A DNA stretch of 64,000 nt, from assembly GCA_020860565.1 (NCBI GenBank), contig JAJBUA010000033.1:1-64000 (forward strand). The letters are read 5' to 3'. Made by a program: the position numbers and the translations under genes. Source of the DNA: Clostridiales bacterium. GTDB lineage: Bacteria > Bacillota > Clostridia > Lachnospirales > Lachnospiraceae. A model generated the notes under the pieces. That model ran no database searches and had not been told where the DNA came from. It saw nothing but the letters and a program-made list of their open reading frames with translations. This document shows, piece after piece, positions 1-64,000 of this stretch (the stretch's first letter is position 1; each line of letters opens with the position of its first letter).

Positions 1-82
1 TCGTTAATTCGAGTTCAAATGGTCTTTTGCATTGGGCTAATTATTTCACAGCCCCCTTAAGATTGCATCGATATCAGAAAAT

Positions 83-886
83 TTATTTTTTGGACTCCAG
101 ATAATCATTCAAATCTGTATTTCGTACATTCGTGATAAACATATGTCCCGGAGCATGCGTGATCACCAGCGGGAGTTTTGCATTCTCGATTGCCGCCTGA
201 GGCGTCACGCCGCAGGCCCAGAAAACAGGGATCTCACCCTCCCGTATCTCTACGCGGTCGCCATAATCCGGTTTATTGATATCCCGGATCCCGATCGCTT
301 CCGCATCTCCGATCTGTACCGGTCCGCCGTGGACATTTGGATAACGGTCTGTGATCTCTTTTGCTTTCTGCGCATTTTCCGGCGTCATGGGACGCATGCT
401 GACTACCATGGGTCCCCGGAAAACACCAGCTTCCGCACAGGCAATATTCGTCTTATACATCGGGACATTGCAGCCCATCGTTATATGACGGACCTCAATC
501 CCTTCCCGGATCAGCGCCTCTTCAAAGGAGAAACTGCATCCAATCAGGAATGCCACTGAATCAGCCTGCCAGTAAGCGGAAACATCTGTCAGTTCCTCTG
601 TGCGGACGCCATTCCGGTAAACATAATATCTGGGGATATCTGTCACAATGCTGGCTCCTTCGCCCATATCATGGATGTCCGGCGTTCCCTCAACAACCTC
701 CAGAATCGGACATGGTTTCGGATTTTTCCGGGCAAACTCTTTAAAATCATCGGCATACTGTTTCGGCAGAATGACCAGATTTGCCTGCGCGAATCCCGAG
801 CACATTCCGGCCGTCGGATAATCAATTTCCCCCGTCCGGATCAATTTCCAGATCTCTTCCGGCGACGTTTTGCTGTAATCCCTCAT
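83..886 (-). CDS. Putative hydro-lyase, DUF1445 / D-glutamate cyclase-like family
   Basis: 267-aa ORF; motifs such as GCSFSFEEAL and MYKTNIAC..G.F.GPMVVSMRPM resemble the DUF1445 family. Confidence 0.85.
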   Translation of the reverse strand: MRDYSKTSPEEIWKLIRTGEIDYPTAGMCSGFAQANLVILPKQYADDFKEFARKNPKPCPILEVVEGTPDIHDMGEGASIVTDIPRYYVYRNGVRTEELTDVSAYWQADSVAFLIGCSFSFEEALIREGIEVRHITMGCNVPMYKTNIACAEAGVFRGPMVVSMRPMTPENAQKAKEITDRYPNVHGGPVQIGDAEAIGIRDINKPDYGDRVEIREGEIPVFWACGVTPQAAIENAKLPLVITHAPGHMFITNVRNTDLNDYLESKK

Positions 887-952
887 AATTTATAATCTCC
901 TCCTTCTTCCAGACTTGCCCTCATTATAGTTCATTTGAGGGGAGGATTGCAA

Positions 953-1867
953 CTAGAATTCCGTCTTTTGGAATTTCGGGTCCTTCAGCAGATCTTCCAT
1001 CATCTCTTTATAGATAGCCGGACGGTAATCGGTCGCCCCGTTGATCAGGCTGTTTGGCTCAAACTTCTCTCTCGTAGCTAAAGCCAGATCAATCGTCGCC
1101 GTATACATCTTGTTCTGAATCGCCTTCGGGTCTGTGAACGGGTATCCGGCAAAATACTCCGCTTCCCAGAAATTTGTGCTTGGGCCGAGGATACTTGCTC
1201 CGCCCCAGAACACATTGTACAGATCCTTTCCTGCCAGGTTGGATGATACAATATAGATCTGGTTTGTAATACACCCGGCTTCGAGGGTCGTTGACCCCAG
1301 CGCGATCCCGTGGCATTTCGCAAGCGCTGTACAGTTAATATAAAGCCGGCATCCCTTCGCCGCATAATACCGCATTAACTCCTGAAAACAATAAGTATCA
1401 TAGCAGATTCCGACACCAAATGGTCCCCATTCGGTGTCAATGATCATCGGTTTCGTTCCTCTTGTGGCCCAATGAGGTTCCGGATATGGAAGATGGATCT
1501 TGCGGTATGCCCCGATTACCCCGTCAGGCCCACATACACACGCTGAATTGTAAATAATCTCCGGATCCTCCTCATCCCTCTCCGGCATCCCGAACACTGC
1601 GTAAATCCCATATTTTTTCGTAATCTCAGCTACCGCAAGCGAAGACGGGCCCGGAACCAGTTCCGCAAGCTTCATCTGCATTTTTTCTGCCTTTGGCTTC
1701 TCTTCTTCATCATCATAGCCAGTCAATCCCATTTCCGGAAATACCACCAGTTTTGCCCCTTCTGACGCGGCGACTTCAATATAGCCAAGAATCCGGTTCA
1801 GGTTAGCCTCCTTATCTCCCCATTTTGCATTAAAGGCGACTGTGGACACTTTTATAACATCTTTCAT
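953..1867 (-). CDS. Carbon-nitrogen hydrolase (nitrilase/amidase superfamily)
   Basis: E-K-C type motifs (VVFPEMGLTGY, YRKIHLPYPE, GVGICYDTYCFQE); start placed at the ATG following GAGGAGGAAG rather than the longer ORF start at 1903. Confidence 0.85.
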   Translation of the reverse strand: MKDVIKVSTVAFNAKWGDKEANLNRILGYIEVAASEGAKLVVFPEMGLTGYDDEEEKPKAEKMQMKLAELVPGPSSLAVAEITKKYGIYAVFGMPERDEEDPEIIYNSACVCGPDGVIGAYRKIHLPYPEPHWATRGTKPMIIDTEWGPFGVGICYDTYCFQELMRYYAAKGCRLYINCTALAKCHGIALGSTTLEAGCITNQIYIVSSNLAGKDLYNVFWGGASILGPSTNFWEAEYFAGYPFTDPKAIQNKMYTATIDLALATREKFEPNSLINGATDYRPAIYKEMMEDLLKDPKFQKTEF

Positions 1868-2097
1868 TTTCTTCCTCCTCATGCATAATAAAATTAAGGG
1901 CACGAGGTGTACTGGTCAGCAGCACAGCTTCGTGTCCTTTCATGAGTCATTGTAGCCCTTTCTTTTCTAAATGCAACAAAGATGATGCAAATCCTTAGAT
2001 TGTTAATCCATCGTTTTGTTTTGTAAAGTAAAACTGACTGTGTCAGACAAAGTTCCCTTACTGATCAGAACCTCACGGACTTTTTCAACCAACCGTA

Positions 2098-2715
2098 TTA
2101 CATATCAAATTTCATTTTTATTAAAGCTGCCAAATATTCTGCAGTTCCATCGATTCCAAGAAGGCTGGAATCAATCATAATATTCTTGTAATGATAATCG
2201 TCAGGTTTATATCCAGCATATTGTAAATGATATGCTTCTCTTGCTTCGTCTACCTTTTTTATCATTCTCTTTCCTTCATCGACCGTCAGGTTTAAATCAT
2301 CTGTACAATGCCTTAACCGCTCCTCATATGGTGCGAATATAAAAATATGGATCGCATTCTCCATTTCTGAAAGTACAAAATCACCACATCTGCCAACAAT
2401 AATACAGCTCTCTCTTTCTGCCAGAAACCCGATAATGTTTTTCTGCGCCTCAAAAATTTTATCCTGAACATCTGTAGATTTCTGACGTCCAAGCGGGAAC
2501 TGCATCCTCAAATATATATTTTTTGATGCTCCTTTTGCCGACTCTTCGTTTTCATCAATCATAGATATCGGTAAATTTAACCTTTTTGCAGCCTGCTCAA
2601 CAATATCTCTGTCATAATACTCGATATCCAGTATATCAGATAATTTTTTCGCAATTGGTCTTCCCATACTGCCAAACTGCCTTGTAATCGTGATCACATA
2701 TTTCTTTTTTTTCAT
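2098..2715 (-). CDS. Cytidylate kinase-like family protein
   Basis: MKKKKYVITITRQFGSMGRPIAKKLSDILDIEYYDRDIV...; start placed after GAGGAGG (ORF track start 2769). Confidence 0.85.
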   Translation of the reverse strand: MKKKKYVITITRQFGSMGRPIAKKLSDILDIEYYDRDIVEQAAKRLNLPISMIDENEESAKGASKNIYLRMQFPLGRQKSTDVQDKIFEAQKNIIGFLAERESCIIVGRCGDFVLSEMENAIHIFIFAPYEERLRHCTDDLNLTVDEGKRMIKKVDEAREAYHLQYAGYKPDDYHYKNIMIDSSLLGIDGTAEYLAALIKMKFDM

Positions 2716-2797
2716 TCTTTTCCTCCTCGGTTCTATTTCTTTATAAACTGCTGTATATTTCTCTGTCAATTGTGATTAAAAATTTGAAATACAATCT

Positions 2798-4147
2798 CTA
2801 TACTACAAAACCGGCAATTAAAAATGCCGTCACGCTGATTACCGCTGCTATTGCTACATACGGGAGCTGGCTTGTAGCATGTTCCAGATTGTCGATACCG
2901 GAAATATTGGAGGATACAAGCGTTGCGTCCGAATAAAAACATGCATGGGAGCCAAATCCGGCACCTGACATAACTGCCGCCATAACAAGCAGTGTATTCG
3001 CTCCTACTACCGTACCCAGAGGAAGCGCAATCGGTACAACCAAAGCACATACGCCAACCAAAGATGCAGTGCAAAAGCACAGCACAGATACCAGCAGAAA
3101 GACTACAACAGGGAAAACAGTACCAACCATATACGGCTGAACCTTCTCAATAATATATTCTGTCATTCGCATTTTCGCTGTTATAATCTGCAGGACAAAT
3201 GTAAGTAACAGAACTACATCAACTTGCAGCATATCAGAACAACCTCTGGTTAATATTGGGAATAATTCCTCCGACGAAATCAGCCTTCTGGGAATATACA
3301 TAATCGCACAAACAGCTGTTGATGTGATCAGCGCCGGAAGCAGATCTCCTGTCACGACAGTCACTGCAATCAAAACCGCAATCGGAATCAGAAAATCCAG
3401 AATTTTCCCTTCTGTGACATCATCTGATACTTTATGATTATATTTTCTGCTTTTTTCACTGTATACCATCCCAGTCTGTTCTACGCGATCATAGGCTTTT
3501 TTCATTCCACCAAGTTTTGGCATAACGCCGATACAGAAAAGGAAAGCAACTACCAGTGTCGCTATGGGATAAAAGCAAAGCGGGGACGCGCTTAAATAAG
3601 ATTTAATGTGATTGCTTCCCAACGCTAAAAAAGCATCCTCCTGCACAAACATACTCATAAGGCATACACCCCATCCGGAAATCGGAATCATAACGCATAT
3701 TGGTCCGCCAGTTGCGTCCAAAAGATACGCTAATGTTTCTCTTGGAATTTTCTTTTTATCATAATGTGTTTTCATGCATGAACCAATTGTCATTGCATTC
3801 AGCAGTTCTTCTATAAAAATTGCAATTCCCATTATAAATGTAGCCAACAAGGTTTTCCTTTCTGTGTCGCATACCTGATCAACAATCTTTGAAAAACCTA
3901 AATGCCCATTAGACGATTGCAACAACGCCATAAATGATCCAAATAACAAAACAATTAATAAAACCCATGCATTTTCTTCTATCGCTTCCTGAAAAACCGC
4001 GCTTAATTCTGTAACGGCACTCGTTCCATATAAAACCACTGCTCCCACGGTGCAGGCTAAAAACAGACATATTTCAACACGTTTTGTTACAATAGCTCCG
4101 ACCACGACAAATACAATCAAGAACACACTAATCAAGCCTAATGACAT
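2798..4147 (-). CDS. Na+/H+ antiporter NhaC-family transporter
   Basis: 449-aa multi-TM protein with NhaC-like segments (GSFMALLQSSNG, LDATGGPICVMIPISGWG). Confidence 0.75.
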   Translation of the reverse strand: MSLGLISVFLIVFVVVGAIVTKRVEICLFLACTVGAVVLYGTSAVTELSAVFQEAIEENAWVLLIVLLFGSFMALLQSSNGHLGFSKIVDQVCDTERKTLLATFIMGIAIFIEELLNAMTIGSCMKTHYDKKKIPRETLAYLLDATGGPICVMIPISGWGVCLMSMFVQEDAFLALGSNHIKSYLSASPLCFYPIATLVVAFLFCIGVMPKLGGMKKAYDRVEQTGMVYSEKSRKYNHKVSDDVTEGKILDFLIPIAVLIAVTVVTGDLLPALITSTAVCAIMYIPRRLISSEELFPILTRGCSDMLQVDVVLLLTFVLQIITAKMRMTEYIIEKVQPYMVGTVFPVVVFLLVSVLCFCTASLVGVCALVVPIALPLGTVVGANTLLVMAAVMSGAGFGSHACFYSDATLVSSNISGIDNLEHATSQLPYVAIAAVISVTAFLIAGFVV

Positions 4148-4179
4148 ATACTCATCTCCTTTTCAAAAATCCAACAAAA

Positions 4180-4223
4180 TAAAGAGGACAACACCACACA
4201 TTTGTAGTGCAATCCTCTTTAAT
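4180..4223 (-). terminator. Hairpin in aminotransferase-nhaC intergenic region, possible terminator/attenuator
   Basis: AAAGAGGA...TCCTCTTT stem followed by ATTTTG on the minus strand. Confidence 0.5.
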
Positions 4224-4239
4224 TGCCTATTCTTAATTC

Positions 4240-5616
4240 TTATTCTGCTACATATCGAAAACCGTTTTTCTTCATCGCTTTCATTGACTTATCGGCTGCC
4301 TGTAACGTTTTTTCCGCATCTTCCATTGTATGTGCGATATTCACATACCATCTGCCACCAAACATGAGGAATACTCCATTATCCTGCATATATTTCTGGA
4401 AGCACGTAACTATACTGTTATCAAAACCCTCCAGCTCTTCATTCATATACAATCTTCTTCTCCCTCCGGGGATTCCGAATAAAGTCGAAAATACGCCGTT
4501 AGATTCCGTTATAGTAAGAGGAATTTCATATTTATCAGCAATGGACACCAGCCCGTCCATGATCTTCTCCTGTACTTTAAATACCTTCTTGTAAGCAGCA
4601 CAGTCATTTTTTGTAAGTTCATCCAGCGTTGCCAGAATCGCCGCCATACCAAGCCCATATCCAGGATAAGTTCCAGGTACACATACCTTATTTCCACGGA
4701 TGTAATCCATTATTTTTTTCTTTCCTCCCACACAGGAGATGGGAATTCCGTTTGAAATTGCCTTACCCATTGTACAAAGGTCTGGAGTAACTCCAAGTTC
4801 TGCCTGAGCACCGCCAATACCTACACGGAAACCCGTTATAACCTCGTCCATGCACATAACTACATTATACTTATCACACAATTCCCTGATTTTTTCTACA
4901 AATCCCGGCTTTGGATATAAACCTTCGTGATTCCATACAATACCTTCAAAGTGTATTCCGGCAATCATATCGTGGTATTTATCAAACGTTTCCTCCAAGA
5001 CCTCGAAATCATTCCACGGGATCAGAAAAGTTTCTTTATTTGCCCACGGGATTCTCCCTTCCGTATAATAAGGATTTGTTTCCGGAGTCCCCTTAGTTAC
5101 AAAATCAATATATGGAACTTCTTCTTTATTGCTGTTGATTTTACCGCCCAGCACATTGTCTCCCCATCCCGAATAATTTCCGGCGAACCTGACTATAACT
5201 GTTTTACCAGTATACGCCCTCATGATCCGGAACGCAGACTGCACTGCTTCCGATCCGGTAACAGTAAATTTTAATTCCTCCACGCAGGGAATTAGTTTCG
5301 TAAGCCTTCTGGCTACTTCCACGTCCATTGGCGAAAATAAAAGATTCGAACCAATCGCGGTGCCATTGTTTTCCATATATTCTACTATTTTTTTTACAAA
5401 CTCCGGATTCTTGTGCCCAAGGATATTGGGTCCCATAGAACCATTGTATTCTATGTATTCATTTCCATCTACATCTGTAAGATGAGTTCCATCGGATTTT
5501 GCAATAAACAGACGATGCTCCGTTACATCCATAGGAATCCTCAGATTTGAATGACCTGCCGGATAATATTCATTAAATTCTTTGGATAAAGCTTCGCTTT
5601 TATCTTTTTTTAACAT
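4240..5616 (-). CDS. Class-III PLP aminotransferase (glutamate-1-semialdehyde 2,1-aminomutase-like)
   Basis: 458 aa; DGNEYIEYNGSMGPNILGHKNPE, CMDEVITGFRVGIGGAQAELGVTPDLCTMGKAISNG (PLP-Lys region). Confidence 0.85.
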   Translation of the reverse strand: MLKKDKSEALSKEFNEYYPAGHSNLRIPMDVTEHRLFIAKSDGTHLTDVDGNEYIEYNGSMGPNILGHKNPEFVKKIVEYMENNGTAIGSNLLFSPMDVEVARRLTKLIPCVEELKFTVTGSEAVQSAFRIMRAYTGKTVIVRFAGNYSGWGDNVLGGKINSNKEEVPYIDFVTKGTPETNPYYTEGRIPWANKETFLIPWNDFEVLEETFDKYHDMIAGIHFEGIVWNHEGLYPKPGFVEKIRELCDKYNVVMCMDEVITGFRVGIGGAQAELGVTPDLCTMGKAISNGIPISCVGGKKKIMDYIRGNKVCVPGTYPGYGLGMAAILATLDELTKNDCAAYKKVFKVQEKIMDGLVSIADKYEIPLTITESNGVFSTLFGIPGGRRRLYMNEELEGFDNSIVTCFQKYMQDNGVFLMFGGRWYVNIAHTMEDAEKTLQAADKSMKAMKKNGFRYVAE

Positions 5617-5697
5617 ACAATACTCCTCCGTCTTTGTATTTTTTGCGCTTTTGAATTTGCTTTATGCGAGTATGTTAACAAACCGAAATTCTGTTAT

Positions 5698-5754
5698 CTA
5701 GGAAAAAGCGGAAGAAAAACAGGAAAAAACGGAAATAGTTCCGCTTTTTCCTAG
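5698..5754. promoter_or_regulatory. Candidate AraC-type operator: three GGAAAAARCGGAA boxes
   Basis: Boxes at 5701-5713 and 5722-5734 (direct, 21-bp phasing) and 5739-5751 (inverted); the outer arms form a perfect 16-bp inverted repeat CTAGGAAAAAGCGGAA/TTCCGCTTTTTCCTAG in the divergent intergenic region. Confidence 0.7.
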
Positions 5755-5813
5755 AGATACTTCCATCATTTTTTGTATGATTAATACAAATTTCGCAGGA
5801 GGTAGAATACATT

Positions 5814-6275
5814 ATGAAAGTTACAGGAACCAGTCATCTGGGATTTATTGTGAAAAATCTTGACACAATCATAAATTTTTATCGTAGCGTTCTCGGTTTA
5901 GAGCTGCTCAGTGGCCCGAGTGAAGAATTCCATGACATCAATGAAGGAATTGCCATGGGAATCACAGGCAATCCTGCAACACATTGCCACAGGGAAGCAT
6001 TTATGCGAACGCCAGATGGCGTTATGCTTGAATTCATTGAAATAACAGATCCTGTTCCAGTTCCTATTCCGGAAACAGCCGCTTGTTCTGGCAAGCTCCA
6101 TTTATGTTTGTATGTCGATGATATTCAGGAATGGACAAAAGAGCTTGCGAAACATAAAGTGACACCTTTTCTGGAACCGCAAAAAGCAGAGCTCGGTGAT
6201 GGCACCATCTGTTATTGGGTTTATTTCAAAGATCCGGAAGGAATGCTTTTTGAATTACAGCAGATTCAAATTTAA
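5814..6275 (+). CDS. VOC-family (glyoxalase/bleomycin resistance/dioxygenase superfamily) protein
   Basis: TSHLGFIVKNLDTIINFYRSVLGLEL...YFKDPEGMLFELQQ. Confidence 0.85.
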   Translation: MKVTGTSHLGFIVKNLDTIINFYRSVLGLELLSGPSEEFHDINEGIAMGITGNPATHCHREAFMRTPDGVMLEFIEITDPVPVPIPETAACSGKLHLCLYVDDIQEWTKELAKHKVTPFLEPQKAELGDGTICYWVYFKDPEGMLFELQQIQI

Positions 6276-6298
6276 AAATATCGAAGGGGGACATAATT

Positions 6299-7102
6299 AT
6301 GGGAATCATGACAATTGATTTATCCGGACAAACCGCTGTTGTATTTGGCGCAGGAAAAGGGATCGGCGCCACCGTTGCAAAAGAACTTGCACGCGCAGGT
6401 GCCCATGTATATCTGGCAAGCCGCACTGAAGCAAACTGTATCAAAGTAATGAAAGAGATTATAAGTGATGGATATCAGGCGACAGCCATTGCCTGTGATG
6501 TCAAAGATATCAACCAGATAGACGCCGTTCTGGAAAAAGCAGAAGCAGAAACAAACCGTCTGGATATCGTGATTAACAATGCTGGCATTGACTGTGTTAC
6601 ACCGTTTATCGACTGTTCACAGGAAGAAATAATGAATGTTATCATGACAAACCAGCTTGGTGTAAACAACGGGCTTCAGTGTGCCTTACGCCGGATGAAA
6701 AAATACAATGCCGGCAAAATTGTATCGACGACTTCCTTTGCCGGGCGAAGGGACCTGCCACACGAGCTTGGCTTTGGTCATTACGGAATGGCCAAGGCAG
6801 CCGTCAATTATATGACTCAGTCCGCCGCGTTTGCCGGTGCTGATTACAATATTAATGTAAATGCCGTAGGACCTGGAATTGTATTGACGAAAATGTGGGA
6901 GGACATTCTTGATACGGCAGAAAAAGAAGGTAAAAATCGGGAAAAAGCATGGGAAGAATATCTGCGTACCTACATCCCACTTGCCAGAGGTGCTCAAACC
7001 CATGAAGATATCGCCTACATGATTGTCTTTTTATGTTCCCGGTATGCTGATCATATCACTGGACAGATTATTTACGTGGATGGCGGCGCATCCGTCGCAT
7101 AA
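6299..7102 (+). CDS. SDR-family NAD(P)-dependent oxidoreductase
   Basis: GAGKGIGATVAKELA, NNAGID, YGMAKAAVNY, GQIIYVDGGASVA. Confidence 0.9.
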   Translation: MGIMTIDLSGQTAVVFGAGKGIGATVAKELARAGAHVYLASRTEANCIKVMKEIISDGYQATAIACDVKDINQIDAVLEKAEAETNRLDIVINNAGIDCVTPFIDCSQEEIMNVIMTNQLGVNNGLQCALRRMKKYNAGKIVSTTSFAGRRDLPHELGFGHYGMAKAAVNYMTQSAAFAGADYNINVNAVGPGIVLTKMWEDILDTAEKEGKNREKAWEEYLRTYIPLARGAQTHEDIAYMIVFLCSRYADHITGQIIYVDGGASVA

Positions 7103-7109
7103 CTGATAA

Positions 7110-7138
7110 TTGACATAAATACAATTTTATGTTATAGT
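7110..7138 (+). promoter_or_regulatory. Sigma-A-like promoter TTGACA-N17-TATAGT
   Basis: TTGACA 7110-7115, TATAGT 7133-7138. Confidence 0.65.
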
Positions 7139-7149
7139 ACGCAATGACG

Positions 7150-7177
7150 AAGGTGTCTTGAAAAAGGCACCTTTTTT
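7150..7177 (+). terminator. Intrinsic terminator
   Basis: AAGGTGTC-TTGAAAAA-GGCACCTT followed by a T tract. Confidence 0.75.
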
Positions 7178-7220
7178 ATTTTGTTTTTAACTCCCGTAAC
7201 TTATATGCAGAAGGCAGGAG

Positions 7221-8042
7221 GTGGCCGATATGGATAACCGCTCTACATTTCAACCGTATCTCGAATTTAATAATTGTTATAAAAATTTTTCTCCTGAACC
7301 AAACAACCCGATCAGCAAGGTAGTATGGGAAATCTATCAGGTTGACCATTTTGACTGCCAGAAAAATATCGCATTGCCGGATGTATGCGCTGATATTATG
7401 GTTTTCTATACTGACAACAACATTTACAGTTATATCATGACCAGTTCCGATTCCATGCAGTTTATGAATGAGCTGGATTTTCTGCCAGATGTAAACTGTA
7501 TTTTTGGTGTACGGTTAAAAACAGGGTATATTGGGAATCTCTTCAAATATGCAATTGAAGATATTGGAAATTCCAGAATTGATCTTGCAAATGCCTGTTA
7601 CTATGGAAATGACATAAATGAGAAATTATACCATGCGGATGACTTCGCCAAACGCTATTCAATTATTGCAGAATACATCAATCAAAGATTAAACAGCACC
7701 TACCGGAATAATATAATCGTTACTCATATCATTGATGAGATTATAAATCATCATGGCACAATTACTATAAAAGAACTGGAACACCAAATCGGATACTCCG
7801 GCAGATATCTTCGTATGCTTATACATGATACTTTGGGTGTCTCTATTAAGCAGTTTTGCAAATTAACGCAATTCCAATGGATGTGTCAATGTTATAACTC
7901 CGGCGGAGAAGAAATATCTTTATCTGAATTGGCGCTGCTATCCGGATATTATGATCAATCTCATATGAATCAATGCTGCAAAATGCTAACCGGTCAGTTA
8001 CCTAAAAATATCGTACATTTATATCAGGACTGTCAGGCTTAA
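7221..8042 (+). CDS. AraC-family transcriptional regulator
   Basis: C-terminal tandem HTH (ITIKELEHQIGYSGRYLRMLI...LSELALLSGYYDQSHMNQCCKMLTGQLP). Confidence 0.8.
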   Translation: MADMDNRSTFQPYLEFNNCYKNFSPEPNNPISKVVWEIYQVDHFDCQKNIALPDVCADIMVFYTDNNIYSYIMTSSDSMQFMNELDFLPDVNCIFGVRLKTGYIGNLFKYAIEDIGNSRIDLANACYYGNDINEKLYHADDFAKRYSIIAEYINQRLNSTYRNNIIVTHIIDEIINHHGTITIKELEHQIGYSGRYLRMLIHDTLGVSIKQFCKLTQFQWMCQCYNSGGEEISLSELALLSGYYDQSHMNQCCKMLTGQLPKNIVHLYQDCQA

Positions 8043-8079
8043 TAAGAAAGCTCTATAAATAACTTCAATTTTACTTCAG

Positions 8080-8388
8080 TTATCGATAGGAAGCTCTCTG
8101 TCTGCTTTGTGCAAATACATCTTCTAACTCCAATTCGTAATAATTTTTGTATATGCCAAGAGGAAAGTCCCGAATATATAGGTCTACATCCTTTTTTGTG
8201 ATTCCATATTTTTCAATATACTTCGAAAACTTTTCTTTTGTATTCTTAACATTTTGATCTGTGTCCAGGTAAGAACTTAAATTTTTTAACAAATCCAGCA
8301 TTTGCAACACATGGACATTCTCAGCTGTCACAGGAACATTCGATCTGCGAACAATATAAGTTCTCTTAGCCCTTGCATGTAGAGGCAT
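8080..8388 (-). CDS. Hypothetical protein
   Basis: 102-aa ORF with plausible composition; no family recognised. Confidence 0.35.
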   Translation of the reverse strand: MPLHARAKRTYIVRRSNVPVTAENVHVLQMLDLLKNLSSYLDTDQNVKNTKEKFSKYIEKYGITKKDVDLYIRDFPLGIYKNYYELELEDVFAQSRQRASYR

Positions 8389-8575
8389 GGGATATGCTTT
8401 TTCTTTCGATATCAGTACGCACTGTTTTAAAAATTATATCCTTCCCCCGCTATACCGCTCCATAGGCTCGTATCCTAGAACTGTCGAGTTCGTTATCGCC
8501 ACCCGCACAGGTTATCAGCTTTCAGAAGCGGAAAAGTCCTTTATTCGATTAGTCACCCGGAAATTTCATTTGTAA
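8387..8575 (+). pseudogene. Remnant of a LysR-family regulator C-terminus
   Basis: Short ORF with GYAFSFDI...LYRSIGSYPRTVEFVIATRTGYQLSEAEKSFIRLV resembling the end of a LysR effector domain, without the HTH part upstream. Confidence 0.4.
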
Positions 8576-8655
8576 GATCAGATTTATATTAAACGATCAT
8601 ATTTATCAAAAAAAGCTTGCATAAATACTAAAAATGTGTTATAGTATATGAGTTC

Positions 8656-8739
8656 GCGGAAGTGCTGGAATTGGCAGACAGGCTAGACTAAGGATCTAGT
8701 GGCGGTCACGTCGTGTGGGTTCAAGTCCCATCTTCCGCA
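8656..8739 (+). tRNA. tRNA-Leu, anticodon AAG
   Basis: Acceptor GCGGAAG/CTTCCGC, long variable arm, T-arm GGGTTCAAGTCCC, anticodon stem CTAGA/TCTAG with loop CTAAGGA giving AAG at 34-36; 3' CCA not encoded. Confidence 0.9.
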
Positions 8740-8756
8740 TTTTAGTTTCTATCTAT

Positions 8757-8789
8757 CTACGAGACCAGATGTTTCGTAGATTTTTTTCT
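8757..8789 (+). terminator. Intrinsic terminator after tRNA-Leu
   Basis: CTACGA...TCGTAG stem followed by TTTTTTT. Confidence 0.65.
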
Positions 8790-8875
8790 TTAACCTTTAA
8801 AATCTTGAATCATATCAAAGACAAATCCTTATGAAAATTCAAAATTTTTAACAGTATCAGATATATATTTGTTTC

Positions 8876-8902
8876 TTGACAATACAACAAATGTGTTGTA
8901 AT
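8876..8902 (+). promoter_or_regulatory. Promoter/operator of toxin-antitoxin module
   Basis: TTGACA (8876-8881) and TGTAAT (8897-8902); a perfect inverted repeat TACAACA-AATG-TGTTGTA (8883-8900) overlaps the promoter. Confidence 0.55.
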
Positions 8903-8924
8903 CTTAAATGAAGGGAAAATTAAA

Positions 8925-9260
8925 ATTTGTATAAACAGAACATTTAAAGAAGTACCGTCTTTTACCACAAAATGGCACTCTCTGGGATTAACCGATGACG
9001 ATTTATGTACGTTAGAAGAAATTCTTTTAAAGGATCCCAAAACAGGAGATGTAATTTCCGGTACTGGTGGTATCCGAAAAATACGCATTCCTTTTATGGA
9101 TACAGGAAAACGCAGTGGTGGTCGTGTTATCTATGTAGATATAGAAATAAAAGAATGTATTTATTTTCTGAATGTTTATATAAAAAGTGAGCAGACTGAT
9201 TTGACAGAAAAAGAAAAGAAACTATTAAAAAAGCTGGTTGAGGTATTAAAGGAGGAATGA
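8925..9260 (+). pseudogene. Type II toxin, RelE/HigB-like; no canonical start codon in frame
   Basis: In-frame translation ICINRTFKEVPSFTTKWHSLGLTDDDLCTLEEILLKDPKTGDVISGTGGIRKIRIPFMDTGKRSGGRVIYVDIEIKECIYFLNVYIKSEQTDLTEKEKKLLKKLVEVLKEE*, directly upstream of an XRE antitoxin; missed by the ORF track. Confidence 0.65.
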
Positions 9261-9261
9261 T

Positions 9262-9582
9262 ATGGGATTCTATGAAGATATGCACCAAAGTCTCTTAGAG
9301 GCAATCGAAATGGAGCAGGGAAACATTCCACTCACACAAAAACTAAATATGCCGGCGCCTACATTCATTGCAGCCGAATCTGAAAAAGAATTAATCAATC
9401 GTTTAGTTACTATCCGTAAAGAACAACACATATCTCAAAGCCAAATAGCAGCCCTAACCGGAAATAAGCAGCAGGCCATTTCACGATTAGAAAGTGGTCA
9501 GCACAGCCCATCATTAAAATTATTTGTTAATATAGTAAATGCGTTAGGGTGTGAGGTACAAATTGTTAAAAGAACTAAATAA
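9262..9582 (+). CDS. XRE-family HTH antitoxin (HigA-like)
   Basis: IRKEQHISQSQIAALTGNKQQAISRLESGQHSPSLKLFVNIVNALG; starts 2 nt after the toxin stop. Confidence 0.85.
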   Translation: MGFYEDMHQSLLEAIEMEQGNIPLTQKLNMPAPTFIAAESEKELINRLVTIRKEQHISQSQIAALTGNKQQAISRLESGQHSPSLKLFVNIVNALGCEVQIVKRTK

Positions 9583-9737
9583 TATAAAAAAGGACTAATA
9601 TAGAACTAAATATATGAGAATTTATACATGGCCTGCACACCCGCAATCTCGGTCCTGTAAAGACGAGATTGCAAATGCGGGGTGCGAAACCATAAATATC
9701 ATTTGTCCGATATACAGATATTAATACCGGATTATCA

Positions 9738-10094
9738 TTAAGCCAGTTTTGCCTTTGCCAGCTCAGCCAGCTTTGCAAATCCCTCTGCATCGTTGACAGC
9801 CATATCCGCCAGGATCTTGCGGTTCAGATCAACCTCTGCCAGCTTCAGACCATACATAAACTTGGAATAAGAAAGACCGTTGATCCGTGCCGCCGCGTTG
9901 ATACGGGCAATCCACAATGCGCGGAACTGTCTCTTTCTCTGCTTACGTCCGGCATAAGAGCTGGTAAGTGCTCTCATTACGGACTGTTTTGCGATTCTAT
10001 ACTGCTTGGAACGTGCTCCTCTGTAACCCTTTGCCAGCTTCAGCACTCTCTTATGTCTCTTTTTTGCGTTTAAACCGCCTTTAATTCTTGCCAT
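9738..10094 (-). CDS. rplT: 50S ribosomal protein L20
   Basis: [43 protein letters not shown]. Confidence 0.99.
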
Positions 10095-10125
10095 TGCGTT
10101 TTTCCTCCTTCTTTCCTGATCAATC

Positions 10126-10323
10126 CTACAGATACGGCAGAATCTTCTTCATTACTTTCTCGTTTGTGATATCAGTGACCGTACTCTTTCTGAGATTTCT
10201 CTTTCTCTTCGGGGATTTCTTAGTCAGAATATGAGATTTATATGCTTTATTTCTTTTCAGCTTACCGGTACCGGTCAGTTTGAAACGCTTTGCAGCCGCT
10301 CTCTTGGTTTTTAATTTAGGCAT
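10126..10323 (-). CDS. rpmI: 50S ribosomal protein L35
   Basis: [42 protein letters not shown]. Confidence 0.99.
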
Positions 10324-10354
10324 GATTCCTTCCTCCTTAATTTACATTGGTCTT

Positions 10355-10861
10355 TTACTTCTTCGCAGTTAAAAACATAACCAGGCTTCTTCCCTCAACC
10401 TTTGACGGTTTGTCGATGACCGCAATATCCTTTAACGTCTCTGCAAAATCATCAAGAATATACCTCGACTTTGACATATGAGCCATCTCACGGCCGCGGA
10501 AACGAAGCGAAACCTTTACCTTATCGCCCTTTTCCAGAAACTTGCGCGCCGCACTTACCTTGGTATTCAAGTCATTGGTGTCGATATTCGGAGTCAGGCG
10601 AACCTCTTTGACCTCAATGATCCTCTGCTTCTTCCTGGCATCCTTTTCTTTTCTGGCCATTTCGTAACGATATTTTCCATAGTCAATAATCTTACAAACC
10701 GGCGGTTTTGCGTTCGGAGCGATCTTTACCAGATCGAGTTCCGCCTCCTGCGCCATCTTGTAAGCATCTCTGGAAGACATAATACCAAGCTGCTCTCCAT
10801 TCTCCCCAATCAAACGAACTTCTCTGTCACGAATCTGTTCGTTAACCATTAAATCACTAAT
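10355..10861 (-). CDS. infC: Translation initiation factor IF-3, probable AUU start
   Basis: VNEQIRDREVRLIGENGEQLGIMSSRDA...; GGAGGT at 8-nt spacing upstream of ATT AGT GAT TTA ATG GTT AAC, so the start is extended 12 nt beyond the ATG at 10849. Confidence 0.93.
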   Translation of the reverse strand: MSDLMVNEQIRDREVRLIGENGEQLGIMSSRDAYKMAQEAELDLVKIAPNAKPPVCKIIDYGKYRYEMARKEKDARKKQRIIEVKEVRLTPNIDTNDLNTKVSAARKFLEKGDKVKVSLRFRGREMAHMSKSRYILDDFAETLKDIAVIDKPSKVEGRSLVMFLTAKK

Positions 10862-10956
10862 CGTTGTACACCTCCATTTGTCAAAAATCTGATTGATGTT
10901 TCACTGCTTCCGATCAGTCCCACCGAATTCCCTATGCGGCTTTGAAATTCCTCAAT

Positions 10957-11031
10957 CGAGCAGGATGACTTTTCCTGCTCGCCCGCGCGGGGCGCGTCCA
11001 GCGACAGCTGGAAAACTTCCTTTCGCGCCCC
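10957..11031. repeat. Structured palindromic element E1 (in the infC leader)
   Basis: Hairpin CGAGCAGGA/TCCTGCTCG, then stem GGGGCGCG/CGCGCCCC enclosing CCAGC-GACA-GCTGG-AAAACTTCC; shares architecture with 21588-21671. Confidence 0.55.
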
Positions 11032-11038
11032 TGTGCAT

Positions 11039-11068
11039 AAAAAAATGAATAGATACAAATCTATCCAT
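11039..11068 (-). terminator. Intrinsic terminator within the infC leader (attenuator candidate)
   Basis: Minus strand ATGGATAGA-TTTGTA-TCTATTCAT-TTTTTT. Confidence 0.75.
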
Positions 11069-11186
11069 CCTCATAAGTACACAACGGAAATATCCGTCAA
11101 TGTCTCTCTGTTATGAACCAGGGTCACGCGATTGTGCCGAGGTGAGGTGGATACCTGCTTTCCTGAGTTGTTTTCACAACATGTTT

Positions 11187-11214
11187 ATTATACAATGATA
11201 TTCCGGAATGTCAA
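11187..11214 (-). promoter_or_regulatory. Sigma-A promoter of infC-rpmI-rplT
   Basis: Minus strand TTGACA-N16-TATAAT. Confidence 0.8.
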
Positions 11215-11301
11215 GTAAAATCTCATGAAAAATAGTGATCATTCTCTATAAAAATTGCCGGCAATCCGTAAAAATCTTACGGACCGCCGACAGTTTCATA
11301 C

Positions 11302-12024
11302 TTAAGAAGTCTTTCCGTCAGCAACGTGAGACTCGAGAAAATCACTCTGATGAATCTTCATTAATTTTGAAGCTCTTTCTGCGTCATGATGCTCAATTGC
11401 GTCGGTCATCTGCATATGGTCACACACGCCGCTCGTATAACCAAATTCATTGTTTGCCAGAACCAACAACTCATGAATCGAAAACAGGCCCTGCATAATA
11501 TCGATCAAAAAGACATTCCCCAGAAAACGGACAAGCGCCATATGGAACTCTACTTCTTTCCGGATAAACAGTTCCTGATCTCCCACTGCCTCGAACTGTT
11601 CCCGGTTAATACTTTTCAGCTGCTCAATTAATTCCGACGTCGCCGAACCGGCAACATCGTAAATGATCTGCGGCTCGATATATCGCCGCACCTGCCGCCA
11701 TTTCCGGAATGTTTCGATATCTATGCTCACGGATGACGGATCTCTCGTTTCTCTCAGCATAATCGATTCTGTTCCCAATGCCGACAATACTGGTTCAACC
11801 GATCGGACAAAGGTTCCTTTTCCCCTCTGTGTTTCCAGCACACCGAGAACGTTGTATTTCTGGATCGCTGCCCGTATACTTGTCCGACTGCATCCCAGTT
11901 CAGCACAAAGTTCATTTTCCGACGGAAGTTTACTTCCGACCGTCCATGTGCCGGTTGCCAGCTTTCCTTTGATATGTTTCATAACCTGTTCGGTTACATT
12001 GACTCCGCTCAATCCCATACGCAA
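11302..12024 (-). CDS. FadR/GntR-family transcriptional regulator
   Basis: N-terminal wHTH (LATGTWTVGSKLPSENELCAELGCSRTSIRAAIQKYNVLGVLETQRGKGTFV) plus all-helical FCD-like domain. Confidence 0.9.
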   Translation of the reverse strand: MRMGLSGVNVTEQVMKHIKGKLATGTWTVGSKLPSENELCAELGCSRTSIRAAIQKYNVLGVLETQRGKGTFVRSVEPVLSALGTESIMLRETRDPSSVSIDIETFRKWRQVRRYIEPQIIYDVAGSATSELIEQLKSINREQFEAVGDQELFIRKEVEFHMALVRFLGNVFLIDIMQGLFSIHELLVLANNEFGYTSGVCDHMQMTDAIEHHDAERASKLMKIHQSDFLESHVADGKTS

Positions 12025-12129
12025 AAAACCTCAATTTTCAAACCATTTTTGTATCTGTTATTTATTATACTCGTTGTTTTTTACATCCGCAAGCATTTTC
12101 CTTTTTCGGTCGATCTGTCTCCGGCAAAA

Positions 12130-13410
12130 TCATGCCACCAGCATAGGCAGTGTCGTTGTAAGCGGGGGAATATAAGCAACAAGCATCATTACAATGAAGA
12201 ACAGCAAAATTAACGGCCACATATCTTTCACCAGTTTCGCCAGAGAGACTCCCCCGACGGAGCTTGCGATAAAAAGCGTCGCTCCTACCGGCGGCGTAAT
12301 CCCGCCGAAGATAAAGGTAAGTACCATTACCATGCCAAAGTGAATGCTGTCAAAACCAAAGCTTGCCGCCAACGGCTGGAAAATCGGAACCATAATGATC
12401 GCAGCCGGCGTTGTATCCATAAAACAGCCGATAATCATCATCGCTACAATCATCAGGAACATAATGATGTAAGGATTGCTGGTCAGTCCTGCAATAAAGA
12501 TGCTCAGCTTATTGGGCACCTGGAGGATTGCAATACAATAACTGAATGCGCTGGTCGACGAAAAGATCAAAGAGCTCTGTCCTACCATAAAAGCCGTTGA
12601 TTTTATCGTATCCGTTAGATCGCTCAGATGAAATTCGCGATAATAAAACACGCCGATCAAAACACCATACAGCCCAGCCACTGCTCCTGCTTCTGTAGCT
12701 GTGAAAACTCCGCTGAGTGTCCCGCCGATAATAATACCGGGCATGATAAGAGCAGGGATCGCGTCTGCCGCGGCAATCACCAATCTTTTCAGATTGAACT
12801 TCGGCCGGTAATTCCCATCGCAGTGTTCTGGATCTGTCTTCGCCTTATAATAGCAGTACAGCATCTGTGACACGCAGACCATCAGCCCGGGCACTACACC
12901 GGCAATAAAAAGCTTACCGCAGGAAATGCCTGTAATGGAAGAATACAGTACCATCAGAATCGAAGGCGGAATAATGGACCCGATTGTCGCGGAAGCACAG
13001 GTAATCGCCGTAGCATAGGGACGGCTGTATCCGGCCTCCGTCATTCCGCTGATCTCCATGACGCCGAGGGAAGCCACATCTGCCGACGTAGACCCGGAAA
13101 TGCCTGCGAACATGGTCGAAGCAAGGACATTCACCAGTGCCAGGCCGCCGGCCAGAAAGCCTACAATCTCCGAAGCGAAATTAAAAATTCTCCGTGTAAT
13201 TCCGCATCGGTTCATAATTTCTCCGGCAAAAATATACAGCGGTATTGCCATCAGTGAGAATGAATCAACTCCCGCAAACATTCGCTGAGGTATCGTCAGG
13301 ACGTCCATTCCCTGACTCATCAAATACAGCATTGAGGAGATGCCCATAACCGCCGCAACCGGTATGCCAACCAACAGCATGGCAAAAAAGGAAACAAATA
13401 AAATTGTCAT
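12130..13410 (-). CDS. TRAP transporter large permease (DctM-like)
   Basis: 426 aa; GIPVAAVMGIS, NRCGITRRIFNFA, GGITPPVGATLFIAS. Confidence 0.95.
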   Translation of the reverse strand: MTILFVSFFAMLLVGIPVAAVMGISSMLYLMSQGMDVLTIPQRMFAGVDSFSLMAIPLYIFAGEIMNRCGITRRIFNFASEIVGFLAGGLALVNVLASTMFAGISGSTSADVASLGVMEISGMTEAGYSRPYATAITCASATIGSIIPPSILMVLYSSITGISCGKLFIAGVVPGLMVCVSQMLYCYYKAKTDPEHCDGNYRPKFNLKRLVIAAADAIPALIMPGIIIGGTLSGVFTATEAGAVAGLYGVLIGVFYYREFHLSDLTDTIKSTAFMVGQSSLIFSSTSAFSYCIAILQVPNKLSIFIAGLTSNPYIIMFLMIVAMMIIGCFMDTTPAAIIMVPIFQPLAASFGFDSIHFGMVMVLTFIFGGITPPVGATLFIASSVGGVSLAKLVKDMWPLILLFFIVMMLVAYIPPLTTTLPMLVA

Positions 13411-13922
13411 GACAGCATGTCCTCCTCTTTATTTCTGTTTTTCTTTTTATCACCTTTCAGATAAAGTACAAAATTGATGAATGACTCCAATGTGACGCCC
13501 GCACAGCCGAACGCCATAATAAAATACGGAACCGCCATCGGAATCTGCATCGCAGATGACTTAATATTGACATTGGCAATCGCCATCCTGCATGTCTCAT
13601 ACGTTACAATCGCGAAAAAAACTCCCATAAAGATACGACCGATCTGTTCAATCACCATCTGTATGGTTTCCGGAAATAATCCGGTGAAAAAGTCCACATG
13701 GATATGTTTATCTTCCTTTGTCGTAAAGATAGCGCCAAGAAATATCAAAGACACAAAGCAATATCGTCCCATTTCAACAGAAATAACAATCGGGCTGTTG
13801 AAAAAGTAACGCATGATGACATTTAAATTTGTAATGCCAAACATCAGCAGGAAGAGAACAACAATCACTCCCATCAGTAATTTATTGATCAGTTCTGTAA
13901 GTTTTTTTAACTGTGCCAGCAT
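13407..13922 (-). CDS. TRAP transporter small permease (DctQ-like)
   Basis: 4-TM 171-aa protein overlapping the large permease start; NVIMRYFFNSPIVISVEMGRYCFVSLIFLGA. Confidence 0.92.
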   Translation of the reverse strand: MLAQLKKLTELINKLLMGVIVVLFLLMFGITNLNVIMRYFFNSPIVISVEMGRYCFVSLIFLGAIFTTKEDKHIHVDFFTGLFPETIQMVIEQIGRIFMGVFFAIVTYETCRMAIANVNIKSSAMQIPMAVPYFIMAFGCAGVTLESFINFVLYLKGDKKKNRNKEEDMLS

Positions 13923-13965
13923 GGCAATTTCCTACCCCTTTCCGAAATCTTAGTCCGAAAAAATC

Positions 13966-13994
13966 CAGGGCAGGCAGTGAGATCACCTGCCCTG
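13966..13994 (-). other. Intercistronic hairpin between dctP-like and dctQ-like genes
   Basis: Perfect 9-bp stem CAGGGCAGG/CCTGCCCTG; probable mRNA processing/stability hairpin. Confidence 0.6.
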
Positions 13995-14007
13995 ACCACG
14001 GAATATC

Positions 14008-15135
14008 CTAGTTCAGCGATTGCTGTACCAAATCAAACAGTGTCTGCGCCTCTTCGGAATCCATGAAATCATATGCATTATAGTCAATCTTTGCTCTCAT
14101 GGACTCGATATCAGATTCGACAAACTCCATTCCCTTTTCCTTCAGCTGGTCACGATAATCCTGGTCTGTCGTCTTGGTCGTCTCAAGACCAAAATGAGAT
14201 GCGTCCAGGCCGGCCTGCAGCAGCAGATTCTGCTCGTCCTCGTTCAGGCCATCGAACACTTTAGCCGACATGGAGAAGGTCGTCGGGGCGTTCAGATGAT
14301 TTGTCATATTGAAATATGGCGCCACTTCAAAGAACGAGTTATTCAGGCACGCATCCGGGGTGTTCTCAAGTCCGCTGACAACGCCGGTATCAATTGCTGT
14401 ATAAACTTCACCCATGGCAAGAGGAGTCGGCGCTGCTCCCATCATCTTAAACGTATCTACATAAAGAGAAGACTCCGGAACACGGATCTTTACTCCCGCA
14501 AGATCATCAACCGTATTGATTGCTTTCGTCATATACATATTGCGGAAAGCCATTACATAGTAGCCCAGATTTTTCACCTTAGCCACATCCAGGAACTGCT
14601 GTGAAGCATATTCGCCGGCCTCGCCTTCCAGAACTGCCTGCACCTGATCATAATCCTCATACATATAAGGAAGAATCAGCGCTCCCACCTGAGGAATCGA
14701 ATTTACATAAAACTCTACTGCGATAATGGCCATATCCAGCGTTCCCGCAGTAAGAGCCTCCAGGTTCTGCGCCTCGCTCCCGAGTGAAGAGCCTTCAAAC
14801 ACATTAATCGTGATCTTCCCGCCGGAAAGCTCATTCGCACGATCAGCAAGATAATGTGCCACATCGGACAGAGCGCTTCCCGATGTCGCCGTCGTCGACA
14901 GAGAAAACGTATGCTCACCGACGTTATCTGCGTTAAATTCATATGTCAGTTCCTCGGGCTCAGCCGCTTCTGTTGCTTCTGTCTCACCACTTTCCTCAAC
15001 TTTTGTTTCCTGTGTTTCCGCAGCTGTCGTCACCGTCGCAGTGGTGGCATTTGTGGTCGACGTATTGTTGAGACATCCCGTCAGGGAACTCATGGTCACA
15101 GCAGCTGCCATTAATAATGCAAGTTTCTTTTTCAT
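14008..15135 (-). CDS. TRAP transporter substrate-binding lipoprotein (DctP-like)
   Basis: Lipobox LTGCL, Thr/Glu-rich linker, DctP domain (GVKIRVPESSLYVDTFKMMGAAPTPLAMGEVYTAIDTGVVSGLEN). Confidence 0.95.
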   Translation of the reverse strand: MKKKLALLMAAAVTMSSLTGCLNNTSTTNATTATVTTAAETQETKVEESGETEATEAAEPEELTYEFNADNVGEHTFSLSTTATSGSALSDVAHYLADRANELSGGKITINVFEGSSLGSEAQNLEALTAGTLDMAIIAVEFYVNSIPQVGALILPYMYEDYDQVQAVLEGEAGEYASQQFLDVAKVKNLGYYVMAFRNMYMTKAINTVDDLAGVKIRVPESSLYVDTFKMMGAAPTPLAMGEVYTAIDTGVVSGLENTPDACLNNSFFEVAPYFNMTNHLNAPTTFSMSAKVFDGLNEDEQNLLLQAGLDASHFGLETTKTTDQDYRDQLKEKGMEFVESDIESMRAKIDYNAYDFMDSEEAQTLFDLVQQSLN

Positions 15136-15240
15136 GTTACTTTTCTCCCTTCATTAAAAAATCGTGATTGTAAAATTCAGTAGTTTTTACTGTTCCTCTG
15201 CAAGAACCTGTACTTGTCGTACTTCTTTTAGTCTGTTCGC

Positions 15241-15292
15241 CAACTTGTATTACAGCTAGGTTCATTATAGAAATCCCATAAATAAATGTCAA
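15241..15292 (-). promoter_or_regulatory. TRAP operon promoter with operator copy 1
   Basis: Minus strand TTGACA (15287-15292)-N17-TATAAT (15264-15269), with CAACTTGTATTACAG (15241-15255) just downstream of the -10. Confidence 0.75.
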
Positions 15293-15401
15293 TATTTAAT
15301 TTTAAAAAAGAACAATTTCTGCTCTTTCAACAAATTTCTGCCTTGATTTTTGTGCAAAATGCCAGTTTTTTCAAGTATGAACAAAATATTTCCTTAAATC
15401 A

Positions 15402-15446
15402 TTGCTTTTTCCCGGTTTTTTCATTATAATTCAACTTGTATTACAG
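15402..15446 (+). promoter_or_regulatory. Enolase-superfamily gene promoter with operator copy 2
   Basis: TTGCTT (15402-15407)-N17-TATAAT (15425-15430), followed by the identical CAACTTGTATTACAG (15432-15446). Confidence 0.75.
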
Positions 15447-15486
15447 CCTATTATTCATCATCATGTATGACAAGGAGGTTTCTATC

Positions 15487-16737
15487 ATGGCTACTCAGAT
15501 TCGCTCAGTCCGCGCAATTGAAACCGCTCCAGGCGGCATCAATCTGCTTGTTGTAAAAATTGAAACAAACGTAGATGGTCTTTATGGTCTCGGATGCTCC
15601 ACTTTTTGTTATCGAACGGCAACTGTCAAACATTTAATTGAAACTTATATTGCTCCTCTGCTCATCGGCAGAGAGGTCAGCCGCATATCGGATCTCTGGC
15701 AGTTAATGCACCAGAATGCTTACTGGAGATCGGGACCTATCGAAAACAATGCGATCTCCGGCGTCGATATGGCACTGTGGGATATCAAAGGAAAGATGGC
15801 CGGTATGCCTCTGTATGAACTGTTCGGCGGAAAAATGCGGGACGGCATACCGGTTTACCGTCATGCTGATGGCCGCGATATTCACGAATTAATTGAAGAT
15901 ATTAAAGGTTATCAGAGCATTGGCCTCAAATATATCCGCTGTCAGCTGGGCGCCTATGGCGGCACGGAATATGGAACTGCCTGCCCGGGCGCAGCTAAAA
16001 ATGCCAATATCGGTACTTACATTGACTCCAACCTTTATATGAGAAACACCGTAAAGATGTTCGAAGAACTTCGCGTACAATTAGGCGACGAGATCGAATT
16101 TGTCCACGACGTCCATGAACGGATCAGTCCCGCTCAGGCCAGAGAGTTCTGCCATTCTCTGGATCCTTATCGTCTATTCTTCCTGGAAGACGTCGTATCT
16201 CCGGAAAACGTAAACTGGCTCCGCGAGATTCATAATTACTGCACGACGCCTCTCAGTCATGGTGAACTTTATGTAAATACCAATGAATGGCACAACGCTG
16301 TGATCGAACATAGTGTCGATTACCTGCGTCCTCATTTATCTGACATCGGAGGCATCACTCCGGCATTGCGCATGGCTGCGTTTGCCAATCAGTTCGGCGT
16401 GCGGACCTGCTGGCACTGTCCGCCGGATCTGTCTCCGGTAGGCGCCGCCGCAATCATCCATATTGATCTTGCGATTCCTAACTTCGGACTTCAGGAATGG
16501 AGCGGTATCAAGTCCTATCAGTTCCTGCAGCAGAATAAGACCGATGATACCGCAGACGCGTTGTATGAGGTATTTACCGGTATGCCCGAATATGACAACG
16601 GTTACGTTTACGTATCCGACAAACCAGGACTCGGCGTAGATATCGACGAAAAAGCCGCGGCCCGCTACTCCTGCGATCACCCGGTTACTCTGTGGACTCA
16701 GACCCGTAACCCAGACGGTTCTCTTCAGACTCCATAG
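15487..16737 (+). CDS. Mandelate racemase/enolase superfamily dehydratase (mannonate/gluconate dehydratase, RspA-like)
   Basis: AIETAPGGINLLVVKIETNVDGLYGLGC, NAYWRSGPIENNAISGVDMALWDIKGKMAGMPLYELFGG; start placed after AAGGAGG (ORF track start 15436). Confidence 0.9.
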   Translation: MATQIRSVRAIETAPGGINLLVVKIETNVDGLYGLGCSTFCYRTATVKHLIETYIAPLLIGREVSRISDLWQLMHQNAYWRSGPIENNAISGVDMALWDIKGKMAGMPLYELFGGKMRDGIPVYRHADGRDIHELIEDIKGYQSIGLKYIRCQLGAYGGTEYGTACPGAAKNANIGTYIDSNLYMRNTVKMFEELRVQLGDEIEFVHDVHERISPAQAREFCHSLDPYRLFFLEDVVSPENVNWLREIHNYCTTPLSHGELYVNTNEWHNAVIEHSVDYLRPHLSDIGGITPALRMAAFANQFGVRTCWHCPPDLSPVGAAAIIHIDLAIPNFGLQEWSGIKSYQFLQQNKTDDTADALYEVFTGMPEYDNGYVYVSDKPGLGVDIDEKAAARYSCDHPVTLWTQTRNPDGSLQTP

Positions 16738-16842
16738 AATCAAGAGAATAATCCTTAACGCACGTTCGCGCTATCGCTGAGTACCGGTGGCGCTCAGCGC
16801 TCTGCCCGGAGGACTTTTTATCTTACAACGAACTTTCCTATA

Positions 16843-16886
16843 AAAGCAGGAAAACTGAGTACCTCGTACTTTGTCTTTCCTGCTTT
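16843..16886 (+). terminator. Intrinsic terminator
   Basis: AAAGCAGGAAA...TTTCCTGCTTT followed by ACCTTTT; nested AGTAC/GTACT. Confidence 0.65.
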
Positions 16887-17008
16887 ACCTTTTATCCTGA
16901 CTCCGTCCCCCCCTTATCCCGGAAGCTTTAAACTCATTTTGCCGACTTGTAAAAATACCGCGATTCTGCTATAGTTATCCTGTCAAAAAATAAGTTGGGA
17001 GTGATTTT

Positions 17009-18748
17009 ATGGCACTTGACGGAATCGTAATCGCAAATCTGACACACGACCTGTCGGAAAAGCTCACCGGCGGAAAGATCAATAAGATCGCGCAGCCGGA
17101 GAAGGACGAGCTTCTCTTTACAATAAAAAACGGCCGGGAACAATACCGGGTCTCTCTGTCTGCCAGCGCAAGCCTGCCGCTGGTTTATTTTACCTCACAT
17201 AACAAGACGGCGCCGCTCACGGCTCCGAATTTCTGTATGCTGCTGCGCAAGCATATCGGCTCCGGGCGCATCATCCGTGTGTGTCAGCCCGGTCTGGAAC
17301 GCGTCATCGAATTTGAGATCGAGCATCTGGACGAAATGGGCGATATCCGCCGCAAACGGCTGATCGTAGAGCTGATGGGCAAACACAGCAATATCATTTT
17401 CTGCCGGGAGGATGGCATCATTCTCGACAGCATTAAACATATCTCGTCTCAGATCAGTTCGGTGCGGGAAGTCCTGCCTGGGCGCAATTATTTCATCCCG
17501 CAAACAACAGAAAAAGCAGATCCCTTTACAGTTACAGAGGAAGATTTTATTTCCCGGATCGGCTCCGCCCCCGCGCCTCTGCAAAAAGCACTGTACCAGA
17601 AACTCACCGGTATCAGCCCGATCATGGCGACGGAACTGTGCCATATGGCTTCTTTGGACGGCGACATTTCCGCAAATACGTACTCTGCTACAGAACTGAC
17701 ACATCTCTACCATATGTTTTCTCTGATGATGGATGATGTCAGAAACGCCCGTTTTACACCCAATATCGTCTATCGGGACGACGAGCCGGAGGAATACGCT
17801 TCTCTTCCGCTGACCTGTCTGGCCGGAGAATCACGCAGGGCAGTTGTTTTCTCCAGTATCAGTGAACTTCTGGAACAGTATTACGCACAGAAAAGTATCC
17901 TGACCCGCATCCGGCAGAAATCCGCCGATCTGCGCAAAATCATCCAGACCGATCTGGAACGCAATTATAAAAAATATGACCTGCAGCTCAAGCAGCTCAA
18001 AGATACAGAAAAACGTGACCAGTATAAAGTCTGGGGAGAACTGATCAATACCTACGGCTATGAACTGTCCGGCGGCGAGAAAGAACTCCGCTGCCTCAAT
18101 TATTACACCGGTCAGGAGATCCGTATCCCTCTGGATACAAAACTCTCTGCTCAGGAAAATTCACAGAAATATTTCGCCCGCTATAATAAACTCAAACGAA
18201 CCAACGAGGCCATGAATGAACAGATTCAGGAGACCCGCCGGGTGATCGACCATCTCGAATCGATCAGTACCTCTCTCGATATCGCGGTCAAAGAGGAGGA
18301 ACTCACCCAGATCCGTGAGGAGCTGATGGAGTATGGCTTTATCCGCAAACGTCCCGCCGGAAGCAAAAAGCCGAAAATCACCAGCCGACCCTATCATTAT
18401 CTATCAAGCGACGGCTTCCATATCTATGTCGGCAAAAATAATTATCAGAACGAAGAAGTCACCTTTAAAATCGCGGATGGCGGCGACTGGTGGTTTCATG
18501 CCAAGGGCATCCCCGGTTCTCACGTCATCGTCAAGACCGAAGGAAAGGAACTCCCGGACCGGGTCTTTGAAGAAGCGGCTTCTCTTGCCGCCTATTACTC
18601 AAAGGGCCGCGCGTCAGAGAAAGTCGAGATCGATTATATCCAGCGCAAACACGTCAAAAAAGCCGCGGGAGGCGCACCGGGATTTGTCATTTATCATACC
18701 AATTATTCCATGGTGGCCGTACCGCGGCTGGAACTGCGGGAGGTGTAA
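17009..18748 (+). CDS. rqcH: NFACT-family ribosome quality control factor RqcH (Rqc2/FbpA-like)
   Basis: MALDGIVIANLTHDLSEKLTGGKINKIAQPEKDELLF...WWFHAKGIPGSHVIVKT. Confidence 0.95.
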   Translation: MALDGIVIANLTHDLSEKLTGGKINKIAQPEKDELLFTIKNGREQYRVSLSASASLPLVYFTSHNKTAPLTAPNFCMLLRKHIGSGRIIRVCQPGLERVIEFEIEHLDEMGDIRRKRLIVELMGKHSNIIFCREDGIILDSIKHISSQISSVREVLPGRNYFIPQTTEKADPFTVTEEDFISRIGSAPAPLQKALYQKLTGISPIMATELCHMASLDGDISANTYSATELTHLYHMFSLMMDDVRNARFTPNIVYRDDEPEEYASLPLTCLAGESRRAVVFSSISELLEQYYAQKSILTRIRQKSADLRKIIQTDLERNYKKYDLQLKQLKDTEKRDQYKVWGELINTYGYELSGGEKELRCLNYYTGQEIRIPLDTKLSAQENSQKYFARYNKLKRTNEAMNEQIQETRRVIDHLESISTSLDIAVKEEELTQIREELMEYGFIRKRPAGSKKPKITSRPYHYLSSDGFHIYVGKNNYQNEEVTFKIADGGDWWFHAKGIPGSHVIVKTEGKELPDRVFEEAASLAAYYSKGRASEKVEIDYIQRKHVKKAAGGAPGFVIYHTNYSMVAVPRLELREV

Positions 18749-18750
18749 AA

Positions 18751-19827
18751 CTACAGAATATAAACCCCCGCCGGATCGAAGTCCAGATATGCTTTCTCTC
18801 CAGTCTCGTAAACGCGGCGGTTGACCGGATGATAGTCGGTGATCTGCACTTCCATATCGCCGATGCTCATCTGATAATACTGATAAGCGCCCATGAAGGT
18901 GGACAAGGTGACGGTGCCCTGGATCACGCCCTGATCGGCGAGTTTGGCGGCCTCCGGACGGATGACCAGGGATGCTGTGTCACCGGTTTTCGCGCCGACG
19001 TAATTAGCTACCTCGATCTCCTCCCCGGCCACGCGGATCCTTGCCGTATCGCCGGAAGTGTTTACCACCTGACAGTCGAGAAAGTTTGCCTCGCCGATAA
19101 AATCCGCCACAAATTTGGAATGTGGATGGTAATAGATCTCCCGCGGTGTTCCGATCTGCTCGACCTTGCCGCGGCTCATGATGATGATCTTATCAGATAT
19201 GCTCATCGCCTCAGACTGGTCGTGGGTCACGTAGATTGCGGTGATGCCGACTTTCTGCTGGATCTTGCGGATCTCGGTCCGCATCGTTACGCGCAGCTTT
19301 GCGTCCAGATTGCTCAATGGCTCGTCAAAAAGCAGCACGCCCGGCTCCAACACCAGAGCCCGCGCCAGTGCCACACGCTGCTGCTGGCCGCCGGAAAGCT
19401 GGTTGGTCATACGGGATTCCATTCCTTCCATCTCCACCAGTTTCAGAATATCCAGAACCTTTTCCCGGATCTCATCTTTTGGCAGCTTGCGGATCTTCAG
19501 ACCATAAGCCACGTTATCAAATACGTTGTAATGCGGCAGCAGCGCATAGCTCTGAAATACCATCGCCGTATCGCGCTTGTTAGGCGTCAGGCTGTTGATC
19601 GCCTCGTCGTCCATGTATACCTCGCCCTCGTCCGGGCTCTCAAATCCCGCGATCATACGCAGGATCGTCGTCTTGCCGCAGCCGGAAGGCCCCAGCAGCG
19701 TCACAAAAGTACCCGGCTCAATATCCAGGTTTGCGTCCTGAACCGCGTAGAACTCCTTTCCGGTCTTGGGGTCATTGTAAATTTTTGAAATATGCTCCAG
19801 GCGCACGCCTTTTTTCTTCTTCTCCAT
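18751..19827 (-). CDS. ABC transporter ATP-binding protein (FbpC/PotA-like)
   Basis: Walker A GPSGCGKTT, signature LSGGQQQRVALARAL, TOBE-like C-terminus. Confidence 0.95.
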   Translation of the reverse strand: MEKKKKGVRLEHISKIYNDPKTGKEFYAVQDANLDIEPGTFVTLLGPSGCGKTTILRMIAGFESPDEGEVYMDDEAINSLTPNKRDTAMVFQSYALLPHYNVFDNVAYGLKIRKLPKDEIREKVLDILKLVEMEGMESRMTNQLSGGQQQRVALARALVLEPGVLLFDEPLSNLDAKLRVTMRTEIRKIQQKVGITAIYVTHDQSEAMSISDKIIIMSRGKVEQIGTPREIYYHPHSKFVADFIGEANFLDCQVVNTSGDTARIRVAGEEIEVANYVGAKTGDTASLVIRPEAAKLADQGVIQGTVTLSTFMGAYQYYQMSIGDMEVQITDYHPVNRRVYETGEKAYLDFDPAGVYIL

Positions 19828-19831
19828 CTGA

Positions 19832-21541
19832 TCAGTCCTCCTCTTTGATCTTGCGGCTCACACCGAAAAATTTAATCAGCGTATTCATCACCAGCACCGC
19901 GCCGTAGGTAATCGCAATCAGTACCGTGGCGTAGGCACAGGCGACGCCATAGTTGCCCTTCTCTGCCTGTTCATTGATCTGGCAGGTAATCAGCAGGAAA
20001 TCCGGCGTCACCAGCAGAATGATGGCTGAGATTGCCGTAATGCTGCGGACAAAAGCGGTAACCAGTCCGCTGAAGAACGAATCCTTGATCAGCGGCAGCG
20101 TCACAGTCATAAAGACATAGGCAGAATTGGCACCCATGTCATACGCCGACTCTTCGATCGACTTATCGATCTGGCGCAATGCCGAGATGCCGCTTCGTGT
20201 CCCCGTCGGCAGACTTCGCACGATAAATACAATGATCAGAATCAGGCTGGTCCCATAGAGACCGCTCATCAGACCGGTGCGGAACAGACCATTTGCATAG
20301 CCGCGGATATAACCGATACCAAGTACCGTACCGGGTACCGCCATCGCCAGCATGGATACAAACTCGATGAAACCTTTCAGCTTAAATGTCTTCTTGACCA
20401 CGAGGTAAGAAATAACCATCGAAAGGAATGCAGTCAGCGGCGACGCAATCAGAGAAAGCACAAAGGAGTCTTTAAATGCCTTCAGACCGCTCGTCTTGAG
20501 CATATACTGGAACCATTTCAGGCTCAGGCTGTAATCCCGTCCCCACAGGGTAAACAATGCTCCAAAGGGCACCATGATATAAAGAAGAAGGACAAAAGCA
20601 GCCACCAGACCGCAGAAAATGGTCAGCGGAACCGTCACGCTGGCATCCTCGATCAGCATCCGCTGGCGGGAAGCCTTACCGGTCAGAGTCGCTGCCGTCT
20701 TCTTTTCCAGGTAATATTTCTGGATCAGGAACAGCACCACCGTCAGGGACAGCAGGACAACCGACATCGCAGCTGCGCCCGTCGAGTCATAGGCTCCCGT
20801 CACCTGCAGATAGATCGTTGTTGCCAGTGTGTCATAAGAACCTCCGATCAGCATCGGATTGGCGAAATCCGCGACCGACTCGATAAACGTCACCAGAAAC
20901 GCGTTTCCCAGGCCCGGAAGCAGCAGGGGGAAGGTTACGCTCGTAAATACCTTCCAGCGGGTCGCCCCCATATCGCGGGTCGCTTCCTCCAGAGAAGGAT
21001 CGATGTTCTTTAACAGTCCCTTTAACATCAGATAGCAGACCGGAAAGAAGGTCATCGTCTGCACAATCGCGATGCCCTTTAACCCATATACATTGGAATC
21101 ATAAATATGCAGCAGCGACCGCGTGATCAGTCCGCTGCGGCCAAATAACATAATCATCGACAGGGAAAGTACAAACGGAGGCGAAACCACCGGAAGCATC
21201 GAAACCAGAGCAAACAGCTTTTCCAGAAGCTTCGTCTTCAGCTTCACATATACCTCCACATACGCGAAAAGCAGTCCGATCGCCGTCGACGCAAAGCCAA
21301 CAATAAGCCCCAGCACAAGCGTATTTTTAAATGCCTGCCGGAAGCGTTCCATGCTCAGGACCCGCTTAAATACATCCGCTGTGATCCTTCCCTCTGAGTA
21401 TACGCTGTCGATCAGCAGCATCAGCAGCGGATATAAAATAAAAAGTGATAAAAAGACCAGCAGAACCACAATCATGCTGATCAATATCGGATCAGAAAAA
21501 AATTTTTTGCGCTCAAGTTCCGCGCTCTGTCGTCTGGACAA
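19832..21541 (-). CDS. ABC transporter permease (FbpB-like, fused double permease)
   Basis: Two permease modules (EEATRDMGATRWKVFTSVTFPLLLPG; EESAYDMGANSAYVFMTVTLPLI); TTG start after AAGGGGG preferred over the ATG at 21613 inside hairpin E2. Confidence 0.85.
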   Translation of the reverse strand: MSRRQSAELERKKFFSDPILISMIVVLLVFLSLFILYPLLMLLIDSVYSEGRITADVFKRVLSMERFRQAFKNTLVLGLIVGFASTAIGLLFAYVEVYVKLKTKLLEKLFALVSMLPVVSPPFVLSLSMIMLFGRSGLITRSLLHIYDSNVYGLKGIAIVQTMTFFPVCYLMLKGLLKNIDPSLEEATRDMGATRWKVFTSVTFPLLLPGLGNAFLVTFIESVADFANPMLIGGSYDTLATTIYLQVTGAYDSTGAAAMSVVLLSLTVVLFLIQKYYLEKKTAATLTGKASRQRMLIEDASVTVPLTIFCGLVAAFVLLLYIMVPFGALFTLWGRDYSLSLKWFQYMLKTSGLKAFKDSFVLSLIASPLTAFLSMVISYLVVKKTFKLKGFIEFVSMLAMAVPGTVLGIGYIRGYANGLFRTGLMSGLYGTSLILIIVFIVRSLPTGTRSGISALRQIDKSIEESAYDMGANSAYVFMTVTLPLIKDSFFSGLVTAFVRSITAISAIILLVTPDFLLITCQINEQAEKGNYGVACAYATVLIAITYGAVLVMNTLIKFFGVSRKIKEED

Positions 21542-21587
21542 GGTCAGTCCCCCTTCCTCTTTCGGAATGTTTTGGAAGTCTGTAATC

Positions 21588-21671
21588 GAGTAGGAGGCAG
21601 CTTTTTGCCTCATACTCGTCTGCGCGAGCCGGGTGCGGCGTTAGCCGCAAAATACCTTGCTTGGCTCTGCG
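21588..21671. repeat. Structured palindromic element E2
   Basis: Hairpin CGAGTAGGAGGCA/TGCCTCATACTCG, then TGCGC-GAGCC...GGCTC-T-GCGCA enclosing GCGGC-GTTA-GCCGC-AAAATACC; same layout as 10957-11031. Confidence 0.55.
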
Positions 21672-21684
21672 CATATAAAAGGAA

Positions 21685-21705
21685 TGCCGCGCAACGCGCG
21701 GCATA
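21685..21705. other. Perfect GC-rich hairpin downstream of substrate-binding protein gene
   Basis: ATGCCGCGC-AAC-GCGCGGCAT. Confidence 0.65.
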
Positions 21706-21730
21706 CTCCTCTCATTATCTCCAATACAGA

Positions 21731-22945
21731 TTACTCGGTCAGGAATCTGCCGGAATCCGCGCTGTCAGCAGAGCTTCCCAGTGCCTCAAAGAAGTCTTCA
21801 ACATACTGTGCGCTGTTTGCTTTGGCATCCTCGAAATCATAATCAATCGTCAGGCTCAGATCCAGACCAAACTCCTCCGCCTCTTCCGGCTGGGTCGCGT
21901 TCGTGATTACCAGGAACTGATAAGAACCGTTGTCTTTTGCCAGGTCAACACAATCCGGAGACAGTGCATACTCGATCCACAGCTTCGCTGCGTTCGGATG
22001 AGCACATCCCTTGAAGATCGCGGTTGCGCCGATCTCAGCAGAGGTTCCCTCGCTCGGAACGATCAGGCCGATGTTGTCATAGCCCTGCAGGATCTGGTAG
22101 ATACCGTCATGCAGGAAGCCGATGCCGATTACACATTCGCCCGGGCCTACCATCTTGGACGGGCCGGAACCGGACTTGGTATACTGGATTACATTCTGAT
22201 CCAGAGCCTTGAAATATTCCATCGCCTCGTCATGGCCCTTCATCTGCACCATCGTGTTAATAACCAGCTTTGCCGTACCTGCGGTATTCGGATTGGACAG
22301 CATAATCAGGCCCTTATACTCTTCTTTAATCAGGTCATCCCAGGACTGCGGAGCTTCCAGACCCAGACGCTCCAGTTCTTCATTGTTTACCATGAAGCCA
22401 AGAATACCACTGTAAATGCCGTACCATTTGTTTTCCGGATCCTTATACTGGTCACCCATCAGGTTCACCGCATTCATCGCATCATAAGCTTCCAGAAGGT
22501 CATCCGCCACCGCTTCGTTGTAAGGATCGGTCGTTCCGCCAAACCAGACGTCGCCGGACGGATTGCCCGCTTCTTCCTTCACTTTCGTATAAACCTCAGA
22601 AGTAGAAAGTCTCTGATACTTTACGGTAATGCCATACAGCTTTTCAAAATTCTGACAAGCCGCCGCCAGATATTCTTCCTCGCAGGAACCGTATACGGTC
22701 AGTTCACCCTCTGCCTTAGCCGCTTCGATCCGCGCATCCATGTCGCCGGAAGCTGCTTCCGCTTCGGTCTCTGCCTCTGCCGCCGCTTCGGTTTCTGCCG
22801 CCTCAGTCTCGGCTGCCTCGGTTTCTGCTTCTGCAGCAGCCTCAGTTGCCGCTGCCGTGGTGCTGGATGTACTTGAACTGCTTCCGCAGGCCGTCAGACC
22901 CAGAACCATCGAACAGGCCAGTAAAAGTGCCATTTTTTTCTTCAT
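21731..22945 (-). CDS. ABC transporter substrate-binding lipoprotein (Fe3+/sugar-phosphate type)
   Basis: Lipobox GLTACG, Ala/Glu/Thr-rich linker, EGELTVYGSCEEEYLAAACQNFEKLYGITVKYQRLSTSEVYTKVKEEAGNPSGDVWFGG. Confidence 0.92.
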   Translation of the reverse strand: MKKKMALLLACSMVLGLTACGSSSSTSSTTAAATEAAAEAETEAAETEAAETEAAAEAETEAEAASGDMDARIEAAKAEGELTVYGSCEEEYLAAACQNFEKLYGITVKYQRLSTSEVYTKVKEEAGNPSGDVWFGGTTDPYNEAVADDLLEAYDAMNAVNLMGDQYKDPENKWYGIYSGILGFMVNNEELERLGLEAPQSWDDLIKEEYKGLIMLSNPNTAGTAKLVINTMVQMKGHDEAMEYFKALDQNVIQYTKSGSGPSKMVGPGECVIGIGFLHDGIYQILQGYDNIGLIVPSEGTSAEIGATAIFKGCAHPNAAKLWIEYALSPDCVDLAKDNGSYQFLVITNATQPEEAEEFGLDLSLTIDYDFEDAKANSAQYVEDFFEALGSSADSADSGRFLTE

Positions 22946-23165
22946 AAATAAATGTTCCTCCTTTTTTCCAGATGTTATCTATTTTACCACAAACAGGAGG
23001 AAATTCCTACTATAATTTTACCTATATTTTACAAATACCCGCCTTATCAGCCATTCGAAGACATTTTCTTTTCATCAGATTTTACCTAACTATTACAGAA
23101 CCCTGCTAACAACAATCTCTGGCGCATGGTATAATAAAATTATACAGCAAAGCTTCGAATATGAG

Positions 23166-24920
23166 GTGTGTTACGTGAAAAAATCTGCAGTTTTTAATAA
23201 AAAGACCATTTCAGGCCGCCTTCTCATCTGTTTTCTGACCAGCACCCTGATCCCGACCATTCTCATTACCGCCATCCTGTGCGCCCAGTTCAGCTATCGT
23301 TTTCAGTGTACTGCTTCTGACCAGATGCAGGTTTCTCTGAGCCTGATTACCGATTCTATCACCAGCTGTTGCAACGAAATTGATGTGATCACGAACTCCC
23401 CTTATTATCATTCTTATTTTTTCTCAAGGAAACCTCTGGATCCGGATTCTCCTCAGTATCTGACGGATCTTCTGTCTTTTCAGGACGAAATGCAGAATCT
23501 GCTGAACCTCACGACCAGTTCCCGTTCGGATATTACCGACCTGATTATCTGGTCCGATGGCCGACTGCTTTACAGCAGACCTCTTTTTCATGAATTGTGG
23601 TTTAATACCGATAAACTTTCCGTCACCGAACAACCCTGGTACATCCACGCTCAGGAGGAAAACGGAAAAACAGTCTTCACTCCCCTGCTTTCTCCTTCAG
23701 ATACAGAGCCTTCCTCTGAGATCGATCTGTCATCCTTTTTTGTTACACGTAAAATACATAACCGGAAGCAGCCGCAACAGGATAACCTGATTATGTTAAA
23801 TCTGACCTCGCGTCATTTTGATTCACGATTAAAAGGTTTATCTCTCATGTATGATTCCTTCGTTGTAATCACCAATGAAAAGCAAGAGGCGATTTATTCC
23901 AGTAAAAATCTGACCCGCGGCACCTTGTCCCTGATTCAGAATGAAAGCCGCTTTTCTGATCATTCCGGTCACTGGATCAACCTTTCCTCAGATCTGGACA
24001 ACTTTCCTCTGACCATCCATCTGATTTATTCTCTGGATGATCTGATCCGTCATATTTTTTTCCTGATTCTGACTGCCGCCATCATTTATCTTCTGGGTCT
24101 TTCCACAGCTTTTTTGCTGTATCGATACTATAATCAATGGATCTATCATTCCGCCCAGACGCTTCGCAGCACTCTGCTTCAGCTTGAAAACGGAGATCTG
24201 TCTGTCCACTGTCCCAGGGTCGATGTCAATGAGTTCAACGATATCGGCAATTCAGTCAACCGCATGACTGACCGGTTAAATGAACAAATCAAAAAAGAAT
24301 ACCTGATGACCATTCAGCAGAAATCGATCGAACTGCATGCTCTGCAGTCCCAGATACAGCCCCACTTTCTAATCAATACCATCACCTGTCTGATTGCTCT
24401 GAATCAGATAGGGGAAAAAGAAACTCTTAATTCCGCATGTTACAGCCTGGCTCATATGATGCGTTATATTTTAAATAAAAAGAATTATGTGACAATTGAG
24501 CAGGAGCTAAGCTTCCTTGATGATTATCTGAAGCTGCAAAAGCTCCGTTTCGGAGCGCGTCTCAGCTATCAGATCGACTGTCCGTCCGAATGCCGTCTCC
24601 TGGCAATCCCGCATCTGCTGCTGCAGCCTCTGACAGAAAATGCCCTGATTCACGGAATTGAGCCCTGTGAGCATCCCTGTTTCTGCCGCATCCGTATCAT
24701 GCAACAGGAAGATTTCCTCGTTTTATCTGTTGAAGACAACGGTGTCGGTTTTCACCCGGACGAAAAAAAGACCGGAAATTCCGTCGGACTTCATTACGTA
24801 ACCGAGCGGCTGAAGCTCTGGTCCGACCGGACTTCTCTCACGATATGCTGTGAGGAAATCACCTGCATACAAATCAAAATCCCATGGGAGGTAGCCTGCA
24901 ATGAATCTGCTGATTGTTGA
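23166..24920 (+). CDS. YesM-type sensor histidine kinase
   Basis: LHALQSQIQPHFLINTI, ENALIHGIEP, VEDNGVGF. Confidence 0.93.
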   Translation: MCYVKKSAVFNKKTISGRLLICFLTSTLIPTILITAILCAQFSYRFQCTASDQMQVSLSLITDSITSCCNEIDVITNSPYYHSYFFSRKPLDPDSPQYLTDLLSFQDEMQNLLNLTTSSRSDITDLIIWSDGRLLYSRPLFHELWFNTDKLSVTEQPWYIHAQEENGKTVFTPLLSPSDTEPSSEIDLSSFFVTRKIHNRKQPQQDNLIMLNLTSRHFDSRLKGLSLMYDSFVVITNEKQEAIYSSKNLTRGTLSLIQNESRFSDHSGHWINLSSDLDNFPLTIHLIYSLDDLIRHIFFLILTAAIIYLLGLSTAFLLYRYYNQWIYHSAQTLRSTLLQLENGDLSVHCPRVDVNEFNDIGNSVNRMTDRLNEQIKKEYLMTIQQKSIELHALQSQIQPHFLINTITCLIALNQIGEKETLNSACYSLAHMMRYILNKKNYVTIEQELSFLDDYLKLQKLRFGARLSYQIDCPSECRLLAIPHLLLQPLTENALIHGIEPCEHPCFCRIRIMQQEDFLVLSVEDNGVGFHPDEKKTGNSVGLHYVTERLKLWSDRTSLTICCEEITCIQIKIPWEVACNESADC

Positions 24921-25887
24921 CGATGAAACACTGATTCACGTATCCGTCGAGTATTGTCTGAAAGAGCTGCACGCCGATGACATCACAATCTTCCATGCCT
25001 ATAACGGTGCCGATATGTTAGAAACCATGACGACTGCCTTCTTTGACATTGTCCTGGTCGATATCCGTATGCCCGGGCTGAACGGCCTGGAAGCAATCCG
25101 TCAAGCCAAACAGCTCTACCACGACACTGCTTATTATATCATGACGGGTTTCAGCGAATTTGAATATGCCCGTGAAGCGGTTCACTTAAATGTAGCCGAA
25201 TATCTGCTCAAACCGCTGGAAACAGAGGCTCTGAAACAGATCATTTCCCGGGCAAGAGAAAAAGTGCTTCTCGCCCGAAGCCATATTCGGGATTGCCTGC
25301 AGAACTGGCTCACCGCAGCTATCCATAACCACAACATTGCCGCTTTATTTCCGGAAAAATATTTTATCTCGGCAATTTTACTGACCTGTGATACTCTCCA
25401 GCCAGATGCCGCTCTCCGACAGCCGCATTTCACGGAAACCTGCCCGGACTCTGTCCTCTCCTTTCCCTGTAAGGAGGGTCTTCTTTTCCTGCTCTATTCC
25501 CAGAATCCGAATGACATTTATACGATCCTTGGACAGTTCTCTCAGGAAATCCTGCCCCCGTCCTGCACTGCTTTTCTCTCCTCGGTCTGCCATGAACCGG
25601 ATCAACTTGCCGGGCAAATCCAATCCCTTCTCCGGCTTTCACCCCTTCGCGTCCTCCACGGCATCAGCAAACGATATCATTATGCTCTTTTTCCCGAACC
25701 GGACAGTGAGGAACTGCTTTTTTCCGGATTATGGATCGATCTGAGGGATTCTTTATTCCAGCGACAGCCGGAAGAATATCAGTCGCTGTACCCCCGCATT
25801 TTGCAACAGCTGAAAGAAAAACCGCTGACCGGTTCACAGATGGATCACTTATCTCGCTTTATATCGTCGCTAACCGGACGTGTTTAG
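24901..25887 (+). CDS. Response regulator receiver domain protein (YesN-type), ends at an in-frame TAG
   Basis: MNLLIVDDETLIHVSVEYCL...VLVDIRMPGLNGLEAI...YLLKPLETEAL; frame continues into 25894-26307. Confidence 0.9.
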   Translation: MNLLIVDDETLIHVSVEYCLKELHADDITIFHAYNGADMLETMTTAFFDIVLVDIRMPGLNGLEAIRQAKQLYHDTAYYIMTGFSEFEYAREAVHLNVAEYLLKPLETEALKQIISRAREKVLLARSHIRDCLQNWLTAAIHNHNIAALFPEKYFISAILLTCDTLQPDAALRQPHFTETCPDSVLSFPCKEGLLFLLYSQNPNDIYTILGQFSQEILPPSCTAFLSSVCHEPDQLAGQIQSLLRLSPLRVLHGISKRYHYALFPEPDSEELLFSGLWIDLRDSLFQRQPEEYQSLYPRILQQLKEKPLTGSQMDHLSRFISSLTGRV

Positions 25888-25893
25888 TCTGAC

Positions 25894-26307
25894 TTGCAAT
25901 CTGCCCTTTCCCTGCCCGTCGGGCTGGAGCGATGTCTGGAGGAAATCCGTATCTCGGTTTTCCCTCAAGATCCGGTTCCTGATAAAATGGAACAGATTCT
26001 TTGTTACATCCGGGAACATTTTTCTCAGGACATCTCTCTGACCGAAATTGCAGATCGATACGATCTCACCCCCAATCATCTGGGAACACAGCTCAAGCTG
26101 CGCCTCGGGATGCGCTTTACGGATTATCTCACAGAGTTACGCATCGCCCGCGCAAAGGAACTGCTTGCCGACTCATCCCTTCCCATCAAAGAAATCACCC
26201 TGCAGGTCGGCTACTACAGCCAGAGCTATTTTACGAGAATTTTCTCTCAGAAAACCGGCTCAACACCTGCCGAATTCCGTCAAAATAACAGCCCCATCAG
26301 TCATTAG
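25894..26307 (+). CDS. AraC-type DNA-binding domain, in frame with the preceding response regulator
   Basis: DISLTEIADRYDLTPNHLGTQLKLRLGMRFTDYLTELRIARAKELLADSSLPIKEITLQVGYYSQSYFTRIFSQKTGSTPAEFR; TTG start or readthrough of the TAG at 25885-25887. Confidence 0.8.
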   Translation: MQSALSLPVGLERCLEEIRISVFPQDPVPDKMEQILCYIREHFSQDISLTEIADRYDLTPNHLGTQLKLRLGMRFTDYLTELRIARAKELLADSSLPIKEITLQVGYYSQSYFTRIFSQKTGSTPAEFRQNNSPISH

Positions 26308-26321
26308 CTGTCCGGGGCTGT
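26288..26321 (+). terminator. Hairpin between convergent genes
   Basis: ACAGCCCC...GGGGCTGT. Confidence 0.5.
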
Positions 26322-26357
26322 CCTTTGTATGCGCAGGAGAAACTCTCCCTGTCCTAT

Positions 26358-27644
26358 TTACTGATAAAAGGCTCCTGCTTCCTGGTACATGTTTTCCACC
26401 GCGTCTTCCGCACTCATACCGCCAATGATACATTCCTGAACATATTTTCCGATCACATTGTCCTTGATCTCTGTATACGCCTCATCAAACGGCATATCTA
26501 CAAAGTACTCCAGCTGACCGACTGCTACGTCCAGATAAGGATATTGAGCCAGCATTTCCTGATAAATATCGGAATTCAGAGCCGCATCGCTGGTAGGAAG
26601 ATAGCCGGTACCTGCCGCATACTTGCCCGCGACGTCACCGCTACACATATATTTCATAAATTTCCATGCGGCTTCTGCCTTTTCCTCACTCATTCCCTCA
26701 AAGGCAACCAGATTGGAGCCGCCCGGAATCGCCGCATAGGTAACATCCTTGGGAATATAGGCAACGCCCACCTCAAACTCACTGTTGTCTGCCAGACTGC
26801 GGTACTGAGCGGAGCTCTGCATCGTGATTCCGCACTTTCCTGCCATAAAAGCATTTCTCAAAGCGGAATTGGAAGCGTAATCCTCGCCCTCCGGAATATA
26901 CAGAGAACCCTCCTCCTGCATATCCAGCCACAGCTGCAGAGGTTTGGTGCCAGCTTCTCCGTAAAAACCGATATTATTTCCTTCGTCATTGTAGACCTGC
27001 CCACCGGCGGTCAGCATCAATGCCAGATAATACCAGGAATCACCTAACGGTGCGCCAAAACCGATCATATCGTCTGTTGTCAGACTCCTTGTCGCTTCTC
27101 TCAGATCCTCCCATGTCTCCGGCGCTTCTTCGATCCCGGCTTCTTTCAGAGCGTCTGCGTTATAATACATAACCGGCACACTTCTGCCGTTTGGCAGACT
27201 TACCAGCTGACCCTCATAATAGGAAAAGTCCATCACACCCGGATACATACTGTCCAGATCAAAGTCCGGATCATTCTCTGCGTAAGGAAGCATATCCATC
27301 AAAAGTCCCTGAGAGGCGTACATCCCAACCCTCGTAATCTCAATCTGAACAACCTCCGGCGCATTTCCGCCGGATACTGCCGCCTGCAATTTAGTCCCGG
27401 CCGTCGTGTAATCTCCCTGATAAATCGCGTCGACCTGTACCTCATCCTGAGAAGCATTAAACTCATCCACAATCTCCTGAATCAGTTCTCCCGTGGAGCT
27501 TCCCATGGAATGCCAGAATTCAATCTTGACCGGTTCGCTGTTCCCCGATGTCTCCGCTGCTGTTTCCTTTGTCGGCTCTGTTGACTGCGAACATCCTGTC
27601 ATCAGGAGTACTGCAGCCGCCAATAAAATTTTTTCTGTTTTCAT
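26358..27644 (-). CDS. ABC transporter substrate-binding lipoprotein, family 1 (UgpB-like)
   Basis: Lipobox MTGCS; KIEFWHSMGSSTGELIQEIVDEFNASQDEVQVDAIYQGDY. Confidence 0.92.
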   Translation of the reverse strand: MKTEKILLAAAVLLMTGCSQSTEPTKETAAETSGNSEPVKIEFWHSMGSSTGELIQEIVDEFNASQDEVQVDAIYQGDYTTAGTKLQAAVSGGNAPEVVQIEITRVGMYASQGLLMDMLPYAENDPDFDLDSMYPGVMDFSYYEGQLVSLPNGRSVPVMYYNADALKEAGIEEAPETWEDLREATRSLTTDDMIGFGAPLGDSWYYLALMLTAGGQVYNDEGNNIGFYGEAGTKPLQLWLDMQEEGSLYIPEGEDYASNSALRNAFMAGKCGITMQSSAQYRSLADNSEFEVGVAYIPKDVTYAAIPGGSNLVAFEGMSEEKAEAAWKFMKYMCSGDVAGKYAAGTGYLPTSDAALNSDIYQEMLAQYPYLDVAVGQLEYFVDMPFDEAYTEIKDNVIGKYVQECIIGGMSAEDAVENMYQEAGAFYQ

Positions 27645-27680
27645 TTTGATTTTGTCTTCCTTTCATACCCTTTTTCTGAA

Positions 27681-28985
27681 TCATTTTTTAATTTCTATCG
27701 GATCCCTCAACAGTTCGTTCAGGGATATTCCCTGTGCTTCGGGCATTGATACTCCCAGAATGGATGCCCATGTGGGAGCTTCATCAATCAGACGCCCCCG
27801 TTCGATCACTACGCCTTGTTTCACCTGCGGCCCGGACAGGAAAAATGTCGGCTGCGGTCCCTTGACCGGCATATGTCCGTGTCCGGACACGGATATCTTA
27901 TAATCACGATTATTTGCCGATGTCAGAAGATTCCCCGTACATTCGCCGCCAAACGATGTCCCCGGACGCCCTTCGATGACATAATCAAACGGGCCTGACA
28001 GATGCCATTGATCCTTTAACATCTTCGCATCCAGAATCTCTTCACAGCCCAGCCTCTCATCGCAGACCATTTCCTGCAGAAGCTTTTCTACATATGCCCG
28101 TGTGCCGGTATCCGAAGGGTCCGCCAGCACCACATGGCACGACAGCCCGGCCGAGTGACAGTAGGCCTTCCATCTGCAGATGCTCCCATCTTTTTCGTTT
28201 TCAATCAGGCCATGTTCCCGCAATATCACATTGGGATGAAAAACCTGCTTTACAGGGAGATGCCCATGATCTCCGACTACCACAAAATTAGTCTCATCAT
28301 AGAGCCGCAGACGTTTCAGCTGCTCCACAATTCTCCCAAAGCGCTCATCACAGGCCAGAAGCGCCTGTCTCGCCTCCTCGGAAAAACCTCCGAAAGCATG
28401 TCTGGCATGATCCAGATAAGATAAATGAAGCATCACAACCTCCGGCTGATGTTCCTCAATCACATCTTGCAGGCACCTCACCCCAAACTCATCCAGTTCC
28501 GGCTGATATTTCCACCTCAGCACTCCCCGGTATTTGTCATATAATTTTTCCATTCCATCGGAACAGACTGTCAGAAAGCGCGGCCGGGAATCTCCCTCCG
28601 GTGTCTCCAACCAGATTTCCGGTATATTATAGGCAATATTCGGATCTCCCCCGGTCACAGGCCAGTTCACCACACAGAATCGATATCCCAAAGGCTGCGC
28701 CGCGTCGATCAGCGTGGATACTTTCAGTTCTTCGCGTCTCCAGTGCCAGTCCGGATAACACCGGCCCACCTGAATCTTTTCATTATGATAAATCCCATGG
28801 ACATCCGGATAACATCCCGTCAGCATCGTGGCATGAGCCGCGTAAGTCATAGCCGGATAAACCGACTGCACTTCTTTTACCCAAGAACCATTTCCCCAGA
28901 TTTCATACAGATAAGGACATTCCCTGAGCCATTCCCTGTCGTCATAAAACAGAGAATCCAGTGACAATACAAACAAACGTTTCAC
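27681..28985 (-). CDS. Alkaline phosphatase / type I phosphodiesterase-nucleotide pyrophosphatase family protein
   Basis: LSLDSLFYDD, YPAMTYAAHATMLTGCYPDVHGI, VVGDHGH, SGHGHMP metal-binding motifs. Confidence 0.9.
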   Translation of the reverse strand: MKRLFVLSLDSLFYDDREWLRECPYLYEIWGNGSWVKEVQSVYPAMTYAAHATMLTGCYPDVHGIYHNEKIQVGRCYPDWHWRREELKVSTLIDAAQPLGYRFCVVNWPVTGGDPNIAYNIPEIWLETPEGDSRPRFLTVCSDGMEKLYDKYRGVLRWKYQPELDEFGVRCLQDVIEEHQPEVVMLHLSYLDHARHAFGGFSEEARQALLACDERFGRIVEQLKRLRLYDETNFVVVGDHGHLPVKQVFHPNVILREHGLIENEKDGSICRWKAYCHSAGLSCHVVLADPSDTGTRAYVEKLLQEMVCDERLGCEEILDAKMLKDQWHLSGPFDYVIEGRPGTSFGGECTGNLLTSANNRDYKISVSGHGHMPVKGPQPTFFLSGPQVKQGVVIERGRLIDEAPTWASILGVSMPEAQGISLNELLRDPIEIKK

Positions 28986-29000
28986 TATGACTCCTCCAAT

Positions 29001-29840
29001 CTATTTGATTCCCGAATATACAAACGCATTACGGATCTTTTTGCTCGCAATGATATAAAGCAACAACATTGGCAGCACCAGCAGGAGATTGCCCGCCATA
29101 ATAATGTTCCAACGCTGCAGAGAATCCGCATCCTTTAAGAGAGAAATTCCGATTGGGAGCGTCCGGTACGCGTCCTTGCTCGTCATAATCAGAGGCCAGA
29201 AGTAGTTATTCCAGTTGGTAATAAAAGATAACAGGCCCAGCGTGATCAGCGCCGATCTTACCATAGGCATCATAATCCGGAACATAATTTTCAGATCACT
29301 GGCATTATCCAGCCGGGCTGCCTCAATCACTTCCGTCGGTACCTGCATAAAATACTGTCTCAGCATAAAAACCCCGAAAGGATTGGAAATAAACGGAATA
29401 ATCATCGAGGTGTAGGTATCAATCAGCCCCATCTTACTGAACATAAAATATACCGGAAGAAAGGTTATCTGCATCGGGATCATCTGCCCCAGCATAACCA
29501 GCGCGAAAAACAACGGCCTAGCCTTATAATCATATTTTGACAGACTGTAAGCTGCCGGCACGATAACCAGATACTGCAGAAAGACTACACTGATACATAC
29601 AATCAGAGAGTTTCTCAGGTATCTCCATACCGGAATGGTCTTGAATACTTCTGAAAAATTGTCCCATTGTGGACTCGCCGGGAGCATGGTTGGAGGCACG
29701 GTCAGCGTCTCGGCCAGTGTCTTTAACGCAGTGCTGATCATCCAGAAAAACGGGAAAGCCATAATAAGAATCAAAACCAGTTTTCCTGCAATATCCAGTA
29801 CATTCACAACAGCAGTCAGCTTTTTATTTTGTTCTTTCAA
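29001..29840 (-). CDS. Carbohydrate ABC transporter permease (UgpE-like)
   Basis: EAARLDNASDLKIMFRIMMPMVRSALITLGLLSFITNWNNYFWPLI. Confidence 0.92.
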   Translation of the reverse strand: MKEQNKKLTAVVNVLDIAGKLVLILIMAFPFFWMISTALKTLAETLTVPPTMLPASPQWDNFSEVFKTIPVWRYLRNSLIVCISVVFLQYLVIVPAAYSLSKYDYKARPLFFALVMLGQMIPMQITFLPVYFMFSKMGLIDTYTSMIIPFISNPFGVFMLRQYFMQVPTEVIEAARLDNASDLKIMFRIMMPMVRSALITLGLLSFITNWNNYFWPLIMTSKDAYRTLPIGISLLKDADSLQRWNIIMAGNLLLVLPMLLLYIIASKKIRNAFVYSGIK

Positions 29841-29853
29841 TGTTCCTGCCTCC

Positions 29854-30756
29854 TTATTGATAATGAACCCGTTTTCTGCTCACTTTAAACTGTACATAGG
29901 TAATCACGCAGACAAAGATCAGCAGAACCACACCTGCCGCACAGGCCTGTCCCGGTTTCCCATACCGATACGCATAATCATAGATGTAATAAACCAGTGT
30001 ATTGGTGGAATTTAACGGACCGCCGCCCGTCATGATGCTCACGCTGTCAAACACCTTGAACGAAGCAATGGTTGCTACCACCGATGTAAATAAAATAGTA
30101 GGCGAGATCATCGGCAGCGTGATCTTAAAAAAGATCCGGATCCCCGGAGTATCATCCATCTCCGCCGCTTCATAAACACTGGCCGGAATATTCTGTAGCG
30201 CCGCCATGATTAACAGCACATAATATCCCAAGCCCTTCCATACCATTACCATTGCCATGGAAAAAAGTGCAGTATCCGGAGAAGCCAGAAAGGTATAGGG
30301 CTCCAGTCCCAGCATACTCAGTACCGCATTGAAAAACCCGCTTCGGGAATCCATCAGCCATAAAAACAAGGTCGAAACCGATACCATGGAAATAATATGC
30401 GGGGTGAAAATAAAAGTCTGTACTACTTCATTCAGGCGGGAATGTTTCTTCCCATTCAGCCACGCCGCGATCACGACTGCCAGAGTGATGGTAAATACTA
30501 CTGTGATCAGCGTATAAATCGCTGTATTTTTCAGGACCTGATGGAAATCCGAGGATTCGATCAGGATTCTGTAATTCTGGAATCCGACAAACGGAGGCTC
30601 TTTTGTGATCAGATTTCCTCCCAGAAGTGAACGGTATACCAGATAGATCAGCGGATACACCGTAAATAAAAGGAGCAGGATTACCGCGGGCGCTGCCAGC
30701 AGATAACCCATCAGAGCATCTTTTCCTTCGCCCTTTCTCATTTTGCCCATCATCAA
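29854..30756 (-). CDS. Sugar ABC transporter permease (UgpA-like)
   Basis: EAAEMDDTPGIRIFFKITLPMISPTILFTSVVATIASFKVFDSVSIMTGGGP. Confidence 0.92.
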   Translation of the reverse strand: MMMGKMRKGEGKDALMGYLLAAPAVILLLLFTVYPLIYLVYRSLLGGNLITKEPPFVGFQNYRILIESSDFHQVLKNTAIYTLITVVFTITLAVVIAAWLNGKKHSRLNEVVQTFIFTPHIISMVSVSTLFLWLMDSRSGFFNAVLSMLGLEPYTFLASPDTALFSMAMVMVWKGLGYYVLLIMAALQNIPASVYEAAEMDDTPGIRIFFKITLPMISPTILFTSVVATIASFKVFDSVSIMTGGGPLNSTNTLVYYIYDYAYRYGKPGQACAAGVVLLIFVCVITYVQFKVSRKRVHYQ

Positions 30757-31841
30757 CAGCTCCCTCCAAATTTCTGAATAACCTCTTTTTTCTCTTCCTC
30801 ACCAAAGTTGCATCTTCTGGTATCCGCCCCGAATAAATACATGGATTCCAATGCAATCCCCAGTGTTACCCGGCTTTCCTCCGGGACATCCTCCTCGCTC
30901 TTGCACATAATAATCCCGTATGGCGTTTCCATTGAATAGATCAGCTCCGAGCCAAGCATTTCTCTCGTCCGGATCGTGGCCGGAATGTTAATCCCTTTTC
31001 CCGCGTCCACCGGCTGCATATGGACCTTTTCCGGACGAAATCCCAGCTTTTTCCCTTCAGACAAGCGTCCGTCCAGAATATTTGTCTGCGGGCTTCCCAC
31101 AAACTGTGCCGTATAAATGCAGTTTGGATTATGATATAATTCCCAGGGGCTGCTCTGCTGAACGATCTTCCCCTGATCCATCAGGACAATATCATCCGCC
31201 ATAGACATCGCCTCCACCTGATCATGCGTCACATACACAAAGGTGGTGCCCATCCTTTTATGCATGCGGATCAGCTCCACCCGCATCTGACCGCGAAGCT
31301 TGGCGTCCAGATTGGACAGCGGCTCATCCATCATAAATACCCTGGGAGCTTTCACCATCGCCCGGGCCAATGCTACTCTCTGACGCTGACCACCGGACAG
31401 ATTCGCCGGTTTTCGCTTTAAATATTCTGTCAGCCCTACGATCTCACAAACCTCCTGGATCCGCCGTGCCCTCTCGGCTTTGGGGATCTTTTTGTTGATC
31501 AGGCCAAATTCGATATTTTCCTCTACCGTCATCGTCGGATACAGCGCATAATTCTGGAACACCATGGCAATATCCCGTTTGCCCGGAGCTACCTCGTTGA
31601 CTCTCTGGCCATCGATCAGCACATCTCCCTCCGTCACGGACTCCAAACCTGTAATCATGCGCAGGGTTGTCGATTTTCCACACCCGGATGGCCCGACCAG
31701 GACCGTAAAAGAGCCGTCCCGGATCTCCAGGTTTAAATGATCAACGACCACATCATTTACATATTTTTTCTTTACATTCCTCAATGAAATTGAACTCACT
31801 TTGTCTACCTCCTGCCGGTTGTCTGTCCCTACCTGCGGCAT
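30753..31841 (-). CDS. ABC transporter ATP-binding protein (UgpC/MsmK-like)
   Basis: GPSGCGKSTTLRMITGLE, NLSGGQRQRVALARAMVKAPRVFMMDEPLSNLDAKLR. Confidence 0.93.
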   Translation of the reverse strand: MPQVGTDNRQEVDKVSSISLRNVKKKYVNDVVVDHLNLEIRDGSFTVLVGPSGCGKSTTLRMITGLESVTEGDVLIDGQRVNEVAPGKRDIAMVFQNYALYPTMTVEENIEFGLINKKIPKAERARRIQEVCEIVGLTEYLKRKPANLSGGQRQRVALARAMVKAPRVFMMDEPLSNLDAKLRGQMRVELIRMHKRMGTTFVYVTHDQVEAMSMADDIVLMDQGKIVQQSSPWELYHNPNCIYTAQFVGSPQTNILDGRLSEGKKLGFRPEKVHMQPVDAGKGINIPATIRTREMLGSELIYSMETPYGIIMCKSEEDVPEESRVTLGIALESMYLFGADTRRCNFGEEEKKEVIQKFGGSC

Positions 31842-32000
31842 CTTCAGTATATCATTTCTCTTTCATGATTGATTTTGCGCATTTCTCCAGTCTGTTTGCC
31901 GGATTCTACGATTTTTTGAGCCAATTTTCATTTTCTGTAAAATCCCGGTTTTTTCCTTGTAAATCATGGAGTGATATCCCCATATCCGCAAGAACAGGCA

Positions 32001-32045
32001 ATAAAAAAACCGCTCCCATTCCCTTTTAGCAGGTATGAAAGCGGC
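32001..32045 (-). terminator. Terminator after glgX
   Basis: Minus strand CCGCTTTCAT...ATGGGAGCGG (two G-U pairs) followed by TTTTTTTATTG. Confidence 0.6.
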
Positions 32046-32070
32046 TACTCATTTTTAATTATCAATCAGA

Positions 32071-34212
32071 TTAATGTTCTCTCTGCACAAACACCGCAAC
32101 CGTTCGCGGCTGCATGACAAATTCATCATTGATCCGGATCTCTTCTCCCTCCGGCCAGGTCAGACGCTCCCTGTCACTTCCGTTGGTATTGGCGCACAGA
32201 TACCAGTTTCTCCGCCAGCTCTGACTGCCATGCGGCAGCCAGATCGTTGCCGGCTCCCAGTACGTATTAATCGCCAGACAGACTACATCATCGCGTCCTC
32301 TGCTCTGGTCATATCCCGCAAAAACAAGCATAAAGGTCCGCGTATGATCCGGGATATCCATACGATTCCCATTAACATCATAAAAAGTCATATCGTCCAT
32401 ACCGCAGACAGCCGACGGCAGCCTCCTGTGGAGGATCGGATGCCGCTTGCGGAAGGCAATCATATATTTGAAAAATTCAAAGAGCTGGTGATTCTTTTCG
32501 AGATAGTTCCAGTTGATCCACGAGATCTCATTGTCCTGACAATAGGCGTTATTGTTGCCATATTGTGTATTGCCAAACTCGTCTCCGGCCAGAAACATCG
32601 GCGTCCCCCGGCTGCACATCAGCACCGCGCAGGCATTGCGAATCATCTTGCGGCGGAGTGTAAGCACCTCTTCATTGTCGGTATCTCCCTCCACACCACA
32701 GTTCCAGCTCCGGTTATCATCCATGCCATCCGTGTTGTTCCAGCCGTTCATCTCATTGTGCTTGGTGTTATAAGTATAGAGGTCTTTCAGGGTAAATCCA
32801 TCATGGCAGTTAATGAAATTGACACAGGAATTTAAGCCGGCATAATTGCCGTTTTCCTTCGCTTCCCGCCCATACAGATCCTCAGAGCCGCAGATCGAGA
32901 GCGCAGCGTCACGCGCTTCCCACTCGTCCCCCTTGAGAAATCCGCGCACGGAATCCCGGTATCGGCCATTCCACTCCGCCCAGCGTCCATGCGCCGGGAA
33001 ATTTCCTACCTGATACAGGCCGCCGGCATCCCAGGCCTCCGCGATCAGCTTGGTGTTGCTTAAAAAGGGATCTTCCGCCAGCACACGCAGAAGCGGCGGA
33101 TTGTCCATCGGGGTGCCGTCTTCATTTCTGCCGAGAATGCTCGCCAGATCAAAGCGGAATCCGTCCACGCGGTAATTGATCGTCCAGTAACGAAGGCAGT
33201 CCTGAATCATACGGCGCACTATCGGGTGATTGCAGTTTACCGTATTTCCGCAGCCGCTGAAATTATAATAATTGCCGTTCGGCGTCAGCAGATAATAGAT
33301 GCTGTTGTCAAAGCCCTTCAGGTTAATGATCTTTCCCTGTTCGTTGCCTTCAGCCGTATGGTTAAAGACCACGTCAAGGATTACTTCGATCCCCGCTTCA
33401 TGGAACGCTTTGATCAGCATCTTTAATTCCCGTCCCTCTTCCTGATACTCCAGATCAGAAATATAACTGGTGTTCGGCGCAAAGAAGCTGACCGTATTAT
33501 AGCCCCAATAATCATAAAGCTTCTTTCCCTGATATTCTCGGGCTGTCAGGTTCTCGTCAAACTCAAAGATCGGCATCAGTTCTACTGCATTGATCCCCAG
33601 TTCTTTCATATAAGGAATTTTTTCAATCAGACCTCCAAAAGTACCCTTATGGCGCACGCCGGAGGACGGATCCATCGTATATCCGCGGACGTGAAGCTCA
33701 TAAATGACCAGTTCGCTGAGAGTCTGTCTCGACTGCGGCTGGTCGCCCCAGTCAAAATTATCATCACGGACAACCCTTGCGTGATAATCACTGGTTACCT
33801 GCTCGCCCCATTTACGCTGGCCTGCCACCACCTTTGCGTAAGGATCCAGCAGGACATTGCGTTTATCAAACAAAAGGCCTCTCTTTTTGACATACGGGCC
33901 GTCAACCCGGTACGCATATTCAAACTCCTCGATATTGAGGTCAAATACAATCATCGAATAAACGTCACCGATCTTGTATTCTTCCGGAAAGGGCAGCTCG
34001 ACATAGGGATCCTTTTCCCCTCTGGCAAATAAAAGGAGCGTACATCCCGTGCCGTAACGTGTGTGTACCGTGAAATTGACTCCGTATGGCAGCTCCCGCG
34101 CCCCATACATATCATGGATGCCCGGCCGTACACGAAACCCGGCGATCTCAGCCAGCGGTTTTACCTGATATCGTTCCGCCTGCAAAGCCTTCTCTTCTTC
34201 ATAATGAATCAA
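32071..34212 (-). CDS. glgX: Glycogen debranching enzyme / isoamylase
   Basis: YELHVRGYTMDPSSGV, VDGFRFDLASILGR, GDEFGNTQYGNNNAYCQDNEISWINW. Confidence 0.93.
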   Translation of the reverse strand: MIHYEEEKALQAERYQVKPLAEIAGFRVRPGIHDMYGARELPYGVNFTVHTRYGTGCTLLLFARGEKDPYVELPFPEEYKIGDVYSMIVFDLNIEEFEYAYRVDGPYVKKRGLLFDKRNVLLDPYAKVVAGQRKWGEQVTSDYHARVVRDDNFDWGDQPQSRQTLSELVIYELHVRGYTMDPSSGVRHKGTFGGLIEKIPYMKELGINAVELMPIFEFDENLTAREYQGKKLYDYWGYNTVSFFAPNTSYISDLEYQEEGRELKMLIKAFHEAGIEVILDVVFNHTAEGNEQGKIINLKGFDNSIYYLLTPNGNYYNFSGCGNTVNCNHPIVRRMIQDCLRYWTINYRVDGFRFDLASILGRNEDGTPMDNPPLLRVLAEDPFLSNTKLIAEAWDAGGLYQVGNFPAHGRWAEWNGRYRDSVRGFLKGDEWEARDAALSICGSEDLYGREAKENGNYAGLNSCVNFINCHDGFTLKDLYTYNTKHNEMNGWNNTDGMDDNRSWNCGVEGDTDNEEVLTLRRKMIRNACAVLMCSRGTPMFLAGDEFGNTQYGNNNAYCQDNEISWINWNYLEKNHQLFEFFKYMIAFRKRHPILHRRLPSAVCGMDDMTFYDVNGNRMDIPDHTRTFMLVFAGYDQSRGRDDVVCLAINTYWEPATIWLPHGSQSWRRNWYLCANTNGSDRERLTWPEGEEIRINDEFVMQPRTVAVFVQREH

Positions 34213-34229
34213 GCAGTTGTCCTCCCGGT

Positions 34230-35519
34230 TTACTTTTTAGGAATCAGGATCTCTTTGCCTCCCATGTAAGGACGCAGAACCTCAGGGATCTTTACGGTAC
34301 CGTCCGCCTGAAGGTTATTTTCCAGGAAAGCGATCAGCATCCGCGGCGGGGCCACAACGGTATTGTTGAGGGTATGAGCCAGATAGCGGCTGTTATTTTC
34401 ACCCTTGACACGGATTTTCAGGCGGCGTGCCTGAGCGTCTCCGAGATTGGAGCAGGAGCCGACCTCAAAATATTTCTTCTGACGCGGCGACCAGGCCTCT
34501 ACATCGCACGACTTGACCTTCAGGTCAGCCAGATCTCCGGAACAGCACTCCAGCGTGCGCACCGGGATATCCATCGAGCGGAACAGATCAACCGTATTCT
34601 GCCACAGCTTATCATACCACATCGGAGAATCCTCCGGCCGACAGATCACGATCATCTCCTGTTTCTCAAACTGATGGATGCGGTACACTCCGCGCTCCTC
34701 GATCCCATGCGCTCCCTTTTCCTTACGGAAGCACGGAGAATAACTGGTGAGAGTTTTGGGAAGTTCTTCCTCCGGAGTAATGGTGTCGATAAATTTACCG
34801 ATCATCGAATGCTCACTGGTACCGATCAGGTACAGGTCTTCTCCTTCAATCTTGTACATCATCGCGTCCATCTCAGCAAAAGACATCACGCCCGTCACAA
34901 CATTGCTGCGGATCATAAACGGCGGCACGCAGTACGTAAATCCGCGGTCAATCATGAAGTCTCTCGCGTAAGCGATCACGGCCGAATGCAACCGCGCAAT
35001 ATCTCCCATCAGATAATAAAAACCATTTCCTGCCACCTTACCCGCGGCATCCAGATCAATGCCGTCAAAGCGATCCATGATATCAGTGTGGTACGGAATC
35101 TCAAAATCCGGGACAACCGGCTCACCAAACCGTTCGATCTCCACATTCTCGCTGTCGTCTTTGCCGATCGGGACGCTCGGGTCGATGATATTCGGAATCG
35201 TCATCATAATTTTGGTAACTCTCTCCGAGAGTTCACGCTCCTGCACCTCCAGCTCAGCCAGACGGGCCGCGTTTGCCGCTACCTGCGCCTTGACTGCTTC
35301 CGCTTCTTCCTTCTTTCCCTGACCCATCAGCTTTCCGATCTCTTTGGAAAGCTTGTTCCGGGAAGAACGAAGCGTATCTGCCTCCGCCTTGGCAGCGCGG
35401 TTTTTCGCGTCCAGATCGATCACCTCATCGACCAGCGGGAGCTTCTCAAACTGGAATTTATTCTCAATATTTTTCTTGACAATATCCGGATTCTCACGGA
35501 CAAACTTCAGATCTAACAT
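34230..35519 (-). CDS. serS: Serine-tRNA ligase
   Basis: MLDLKFVRENPDIVKKNIENK..., FRKEKGAHGIEERGVYRIHQFEKQE; start after AAAGGAG (ORF track extension to 35594 lies in the leader). Confidence 0.98.
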   Translation of the reverse strand: MLDLKFVRENPDIVKKNIENKFQFEKLPLVDEVIDLDAKNRAAKAEADTLRSSRNKLSKEIGKLMGQGKKEEAEAVKAQVAANAARLAELEVQERELSERVTKIMMTIPNIIDPSVPIGKDDSENVEIERFGEPVVPDFEIPYHTDIMDRFDGIDLDAAGKVAGNGFYYLMGDIARLHSAVIAYARDFMIDRGFTYCVPPFMIRSNVVTGVMSFAEMDAMMYKIEGEDLYLIGTSEHSMIGKFIDTITPEEELPKTLTSYSPCFRKEKGAHGIEERGVYRIHQFEKQEMIVICRPEDSPMWYDKLWQNTVDLFRSMDIPVRTLECCSGDLADLKVKSCDVEAWSPRQKKYFEVGSCSNLGDAQARRLKIRVKGENNSRYLAHTLNNTVVAPPRMLIAFLENNLQADGTVKIPEVLRPYMGGKEILIPKK

Positions 35520-35664
35520 AACTGTTCTCCTTTGCGTTGCATCGCACATGTCGTCTTGTGTCCAAATGATCCCTTCAGCTTTGGTCCACCGCAAAAATTA
35601 TACACCATTTCCTGTTGTTTTTAAAGGGGTTTTTATCAAACCGCAGACAAACCGGCATTTTCTG

Positions 35665-36327
35665 TCATTCTGCATCCCGTGATTCGATACAGACCAGAAC
35701 CCCGTCCGTAATGCGGATCAACGCCTGTTCCTCCCTTATCTCATTGCTGATGCACAGACCAACCTCCTCACCGCGGCGGATCGTCCGATCGGTCAGCGCA
35801 TACCGAAAACCGGTCAGCGTAATCCCGGTTACCTCTTCGGTATAAGGCAGAAACGAAACATAACTGCCCCACTGCTCTGCCCGCTCAAATGTTTTTTCAC
35901 CGTCAATCAGACAGACCCGGTTCTGTGCATCGATCAGATACGCCTCCACTCCGTTCTGCAGACAGGCATAAAGAGCGTGGAGATTGCCAAGCATATGGTC
36001 GAGACGGCCGCCCGTCGCACCTATAAAGACAATCCGGCCGCAGCCAAGCGTCAATGCGCGGCTGCGCGCCAGTTCGGTGTCCGTCTCATTTTTTTCCGGC
36101 TTATGGACGTCCCAGACAATGTACGGGAACTGACGGTATTTTTCTGCAATATCCGGTGAGACGGTATCAAAATCCCCGACAATATAATCGGGCATCAACC
36201 CCAGATCTTCCATCACAGCAAGGGCGCCGTCGACCGCAATGACCCGGTCAAAATGATCTCTCTTTAAAAAAGACCGGGTAAAGTCCACATCGATCCTTCC
36301 CCCGGTCACAATCAGGCAGCTTTTCAT
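35665..36327 (-). CDS. thiN: Thiamine pyrophosphokinase
   Basis: [48 protein letters not shown]. Confidence 0.93.
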
Positions 36328-36992
36328 TTCTCATACTCCTTAAAAATATGCGTAAATTCCCGGCAATTTGCCGCGGCGTCCCCGCGAAATACCGCAGATC
36401 CCGCTACAATGATATTTGCGCCGGCATCCAGAATCTGCCTCACATTGCCAGAACCCACGCCGCCATCCACCTCAATATCCATATTCAGCCCTTTGCGTTT
36501 CGTCATCTCCCTCAGGTCCCGGATCTTATCCAACGCATATGGAATAAACTTCTGCCCGCCAAATCCCGGATTCACACTCATAATCAGCACCATATCCAGC
36601 TCCGTCAGCAGATATTCCAGTGTCGATACCGGCGTTGCGGGATTTAACGCCACCGCCGCTTTCATCCCCAGTTCTTTGATCTGGTTCACCGTGCGGTCCA
36701 GATGTGTGCAGGCTTCCTGATGCACGCAGATCAGATCCGCCCCGGCTTCCTTCATATCCCTGACATAGCGCCCCGGTTCCTCCACCATCATATGTACGTC
36801 AAAGCATTTGTCCGTACACGGACGGATGCTTTTGATCACCGGCATCCCATAGGAAATGCTCGGCACAAACATACCGTCCATCACATCAATATGGATCCAG
36901 TCAGCCCCGGCTGCGGCAACCGTCTCCACCTCACTCCCCAGCTTTCGGAAATCCGCCGATAAAATCGACGGAGCTAAGATCAATCTCTTCAA
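36324..36992 (-). CDS. rpe: Ribulose-phosphate 3-epimerase
   Basis: [48 protein letters not shown]. Confidence 0.98.
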
Positions 36993-37870
36993 TACCGTTT
37001 CCTCCCTTTCAGCTCCTGAACCAGCAGCTTATAATTTTCATACCGGCTGCGGGCGATCTTCCCCTCTTCTACAGCCGCTTTCACTCCGCACACCGGCTCC
37101 CCGATATGCATACAGTCCTCCCCAAACCGGCAGCCTGATCCATAGCGGGCAAACTCCGGGAAATAATACTTTAACTTCTTCTCCTCCATCTCCTCTGCCA
37201 TCAGCGAACTGAACCCCGGCGTGTCCATAAGATAAGTGTCCGCCTCCACACAAAAAAGCTCCGCATGGCGGGTCGTATGCTTTCCCCGCTGGACCTTTTC
37301 GCTGATGCTGCCGACCTCCATCACCGCCTCCGGCAAAACCGCATTCGTCAGAGACGATTTACCGACCCCGGAAGGCCCCGCGAGAATCGTCGTCCTGCCT
37401 CTGAGGAAATCCCGGATCTCTTCAATCCCCCGGTTCTCCTTCACACTGATGCCATAAACAGGATACCCCGCCAACCGGTAAATCGCCCGGTATTTCTCCA
37501 CCTTAACCTCGTCTGCCAGATCACATTTATTAAAACAGACCGATACCGGGATCTCCCTGACCTCCATCATCACAAGAAAACGGTCCAGCAGATTCAGGTT
37601 CGGCTCCGGGCTCGCCGCGGCAAACACCACCAGCGCCTGATCGATATTAGCGGAAAGCGGCCGGATCAACTCATTTCTGCGAGGCAGGATCTCATCAATA
37701 TTTCCCTCCTGATCCCCTTCATCCGTCACCGTAAACTCCACATCATCGCCCACAACCGGCCGAATCCCCTTTTTGCGGAAAATACCTCTCGCCTTACATG
37801 CGTAAACACAGTTCACACAATCATGCACATAGTAAAATCCGCCAATTCCTTTTATAATCTTACCCTTCAT
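36989..37870 (-). CDS. rsgA: Ribosome small subunit-dependent GTPase A
   Basis: [27 protein letters not shown]-terminal Cys/His zinc site; circularly permuted GTPase. Confidence 0.97.
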
Positions 37871-37917
37871 ACTTCTCCGTTTTCAAGTTTATATTACTCT
37901 CCTATGCCAATACAACA

Positions 37918-38055
37918 GTCCCTGAGAGGAAAGAATATCCGCAGAGGACATTTTTCACGTCGGCACTTAGCGAGCAGGTTTTTGCGAGCTTAGTACCGCT
38001 ACGTGAAAGTCTAAGCGCAAGCGATCCTCGGAGGATATTCTTTCCTCTCAGGGAC
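37918..38055. repeat. Long palindromic element, copy 1
   Basis: Perfect 23-bp terminal inverted repeat GTCCCTGAGAGGAAAGAATATCC/GGATATTCTTTCCTCTCAGGGAC; internal TTTCACGT/ACGTGAAA; near-identical in sequence to the reverse complement of 63533-63676. Confidence 0.9.
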
Positions 38056-38086
38056 GGACTCCTGGCCATTAAAATAATTCCTATCC

Positions 38087-40270
38087 CTAATCCATCGGAA
38101 AGAACGTCAGACTATAACTCTCCAGCACCTCACCGGTACTCGCATTCACCACTTCCACTTCCCCGTCCGAACTGCCATTAATGCTCTCAATACTGGTAAA
38201 ATTAATCGGAATGACCGTATCACCGGTAACTGTCACAGGCGCCGTCAGCTCTTTATAAACATCCTTCCCATTGGTTACCTGATGCAGCCGGATGCTGATC
38301 GTCATGCTCGCCGTTCCCGCACCGGGACCGATCAGATTCTTTAATTCATAAACATCACTGATCGACGCCACATATCGCTGCGTGCTGACAGTCTCCGTCA
38401 CCGCCTCCTCAGGTCCGGCGCTGATCACATAGTCGACCGTTCCGCCAATCACGATCTTCGTCCCGGCATCCACAGACTGGCTGATAATCGTACCTCTGGC
38501 AACTTCATCACTGTATTCCAGCACGGTCGCTCCCGGAGAAAGTCCTGCTTCCGCCAGCAGTGCGATGGCCTCCTCTTCGGTCAGCCCTGTGATCGCAGGC
38601 GCCTCCACGGTTTCAGCATTATCTTCTTCCTGATAACCTCCGCTGCTCACATAAAGCGTCACGACAGAACCCTCTGCCGCCAGTTCCGGCGTATATCCGA
38701 TCACATCGCCCGCCTCAACCGAATCATTCTCCACGGTCTCGGTCACCACTTCCAGGTTCATCGCCTTCAGGATCCGGATGGCAGACGCGGCATCCATATT
38801 TTCAATATCAAGCGCAGTAATATCCACCTTATCCGTCCCGTTGCTGACCGTGACAGTAACTTCCGACCATTTTACGATAACCGTTCCCGCTTCCGGTTCC
38901 TGACGGATCACCGATTCTTTTGCCACATCATCTGAATACTCATACGTAAATCTGGGTGTGAGATCATTCTCCCGCAGCAGCTGAGAAGCAGCCTCCTGCG
39001 TCATTCCGCTTACATCCGGCGTATAGAGTTCATTATCCCCCAGTTCTGCATCATCAGACTCTTCCGTCTGCGTCGCCGCATAACCGGAGCGAAACAGACC
39101 TGTCCCGGCCTGAAAGACTCCTCCCAGTTTGGTAAATACCGCAATCAGGACAACCACGATCAAAACGGCGGCTACCACTCCCGCAGCGGTAAAAAGATGC
39201 TCAAATTTCGGTTCTTTTGCTTCATGAACCGACTCCCCCTCTGCTTTTTTTCGCGTCTTTTTTCTCTCGTGTCCCCGATTGTCCGGCAGGGATTCCCCGT
39301 CCGGCTTCTCTTTTTCTCTTGTTTTTGACGATCGGCGGATCTGTGCCAGCTCGCTGTCGCTGATCTTTCTGGTTCCGCCCTCAGGAGCATCCGGCTGTAT
39401 TACTGCCTTTTCCGTTTCGTCCGCCGGTTTCCTCACCGTTTCGGTATCCGGCATAACGAGTACATGCCTGAGATCCGCAATCAGCTCATTGACATCCGCA
39501 TAGCGGCGCTCCGGCTTTTTCTCACAGCATTTCAGGATAATCTGCTCCAGTACCTTCGGGATCTCCGGATTGTAAACGCTCGGCGGCACCATCACATCTT
39601 CCAGATGCGACAGAGCAATCGCCACGGTACTCTCCCCGTTAAACGGCAGCTTCCCGGTTACCATCTCATAGATCGTAATACCCAGAGAATAGATATCGCT
39701 CCGCTCATCACTGAATCCGCCGCGCGCCTGTTCCGGCGAAATGTAGTGCACAGATCCCATCGCCGCCGAATTTAACGTCTGAGCCGATACTGCCCTCGCG
39801 ATTCCAAAATCCGCGACCTTTACCTTGCCGTCTTTGGAGATCAGCATATTCTGCGGCTTGATATCTCTGTGGATGATATGCTGCTCATGCGCCGCCGCAA
39901 TTCCCTGCGCTACCTGAATCGCGATTCCGATACTTTCCTTGATCTCCAGGCGTTCCTTCTTCGCGATATATGCTTTCAGCGTAATCCCTTCCACGAGTTC
40001 CATTACAATATAATGGATGCTTCCCTCATCGACAACATCATACACGTTGACGATATTCGGATGAGCCAGTCCCGCGGCGGCCTGCGCTTCCATGTTAAAT
40101 TTCGATACAAAGTTGCTGTCGTTGCAGAATTCCTCTTTTAATACCTTGATCGCAACCAGTCGGTTCAGTTTGTGGCATCTGGCCTTATAGACTTCTGACA
40201 TGCCGCCGGAACCGATCTGTTCCAGGATCTCATAACGATCCTGCAAAAACACTCCGGCCCTCAACATCAC
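38087..40270 (-). CDS. prkC: Serine/threonine protein kinase with PASTA repeats
   Basis: Kinase motifs HRDIKPQNMLI, DFGIARA; TM segment; PASTA-type repeats (VPDVSGMTQEEA-like). Confidence 0.97.
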   Translation of the reverse strand: MMLRAGVFLQDRYEILEQIGSGGMSEVYKARCHKLNRLVAIKVLKEEFCNDSNFVSKFNMEAQAAAGLAHPNIVNVYDVVDEGSIHYIVMELVEGITLKAYIAKKERLEIKESIGIAIQVAQGIAAAHEQHIIHRDIKPQNMLISKDGKVKVADFGIARAVSAQTLNSAAMGSVHYISPEQARGGFSDERSDIYSLGITIYEMVTGKLPFNGESTVAIALSHLEDVMVPPSVYNPEIPKVLEQIILKCCEKKPERRYADVNELIADLRHVLVMPDTETVRKPADETEKAVIQPDAPEGGTRKISDSELAQIRRSSKTREKEKPDGESLPDNRGHERKKTRKKAEGESVHEAKEPKFEHLFTAAGVVAAVLIVVVLIAVFTKLGGVFQAGTGLFRSGYAATQTEESDDAELGDNELYTPDVSGMTQEAASQLLRENDLTPRFTYEYSDDVAKESVIRQEPEAGTVIVKWSEVTVTVSNGTDKVDITALDIENMDAASAIRILKAMNLEVVTETVENDSVEAGDVIGYTPELAAEGSVVTLYVSSGGYQEEDNAETVEAPAITGLTEEEAIALLAEAGLSPGATVLEYSDEVARGTIISQSVDAGTKIVIGGTVDYVISAGPEEAVTETVSTQRYVASISDVYELKNLIGPGAGTASMTISIRLHQVTNGKDVYKELTAPVTVTGDTVIPINFTSIESINGSSDGEVEVVNASTGEVLESYSLTFFPMD

Positions 40271-41010
40271 GACTGCACCTCACTTATCTGAGGCTCGATC
40301 AGAATCACCGAAATATTGTCCTTGCCGCCATTCCGGTTTGCTGCATCAACCAGCCCCCCTGCCTGCTTTTCCAACGTTTCCTCTGTCCGGATAATATACT
40401 CCATTTCAAATTCGTCGACCATGTTGCTCAGGCCGTCCGAACACATCAGAATCCGGTCGCCCGCCTTGCATTTCAATGCGTAAAGATCCGCATCTACGGT
40501 TCTCTCGACGCCAAGAGCGCGCGTAATATAATTTTTCTTTTCCTGATAATCCCTGCTTCCCCGTTTCATCATACCCATTGCCACCAGTTCTTCCACATAA
40601 GAATGATCCCTCGTGACCTGCTCCAGTTCATCACGCAGCAGATACAGACGGCTGTCCCCGATATTCGCAATATAAAGGACGTTACCACGGATCGTAGCGA
40701 TCACCAGCGTACTTCCCATCCCGGCAAGTTCCGGTTTCTCATTCGCCAGATCATAAAGTTCACGATTGACCGCCTTGACCCCATCCTTTAAGATCCCATG
40801 TACATCTTTTAACGGAAATTTTTTTTCAAAGAAGCTGACCAGATGCTCCACGGCATAGCGGGAAGCATAGTCACCTGCCTGATGACCTCCCATACCGTCA
40901 GCAAGAATAAAAAGATTTTCCAGAGAACCGACATTCTCCGTGGATGCGTAGACAAAATCCTGATTTTCACTCCGGTAAATACCTCTGTCTGTCAGAGCGC
41001 ATGCTTTCAT
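40267..41010 (-). CDS. prpC: PP2C-family serine/threonine phosphatase
   Basis: TDRGIYRSENQDFVY, LADGMGGHQAGDYAS, CSDGLSNMV, GKDNISVILI. Confidence 0.97.
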   Translation of the reverse strand: MKACALTDRGIYRSENQDFVYASTENVGSLENLFILADGMGGHQAGDYASRYAVEHLVSFFEKKFPLKDVHGILKDGVKAVNRELYDLANEKPELAGMGSTLVIATIRGNVLYIANIGDSRLYLLRDELEQVTRDHSYVEELVAMGMMKRGSRDYQEKKNYITRALGVERTVDADLYALKCKAGDRILMCSDGLSNMVDEFEMEYIIRTEETLEKQAGGLVDAANRNGGKDNISVILIEPQISEVQS

Positions 41011-42083
41011 TTCCCGTCACCTTCTTTCTCCTGCAGGCTTTGCAGACTGCTCCGGTAACTTCTCCTGAGCTGCCCGCAGGCGCCGTTGATATCCCGGCCC
41101 ATTTCTCTGCGAACCGTCACCGCGATTCCATGATCTTCCAGATAATTCTGAAATTCCCGGATCTCTTTTTGTCCGGACTGCCGGTAATCACGCTCCCGGA
41201 TCGGATTGACCGGAATCAGATTCACATGACCGTGCATCGTTCCGATCAGGGAAACCAGTTCCTTTGCCTCCCTGAGATTGTCATTTACTCCCTGCACCAG
41301 ACTGTACTCAAACGTCAGCCTTCTGCCGGTCTTCTGAAAATACTTCCGGCACGCGGCAAGGATCTCTTCCAGAGAATAACGGTTTGCTACCGGCATCAGC
41401 GTCCTGCGCACCTCATCATTCGGCGCATGAAGCGACAGCGCCAAGGTGACTGCCAAGCCCTCATCTGCCAGCCGCAAAATCCCCGGTACGATCCCGCAGG
41501 TAGAAAGAGTGATATTTCTCTGGCTGATATTGAAACCGTTCTCATCTGATACCATACGGATAAAACGGACGACATTGTCATAATTATCCAGCGGTTCGCC
41601 GGAACCCATGATCACAATGTGAGACACCCGTTCGCCGGTGTCCTCACCAATCCGGTAAATCTGCCCCAGCATCTCGGCCGTGCTTAAATTGCGCTCCAGG
41701 CCGTCTAACGTCGACGCGCAGAACCGGCATCCCATCCGGCATCCCACCTGAGAGGAAACACACACCGAATTGCCGTGATGATACTGCATCCACACACTTT
41801 CAATCACATTGCCGTCCGCAAGGCCCAGCAGATATTTTCGCGTGCCGTCGATCTGAGAAACCCGCACATCCGCCAGTGTAAGCGGAATCAGACAAAATTT
41901 TTTCCGTAGGCGCTCCCGCAGGCTTTTCGGAACATTTGTCATCTCATCATAATCGGATACCTGTCTTTTATGAAGCCATTCGTAAACCTGTCTGGCCCGA
42001 AATGGCTTTTCTCCCAGTTCCCTGCATTCTGTTTCCAGTTCCCCCAGGGTCAGAGAACGAATATCTGTCATCCTGATCTCCAT
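41007..42083 (-). CDS. rlmN: 23S rRNA (adenine2503-C2)-methyltransferase
   Basis: CVSSQVGCRMGCRFCASTLDGLERNLSTAEM radical-SAM motif; GSGEPLDNYDNV. Confidence 0.98.
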   Translation of the reverse strand: MEIRMTDIRSLTLGELETECRELGEKPFRARQVYEWLHKRQVSDYDEMTNVPKSLRERLRKKFCLIPLTLADVRVSQIDGTRKYLLGLADGNVIESVWMQYHHGNSVCVSSQVGCRMGCRFCASTLDGLERNLSTAEMLGQIYRIGEDTGERVSHIVIMGSGEPLDNYDNVVRFIRMVSDENGFNISQRNITLSTCGIVPGILRLADEGLAVTLALSLHAPNDEVRRTLMPVANRYSLEEILAACRKYFQKTGRRLTFEYSLVQGVNDNLREAKELVSLIGTMHGHVNLIPVNPIRERDYRQSGQKEIREFQNYLEDHGIAVTVRREMGRDINGACGQLRRSYRSSLQSLQEKEGDGK

Positions 42084-42092
42084 TCTTTCACT

Positions 42093-43457
42093 TTAACTTC
42101 TATCCCGTTCAAACACAGAAAAGAAGAACCCGTCACACGGATCTACTCCCGGCAGCAGCTGAAGATATCCGTCTTTTAACGTATCCCGGCCGGAAACCTC
42201 CGCGCCTGCCATCTCGATCGGCACCGGCCGGAACGGATGACCTGCCAGAAACCATTCCCGCTGATCCTCATTTTCCGCCCTGCTGATCGTGCAGGTGCTG
42301 TAGACCAGTCTTCCGCCGGGCTTTACATATCCGGCCGCAACTGACAGGATCTCCCGCTGCAAAGCCGCAAGCTGTCCGATCTTATCTGCAGAAACCCCGT
42401 ACTTGATATCCGGCTTTTTGCCGATAATTCCCAGACCGGAACAGGGCAGATCCGCAATCACCAGGTCTGCCTTCTGTTCATAGCGCGGATCAAAAACTCT
42501 GGCATCCCAGACCTCGCTCGCAATATTTGACAGTCCGATACGCTGAATATTCTCATCAATGAGCGCAGTTTTTTCCTCACTCAGGTCTCTTGCAAGCACC
42601 CTTCCGCTCCCATGCAGACGATCCGCGATATCCAGACTCTTGCCGCCCGGCGCCGCGCACACATCGATCACAAAATCATTTTCCTTTGGACAGGCTGCCG
42701 CGCCGACCAGAACCGAACTCACGTCCTGTACCTGAATCCAGCCTCTGGCAAAAGCTTCCAGAGACTCCGGATAATCATATCCGGACAGAAACAGCACCTG
42801 ATCCGAAAGCGGACTTCTCTCAACAGTCACTCCCTGTGCCTCAAGGCTCTTTTGGATCTCATCTCCGGACGCACGTCCGGACATACAGCGCACACAGGTC
42901 GGCTGATCTTCCAGAAACGCTGCAAGCATCTGTTCCGTGATCAAAGCACCATAGCGCGATTTCCACATTTCAATCAGCCAGGAAGGCATCGAATATTTGA
43001 ATTCCCAGCTGTCAAACACAAATTCTCCCTTTCGTCGGGATATGGTGCGCAAAACTCCATTGACAAACCCCTTCAGTCCGGTAAGCCCCCGGCTATCCGC
43101 CAGCTTGCCGGCCTCGCTGCACGCCGCACGGTCCGGGACACGGTCCATCCACAGGATCTGATACACTGACATCCGCAAAATCGTGCGGATCAGCGGCTTC
43201 ATCTTCACACAGGGTATCGAAGAACACTCATTCAGCACCGCGTCAATCGTCAGCAGACGCTCGATCACTCCCTCCGTCAGCCGTGTGATAAACGCCCGGT
43301 CCTGTTTATCCAGATACTGATATTTGTCCAGCGCCTGCCGGAGAACCCGATGACTGTACTCGCCCTTTTCCAGAATCTCCGTCAGGATCTCCAGTGAGAT
43401 CTCTCTGCTCTGGGAAGGTTTGGAATTGCGGACTGGTCTGCGGTTATGATCAGTCAT
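42093..43457 (-). CDS. rsmB: 16S rRNA (cytosine967-C5)-methyltransferase
   Basis: NusB-like N-terminus; DVCAAPGGKSLDIADRL, ADLPCSGLGIIGKKPDIKY. Confidence 0.95.
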   Translation of the reverse strand: MTDHNRRPVRNSKPSQSREISLEILTEILEKGEYSHRVLRQALDKYQYLDKQDRAFITRLTEGVIERLLTIDAVLNECSSIPCVKMKPLIRTILRMSVYQILWMDRVPDRAACSEAGKLADSRGLTGLKGFVNGVLRTISRRKGEFVFDSWEFKYSMPSWLIEMWKSRYGALITEQMLAAFLEDQPTCVRCMSGRASGDEIQKSLEAQGVTVERSPLSDQVLFLSGYDYPESLEAFARGWIQVQDVSSVLVGAAACPKENDFVIDVCAAPGGKSLDIADRLHGSGRVLARDLSEEKTALIDENIQRIGLSNIASEVWDARVFDPRYEQKADLVIADLPCSGLGIIGKKPDIKYGVSADKIGQLAALQREILSVAAGYVKPGGRLVYSTCTISRAENEDQREWFLAGHPFRPVPIEMAGAEVSGRDTLKDGYLQLLPGVDPCDGFFFSVFERDRS

Positions 43458-44169
43458 TTCTTCTTCGTCCTCCAAATAATACGAGCAGACGGAGAAGCTG
43501 CAGAATCGAGGAAGCCGCAGACGCAACATACGTAAATGCCGCTGCTCTCAGCACAATCTTTGTGTATTCTACCTCCTGGCTTCCCAAAATACCCACGTCT
43601 CCCAGCAGGTTTGTCGCTCTTGCGGAAGCATTAAACTCCACCGGAAGCGTAATCAGCTGAAATAATACTGCCAGCACGAACATCCAGATCCCAAACTCAA
43701 GTAACGGCGACATGCCGATCAGAAGTCCGATCACGATCAGCGGCCACGCAAGTCTGCTCCCCAGGCTCGCAACCGGCACAAAGGCGGAACGCAGACGCAA
43801 TGGCCCATAGCCCTGCGCGTCCTGAATCGCATGCCCGCACTCATGCGCAGCCACGCCGATCGCTGCAACCGACGTCTGGCCATATACAACCTGCGACAGA
43901 TTCACCGTTTTTGTCCTTGGGTCATAATGATCCGTCAGCTGGCCGGACACCTGCCGGACTGCCACATCGTAAATCCCCTGCGAATGCAGAATCCGTTCCG
44001 CCGCCTGCGCTCCGGTCATACCGCTCATGCTGCGGACTCTGGAATATTTTGCATAGGTAGAGTTTATGCGGGACGAAGCCCACATACAGATCACAGCTCC
44101 GATCAAAACCAGCATATACGTCCAGTCAAAGCCATAATAACCGTATCCATATCCATAATAAGGCATCAT
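43450..44169 (-). CDS. Zinc metallopeptidase (YugP-like, neutral membrane protease family)
   Basis: AIGVAAHECGHAIQDAQGYGPLRLR; several TM helices. Confidence 0.93.
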   Translation of the reverse strand: MMPYYGYGYGYYGFDWTYMLVLIGAVICMWASSRINSTYAKYSRVRSMSGMTGAQAAERILHSQGIYDVAVRQVSGQLTDHYDPRTKTVNLSQVVYGQTSVAAIGVAAHECGHAIQDAQGYGPLRLRSAFVPVASLGSRLAWPLIVIGLLIGMSPLLEFGIWMFVLAVLFQLITLPVEFNASARATNLLGDVGILGSQEVEYTKIVLRAAAFTYVASAASSILQLLRLLVLFGGRRRND

Positions 44170-44289
44170 ATGAAACTCTCCTTCCTTTTCTAATCATTAC
44201 TCTCCCCATCTGTATGGCCGACAGCCAGCTGCGAAAACTAACTCTGTCAACCAGATGCCCTGCGGGTACCTTCCATATGCTACGTCAAA

Positions 44290-45321
44290 TCATCCTTCCG
44301 TCATCTGACCCGCAGGAACTCTTCCCAGCCGCTCTCCTGCCCTGACAGGATATCCGCGCAGGAAAGCCGCCGTATCCATCCGTTTCTTTCCTTCCAGCTG
44401 AAGTGCTGTGATGCTCAGCACACCGTTTCCTGTCTGAACATTCAGTCTGTCTCCCTCAACACCGATAACCTCTCCGCAAAACGCTGATTCGATATTTTCT
44501 GACGGTCTGTGCCTGTCCGATCCCGCTTCCGGTTGTCCGCCGCCGGATGCCTGACTGTCGACGGTTTCTGACATCACCCCAGCTTCCCATATCTTCAGGA
44601 ACTTTCCCTTATAATACGTGTAAGCACTTGGCCATGGATTCAGCCCCCGGATCAGCCGCTCGATCTCACCCGCACTCATCGTCCAGTCAATCTCTCCCAG
44701 AGATTTCGGGATCTTTTTAACATAGGTAGCCTGTCCATGATCCTGCGGTGTGCGGACGGCTGTCCCTTTTTCAATTTTATCGAGCGTAGAAAGGATCAGA
44801 TCTCCGCCCAGGATGCTTAAGCGGTCCGACAGACTTCCTCCTGTCTCCGTGGGATCCAGCCGGATCACCCGTTTTTCCAGCATATCGCCGGTATCCATAC
44901 CGGCATCCATCATCATCGTCGTCACACCGCTTTCCTCATCCCCATTGATCACAGCCCACTGAATCGGAGACGCCCCCCGGTATTTCGGAAGCAGTGAGGC
45001 ATGAATATTCACACAGCCATAGCGGGGAATCTGCAGCAGTTCCTCCGGCAGGATCTGGCCGAAAGCAATGACCACACATACGTCCGGAGCCAGTTCCCGG
45101 ATCTGGCCGATGAAATCCTCATCTCTCGCACGAACCGGCTGAAGCACCGGGATCCCATACGCCAGCGCTGTCACCTTGACCGGTGACATCTGTACTGCCT
45201 TTCCACGTCCTTTTGGCTTATCCGGCTGTGTCACAACCGCAGCAATTTCATGTTTCGATGCAACCAGCGCCTGCAATGTCGGTACGGAAAAGTCCGGCGT
45301 CCCCATAAATACGATCCGCAT
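44290..45321 (-). CDS. fmt: Methionyl-tRNA formyltransferase
   Basis: MRIVFMGTPDFSVPTLQALV, HASLLPKYRGASPIQWAVINGD. Confidence 0.98.
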   Translation of the reverse strand: MRIVFMGTPDFSVPTLQALVASKHEIAAVVTQPDKPKGRGKAVQMSPVKVTALAYGIPVLQPVRARDEDFIGQIRELAPDVCVVIAFGQILPEELLQIPRYGCVNIHASLLPKYRGASPIQWAVINGDEESGVTTMMMDAGMDTGDMLEKRVIRLDPTETGGSLSDRLSILGGDLILSTLDKIEKGTAVRTPQDHGQATYVKKIPKSLGEIDWTMSAGEIERLIRGLNPWPSAYTYYKGKFLKIWEAGVMSETVDSQASGGGQPEAGSDRHRPSENIESAFCGEVIGVEGDRLNVQTGNGVLSITALQLEGKKRMDTAAFLRGYPVRAGERLGRVPAGQMTEG

Positions 45322-45322
45322 A

Positions 45323-45802
45323 TTATTCCTCCGCCTCTTCTTCCTCAACATCCTTCAGTTCGCCTTCTACCTTTTCCACATACAGATGGCTCTGCAGATG
45401 GTCAATCTCATGGCAAAAGCATCTCGCCAGAAGTCCATCGCCAACATATTCCACCGGCTCCATCTTTTCATTAAAGCAGCGGACAACCACATGATCCGGG
45501 CGGGTCACGGTACCGCTCTTTCCCGGCACGCTTAAGCACCCCTCCGAATCGGTCTGGCTTCCGCTTGTCTCCACAATCTCCGGATTAATCAGGACATATT
45601 GGTTTCCATCCTCCACATCGATCACTACAACCTGCTTCAATATGCCAACCTGCGGTGCCGCAAGTCCCACTCCGTTGGATTCGTACATCGTCTCAAACAT
45701 ATCCTCGATCAGCTGTGTAATCCTCGGAGTCAGTTCCCTGACCGGTTTGCATTTCTTCGTGAGGATCTCATCTCCTATGGTTCTGATTTGTCTGACTGCC
45801 AT
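45323..45802 (-). CDS. def: Peptide deformylase
   Basis: GVGLAAPQVG, EGCLSVPG, CHEIDHLQ. Confidence 0.98.
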   Translation of the reverse strand: MAVRQIRTIGDEILTKKCKPVRELTPRITQLIEDMFETMYESNGVGLAAPQVGILKQVVVIDVEDGNQYVLINPEIVETSGSQTDSEGCLSVPGKSGTVTRPDHVVVRCFNEKMEPVEYVGDGLLARCFCHEIDHLQSHLYVEKVEGELKDVEEEEAEE

Positions 45803-45835
45803 CTTCTTCTCTATCCTTTCCGCTGCCGCATGAAA

Positions 45836-47890
45836 TTAACTGAAATCATACTGTATGACCAGCCTGCGGCAATCCTCGGTTTCTTCCCATCTTTGTTGGA
45901 TATACTTCTGGATTCTTACCAGTATATCATAATTTTCATTCTTTAAATATAAAATTTTTCTATAAAAATCATTAACTTTGTAAACCGGCGCCGGCACCGG
46001 ACCGATCACCTCGGTCTGCACAGCAAAATGTCTTTTTACCGACATGCCGATCTGCTCCATCATATGAACCATCAGGCGCTCGTCCTTTCCCGCCACCTGT
46101 ATCTGCAGCATATGGAAAAACGGAGGATACGACATCAGTTTCCGATAGGCCATCTCCTGCCGGTAGAACTCTTCATAATCCTGCTCCGCTGCTGTGCGGA
46201 TACTGTAATGCTCCGGCATATATGTCTGAATCACGGCAATTCCCGGTTTCTCTCCCCGTCCCGCACGTCCGGCTGCCTGTGTCAGCAGCTGAAAGGTCCG
46301 CTCACCGCAACGGTAATCCGGCGCATAGAGGGAAGTATCTGCGGCCAGTACGCCGACCAGCGTCACGCCGGGAATATCATGTCCCTTTACGATCATCTGT
46401 GTCCCGATCAGGATATCTGCCTCTCCCCTGGCAAACGCCGAGAGAACGGCCTCATGACCGCCTTTTCTGGCCGTCGTATCCATATCCATCCTCAGTATCC
46501 GCGCGTCCGGGAACTGCCCGCGTGCCATCTCCTCGACCTTCTGCGTACCGATTCCAAATCCGGCCAGATACTCCGAGCCGCATACCGGACAGCTTCGCAT
46601 CAGCGGAACCGTGTACCCGCAGTAATGGCACACCAGCCGGGTCTTATGATGCAGGGTCAGCGATACATCACAGTGCGGGCATTTCACCGCGTTTCCACAG
46701 CTTCTGCAGGAAACAAAGTTCGAATACCCGCGCCGATTGATAAATAACATCGTCTGCTCTCCCTGAGCCAGCCGCTCCCGGATCAGAGTCTCCAGTCTGC
46801 GGCTGAAGATCGATTTGTTCCCCTGCTGCATCTCTTCACGCAGATCTATGATCTCTGTGGCTGCCAGACTCTTCGATCGTCCCGCACGTCTGGTCAGACG
46901 CATTTTCTGATAAACACCGCCCTCCGCCTTCGTATAGGCCTCCAGAGACGGCGTCGCCGAACCCATAACAAAAGCCGCGCCGCTTAAGGAAGCCAGCTTC
47001 TCCGCCGCATCTCTGGTATGATATCTTGGTGCCCCTTCTGACCGATAGGCATCTTCCTGTTCCTCGTCCATCACAATCAGCCCCAGATTGGGAAAAGGCG
47101 TGAAAAGGGCCGAGCGCGCTCCGATCATAATATCGGCTTTGCCGTTTCGCGCCCGCTCCATCTGGTCATATTTTTCCCCGGCAGACAGGCGCGAATGCAT
47201 CACACAGATCCGGTCTCCAAACCTGCGGTAAAACCGCAGCACGGTCTGATACGTCAGCGAGATCTCCGGGATCAGCACGATCACCTGTCGGCCGGTCCCG
47301 GTGACATGACGAATCATCTCCATGTACACCTCTGTCTTCCCGCTTCCGGTAATTCCATAGATATAATAAGGCGTCCGGCGTCCGGCGTCATAATCAGTGG
47401 CAAAGGCATCTGCAATTTTGCGCTGTTCTTCATTCAGCAGAACCGCGCCTCTCTCATCCGGCGATCCTGCTTCCTTCTGCGAAAGCAGGCCCGGAAGCCA
47501 TCCGTCCGATACCATCGTCTCTACAACCTTCCGGTTGCGCGCCTTTACAGCTTTTTTCACCGGAAGGACCGTCTTTAACGCCTGATTCATCGTAGAACCG
47601 TAGCGCTCCTTCATCCACCAGGCAAGCTGAATCAGCCTTCTATCTGCCGTGACACTTCCGGCTACAACACCATCCACATCCTTGACTTTATCCGCGTCGT
47701 ATCCTTCCACACGGTCAGTGATCTCCACCACATACCCCCTGCGCCGACGGTTTCCCTTTCCAAAAGGCACCGTTACCTGAGTACCGATCTGAATCTCTGT
47801 CTCCATACTTCCCGGTATCCGATACTGAAAGATACGGTCCACGTTTTCATGGGATATATCAATAATGATACTGGCATAATGATCCGCCAT
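45836..47890 (-). CDS. priA: Primosomal protein N' (replication restart helicase)
   Basis: GITGSGKTEVYME, DEEQEDAYRSEGAPRYHTRD, zinc-binding CRSCGNAVKCPHCDVSLTLH. Confidence 0.98.
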   Translation of the reverse strand: MADHYASIIIDISHENVDRIFQYRIPGSMETEIQIGTQVTVPFGKGNRRRRGYVVEITDRVEGYDADKVKDVDGVVAGSVTADRRLIQLAWWMKERYGSTMNQALKTVLPVKKAVKARNRKVVETMVSDGWLPGLLSQKEAGSPDERGAVLLNEEQRKIADAFATDYDAGRRTPYYIYGITGSGKTEVYMEMIRHVTGTGRQVIVLIPEISLTYQTVLRFYRRFGDRICVMHSRLSAGEKYDQMERARNGKADIMIGARSALFTPFPNLGLIVMDEEQEDAYRSEGAPRYHTRDAAEKLASLSGAAFVMGSATPSLEAYTKAEGGVYQKMRLTRRAGRSKSLAATEIIDLREEMQQGNKSIFSRRLETLIRERLAQGEQTMLFINRRGYSNFVSCRSCGNAVKCPHCDVSLTLHHKTRLVCHYCGYTVPLMRSCPVCGSEYLAGFGIGTQKVEEMARGQFPDARILRMDMDTTARKGGHEAVLSAFARGEADILIGTQMIVKGHDIPGVTLVGVLAADTSLYAPDYRCGERTFQLLTQAAGRAGRGEKPGIAVIQTYMPEHYSIRTAAEQDYEEFYRQEMAYRKLMSYPPFFHMLQIQVAGKDERLMVHMMEQIGMSVKRHFAVQTEVIGPVPAPVYKVNDFYRKILYLKNENYDILVRIQKYIQQRWEETEDCRRLVIQYDFS

Positions 47891-47912
47891 ATATTTTCTT
47901 CTCCTGCACGAT

Positions 47913-49283
47913 TTATCTCAGCGCGGCGGCCACTTCTGCCAGTTTCATACTGTTTGAGCCCTTTAACAGCACACAGTCGCCCGGCTTTAACAGCTGCGGA
48001 AGGTCCGCGATCAGTGCCTCACGTTCTTTGGGCAGATAATGACGATATTCGCCGGCGCCATTTCCCGCCTTCGCCCCTTTTTCAATCTCAAGAGCCAGAT
48101 CTCCGTAAGTGACAAGCAAATCGACCGGATGCGCGGCAAGCCATTCCCCGATCTCCCGATGAAAACGCCCGCTCTCCGGACCCAGTTCTTTCATATCAGC
48201 CAGCGCCGCAGCCCTGCGGCCCGGTCTCTCCATCGACAGGAGAACCTTTAACGCCGCCAGCATCGATGCCGGACTCGCGTTATAGGTATCGTCGATAACA
48301 GTTATTCCCCTACTCTCAAAGATCTGCTGACGATTCTTATATCCATGAAAAGACGAGAGTCTTTGCACCGCCGCGTTCAGATCCACGCCGTACGCGTCTG
48401 CCACGGCCAGTGCCGCCATCGCATTTGTTACATTATGTTCACCGGCAACACCAAGGCGAACCGGTATCCTGCGCCCCCGGCAATCCGCGGTAAACGTCGG
48501 ATATCCATCAACAAGGCTCATCTCCACCGCCCGGTAATCACAGGTTTCTCCCATACCATAATAAACCGTGCGGCATCCTGATCTGGCCTTCTGCTCCCGC
48601 AAAAGCGGATCGTCCCCGTTTAAGAACAGAATACCTCCCTTCTTCATCCCGTCCTGAATCCGGAGTTTCTCTCTCATGGTATTTTCCCGGCTGCCCAGCT
48701 GTTCGATGTGCGCGGTGCCAATATTGGTAACTACCGCCATATCTACCTGTGCGATCCCGGCTATCACCGGCATCTCTCCCGGCAGACTGATTCCCAGCTC
48801 CAGCACCCCGATCTCATCCTCCGCTGCAATCTCTGTAACGGTAATTGGCACGCCCACCTGACTGTTATGATTTTCTGAAGTTTTAAAGACCCGAAAGCCG
48901 GCCGACAACGCTGCCGCAATCATCTCGCGCGTCGTTGTCTTGCCGACGCTCCCGGTCACGCCGATCAGCGGAAGCGTCAGTCTCTCCCGGTAATAACGTC
49001 CGATCGCCTGCAGTGCTTTTCTGGTATCTTCCACCCGGATCCACGGACGATGATCCTCCATCTCGTCATGCTCGCTGGTAAGCGACGCGGCAGCTCCCAG
49101 ATCGAACGCCTGCCCGATAAAACGGTGCGCATCAGTCTTTTCGCCCACTAATGGGACAAAAAGCGCGCCCGCCGGGACATTTCGGGAATCAATACTTATG
49201 GATCGAATCTCTGCATCCTCCGATCCGCACAAAAGCCTGCCGCCGGTTGCCAGGACAATATCTTTTACGGTCATCTGTTCCAT
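47913..49283 (-). CDS. murF: UDP-N-acetylmuramoyl-tripeptide--D-alanyl-D-alanine ligase
   Basis: GVTGSVGKTTTREMIAAAL, DDTYNASPASMLAAL; start at MEQMTVKDIV. Confidence 0.96.
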   Translation of the reverse strand: MEQMTVKDIVLATGGRLLCGSEDAEIRSISIDSRNVPAGALFVPLVGEKTDAHRFIGQAFDLGAAASLTSEHDEMEDHRPWIRVEDTRKALQAIGRYYRERLTLPLIGVTGSVGKTTTREMIAAALSAGFRVFKTSENHNSQVGVPITVTEIAAEDEIGVLELGISLPGEMPVIAGIAQVDMAVVTNIGTAHIEQLGSRENTMREKLRIQDGMKKGGILFLNGDDPLLREQKARSGCRTVYYGMGETCDYRAVEMSLVDGYPTFTADCRGRRIPVRLGVAGEHNVTNAMAALAVADAYGVDLNAAVQRLSSFHGYKNRQQIFESRGITVIDDTYNASPASMLAALKVLLSMERPGRRAAALADMKELGPESGRFHREIGEWLAAHPVDLLVTYGDLALEIEKGAKAGNGAGEYRHYLPKEREALIADLPQLLKPGDCVLLKGSNSMKLAEVAAALR

Positions 49284-49379
49284 AATTTTACTGTTTCGCC
49301 TTTTCTTATTTATTCTTTTCCTGCCATCATCAAATCCGTTGGGCGGCAGCTTTTCCGTCCTGATCAACGGGTATCATGG

Positions 49380-50837
49380 TCACAGGGTACGGGCGGTTTC
49401 CTCAATCACTTCCCGATCAAGGAAATGATGCCGCACTCCATTAATCTCCTGATAATCCTCATGTCCTTTGCCGATTACTGCGATCATATCGCCCGGCTGC
49501 GCATGTTTCATACTGTATTCAATTGCTTCCCGCCGATCCGGGATCTCGATGAAGCTTCCTCCGGTCTTTTCGATGCTTCCGCGGATATCGGCAATGATAT
49601 CCTCCACCCGCTCAAAGCGCGAATTATCCGCCGTAATAATGGAAAAATCAGCCATCTTGCCGGCGATTTCCCCCATCGAATAACGCCGGTCTTTCGAGCG
49701 GTTGCCGCCGCAGCCAAAGACACAGACCAGACGTTTCGGATTGTAATCCCTTAAGGTTTCCAACAGGCTCTCCATACTGACCGCATTGTGCGCATAATCT
49801 ACCAGTACACAGAAATCCTTTGATGTGTAGACGATTTCCATCCGCCCGTCAATCTTGATCTTCTCCAGCGCGTGCCGCACATTTTTTTCCGGCACTCCGG
49901 CCCAGATGCAGAGAGCAGCCGCACAAAGTGCATTATAGACATTAAATCTTCCCGGAATGCTGACCCTCACCGGAATCTCATCCGCTCCGGAGAGCTTAAA
50001 CTCGACTCCGACAAAATCCGCTTCTGAAATGTAACGAATCTCATGCGCCCGGTATCTGGCCTCATGGTCCAGGGCAAATCCCTCCCATTCACAGGGGATA
50101 TCCCGCACGATCTCCTCCGCATGCTCATCGTCCATATTCACCAGAGCGTGTCTGCTCTGAGCGAAAATCTGCTTTTTATAATAGAGGTATTCTGCAAAAT
50201 TCTCATGCTCATCCGGGCCGATATGATCCGGCGAGATATTGGTAAAAATCGAATAATCATAGACGATTCCATCCACCCTGTGCATTTTGAAAGCCTGCGA
50301 CGATACCTCCATCACACAGCAGGAACAGTCCTGCTCCACCATCATCGCGAAATACTTATGAAGATCATAAGACTCCGGAGTCGTATTAACCGTAGCCATA
50401 TGAGTATCGCCGATATAAACTCCGTTTGTCCCGATCATGCCGGTCTTTTTCCCCGCTGTTTCCATGATCCTGCGGATCATATGCGTGGTCGTAGTCTTTC
50501 CCTTTGTCCCTGTCACGCCGATCATCAGAAGCTTCTCTGACGGATGTCCGTATCGTGCCGAGGAAAGCAGCGCCAGTGCATGACGTCCGTTTTCTACAAC
50601 CAGCACCGTCACGTCCTCCGGTACTGTCACCTCATGCTCGGTTACCAGCACTTTCACTCCAGCCTCCAGCACCTGCGGGATAAAAGTATGAGAATCGATA
50701 TGAGATCCCGCCATGCAGACAAACACTGCTCCCGGAGCAGCCTTTCTCGAATCAAAGACCACTTCAGTCACTTCTTTCTGACAATCGCCCTGCTGAAGCG
50801 TGTATGAGAGACCGTCCAGCCAGTCCTCTAATATCAT
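49380..50837 (-). CDS. murE: UDP-N-acetylmuramoyl-tripeptide synthetase
   Basis: GVTGTKGKTTTTHMIRRI, DYAHNAVSMESLLETLRDY. Confidence 0.95.
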   Translation of the reverse strand: MILEDWLDGLSYTLQQGDCQKEVTEVVFDSRKAAPGAVFVCMAGSHIDSHTFIPQVLEAGVKVLVTEHEVTVPEDVTVLVVENGRHALALLSSARYGHPSEKLLMIGVTGTKGKTTTTHMIRRIMETAGKKTGMIGTNGVYIGDTHMATVNTTPESYDLHKYFAMMVEQDCSCCVMEVSSQAFKMHRVDGIVYDYSIFTNISPDHIGPDEHENFAEYLYYKKQIFAQSRHALVNMDDEHAEEIVRDIPCEWEGFALDHEARYRAHEIRYISEADFVGVEFKLSGADEIPVRVSIPGRFNVYNALCAAALCIWAGVPEKNVRHALEKIKIDGRMEIVYTSKDFCVLVDYAHNAVSMESLLETLRDYNPKRLVCVFGCGGNRSKDRRYSMGEIAGKMADFSIITADNSRFERVEDIIADIRGSIEKTGGSFIEIPDRREAIEYSMKHAQPGDMIAVIGKGHEDYQEINGVRHHFLDREVIEETARTL

Positions 50838-50917
50838 CGTAGTTCTTCCTCGCTTTCTGTCGGAAATCCTGTAATCCTGTCATCACCAATTGTGATTTCA
50901 TCAGTCGAAACGGATAT

Positions 50918-50941
50918 GCGCCGCTGATGCGGCGCATCCTC
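50918..50941. other. GC-rich hairpin downstream of fhs
   Basis: ATATGCGCCGC-TGAT-GCGGCGCAT. Confidence 0.6.
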
Positions 50942-50949
50942 CCATCAAA

Positions 50950-52620
50950 TCAGAACAGTCCCGTAATCTTACCGTTCTCATCCACATCAATTCCTTCCGC
51001 CGCCGGTCTCTTCGGCAGTCCCGGCATCGTCATAATTGCTCCTGTAAGAGCGACGACAAAGCCCGCGCCCGCCGATACATACGCGTCACGGACATTAATT
51101 GTAAATCCGGTCGGACGTCCCAGCTTTTTCTGATCGTCAGACAGGGAATACTGTGTCTTGGCCATACACACCGGCAGGCTGCCAAAGCCCATATCCTCCA
51201 TACGCTCCAGCGCTTTCTTTGCCGCTGCGGTATAGCTCACCCCGTCAGCTCCGTAAATCTCTTTGGATATCGTCTCAATCTTATCGGTCAGACTCATCTC
51301 ATCCGGATAGATCGGGTGATAATGGCTTTCTTTCTTTTCCAGCGTATCAAGTACTTTTCCTGCAAGAGCCTCACCGCCTTCGCCGCCCTTTGCCCATACC
51401 TCTGACAGAGCGAACTCACAGCCCCGCTCCTCGCAGAATCTGCGGACAAACTCATACTCCGCTTTGGTATCGCTGGTAAAGGAATTGAGCGTAACAACAA
51501 CCGGTACCCCGTATTTCTGAATGTTTTCAATATGCTTTTCCAGATTAACGATTCCTTTGGCGAGCGCCTCCAGATTTTCTGTACCCAGCTCCGTTTTCGG
51601 CACTCCGCCGTTATATTTGAGCGCACGCACCGTCGCCACCAGCACCACGGCATCCGGTTTCAGTCCCGCCTTGCGGCACTTGATATCCAGGAACTTCTCC
51701 GCGCCGAGATCCGCGCCAAAACCGGCTTCGGTCACCACAATATCAGAAAGCTTCAAAGCCGTCTTAGTCGCCCGCACGCTGTTGCAGCCATGTGCGATAT
51801 TGGCAAACGGACCGCCGTGAATCAGAGCTCCCGTATGCTCCAGTGTCTGAATCAGATTCGGCTTCATCGCATCCTTTAACAGCGCCGCCATAGAACCAAC
51901 CGCGTGAAGATCTGCAGCTGTCACCGGTTTCCCCTCATAATTATATGCTACGATAATCCGGCCGAGACGCTTTTTCAGATCCTGCATATCATCCGCCAGA
52001 CAGAGAATCGCCATGATCTCAGATGCAACCGTAATGACAAAATGATCTTCTCTGACAAAGCCGTCCGCCTTCGCACCCAGTCCGACCACCAGATTACGCA
52101 GCGCGCGGTCATTGATGTCCAGACACCGCTTCCACACAATCTGACGGGTATCGATTCCCAGCTCATTGCCCTGATGAATATGATTATCCAGAAGCGCCGC
52201 CAGCAGATTATTTGCCGCTGTAACCGCATGGAAATCTCCGGTAAAATGCAAATTCAGATCCTCCATCGGCACCACCTGCGCGTAACCGCCGCCGGCCGCG
52301 CCGCCCTTAATGCCAAAGCACGGTCCGAGAGACGGCTCACGCAGCGCGAGCAGCGTCTTTTTGCCAAGTCTTGACAATGCGTCCGCCAGGCCGATACTGG
52401 TCGTCGTCTTGCCCTCTCCTGCAGGCGTCGGGTTGATTGCCGTTACCAGAACCAGCTTCCCATCCGGCCGGTCGGTCAGCGTACTTAAGAATTCTTCGGT
52501 GACCTTTGCCTTGTATTTTCCATACATCTCCAGGTCATCTTCCGCAATCCCATACTTTCCGGCGATATCGCGGATGTGCATCAGCTTTGCTTCCTGTGAA
52601 ATCTGAATATCCGTTTTCAT
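50950..52620 (-). CDS. fhs: Formate--tetrahydrofolate ligase
   Basis: [61 protein letters not shown]. Confidence 0.99.
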
Positions 52621-52668
52621 GTGCTTATCCTCCTGCATTTTCTTTTCCTAAGGCATCGTTCCTTAAAT

Positions 52669-55600
52669 CTATTCGCGACCGAGCAGTTCCTCAAACTCTT
52701 CTTTTGTCATCAGAATCTTCCTTGGTTTTGTTCCTTCCTCTCCTCCTACCACGCCCTCCTGGGCAAGCTGATCCATAATCCGCGCCGCGCGGTTATAGCC
52801 GATCTTAAACATCCGCTGGAGCATGCCGATTGAAGCCTTCTCCTTTTCGATGATAAATCTTCCGGCGTCCGCAAAATACTCATCGCGGCTGCTCTTTCCT
52901 CCTCCGGCAGACATCGTGGAGCTGTTCATCTTCTTCTCAATCTCCACATCATACATCGCGGCGCCTCCCTGTTCGGTCAGGAATTCGACCACCGACTGAA
53001 CTTCGGCGTCTGACACGAGAGCCCCCTGCACACGCTGAGGCTTCGGGTAACCCGCCGGATAAAAGAGCATATCTCCTCTGCCCAGAAGTTTCTCTGCTCC
53101 GTTCATATCGAGGATTGTCCGCGAGTCAACACCGGATGATACGGAAAAGGCAATCCGCGAAGGTACATTCGCCTTGATCAGACCTGTGATGACGTTCACC
53201 GAAGGACGCTGTGTGGCAATCACCAGATGTATGCCGCAGGCTCTCGCAAGCTGGGCCAGACGGCAGATCGCATCCTCGACCTCCCCGGACGCTACCATCA
53301 TCAGATCCGCAAGCTCATCGATGATGATCACGATCTGGGGCATCTTCTGTGGCTTTTTCTCGTCGTCGATATCTTTCAGTGCTTCCACTCTGGCATTAAA
53401 ACCCTTCAGATCCCGTACATTGTACTGCGCGAATTTCTTATAGCGGTCTGTCATCTCGGCGACCGCCCAGTTCAGCGCTCCCGCAGCTTTCTTCGGATCT
53501 GTGACAACCGGAATCAGCAGATGCGGGATCCCGTTATACACACTTAACTCTACCACCTTCGGATCCACCAGGATCATCCTGACCTCTTCCGGCTTTGATT
53601 TATAAATGATGCTCATAATCAGCGTGTTGATACAGACAGACTTACCGGACCCGGTCGCGCCGGCAATCAGCAGATGCGGCATCTTGGCGATATCCGTTAC
53701 GACTACCTGACCGCTGATATCCTTTCCTACTGCGAATGCCAGTCTGGAACTGTGATTTTTAAAGCTGTCTGATTCCAGAAGATCGCGCAGATATACCACT
53801 GTCGTTTCTTTATTTGGCACTTCGATCCCCACCGCGGATTTGCCCGGTATCGGAGCCTCGATCCGGATATCCTCCGCCGCCAGACTCAGCTTGATATCAT
53901 CTGCCAGACCTACGATCTTGCTGACCTTCACTCCCATCTCAGGATGCAGTTCATAACGTGTAACCGCCGGACCGCAGCTGATATTGGTCACAGTCACGCC
54001 GACGCCAAAAGTCCGCAGCGTCTGCTGAAGCTTGACTGCCGTATCACGGTACTCCTGCTCGGAACGCCCTCCCGACGTCCGCGCCGGTTTCTTTAACAGG
54101 CTCAATGGCGGGAAAACATATTCCTTCTTCGGCTCTGCTTCTTTTCTCTGGATCTCATCCAGTACCCCTGCTTCGCCGCTCTCTTCCTTCACTTCGCGCC
54201 GTCTCTGCTCCAGCTTCTTCTGCAGAGTTTCTGTCTCCGTCTCAATAATCTTGCCGCTGGCCGTCTCTACGCGCCGTTCGCCGCCCTGCACATAGAAACT
54301 TCCTCCCCGTGAGGTCGGCTTATCATAACCTTCATCGGACGGTATGAACTCCTCACCGGACGATGAGGACGTATCCGAAATAAACTCCTCACCAGTTAGT
54401 TCTGACGCATGGGGAGCAAACTCTCCGCCAGGCGATTCCGATGCGTTGCGAAGGAAGCCTCCGTCAGCCTCTTCCGGCATATAGCGAACGATCTCCGGAT
54501 CATCCGGTTCCGATCCTTCCTCTCTTTCCATGACTGAATTGCTGTCGGACGGTTCAATGGTAATTCCCTGAAAATCTCCCTCATACTCGCCCGCATCAAA
54601 ATCAATAATTTCTCCATCGAGATCCGGATCTGAAAATTCTCCGGAGAAAATACGGTCTTGTCCGCTGTCCTTCACCCCATATGTATTGTCGGTCATGGAA
54701 GATTCCTGATTGAGAATCACATGATTGAAGAAAGCTTCGTTATCTGAATTCCTGTCATGGAACGTGTCCGTTTCTCTATTCGAACCTTCCTTATCAGGCT
54801 CCTCCGTCTCCTGCGCAAACCGATGAATGCCCTCGTTCACCAGCTGCTGAGCCGACTCCGCCACGCCGACCACGGGGATTTCCTCAAAGGGGACTTCGTC
54901 CTCATCGGCCTCATTCCCGACATCTTCCTCCTCGGTATTCATATGGATGCTTCCGCTGAAAACATCTGCACGGGACACCGATTTTTCTTTCTCGCGCGCA
55001 CCCTTCTCTTCTTTTTTATTTTCCTTTTTCCTTCCTCTGGATGCGGCAGTATCCTGCACAGAGACGGCCTCTTCTCTTTTGATCCCGGCCATTTCTCCCT
55101 GCGCCGGGCTCATGCCGGATTCTACGCCGCCCTCCTCAAACCCCTCTCCGTCCATCCCAAATGACAGATCCGTCGAGGACAGATTGACGCCGCGCACTCT
55201 CTGCTGCTCTTCACGCCTCTTTCTTTCTTCATCCATCGCTTCCCGGCGTTCCCGCTGAATCTCCCGCCGCTTCCCGATATCCTCCTTTGCCCTGCGGTAT
55301 ACCGAACCGCTGCCACGTTTCACTGCTCGGACAAAAGACTTTTCGGTAATGCAGACGATGCTGATCACCAGAAGCACTGCGAGCACCAGAACCGCCCCCG
55401 CATCTCCGATCCCCGTCTGTAAGCACCAGAAAATGGCTCCTCCCACCAGGCCGCCGCCCCGGCCATTTTCAGAGGATATCTGATAAAACGCCAGAATACC
55501 TTCTTCCTCATCGGGACTGCCTGTAAGGAAGATCTGTACAAATGCCTGTGCAAACGCGCAGATGACCAGAAATGCCACGACCGAAGCGGCCAGCTTGCGC

Positions 55601-55968
55601 GCCGCCGTCCGGTTTCCCGGATTGGACATCGCAAAGGCCGTCGCGACAAATAAGCATAATGGGAACAAAAATCCCATAATCCCAAATAATCCCAGCTGAA
55701 CGCTGCGCAAAACATTACCGATCGAGCCGCACAGACGAAAATTACTCAAAAATAAAAGTCCGGCCAAAGCACATGACACAAGAATCACTACTTCGCTCCG
55801 GAGCAATTCATTCTCCTGCTCTTCTGCGATTATCTGGTTTTTCCTGGTTTTTCCCGACTTTGCTGTCCTCTGTTTTGTTGTCTGCTTCCTTTTCTGGGTC
55901 GCCACGAATCCCCTGCCTCCTGTTCCCCTATCGGGATATTCACGGATCCCTGTTTTCCTCATCCGCAA
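52669..55968 (-). CDS. DNA translocase FtsK/SpoIIIE
   Basis: 4-TM N-terminus, long acidic linker, [18 protein letters not shown] motor, C-terminal gamma winged helix. Confidence 0.96.
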
Positions 55969-56044
55969 ATCTTTCCACGAACAGTATACAAAAAATCAGA
56001 GGGAATTGCAAGTTTCCCTCTTTAATCTCTGATTTTCTGTGATT

Positions 56045-56779
56045 TTACCCATTTTTCCCTTCATCGATCATCTGATACAATTTTCTCAGCGCGTCGCAGA
56101 TCCCGCCGACCGCATCGATCAGCCCGGCTTCCACGGCTTCAGAACCGACAAGCACTGTACCGAGATCCCTTGTCAGCATACGGGTATTGTGCATCAGTTT
56201 TTTTGCCTCATCATATCCCACACCGGAATGGGTGCTGATAAAACTCAGGATCCGATCCTGAATCATTTCAAAATATTCATAAGTCTGCGCCGTTCCGATC
56301 ACCATGCCATTCATGCGCACCGGATGGATCATCATGGTCCCCGTCGGCACGATAAACGAGTAATCGGTCGAAACTGCCAGCGGCACGCCGATCGAATGGC
56401 TCCCGCCCAGCACCAGTGAGACAGAAGGTATCGTCAGCGATGCGATCATCTCCGCAATGGCCAGTCCTGCGTCCACATCACCGCCAGATGTATTTAAGAG
56501 TACCAGCAGGCCGTCTATGCTGTCATCATCTTCCAGTTTCGCGAGCTGTGGGAGGACATGGTCATATTTGGTCGCCTTTGCATTTCCGGACAGATTTTCA
56601 TGTCCCTCCACCTCTCCGATAATCGAGAGCAGATGAATCTTGCGGCTGCCGCTGTTCTTTTCCAACGTCATCTGTCCATATTCCTGCAGTTTCTCATCAT
56701 CCTTCTGCTCAATCTCTCGTTCCGTCCTGCGTCTGGGCGAAAACGAACGGTTCTCCGTTTCTGAAGTGTTCATGCGCAT
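56045..56779 (-). CDS. ClpP-like membrane-associated serine protease (TepA-like)
   Basis: LLVLLNTSGGDVDAGLAIAEMIASL, GGSHSIGVPLAVS; adjacent to ftsK/spoIIIE. Confidence 0.88.
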   Translation of the reverse strand: MRMNTSETENRSFSPRRRTEREIEQKDDEKLQEYGQMTLEKNSGSRKIHLLSIIGEVEGHENLSGNAKATKYDHVLPQLAKLEDDDSIDGLLVLLNTSGGDVDAGLAIAEMIASLTIPSVSLVLGGSHSIGVPLAVSTDYSFIVPTGTMMIHPVRMNGMVIGTAQTYEYFEMIQDRILSFISTHSGVGYDEAKKLMHNTRMLTRDLGTVLVGSEAVEAGLIDAVGGICDALRKLYQMIDEGKNG

Positions 56780-56912
56780 GCATATTCCTTTCTGATCTTT
56801 TTCACTTTTTTGTACTCAGCTGCGTACCTTATTCATGTTAAGAAACACAGTTCCTGACATGGGCGAAATGTAACTTTTTCTATTATGCACACGCATAGCC
56901 TCTTTTATACCG

Positions 56913-56941
56913 TTGACTTTTTTTATTCCAGAGAATAAAAT
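56913..56941 (+). promoter_or_regulatory. Promoter with embedded inverted repeat
   Basis: TTGACT-N17-TAAAAT; perfect TTTTATTC-CAGA-GAATAAAA (56921-56940) overlaps the spacer and -10. Confidence 0.6.
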
Positions 56942-57019
56942 AAGATATAGACAACAGACAGATTTTGTCATTTGTCATCTATGGTACACGTATTCAGAAG
57001 GATCAGGGGAGGATCAAGA

Positions 57020-57466
57020 ATGGCTATGAACTGGAAAGAAGAATATATCGCAGCGCTCGATGAAGCGAAGCTGTTTGAAAACTCAGGTCACCGCACACGT
57101 TTTAAAGAACTGTTGGACTGCTACGGCGGCTTTCCTTTTTTTACGAAAGGTCTCTGTAAATGCATCTATATGTCCGCGTGGGATGAGGACCATTTTGTCA
57201 TTATGCTGGAAACGCTGACCGACATGAGTCTCGGCAGAGAACGGGGAACCGGCGAAATGACCGCCAAAGGCGATTCTCTCGCGATCGAACATACCGAAGA
57301 CGGGGAATATTATCTCTATCAGCTTTCCATCGCCCTCCTGAACGATCAGCCGTGGGAGCCTGATCCGCATGCTGCACTCTCCGATGACTATCGTTACATC
57401 GTGACTCAGACGTTAAAGGCTGCCGAGGTGATCGATCAGGCTGATATCCAGCATCCGAAGGAATAA
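57020..57466 (+). CDS. Conserved hypothetical protein
   Basis: ATG after AGGGGAGGATCAAG; own promoter upstream; the only plus-strand gene among minus-strand genes here. Confidence 0.75.
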   Translation: MAMNWKEEYIAALDEAKLFENSGHRTRFKELLDCYGGFPFFTKGLCKCIYMSAWDEDHFVIMLETLTDMSLGRERGTGEMTAKGDSLAIEHTEDGEYYLYQLSIALLNDQPWEPDPHAALSDDYRYIVTQTLKAAEVIDQADIQHPKE

Positions 57467-57468
57467 AT

Positions 57469-58443
57469 CTATTTTGCATTTCCTGTAATTAAAAGCTCCA
57501 CAGCAAGCCGGTCTTCCAGGCGTCCGCTTTTTACCGCTTCTTCCATGTCCACACACAGTTCTACATAGGAAAGAATTTCTTCTCTGGTAAAACGCTTCGC
57601 CTGAGACAGAGCACGCCCAACGATAAAAGGCTGAATCTTCAGCCTGGACGCAATCGTCCCGCGATCCATACTCTGGGCAGCCAGCTCTTTGACCTGCAGG
57701 ATCTGATTAAACTGCCGCGCGATCAGAAAGAGGATCCTCATCGGCGGTTCTTTTAAGGACAGCAGATCTTCATACAGATCCATCGCACGTCTTGTCTGTC
57801 CATTGGCAATCGCCGCAATCATCTCAAAGATCTTGCCGGTAATGTGTTCGGAGCAGATTGTACGGATATCATCCTGCGTTACCACCTCACGGCTCCCTGT
57901 GTAACTGATCAGCTTTTCCAGTTCCATACGGATATTTTCCATATCGTCACCGACCAGGCCGAGAAAGAATTCCATATCTCTCGCGGTTATTTTTTTTCCT
58001 TCTTTTGCCAACAGCCCGCCCGCCCACCGGGCAAGCTGTGCGGCATTCTGGCGATTCAGCTCAGCTACATAGCCAATCTCTTTTACCTTCTTATATAACC
58101 GACTCCGTTTATCCACCTCAGACTCGACAAAAAGCAGGCACGCCGTATCCGGCATCTGCGGAAGATATTTGACAAGAGCGTCTCCCCCGCTCTTAAAAAG
58201 ACCGCTGTCCTCCAGCAGGATCAGCCGCCGCTCCGCGAAAAAGGGCATCGTGTCCGCCAGACGGATCACTTCGTCAATATCCGGATTTTTCCCTGCAAAA
58301 GAAGCAAAATTCATGGTGTCCCCGCAGGTGATCGCTTCCTTCAGGCGATTTTTGTAGCTGTTTTTTAAGAACGCCTCCTCCCCGTATAAAAGGTAGGCGG
58401 GACGGAAATGCTGATCCTTAATGTCCTGATTTAATGTCTGCAT
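57469..58443 (-). CDS. holA: DNA polymerase III subunit delta
   Basis: RPAYLLYGEEAFLKNSYKNRLKEAI, FRQF/ARQFNQILQVKEL; GGAGGT ribosome-binding site. Confidence 0.94.
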   Translation of the reverse strand: MQTLNQDIKDQHFRPAYLLYGEEAFLKNSYKNRLKEAITCGDTMNFASFAGKNPDIDEVIRLADTMPFFAERRLILLEDSGLFKSGGDALVKYLPQMPDTACLLFVESEVDKRSRLYKKVKEIGYVAELNRQNAAQLARWAGGLLAKEGKKITARDMEFFLGLVGDDMENIRMELEKLISYTGSREVVTQDDIRTICSEHITGKIFEMIAAIANGQTRRAMDLYEDLLSLKEPPMRILFLIARQFNQILQVKELAAQSMDRGTIASRLKIQPFIVGRALSQAKRFTREEILSYVELCVDMEEAVKSGRLEDRLAVELLITGNAK

Positions 58444-58488
58444 GGGTGTGTACCTCCTGGGAAGTAAGTTTTAAAACTCAAGAAGTAG

Positions 58489-58526
58489 TGCAAAGCCGTT
58501 CACAGACTTCAGTCGTGAACGGCTTT
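58489..58526. terminator. Very stable hairpin between ppdK and holA
   Basis: AAAGCCGTTCAC-AGACTTCAGTC-GTGAACGGCTTTTT (T tract on the + strand). Confidence 0.55.
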
Positions 58527-58612
58527 TTATGTACTCATTTCTCTGAAATAACTGTCTCCGCTAAACAGACACCTGCTTATAACGGAACGCCCGTTCAGGC
58601 GGGAGAAAAAAC

Positions 58613-61240
58613 CTACTTACTCGCAATCGCTGCCTGCGCCGCCGCCAGTCTGGCAATCGGTACGCGGAACGGAGATCAGGATACATAATCCAGTCCGAGT
58701 TTATGGCAGAACTCTACGGACGACGGATCTCCTCCGTGCTCGCCACAGATGCCCACATGCAGATCCGGACGGACGGATTTGCCCAGTTTCACTGCCATCT
58801 CCATCAGCTTGCCGACGCCGACCTGATCGAGTTTGGCGAATGGATCGTTCTCCAGAATCTTGGCATCATAGTAAGCGTTCAGGAACTTACCGGCGTCGTC
58901 ACGTGAGAAGCCGTAAGTCATCTGCGTCAGATCGTTGGTGCCAAAGCAGAAGAACTCCGCTTCCTTCGCGATCTCATCCGCAGTCAGCGCCGCTCTCGGA
59001 ATCTCGATCATCGTACCCACATGGTACTTCAGATCGGAACCGGCAGCCGCAATCTCCGCGTCCGCGGTTTCGACTACAGTCTTTTTACAATATTTGAGTT
59101 CCTTGATATCACCGATCAGCGGGATCATGATCTCCGGAACGATATCCCAGTCCGGATGAGCATTCTTCACGTTGATTGCCGCACGGATCACAGCCTTTGT
59201 CTGCATCACGGCGATCTCCGGATAAGTGACAGCCAGACGGCATCCGCGGTGACCCATCATCGGGTTGAATTCATGCAGGGCGTCACAGATCGCCCGAATC
59301 TCTTCTGCGGTCTTGCCCTTTGCCTTTGCGAGCTTCTCAATATCCGCCTCTTCGGTCGGTACAAACTCATGTAACGGCGGATCCAGGAAACGGATCGTAA
59401 CCGGGTTGCCTTCCATCGCCTCATAGAGCTTCTCGAAATCACCCTGCTGCAACGGCAGGATTTTCTCCAGTGCCACTTCTCTCTCCTCAACGGTATCGGA
59501 GCAGATCATCTCGCGGAACGCGTCAATGCGGTCGCCTTCAAAGAACATATGCTCGGTACGGCAAAGGCCGATACCTTCTGCTCCCAGCTCGCGCGCCTTT
59601 TTCGCATCCGTCGGCGTGTCGGAGTTTGTGCGGACCTTCAATGTCCGGTACTCATCCGCCCAGGCCATGATCCGGCCAAATTCACCGGCGATCTTTGCTT
59701 CTACAGTCGGGATCGCACCGTCATAGACGCAACCGGTAGAGCCGTCGAAGGAAATCACATCGCCCTCATGATATTCTTTGCCAGCCAGCGTAAATTTCTT
59801 ATTTGCTTCATCCATCACGATATCTCCACAGCCGGATACGCAGCAGGCGCCCATACCGCGCGCAACTACCGCCGCATGAGAGGTCATGCCGCCGCGGACG
59901 GTCAGAATACCCTGCGAAGCCTTCATACCGGTAATATCCTCCGGCGAGGTCTCCAGACGGACCAGAACAACCTTCTCTCCTCTTGCCGCCCAGTTTTCCG
60001 CATCCTCAGCGGTAAAGACAATCTTACCGCAGGCTGCGCCGGGTGCCGCGCCCAGAGCCTTGGCAATCGGCGTCGCAGCCTTCAGAGCCGCAGTATCAAA
60101 GGTCGGATGCAGCAGCGAATCCAGATTACGCGGATCAATCATCGCGACCGCTTCCTGCGGCGTGCGCATACCCTCGTCAACCAGATCGCAGGCAATCTTC
60201 AAAGCCGCCTGAGCGGTTCTCTTACCGTTTCTTGTCTGCAGCATATACAGTTTACCGTGCTCCACCGTAAACTCCATATCCTGCATGTCTCTGTAATGGT
60301 TCTCCAATGTCGCGCAAACATCTTTAAACTGAGCGAACGCCTCCGGGAATTTTTCCTCCATCTCTGTGATGTGCATGGGGGTACGCACACCTGCCACAAC
60401 GTCTTCGCCCTGCGCGTTCGTCAGGAACTCTCCGAACAGGCCCTTCGCTCCCGTCGCCGGGTCGCGGGTAAATGCAACACCGGTGCCGCAGTCGTCGCCC
60501 ATATTGCCGAAAGCCATCGACTGCACGTTAACAGCGGTTCCCCAGGAGTACGGGATATCGTTGTCACGACGGTATACATTGGCGCGGGGGTTGTCCCAGG
60601 AACGGAATACCGCCTTGATCGCGCCCATCAGCTGCTCCCTCGGGTCATCCGGGAACGGAGCACCGATCTTGGACTGATACTCAGCCTTAAACTGGTTTGC
60701 CAGTACCTTCAGGTCATCCGCTGTCAGTTCCACATCCTGCTTTACGCCTTTTTCTTCTTTCATCTTGTCGATCAGCGCTTCAAAATACTTCTTTCCGACC
60801 TCCATAACAACATCGGAATACATCTGAATAAATCTCCGGTAGCAATCCCAGGCCCAACGGGGGTTGTTGGACTGTCTGGCGATGACATTGACAACGTCTT
60901 CATTCAGACCCAGGTTTAAGATGGTATCCATCATACCCGGCATGGACGCGCGCGCTCCGGAACGCACTGACACCAACAACGGATTCTCAAAACTGCCGAA
61001 CTTCTTGCCGGTAATCTCCTCCATCTTTACGATGTACTCATTAATCTGAGCCTGAATCTCATCGTTGATCTCGCGGCCATCCTCATAATACTGAGTGCAG
61101 GCCTCTGTCGTGATGGTAAAGCCCTGCGGAACCGGAAGACCGATATTGGTCATCTCCGCAAGGTTGGCGCCCTTGCCGCCGAGAAGGTTTCTCATGCCGG
61201 CATCGCCTTCGGTGAATAAATATACCCACTTCTTTGCCAT
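58613..61240 (-). CDS. ppdK: Pyruvate, phosphate dikinase with in-frame TGA at the conserved catalytic Cys codon (candidate selenoprotein)
   Basis: ORF 58676-61240 shows full PPDK architecture (GGKGANLAEMTNIGLPVP, RGGMTSHAAVVARGMGACCVSG); past the TGA at 58676-58678 the frame reads SPFRVPIARLAAAQAAIASK then TAG at 58613-58615. Confidence 0.85.
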
Positions 61241-61338
61241 TGGTTTTTCCTCCTGATTTGTAGTTTTCTATATCCCAGCTTTAGTATAGCATACTTTTAA
61301 ATGGCGTAAAGTTTTTTTTTGAAAAATATAGGCAAAAA

Positions 61339-61890
61339 CTAGTCATATTGAATGCGTTTTTTTGTTTCTTTTGCGGAATCTTCGCTCACCAGCAGCCGCA
61401 CCAGCTCCAGTCCCAGATCAATCGCGAATCCCAGTCCGCGGGCGGTCGTAATATTGCCGTCGGTCACCACTCCCTGTGTCGTATAAATACCTCCGCGAAA
61501 TTCGCTCTCGCATCCCGGGAAACAGGTCGCCGTCTTTCCCTCAAGGAATCCATGCCGCCCCAGCACGACACCGGGAGCCGCACAGATCGCCGCAATCCGT
61601 CTCCCATCTGTCTGCGCCTGTCTTAATCCATCAATTAACGGCTTACACGCTGACAGATGTTCCGATCCGGGCAGCCCTCCCGGCAGAAAGATCACGTCTC
61701 CGTCTGAAAAATCCACATCCTCTACCACGGCATCCGCCTGAATGCGAATTCCGTGTGAACTGACGATCTCCTTACGCTGCTCCACCGATACCAGGATCGT
61801 TTCCACCTGATTTCGTCTCAAAATGTCAACCACACTCAGGCACTCCACTTCTTCTGTGCCATCCGCGATCATCGCGTATACTTTTGCCAT
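61339..61890 (-). CDS. DJ-1/PfpI family protein
   Basis: MAKVYAMIADGTEEVECLSVVDILRR, DVIFLPGGLPGSEHL, IAAICAAPGVVL. Confidence 0.95.
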   Translation of the reverse strand: MAKVYAMIADGTEEVECLSVVDILRRNQVETILVSVEQRKEIVSSHGIRIQADAVVEDVDFSDGDVIFLPGGLPGSEHLSACKPLIDGLRQAQTDGRRIAAICAAPGVVLGRHGFLEGKTATCFPGCESEFRGGIYTTQGVVTDGNITTARGLGFAIDLGLELVRLLVSEDSAKETKKRIQYD

Positions 61891-62069
61891 TCCATCTCCT
61901 CCTACTGATAATAATTTTTTGTTTCTTTTAAATGATTTTGCGGACCGCGCACAAACGCGATCCGCTTGTTCATACCCCATGACCCGTCCGAAGTCAGTAT
62001 GTCCTTGCGTGCGGGCACGCAGTCTATACCGCCGCCGTCCGGGACTTTCCTGGTAAACTTATTCTTAAA

Positions 62070-63458
62070 TTAAAAGCGAAACTTCTCTTCAAAATAGCCC
62101 TTTAATTCCGCAATCGGAATTCTCACCTGCTCCATCGTATCACGGTCACGCACGGTCACCGCCTGATCCTGTTCCGACTCAAAGTCATACGTCACGCAGA
62201 ACGGCGTACCGATCTCATCCTGTCTGCGGTATCTCTTACCGATATTGCCTCTGTCATCATACTCACAATTATAGTATTTGCAGAGTTCTGTATAAATCCT
62301 TTCCGCGCCCTCATTCAGCTTCTTGGACAATGGAAGTACGCCGATCTTCACCGGAGCAATCGCCGGGTGGAAATGCAGTACGGTACGTACATCGCCCTCA
62401 CCGATCTCTTCCTCATCATAAGCCGCACACAGGAATGCCAGCGTCACACGATCCGCTCCCAGTGACGGCTCGATCACGTACGGAATATATTTTTCCTTCT
62501 GTTCATCATCAAAATAGGTCATATCCTGACCGGAAGTATTCTGATGCTGGGTCAGATCATAGTCTGTGCGGTCCGCAATTCCCCAGAGCTCACCCCAGCC
62601 GAACGGGAAGAGGAATTCGATATCTGTGGTTCCCTTGCTGTAGAAGCAAAGCTCCTCCGGCGAATGGTCGCGCAGACGCATCTCATCTTCCTTAATGCCC
62701 AGAGACAGCAGCCAGTCACGGCAGAAGCCTCTCCAGTACTGGAACCATTCCAGATCAGTACCCGGCTTGCAAAAAAATTCCAGTTCCATCTGTTCAAACT
62801 CGCGGGTACGGAAGGTAAAGTTACCTGGCGTAATCTCGTTGCGGAACGACTTGCCGATCTGTCCGATGCCGAAAGGTACCTTTTTACGGGATGTACGCTG
62901 AACATTCTTAAAATTAACAAAGATGCCCTGCGCGGTCTCCGGACGCAGATAAACGGTATTCTTTGCGTCCTCTGTTACGCCCTGGAAGGTCTTGAACATC
63001 AGGTTGAACTGACGGATATCGGTAAAATCGTGCTTACCGCAGGACGGGCAGGGAATCTGGTTATCTTCGATATACTGTTTCATCTGCTCCTGACTCCAGC
63101 CGTCGACGGTTCCCTCGATGGTAATGCCTTTTTCTTCCATATAATCTTCGATCAGCTTGTCGGCGCGGAAACGCTCTTTGCAGGCCTTGCAGTCCATCAG
63201 CGGGTCGGAAAAGCCGCCCAGATGTCCGGATGCCACCCAGGTCTGTGAATTCATCAGGATTGCGCAGTCAACACCCACGTTCCAGGGGCTCTCCTGCACG
63301 AATTTCTGCCACCAGGCGCGTTTGACATTATTTTTCAGCTCCACGCCGAGATTGCCGTAATCCCAGGTGTTGGCAAGTCCGCCGTATATCTCCGAACCCG
63401 GGTATACAAAGCCTCGGTTTTTTGCCAGAGCTACGATTTTTTCCATTGTCTTTTCCAT
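62070..63458 (-). CDS. glyS: Glycine--tRNA ligase (dimeric type)
   Basis: [66 protein letters not shown]. Confidence 0.98.
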
Positions 63459-63532
63459 CTCAGATTTCCTCTCTCCTCTTTTTTATCAGACAGGGAGTTA
63501 TAACTCCTCTGTTCTTTATTGATGTTCCATCC

Positions 63533-63676
63533 GTCCGTGAGAGGAAAGAATATCTTCCGAGGACCGTTTGCACTTAGGTTTTCACGTAGCGGTACTAAAC
63601 TCACCGGAAAAACATCCGGTTCGTTAAGTGCCGACGTGAAAAATGTCCTCTACAGATATTCTTTCCTCTCACGGAC
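63533..63676. repeat. Long palindromic element, copy 2
   Basis: Perfect 23-bp terminal inverted repeat GTCCGTGAGAGGAAAGAATATCT/AGATATTCTTTCCTCTCACGGAC; reverse complement aligns with 37918-38055. Confidence 0.9.
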
Positions 63677-63742
63677 TACTTTGTTGGCAAAATGAGCATC
63701 CTTCCTCTCTCGCTGGATTATAGCATGTCACCCGCCAATATT

Positions 63743-64000
63743 TCAATACCCGTCCTGCATCATCTTTAAAATTTCCAGAGAGTGAAAAGGATGATCCAGA
63801 AATTTTTTCTTTAGGATTTCTATGTTCTCACTGAGTTCTTTCTGTGCGTCTTCCCGAAGGATAAATGTATACAGACGTTCCAGCGGCGCCGCTATAATGT
63901 ACTCCCATGCGTAGCGTGCTGAGTCGCCGGCCTGCCCCGGCGGCTGCTCGGTGTATTCTCCGTTGATGACCAGGATGCGCAGTTCAAAGATGCGCTGCAC
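63743..64000 (-). CDS. recO: DNA repair protein RecO, C-terminal part (truncated by window edge)
   Basis: FELRILVINGEY...DSARYAWEYIIAAPLERLYTFILRE...FHSLEILKMM; upstream of glyS. Confidence 0.75.
   Translation of the reverse strand: MQRIFELRILVINGEYTEQPPGQAGDSARYAWEYIIAAPLERLYTFILREDAQKELSENIEILKKKFLDHPFHSLEILKMMQDGY

Follow-up and report, generated by a model that had tools for sequence, protein, structure and literature searches.

The window, a 64,000-nucleotide stretch of DNA from a 2.8 Mb Lachnospiraceae genome (G000), contains two copies of a long hairpin-forming element. Copy 1, of the 138-bp type, occupies positions 37918–38055 on the plus strand (F orientation; covariance model score 150 bits), in the intergenic region between open reading frames read as prkC (38087–40270) and rsgA (36989–37870), which follow one another in that order on the minus strand, and to both of which the F strand of the element is antisense. 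Its terminal arms (37918–37940 and 38033–38055) are perfectly complementary and enclose a conserved core at 37944–38029 (GAGGACATTTTTCACGTCGGCACTTA..TTAGTACCGCTACGTGAAA) that bears a CT bulge as well as conserved mismatches and includes a GNRA side-hairpin at 38015–38022 (GCGCAAGC) with the loop GCAA. Based on the information profile of the flanks, the element is further bounded by a left end at 37903–37917 (TATGCCAATACAACA; family consensus TATGCCAATAAAGTA) and a right end at 38056–38072 (GGACTCCTGGCCATTAA; family consensus GGACGgTTcgCCAATAa).

Copy 2, of the 144-bp type, lies on the minus strand at 63533–63676 (169 bits), with its 5' and 3' terminal arms, in F orientation, at 63654–63676 and 63533–63555, respectively. 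It is upstream of glyS, a minus-strand open reading frame read as glycyl-tRNA synthetase (62070–63458), with which its F strand is in sense. Directly upstream of copy 2, a promoter-like TTGAAA-18-TATAAT sequence, recognised by consensus match alone, is present at 63717–63746 on the minus strand and would place the F strand of copy 2 inside the glyS 5' leader.

The first-pass annotation had placed copy 1 between prkC and rsgA, aligned it with the reverse complement of 63533–63676 and described exactly complementary 23-bp arms differing at two compensated positions. The placement was confirmed, the alignment extended over the full length, interrupted at the apical loop alone by a 6-base gap, and the arms were exactly complementary in both copies. 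Both arm differences were indeed compensated, with C-G versus T-A at position 23 as described and C-G in copy 1 versus G-C in copy 2 at position 5, rather than at position 4 as originally given. The predicted folds were far more stable than those of dinucleotide-shuffled sequences (z = -9.6 for copy 1 and -11.8 for copy 2), with none of 200 shuffles as good.

Distribution and anatomy of the repeat family

A DNA search of G000, with 40 candidates scored, returned matches throughout the genome, and a covariance model trained on 29 copies placed the element at approximately 50 distinct sites, thus revealing the further genomic copies for which the first-pass annotation had proposed a search. Scanning of 61 relatives identified matches in 19 genomes from six genera, with at least 52 matches each in the sister species (G019) and in the more distant G023. 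A multi-genus covariance model detected the element in 160 of 397 sampled Lachnospiraceae genomes, representing 142 of 334 genera, and in 7 of 292 genomes in a class-wide sample, all seven belonging to Lachnospiraceae; few candidates were scored per genome in these two scans, and copy numbers within them are therefore lower bounds. Among the matches listed in an exact-core scan of genome contigs there were also single matches in unrelated phyla, which are probably due to chance.

Neither window copy matched an Rfam 15 covariance model at gathering score, in agreement with the earlier statement that the element belongs to no family that could be named, and permissive Rfam scans of 12 loci returned only sub-threshold matches to unrelated hairpins at the elements. 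A known RNA family was consequently rejected as an identity for the element. Phage and plasmid records gave no match for the queries tried, leaving a phage or plasmid origin without a matching record, and no published description of the family was found in the open-access literature.

In F orientation, the element consists of the left end, an arm of approximately 23 bp, the core, the side-hairpin, the second arm and the right end. The elements measure 138–189 bp. The arms have no common sequence across genera, whereas the core (family consensus ACGTCGGCACTTA..TTAGTACCGCTACGT) persists, including the CT bulge and the C.A and U.U mismatches. The side-hairpin comprises two pairs and a tetraloop. 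Of 147 distinct elements, 143 had a GNRA loop, in which any of the four bases occurred at the N position; the closing pair was C-G in 90, U-A in 49, U.G in eight and C.A in none. The tetranucleotide preceding the hairpin foot was usually GTAG in G000, G019, G023 and G007, with CCAG, GCAG and others found elsewhere. A 181–189-bp class (among loci L110–L124 of G000) has an additional inner hairpin (CCATATAACGTGTCACTGGCACGTTATATGG) within its core, and this class and the 144-bp type swap at orthologous sites.

Neighbouring elements less than about 1.5 kb apart were nearly always arranged head to head, with a hand count of approximately 35 minus-plus pairs across 11 genomes, two plus-plus pairs and one plus-minus pair, the last at a junction of adjacent units. 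In G023, almost every copy belongs to an inverted doublet inside a repeat of approximately 510 bp with terminal repeats GTATACCTTATCGTGC/GCACGATAAGGTATAC. The same genome contains a second palindromic repeat (GTATACCTTATCGTGCGGAGC..CCCGGAAGGGTATAC; L089–L106, L313 and L317) of approximately 72 bp, often in tandem, which shares its ends with the 510-bp doublet-bearing unit and also brackets an agr-like locus (L313). In G019, a recurrent AACTTCCGATAAGTTATATTATAG sequence adjoins a subset of copies (flanks of L129, L147, L141 and L226), several of which have GTCTCTGC arms, and is possibly either another repeat or the outer end of an element subfamily. Partial copies of one element end occur in tandem before an assembly gap in the same species (L140, approximately positions 1150–1500).

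Insertion history and evolution of the arms

The prkC–rsgA junction was sought in 24 congeners by means of RsgA, which was matched in all 24. Copy 1 was found in the same place and orientation in G000 and G019, and the junction was short and element-free in all 19 other congeners inspected, while copy 2 was likewise common to G000 and G019 and missing from all five other congeners inspected. Copies of the element are thus insertions that were later vertically inherited, and both window copies are old insertions common to the two sister species. No empty site for the exact boundaries was obtained in G019, which shares both window copies, and a candidate empty site elsewhere (L024/L061) proved to be a deletion scar.

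Pairing in the arms was almost complete despite extensive sequence change. Across 65 distinct copies from G000 and G019, among which there were 49 different arms, 1474 of 1495 arm cells were Watson-Crick pairs, 205 of them double-changed relative to the consensus, with the remainder comprising 13 G.T, six A.C and two other combinations. The covariation score was reached by none of 500 shuffles, and slid controls scored 0.05–0.17 against 0.32 and 0.87; the covariation proposed for checking in the first-pass annotation, and expected of a structured RNA, was therefore far above both kinds of control.

Arm changes were then considered between orthologous insertion sites of G000 and G019, of which twelve were compared, or thirteen with copy 2; orthology at one of the sites considered (L023/L139) was assigned from one flank alone. 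At the seven sites without a core-type swap, there were 12 double and three single changes, as against approximately 1.1 double and 24.7 single changes expected under independence (p ~ 2e-9). Copy 1 differed from its orthologue by one double arm change and copy 2 by five, with no single change in either case. Over the twelve sites, a hand count gave 11 transitions and 13 transversions among the double changes. This balance, together with the scarcity of intermediates, fits template switching, since two-step RNA evolution through G.U pairs should favour transitions and leave intermediates behind. Template switching is known to homogenise the arms of inverted repeats and to invert their spacers, and a role for it in maintaining RNA stems has been proposed (PMC8604942, PMC8794818). 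DNA template switching is thus the probable means by which the arms remain complementary in place, along with some constraint at the RNA level, and neither of the causes of compensation put forward in the first-pass annotation, i.e. selection on pairing or mobilisation as a folded unit, best explains them.

Several observations bear against arm copying as the whole account. Ectopic conversion happens between copies, as core types differ between orthologues at L111, L115, L121 and copy 2; some double arm changes may accordingly be imported, and imported perfect-armed copies could mimic double changes arising in place. The excess of G.U over A.C on the F strand extends to the arms (14:5 and 42:12) as well as the core, indicating that the arms too are subject to RNA-level tolerance or to strand-biased deamination. 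Finally, template switching within the arms does not by itself explain the orthologous site L006/L142, where the two species have near-identical arms and the element, both ends included, points in opposite directions.

Mode of spread and relationship to known repeats

The GNRA loop with its free N position, the absence of C.A from the closing pairs and the excess of G.U over A.C together argue for the F strand being relevant as RNA at one step or another, although part of this signal could stem from strand-biased mutation and from shared ancestry. Support for an RNA-level role concerns mainly the core, which carries an RNA-like signature on one strand, with its conserved mismatches and GNRA side-hairpin retained across genera. 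One explanation is that the family is a structured RNA, either a cis-acting mRNA element or a small RNA gene, of which the copies were duplicated and the stem was kept paired by selection on the RNA. The loop and closing-pair pattern, with U.G tolerated, the G.U excess and the strong covariation are all in keeping with such a family, as are the position of copy 2 between the promoter-like site and glyS and the co-orientation of the F strand with its upstream neighbouring gene, seen for 65 of the 88 cases scored by simple ORF call in G000 and G019. However, no clear orientation bias was seen at 13 hand-scored loci in distant low-copy genomes, many copies (copy 1 included) are antisense to their own operon, sites are empty in congeners, G.U intermediates make up less than 1% of arm cells in G000 and G019, and transversions account for around half of the double changes that arose in place. 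Further, a common neighbouring gene was ruled out in low-copy genomes, where copies lie between unrelated housekeeping genes, e.g. within argJ–argB and opp operons, and share no recombinase. Selection on a structured RNA is consequently considered unlikely as the full explanation, and arm-to-arm template switching fits the in-place double changes, few intermediates and many transversions better than RNA selection alone.

Mobilisation by a known class of transposase was also considered. If the family were a single-stranded DNA element of the REP type, mobilised by a Y1 (HUH) tyrosine transposase such as TnpA-REP or those of IS200/IS605, this would account for the GTAG or nnAG preceding the hairpin foot in many genera, the REPIN-like inverted doublets and the conserved stem irregularities, which are also found in some E. 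coli REPs (PMC8266576). The presence of Y1 transposases does not track copy number, however: no PF01797 match was found in G034 (26 element matches) or G025 (eight), only a 60-amino-acid fragment was found in G000, and the genomes G001, G002, G012 and G021 encode a Y1 transposase without any match to the element (R1). Given also the variable foot tetranucleotide and a size of approximately 140 nt as against 20–60 nt for REPs, a Y1-moved origin is rather improbable. Even more doubtful is a MITE origin, in which the parent would be an ordinary DD(E/D) insertion sequence and the arms would represent the terminal inverted repeats. The doublet-bearing 510-bp repeat of G023 and its terminal repeats would lend themselves to this reading, as would the direct flank repeats seen at some copies (e.g. 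ATACTGTTGAT at L146). The excess of such flank repeats is weak (z ~ 3.5), a constant target-site duplication was not evident, and the arm sequence is unconserved even within one genome. Terminal repeats bound by a transposase are normally conserved in insertion sequences. In addition, no transposase was present at the inspected element loci, nor in the inspected spacers between head-to-head pairs that might have held an autonomous element, and a 3.9-kb interval of G023 between GTATACCTTATCGTGC/GCACGATAAGGTATAC-type terminal repeats contained an agr-like locus and no transposase.

We conclude that the family is best described as a dispersed hairpin element that is non-autonomous and has a core under selection, in which this core is recognised as a folded strand, the arms behave as a self-correcting palindrome and the transcript forms a hairpin, a reading to which a probability of roughly 0.55 is assigned. 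Insertion of the element has taken place many times, at intergenic positions in the chromosomes of Lachnospiraceae. Under this model, the mismatch-bearing core and its GNRA side-hairpin would be recognised in the form of a folded strand, with RNA read from the F strand the likeliest candidate, during some step of the element's spread or activity. The arms may serve merely as a long paired base, in which replication would carry a mutation from one arm over to the other, through short-range template switching or palindrome correction, such that they drift as a self-correcting palindrome. In transcripts, the element could act as a stable intergenic hairpin, i.e. a target for RNase III, an mRNA stabiliser or a polarity buffer. 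The more specific proposal that it is a family-wide mobile RNA or hairpin element, whose core is recognised by a putative mobilising protein and whose arms self-correct, is advanced tentatively, at somewhat below even odds.

The element appears to represent an undescribed, and probably unannotated, repeat family present in approximately 40% of sampled genomes of Lachnospiraceae, a dominant gut family. Perfect covariation is usually taken to prove selection on RNA, and the present case urges caution given that much of it seems to be due to arm-to-arm copying. Each genome pair provides dozens of copies inherited vertically, and the family thereby offers a direct test of template switching versus two-step selection in the compensation of long stems. 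If the self-correcting mobile element is real, each genome would preserve template-switch mutation in dozens of natural records running in parallel.

In relation to previously described repeats, the element works like REP, ERIC or MITE repeats while departing from the full definition of each; of the structured ncRNA, REP/MITE-like or processing-hairpin identities initially suggested, a multi-copy, REP/MITE-like structured element was upheld, with the definitions of REPs and MITEs themselves fitting incompletely. Like REPs and REPINs, for which compensatory stem changes have been reported (PMC3116915), it is intergenic and palindromic, occurs in dozens of copies with inverted doublets and in some genomes is usually preceded by GTAG. 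It differs in its size (approximately 140–190 bp, outside the 20–60 bp range of REPs), in its free arms, family-wide conserved core and GNRA side-hairpin, and in lacking a Y1 transposase that tracks it, cognate TnpA-REP/RAYT sequence being limited to a fragment in G000 and missing from G034 and G025. As with MITEs, it is a short, non-coding, multi-copy insertion, but its arms vary in sequence where MITE termini would be conserved, and the inspected loci showed no transposase that would tie them to an autonomous insertion sequence. ERIC (127 bp), NEMIS/Correia and other MITE-like repeats, which can change how stable an mRNA is or serve as RNase III cleavage targets (PMC10969869), are similarly sized, intergenic, hairpin-forming and non-autonomous, but reside in unrelated hosts, and the arms of the present element are hypervariable yet perfectly paired; this comparison was made at the sequence level through Rfam and the literature. 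Stems proposed to be maintained by template switching share the double Watson-Crick changes and homogenised arms, and inverted spacers have been reported for them (PMC8794818, PMC8604942), but those are rRNA and microRNA stems or short coding inverted repeats rather than a dispersed family with approximately 50 parallel copies per genome.

A parallel within the same genomes is Clostridiales-1 RNA (RF01699), also a multi-copy structured RNA candidate with a long hairpin and a variable stem, which nevertheless has its own conserved motifs (including a GCUUGC loop), its own architecture and other sites in G000, the element falling outside its model. Clostridiales-1 RNA may share the arm-copying behaviour. 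It was itself found to be dispersed at high copy number in Lachnospiraceae, with more than 50 matches in each of G121 and G133.
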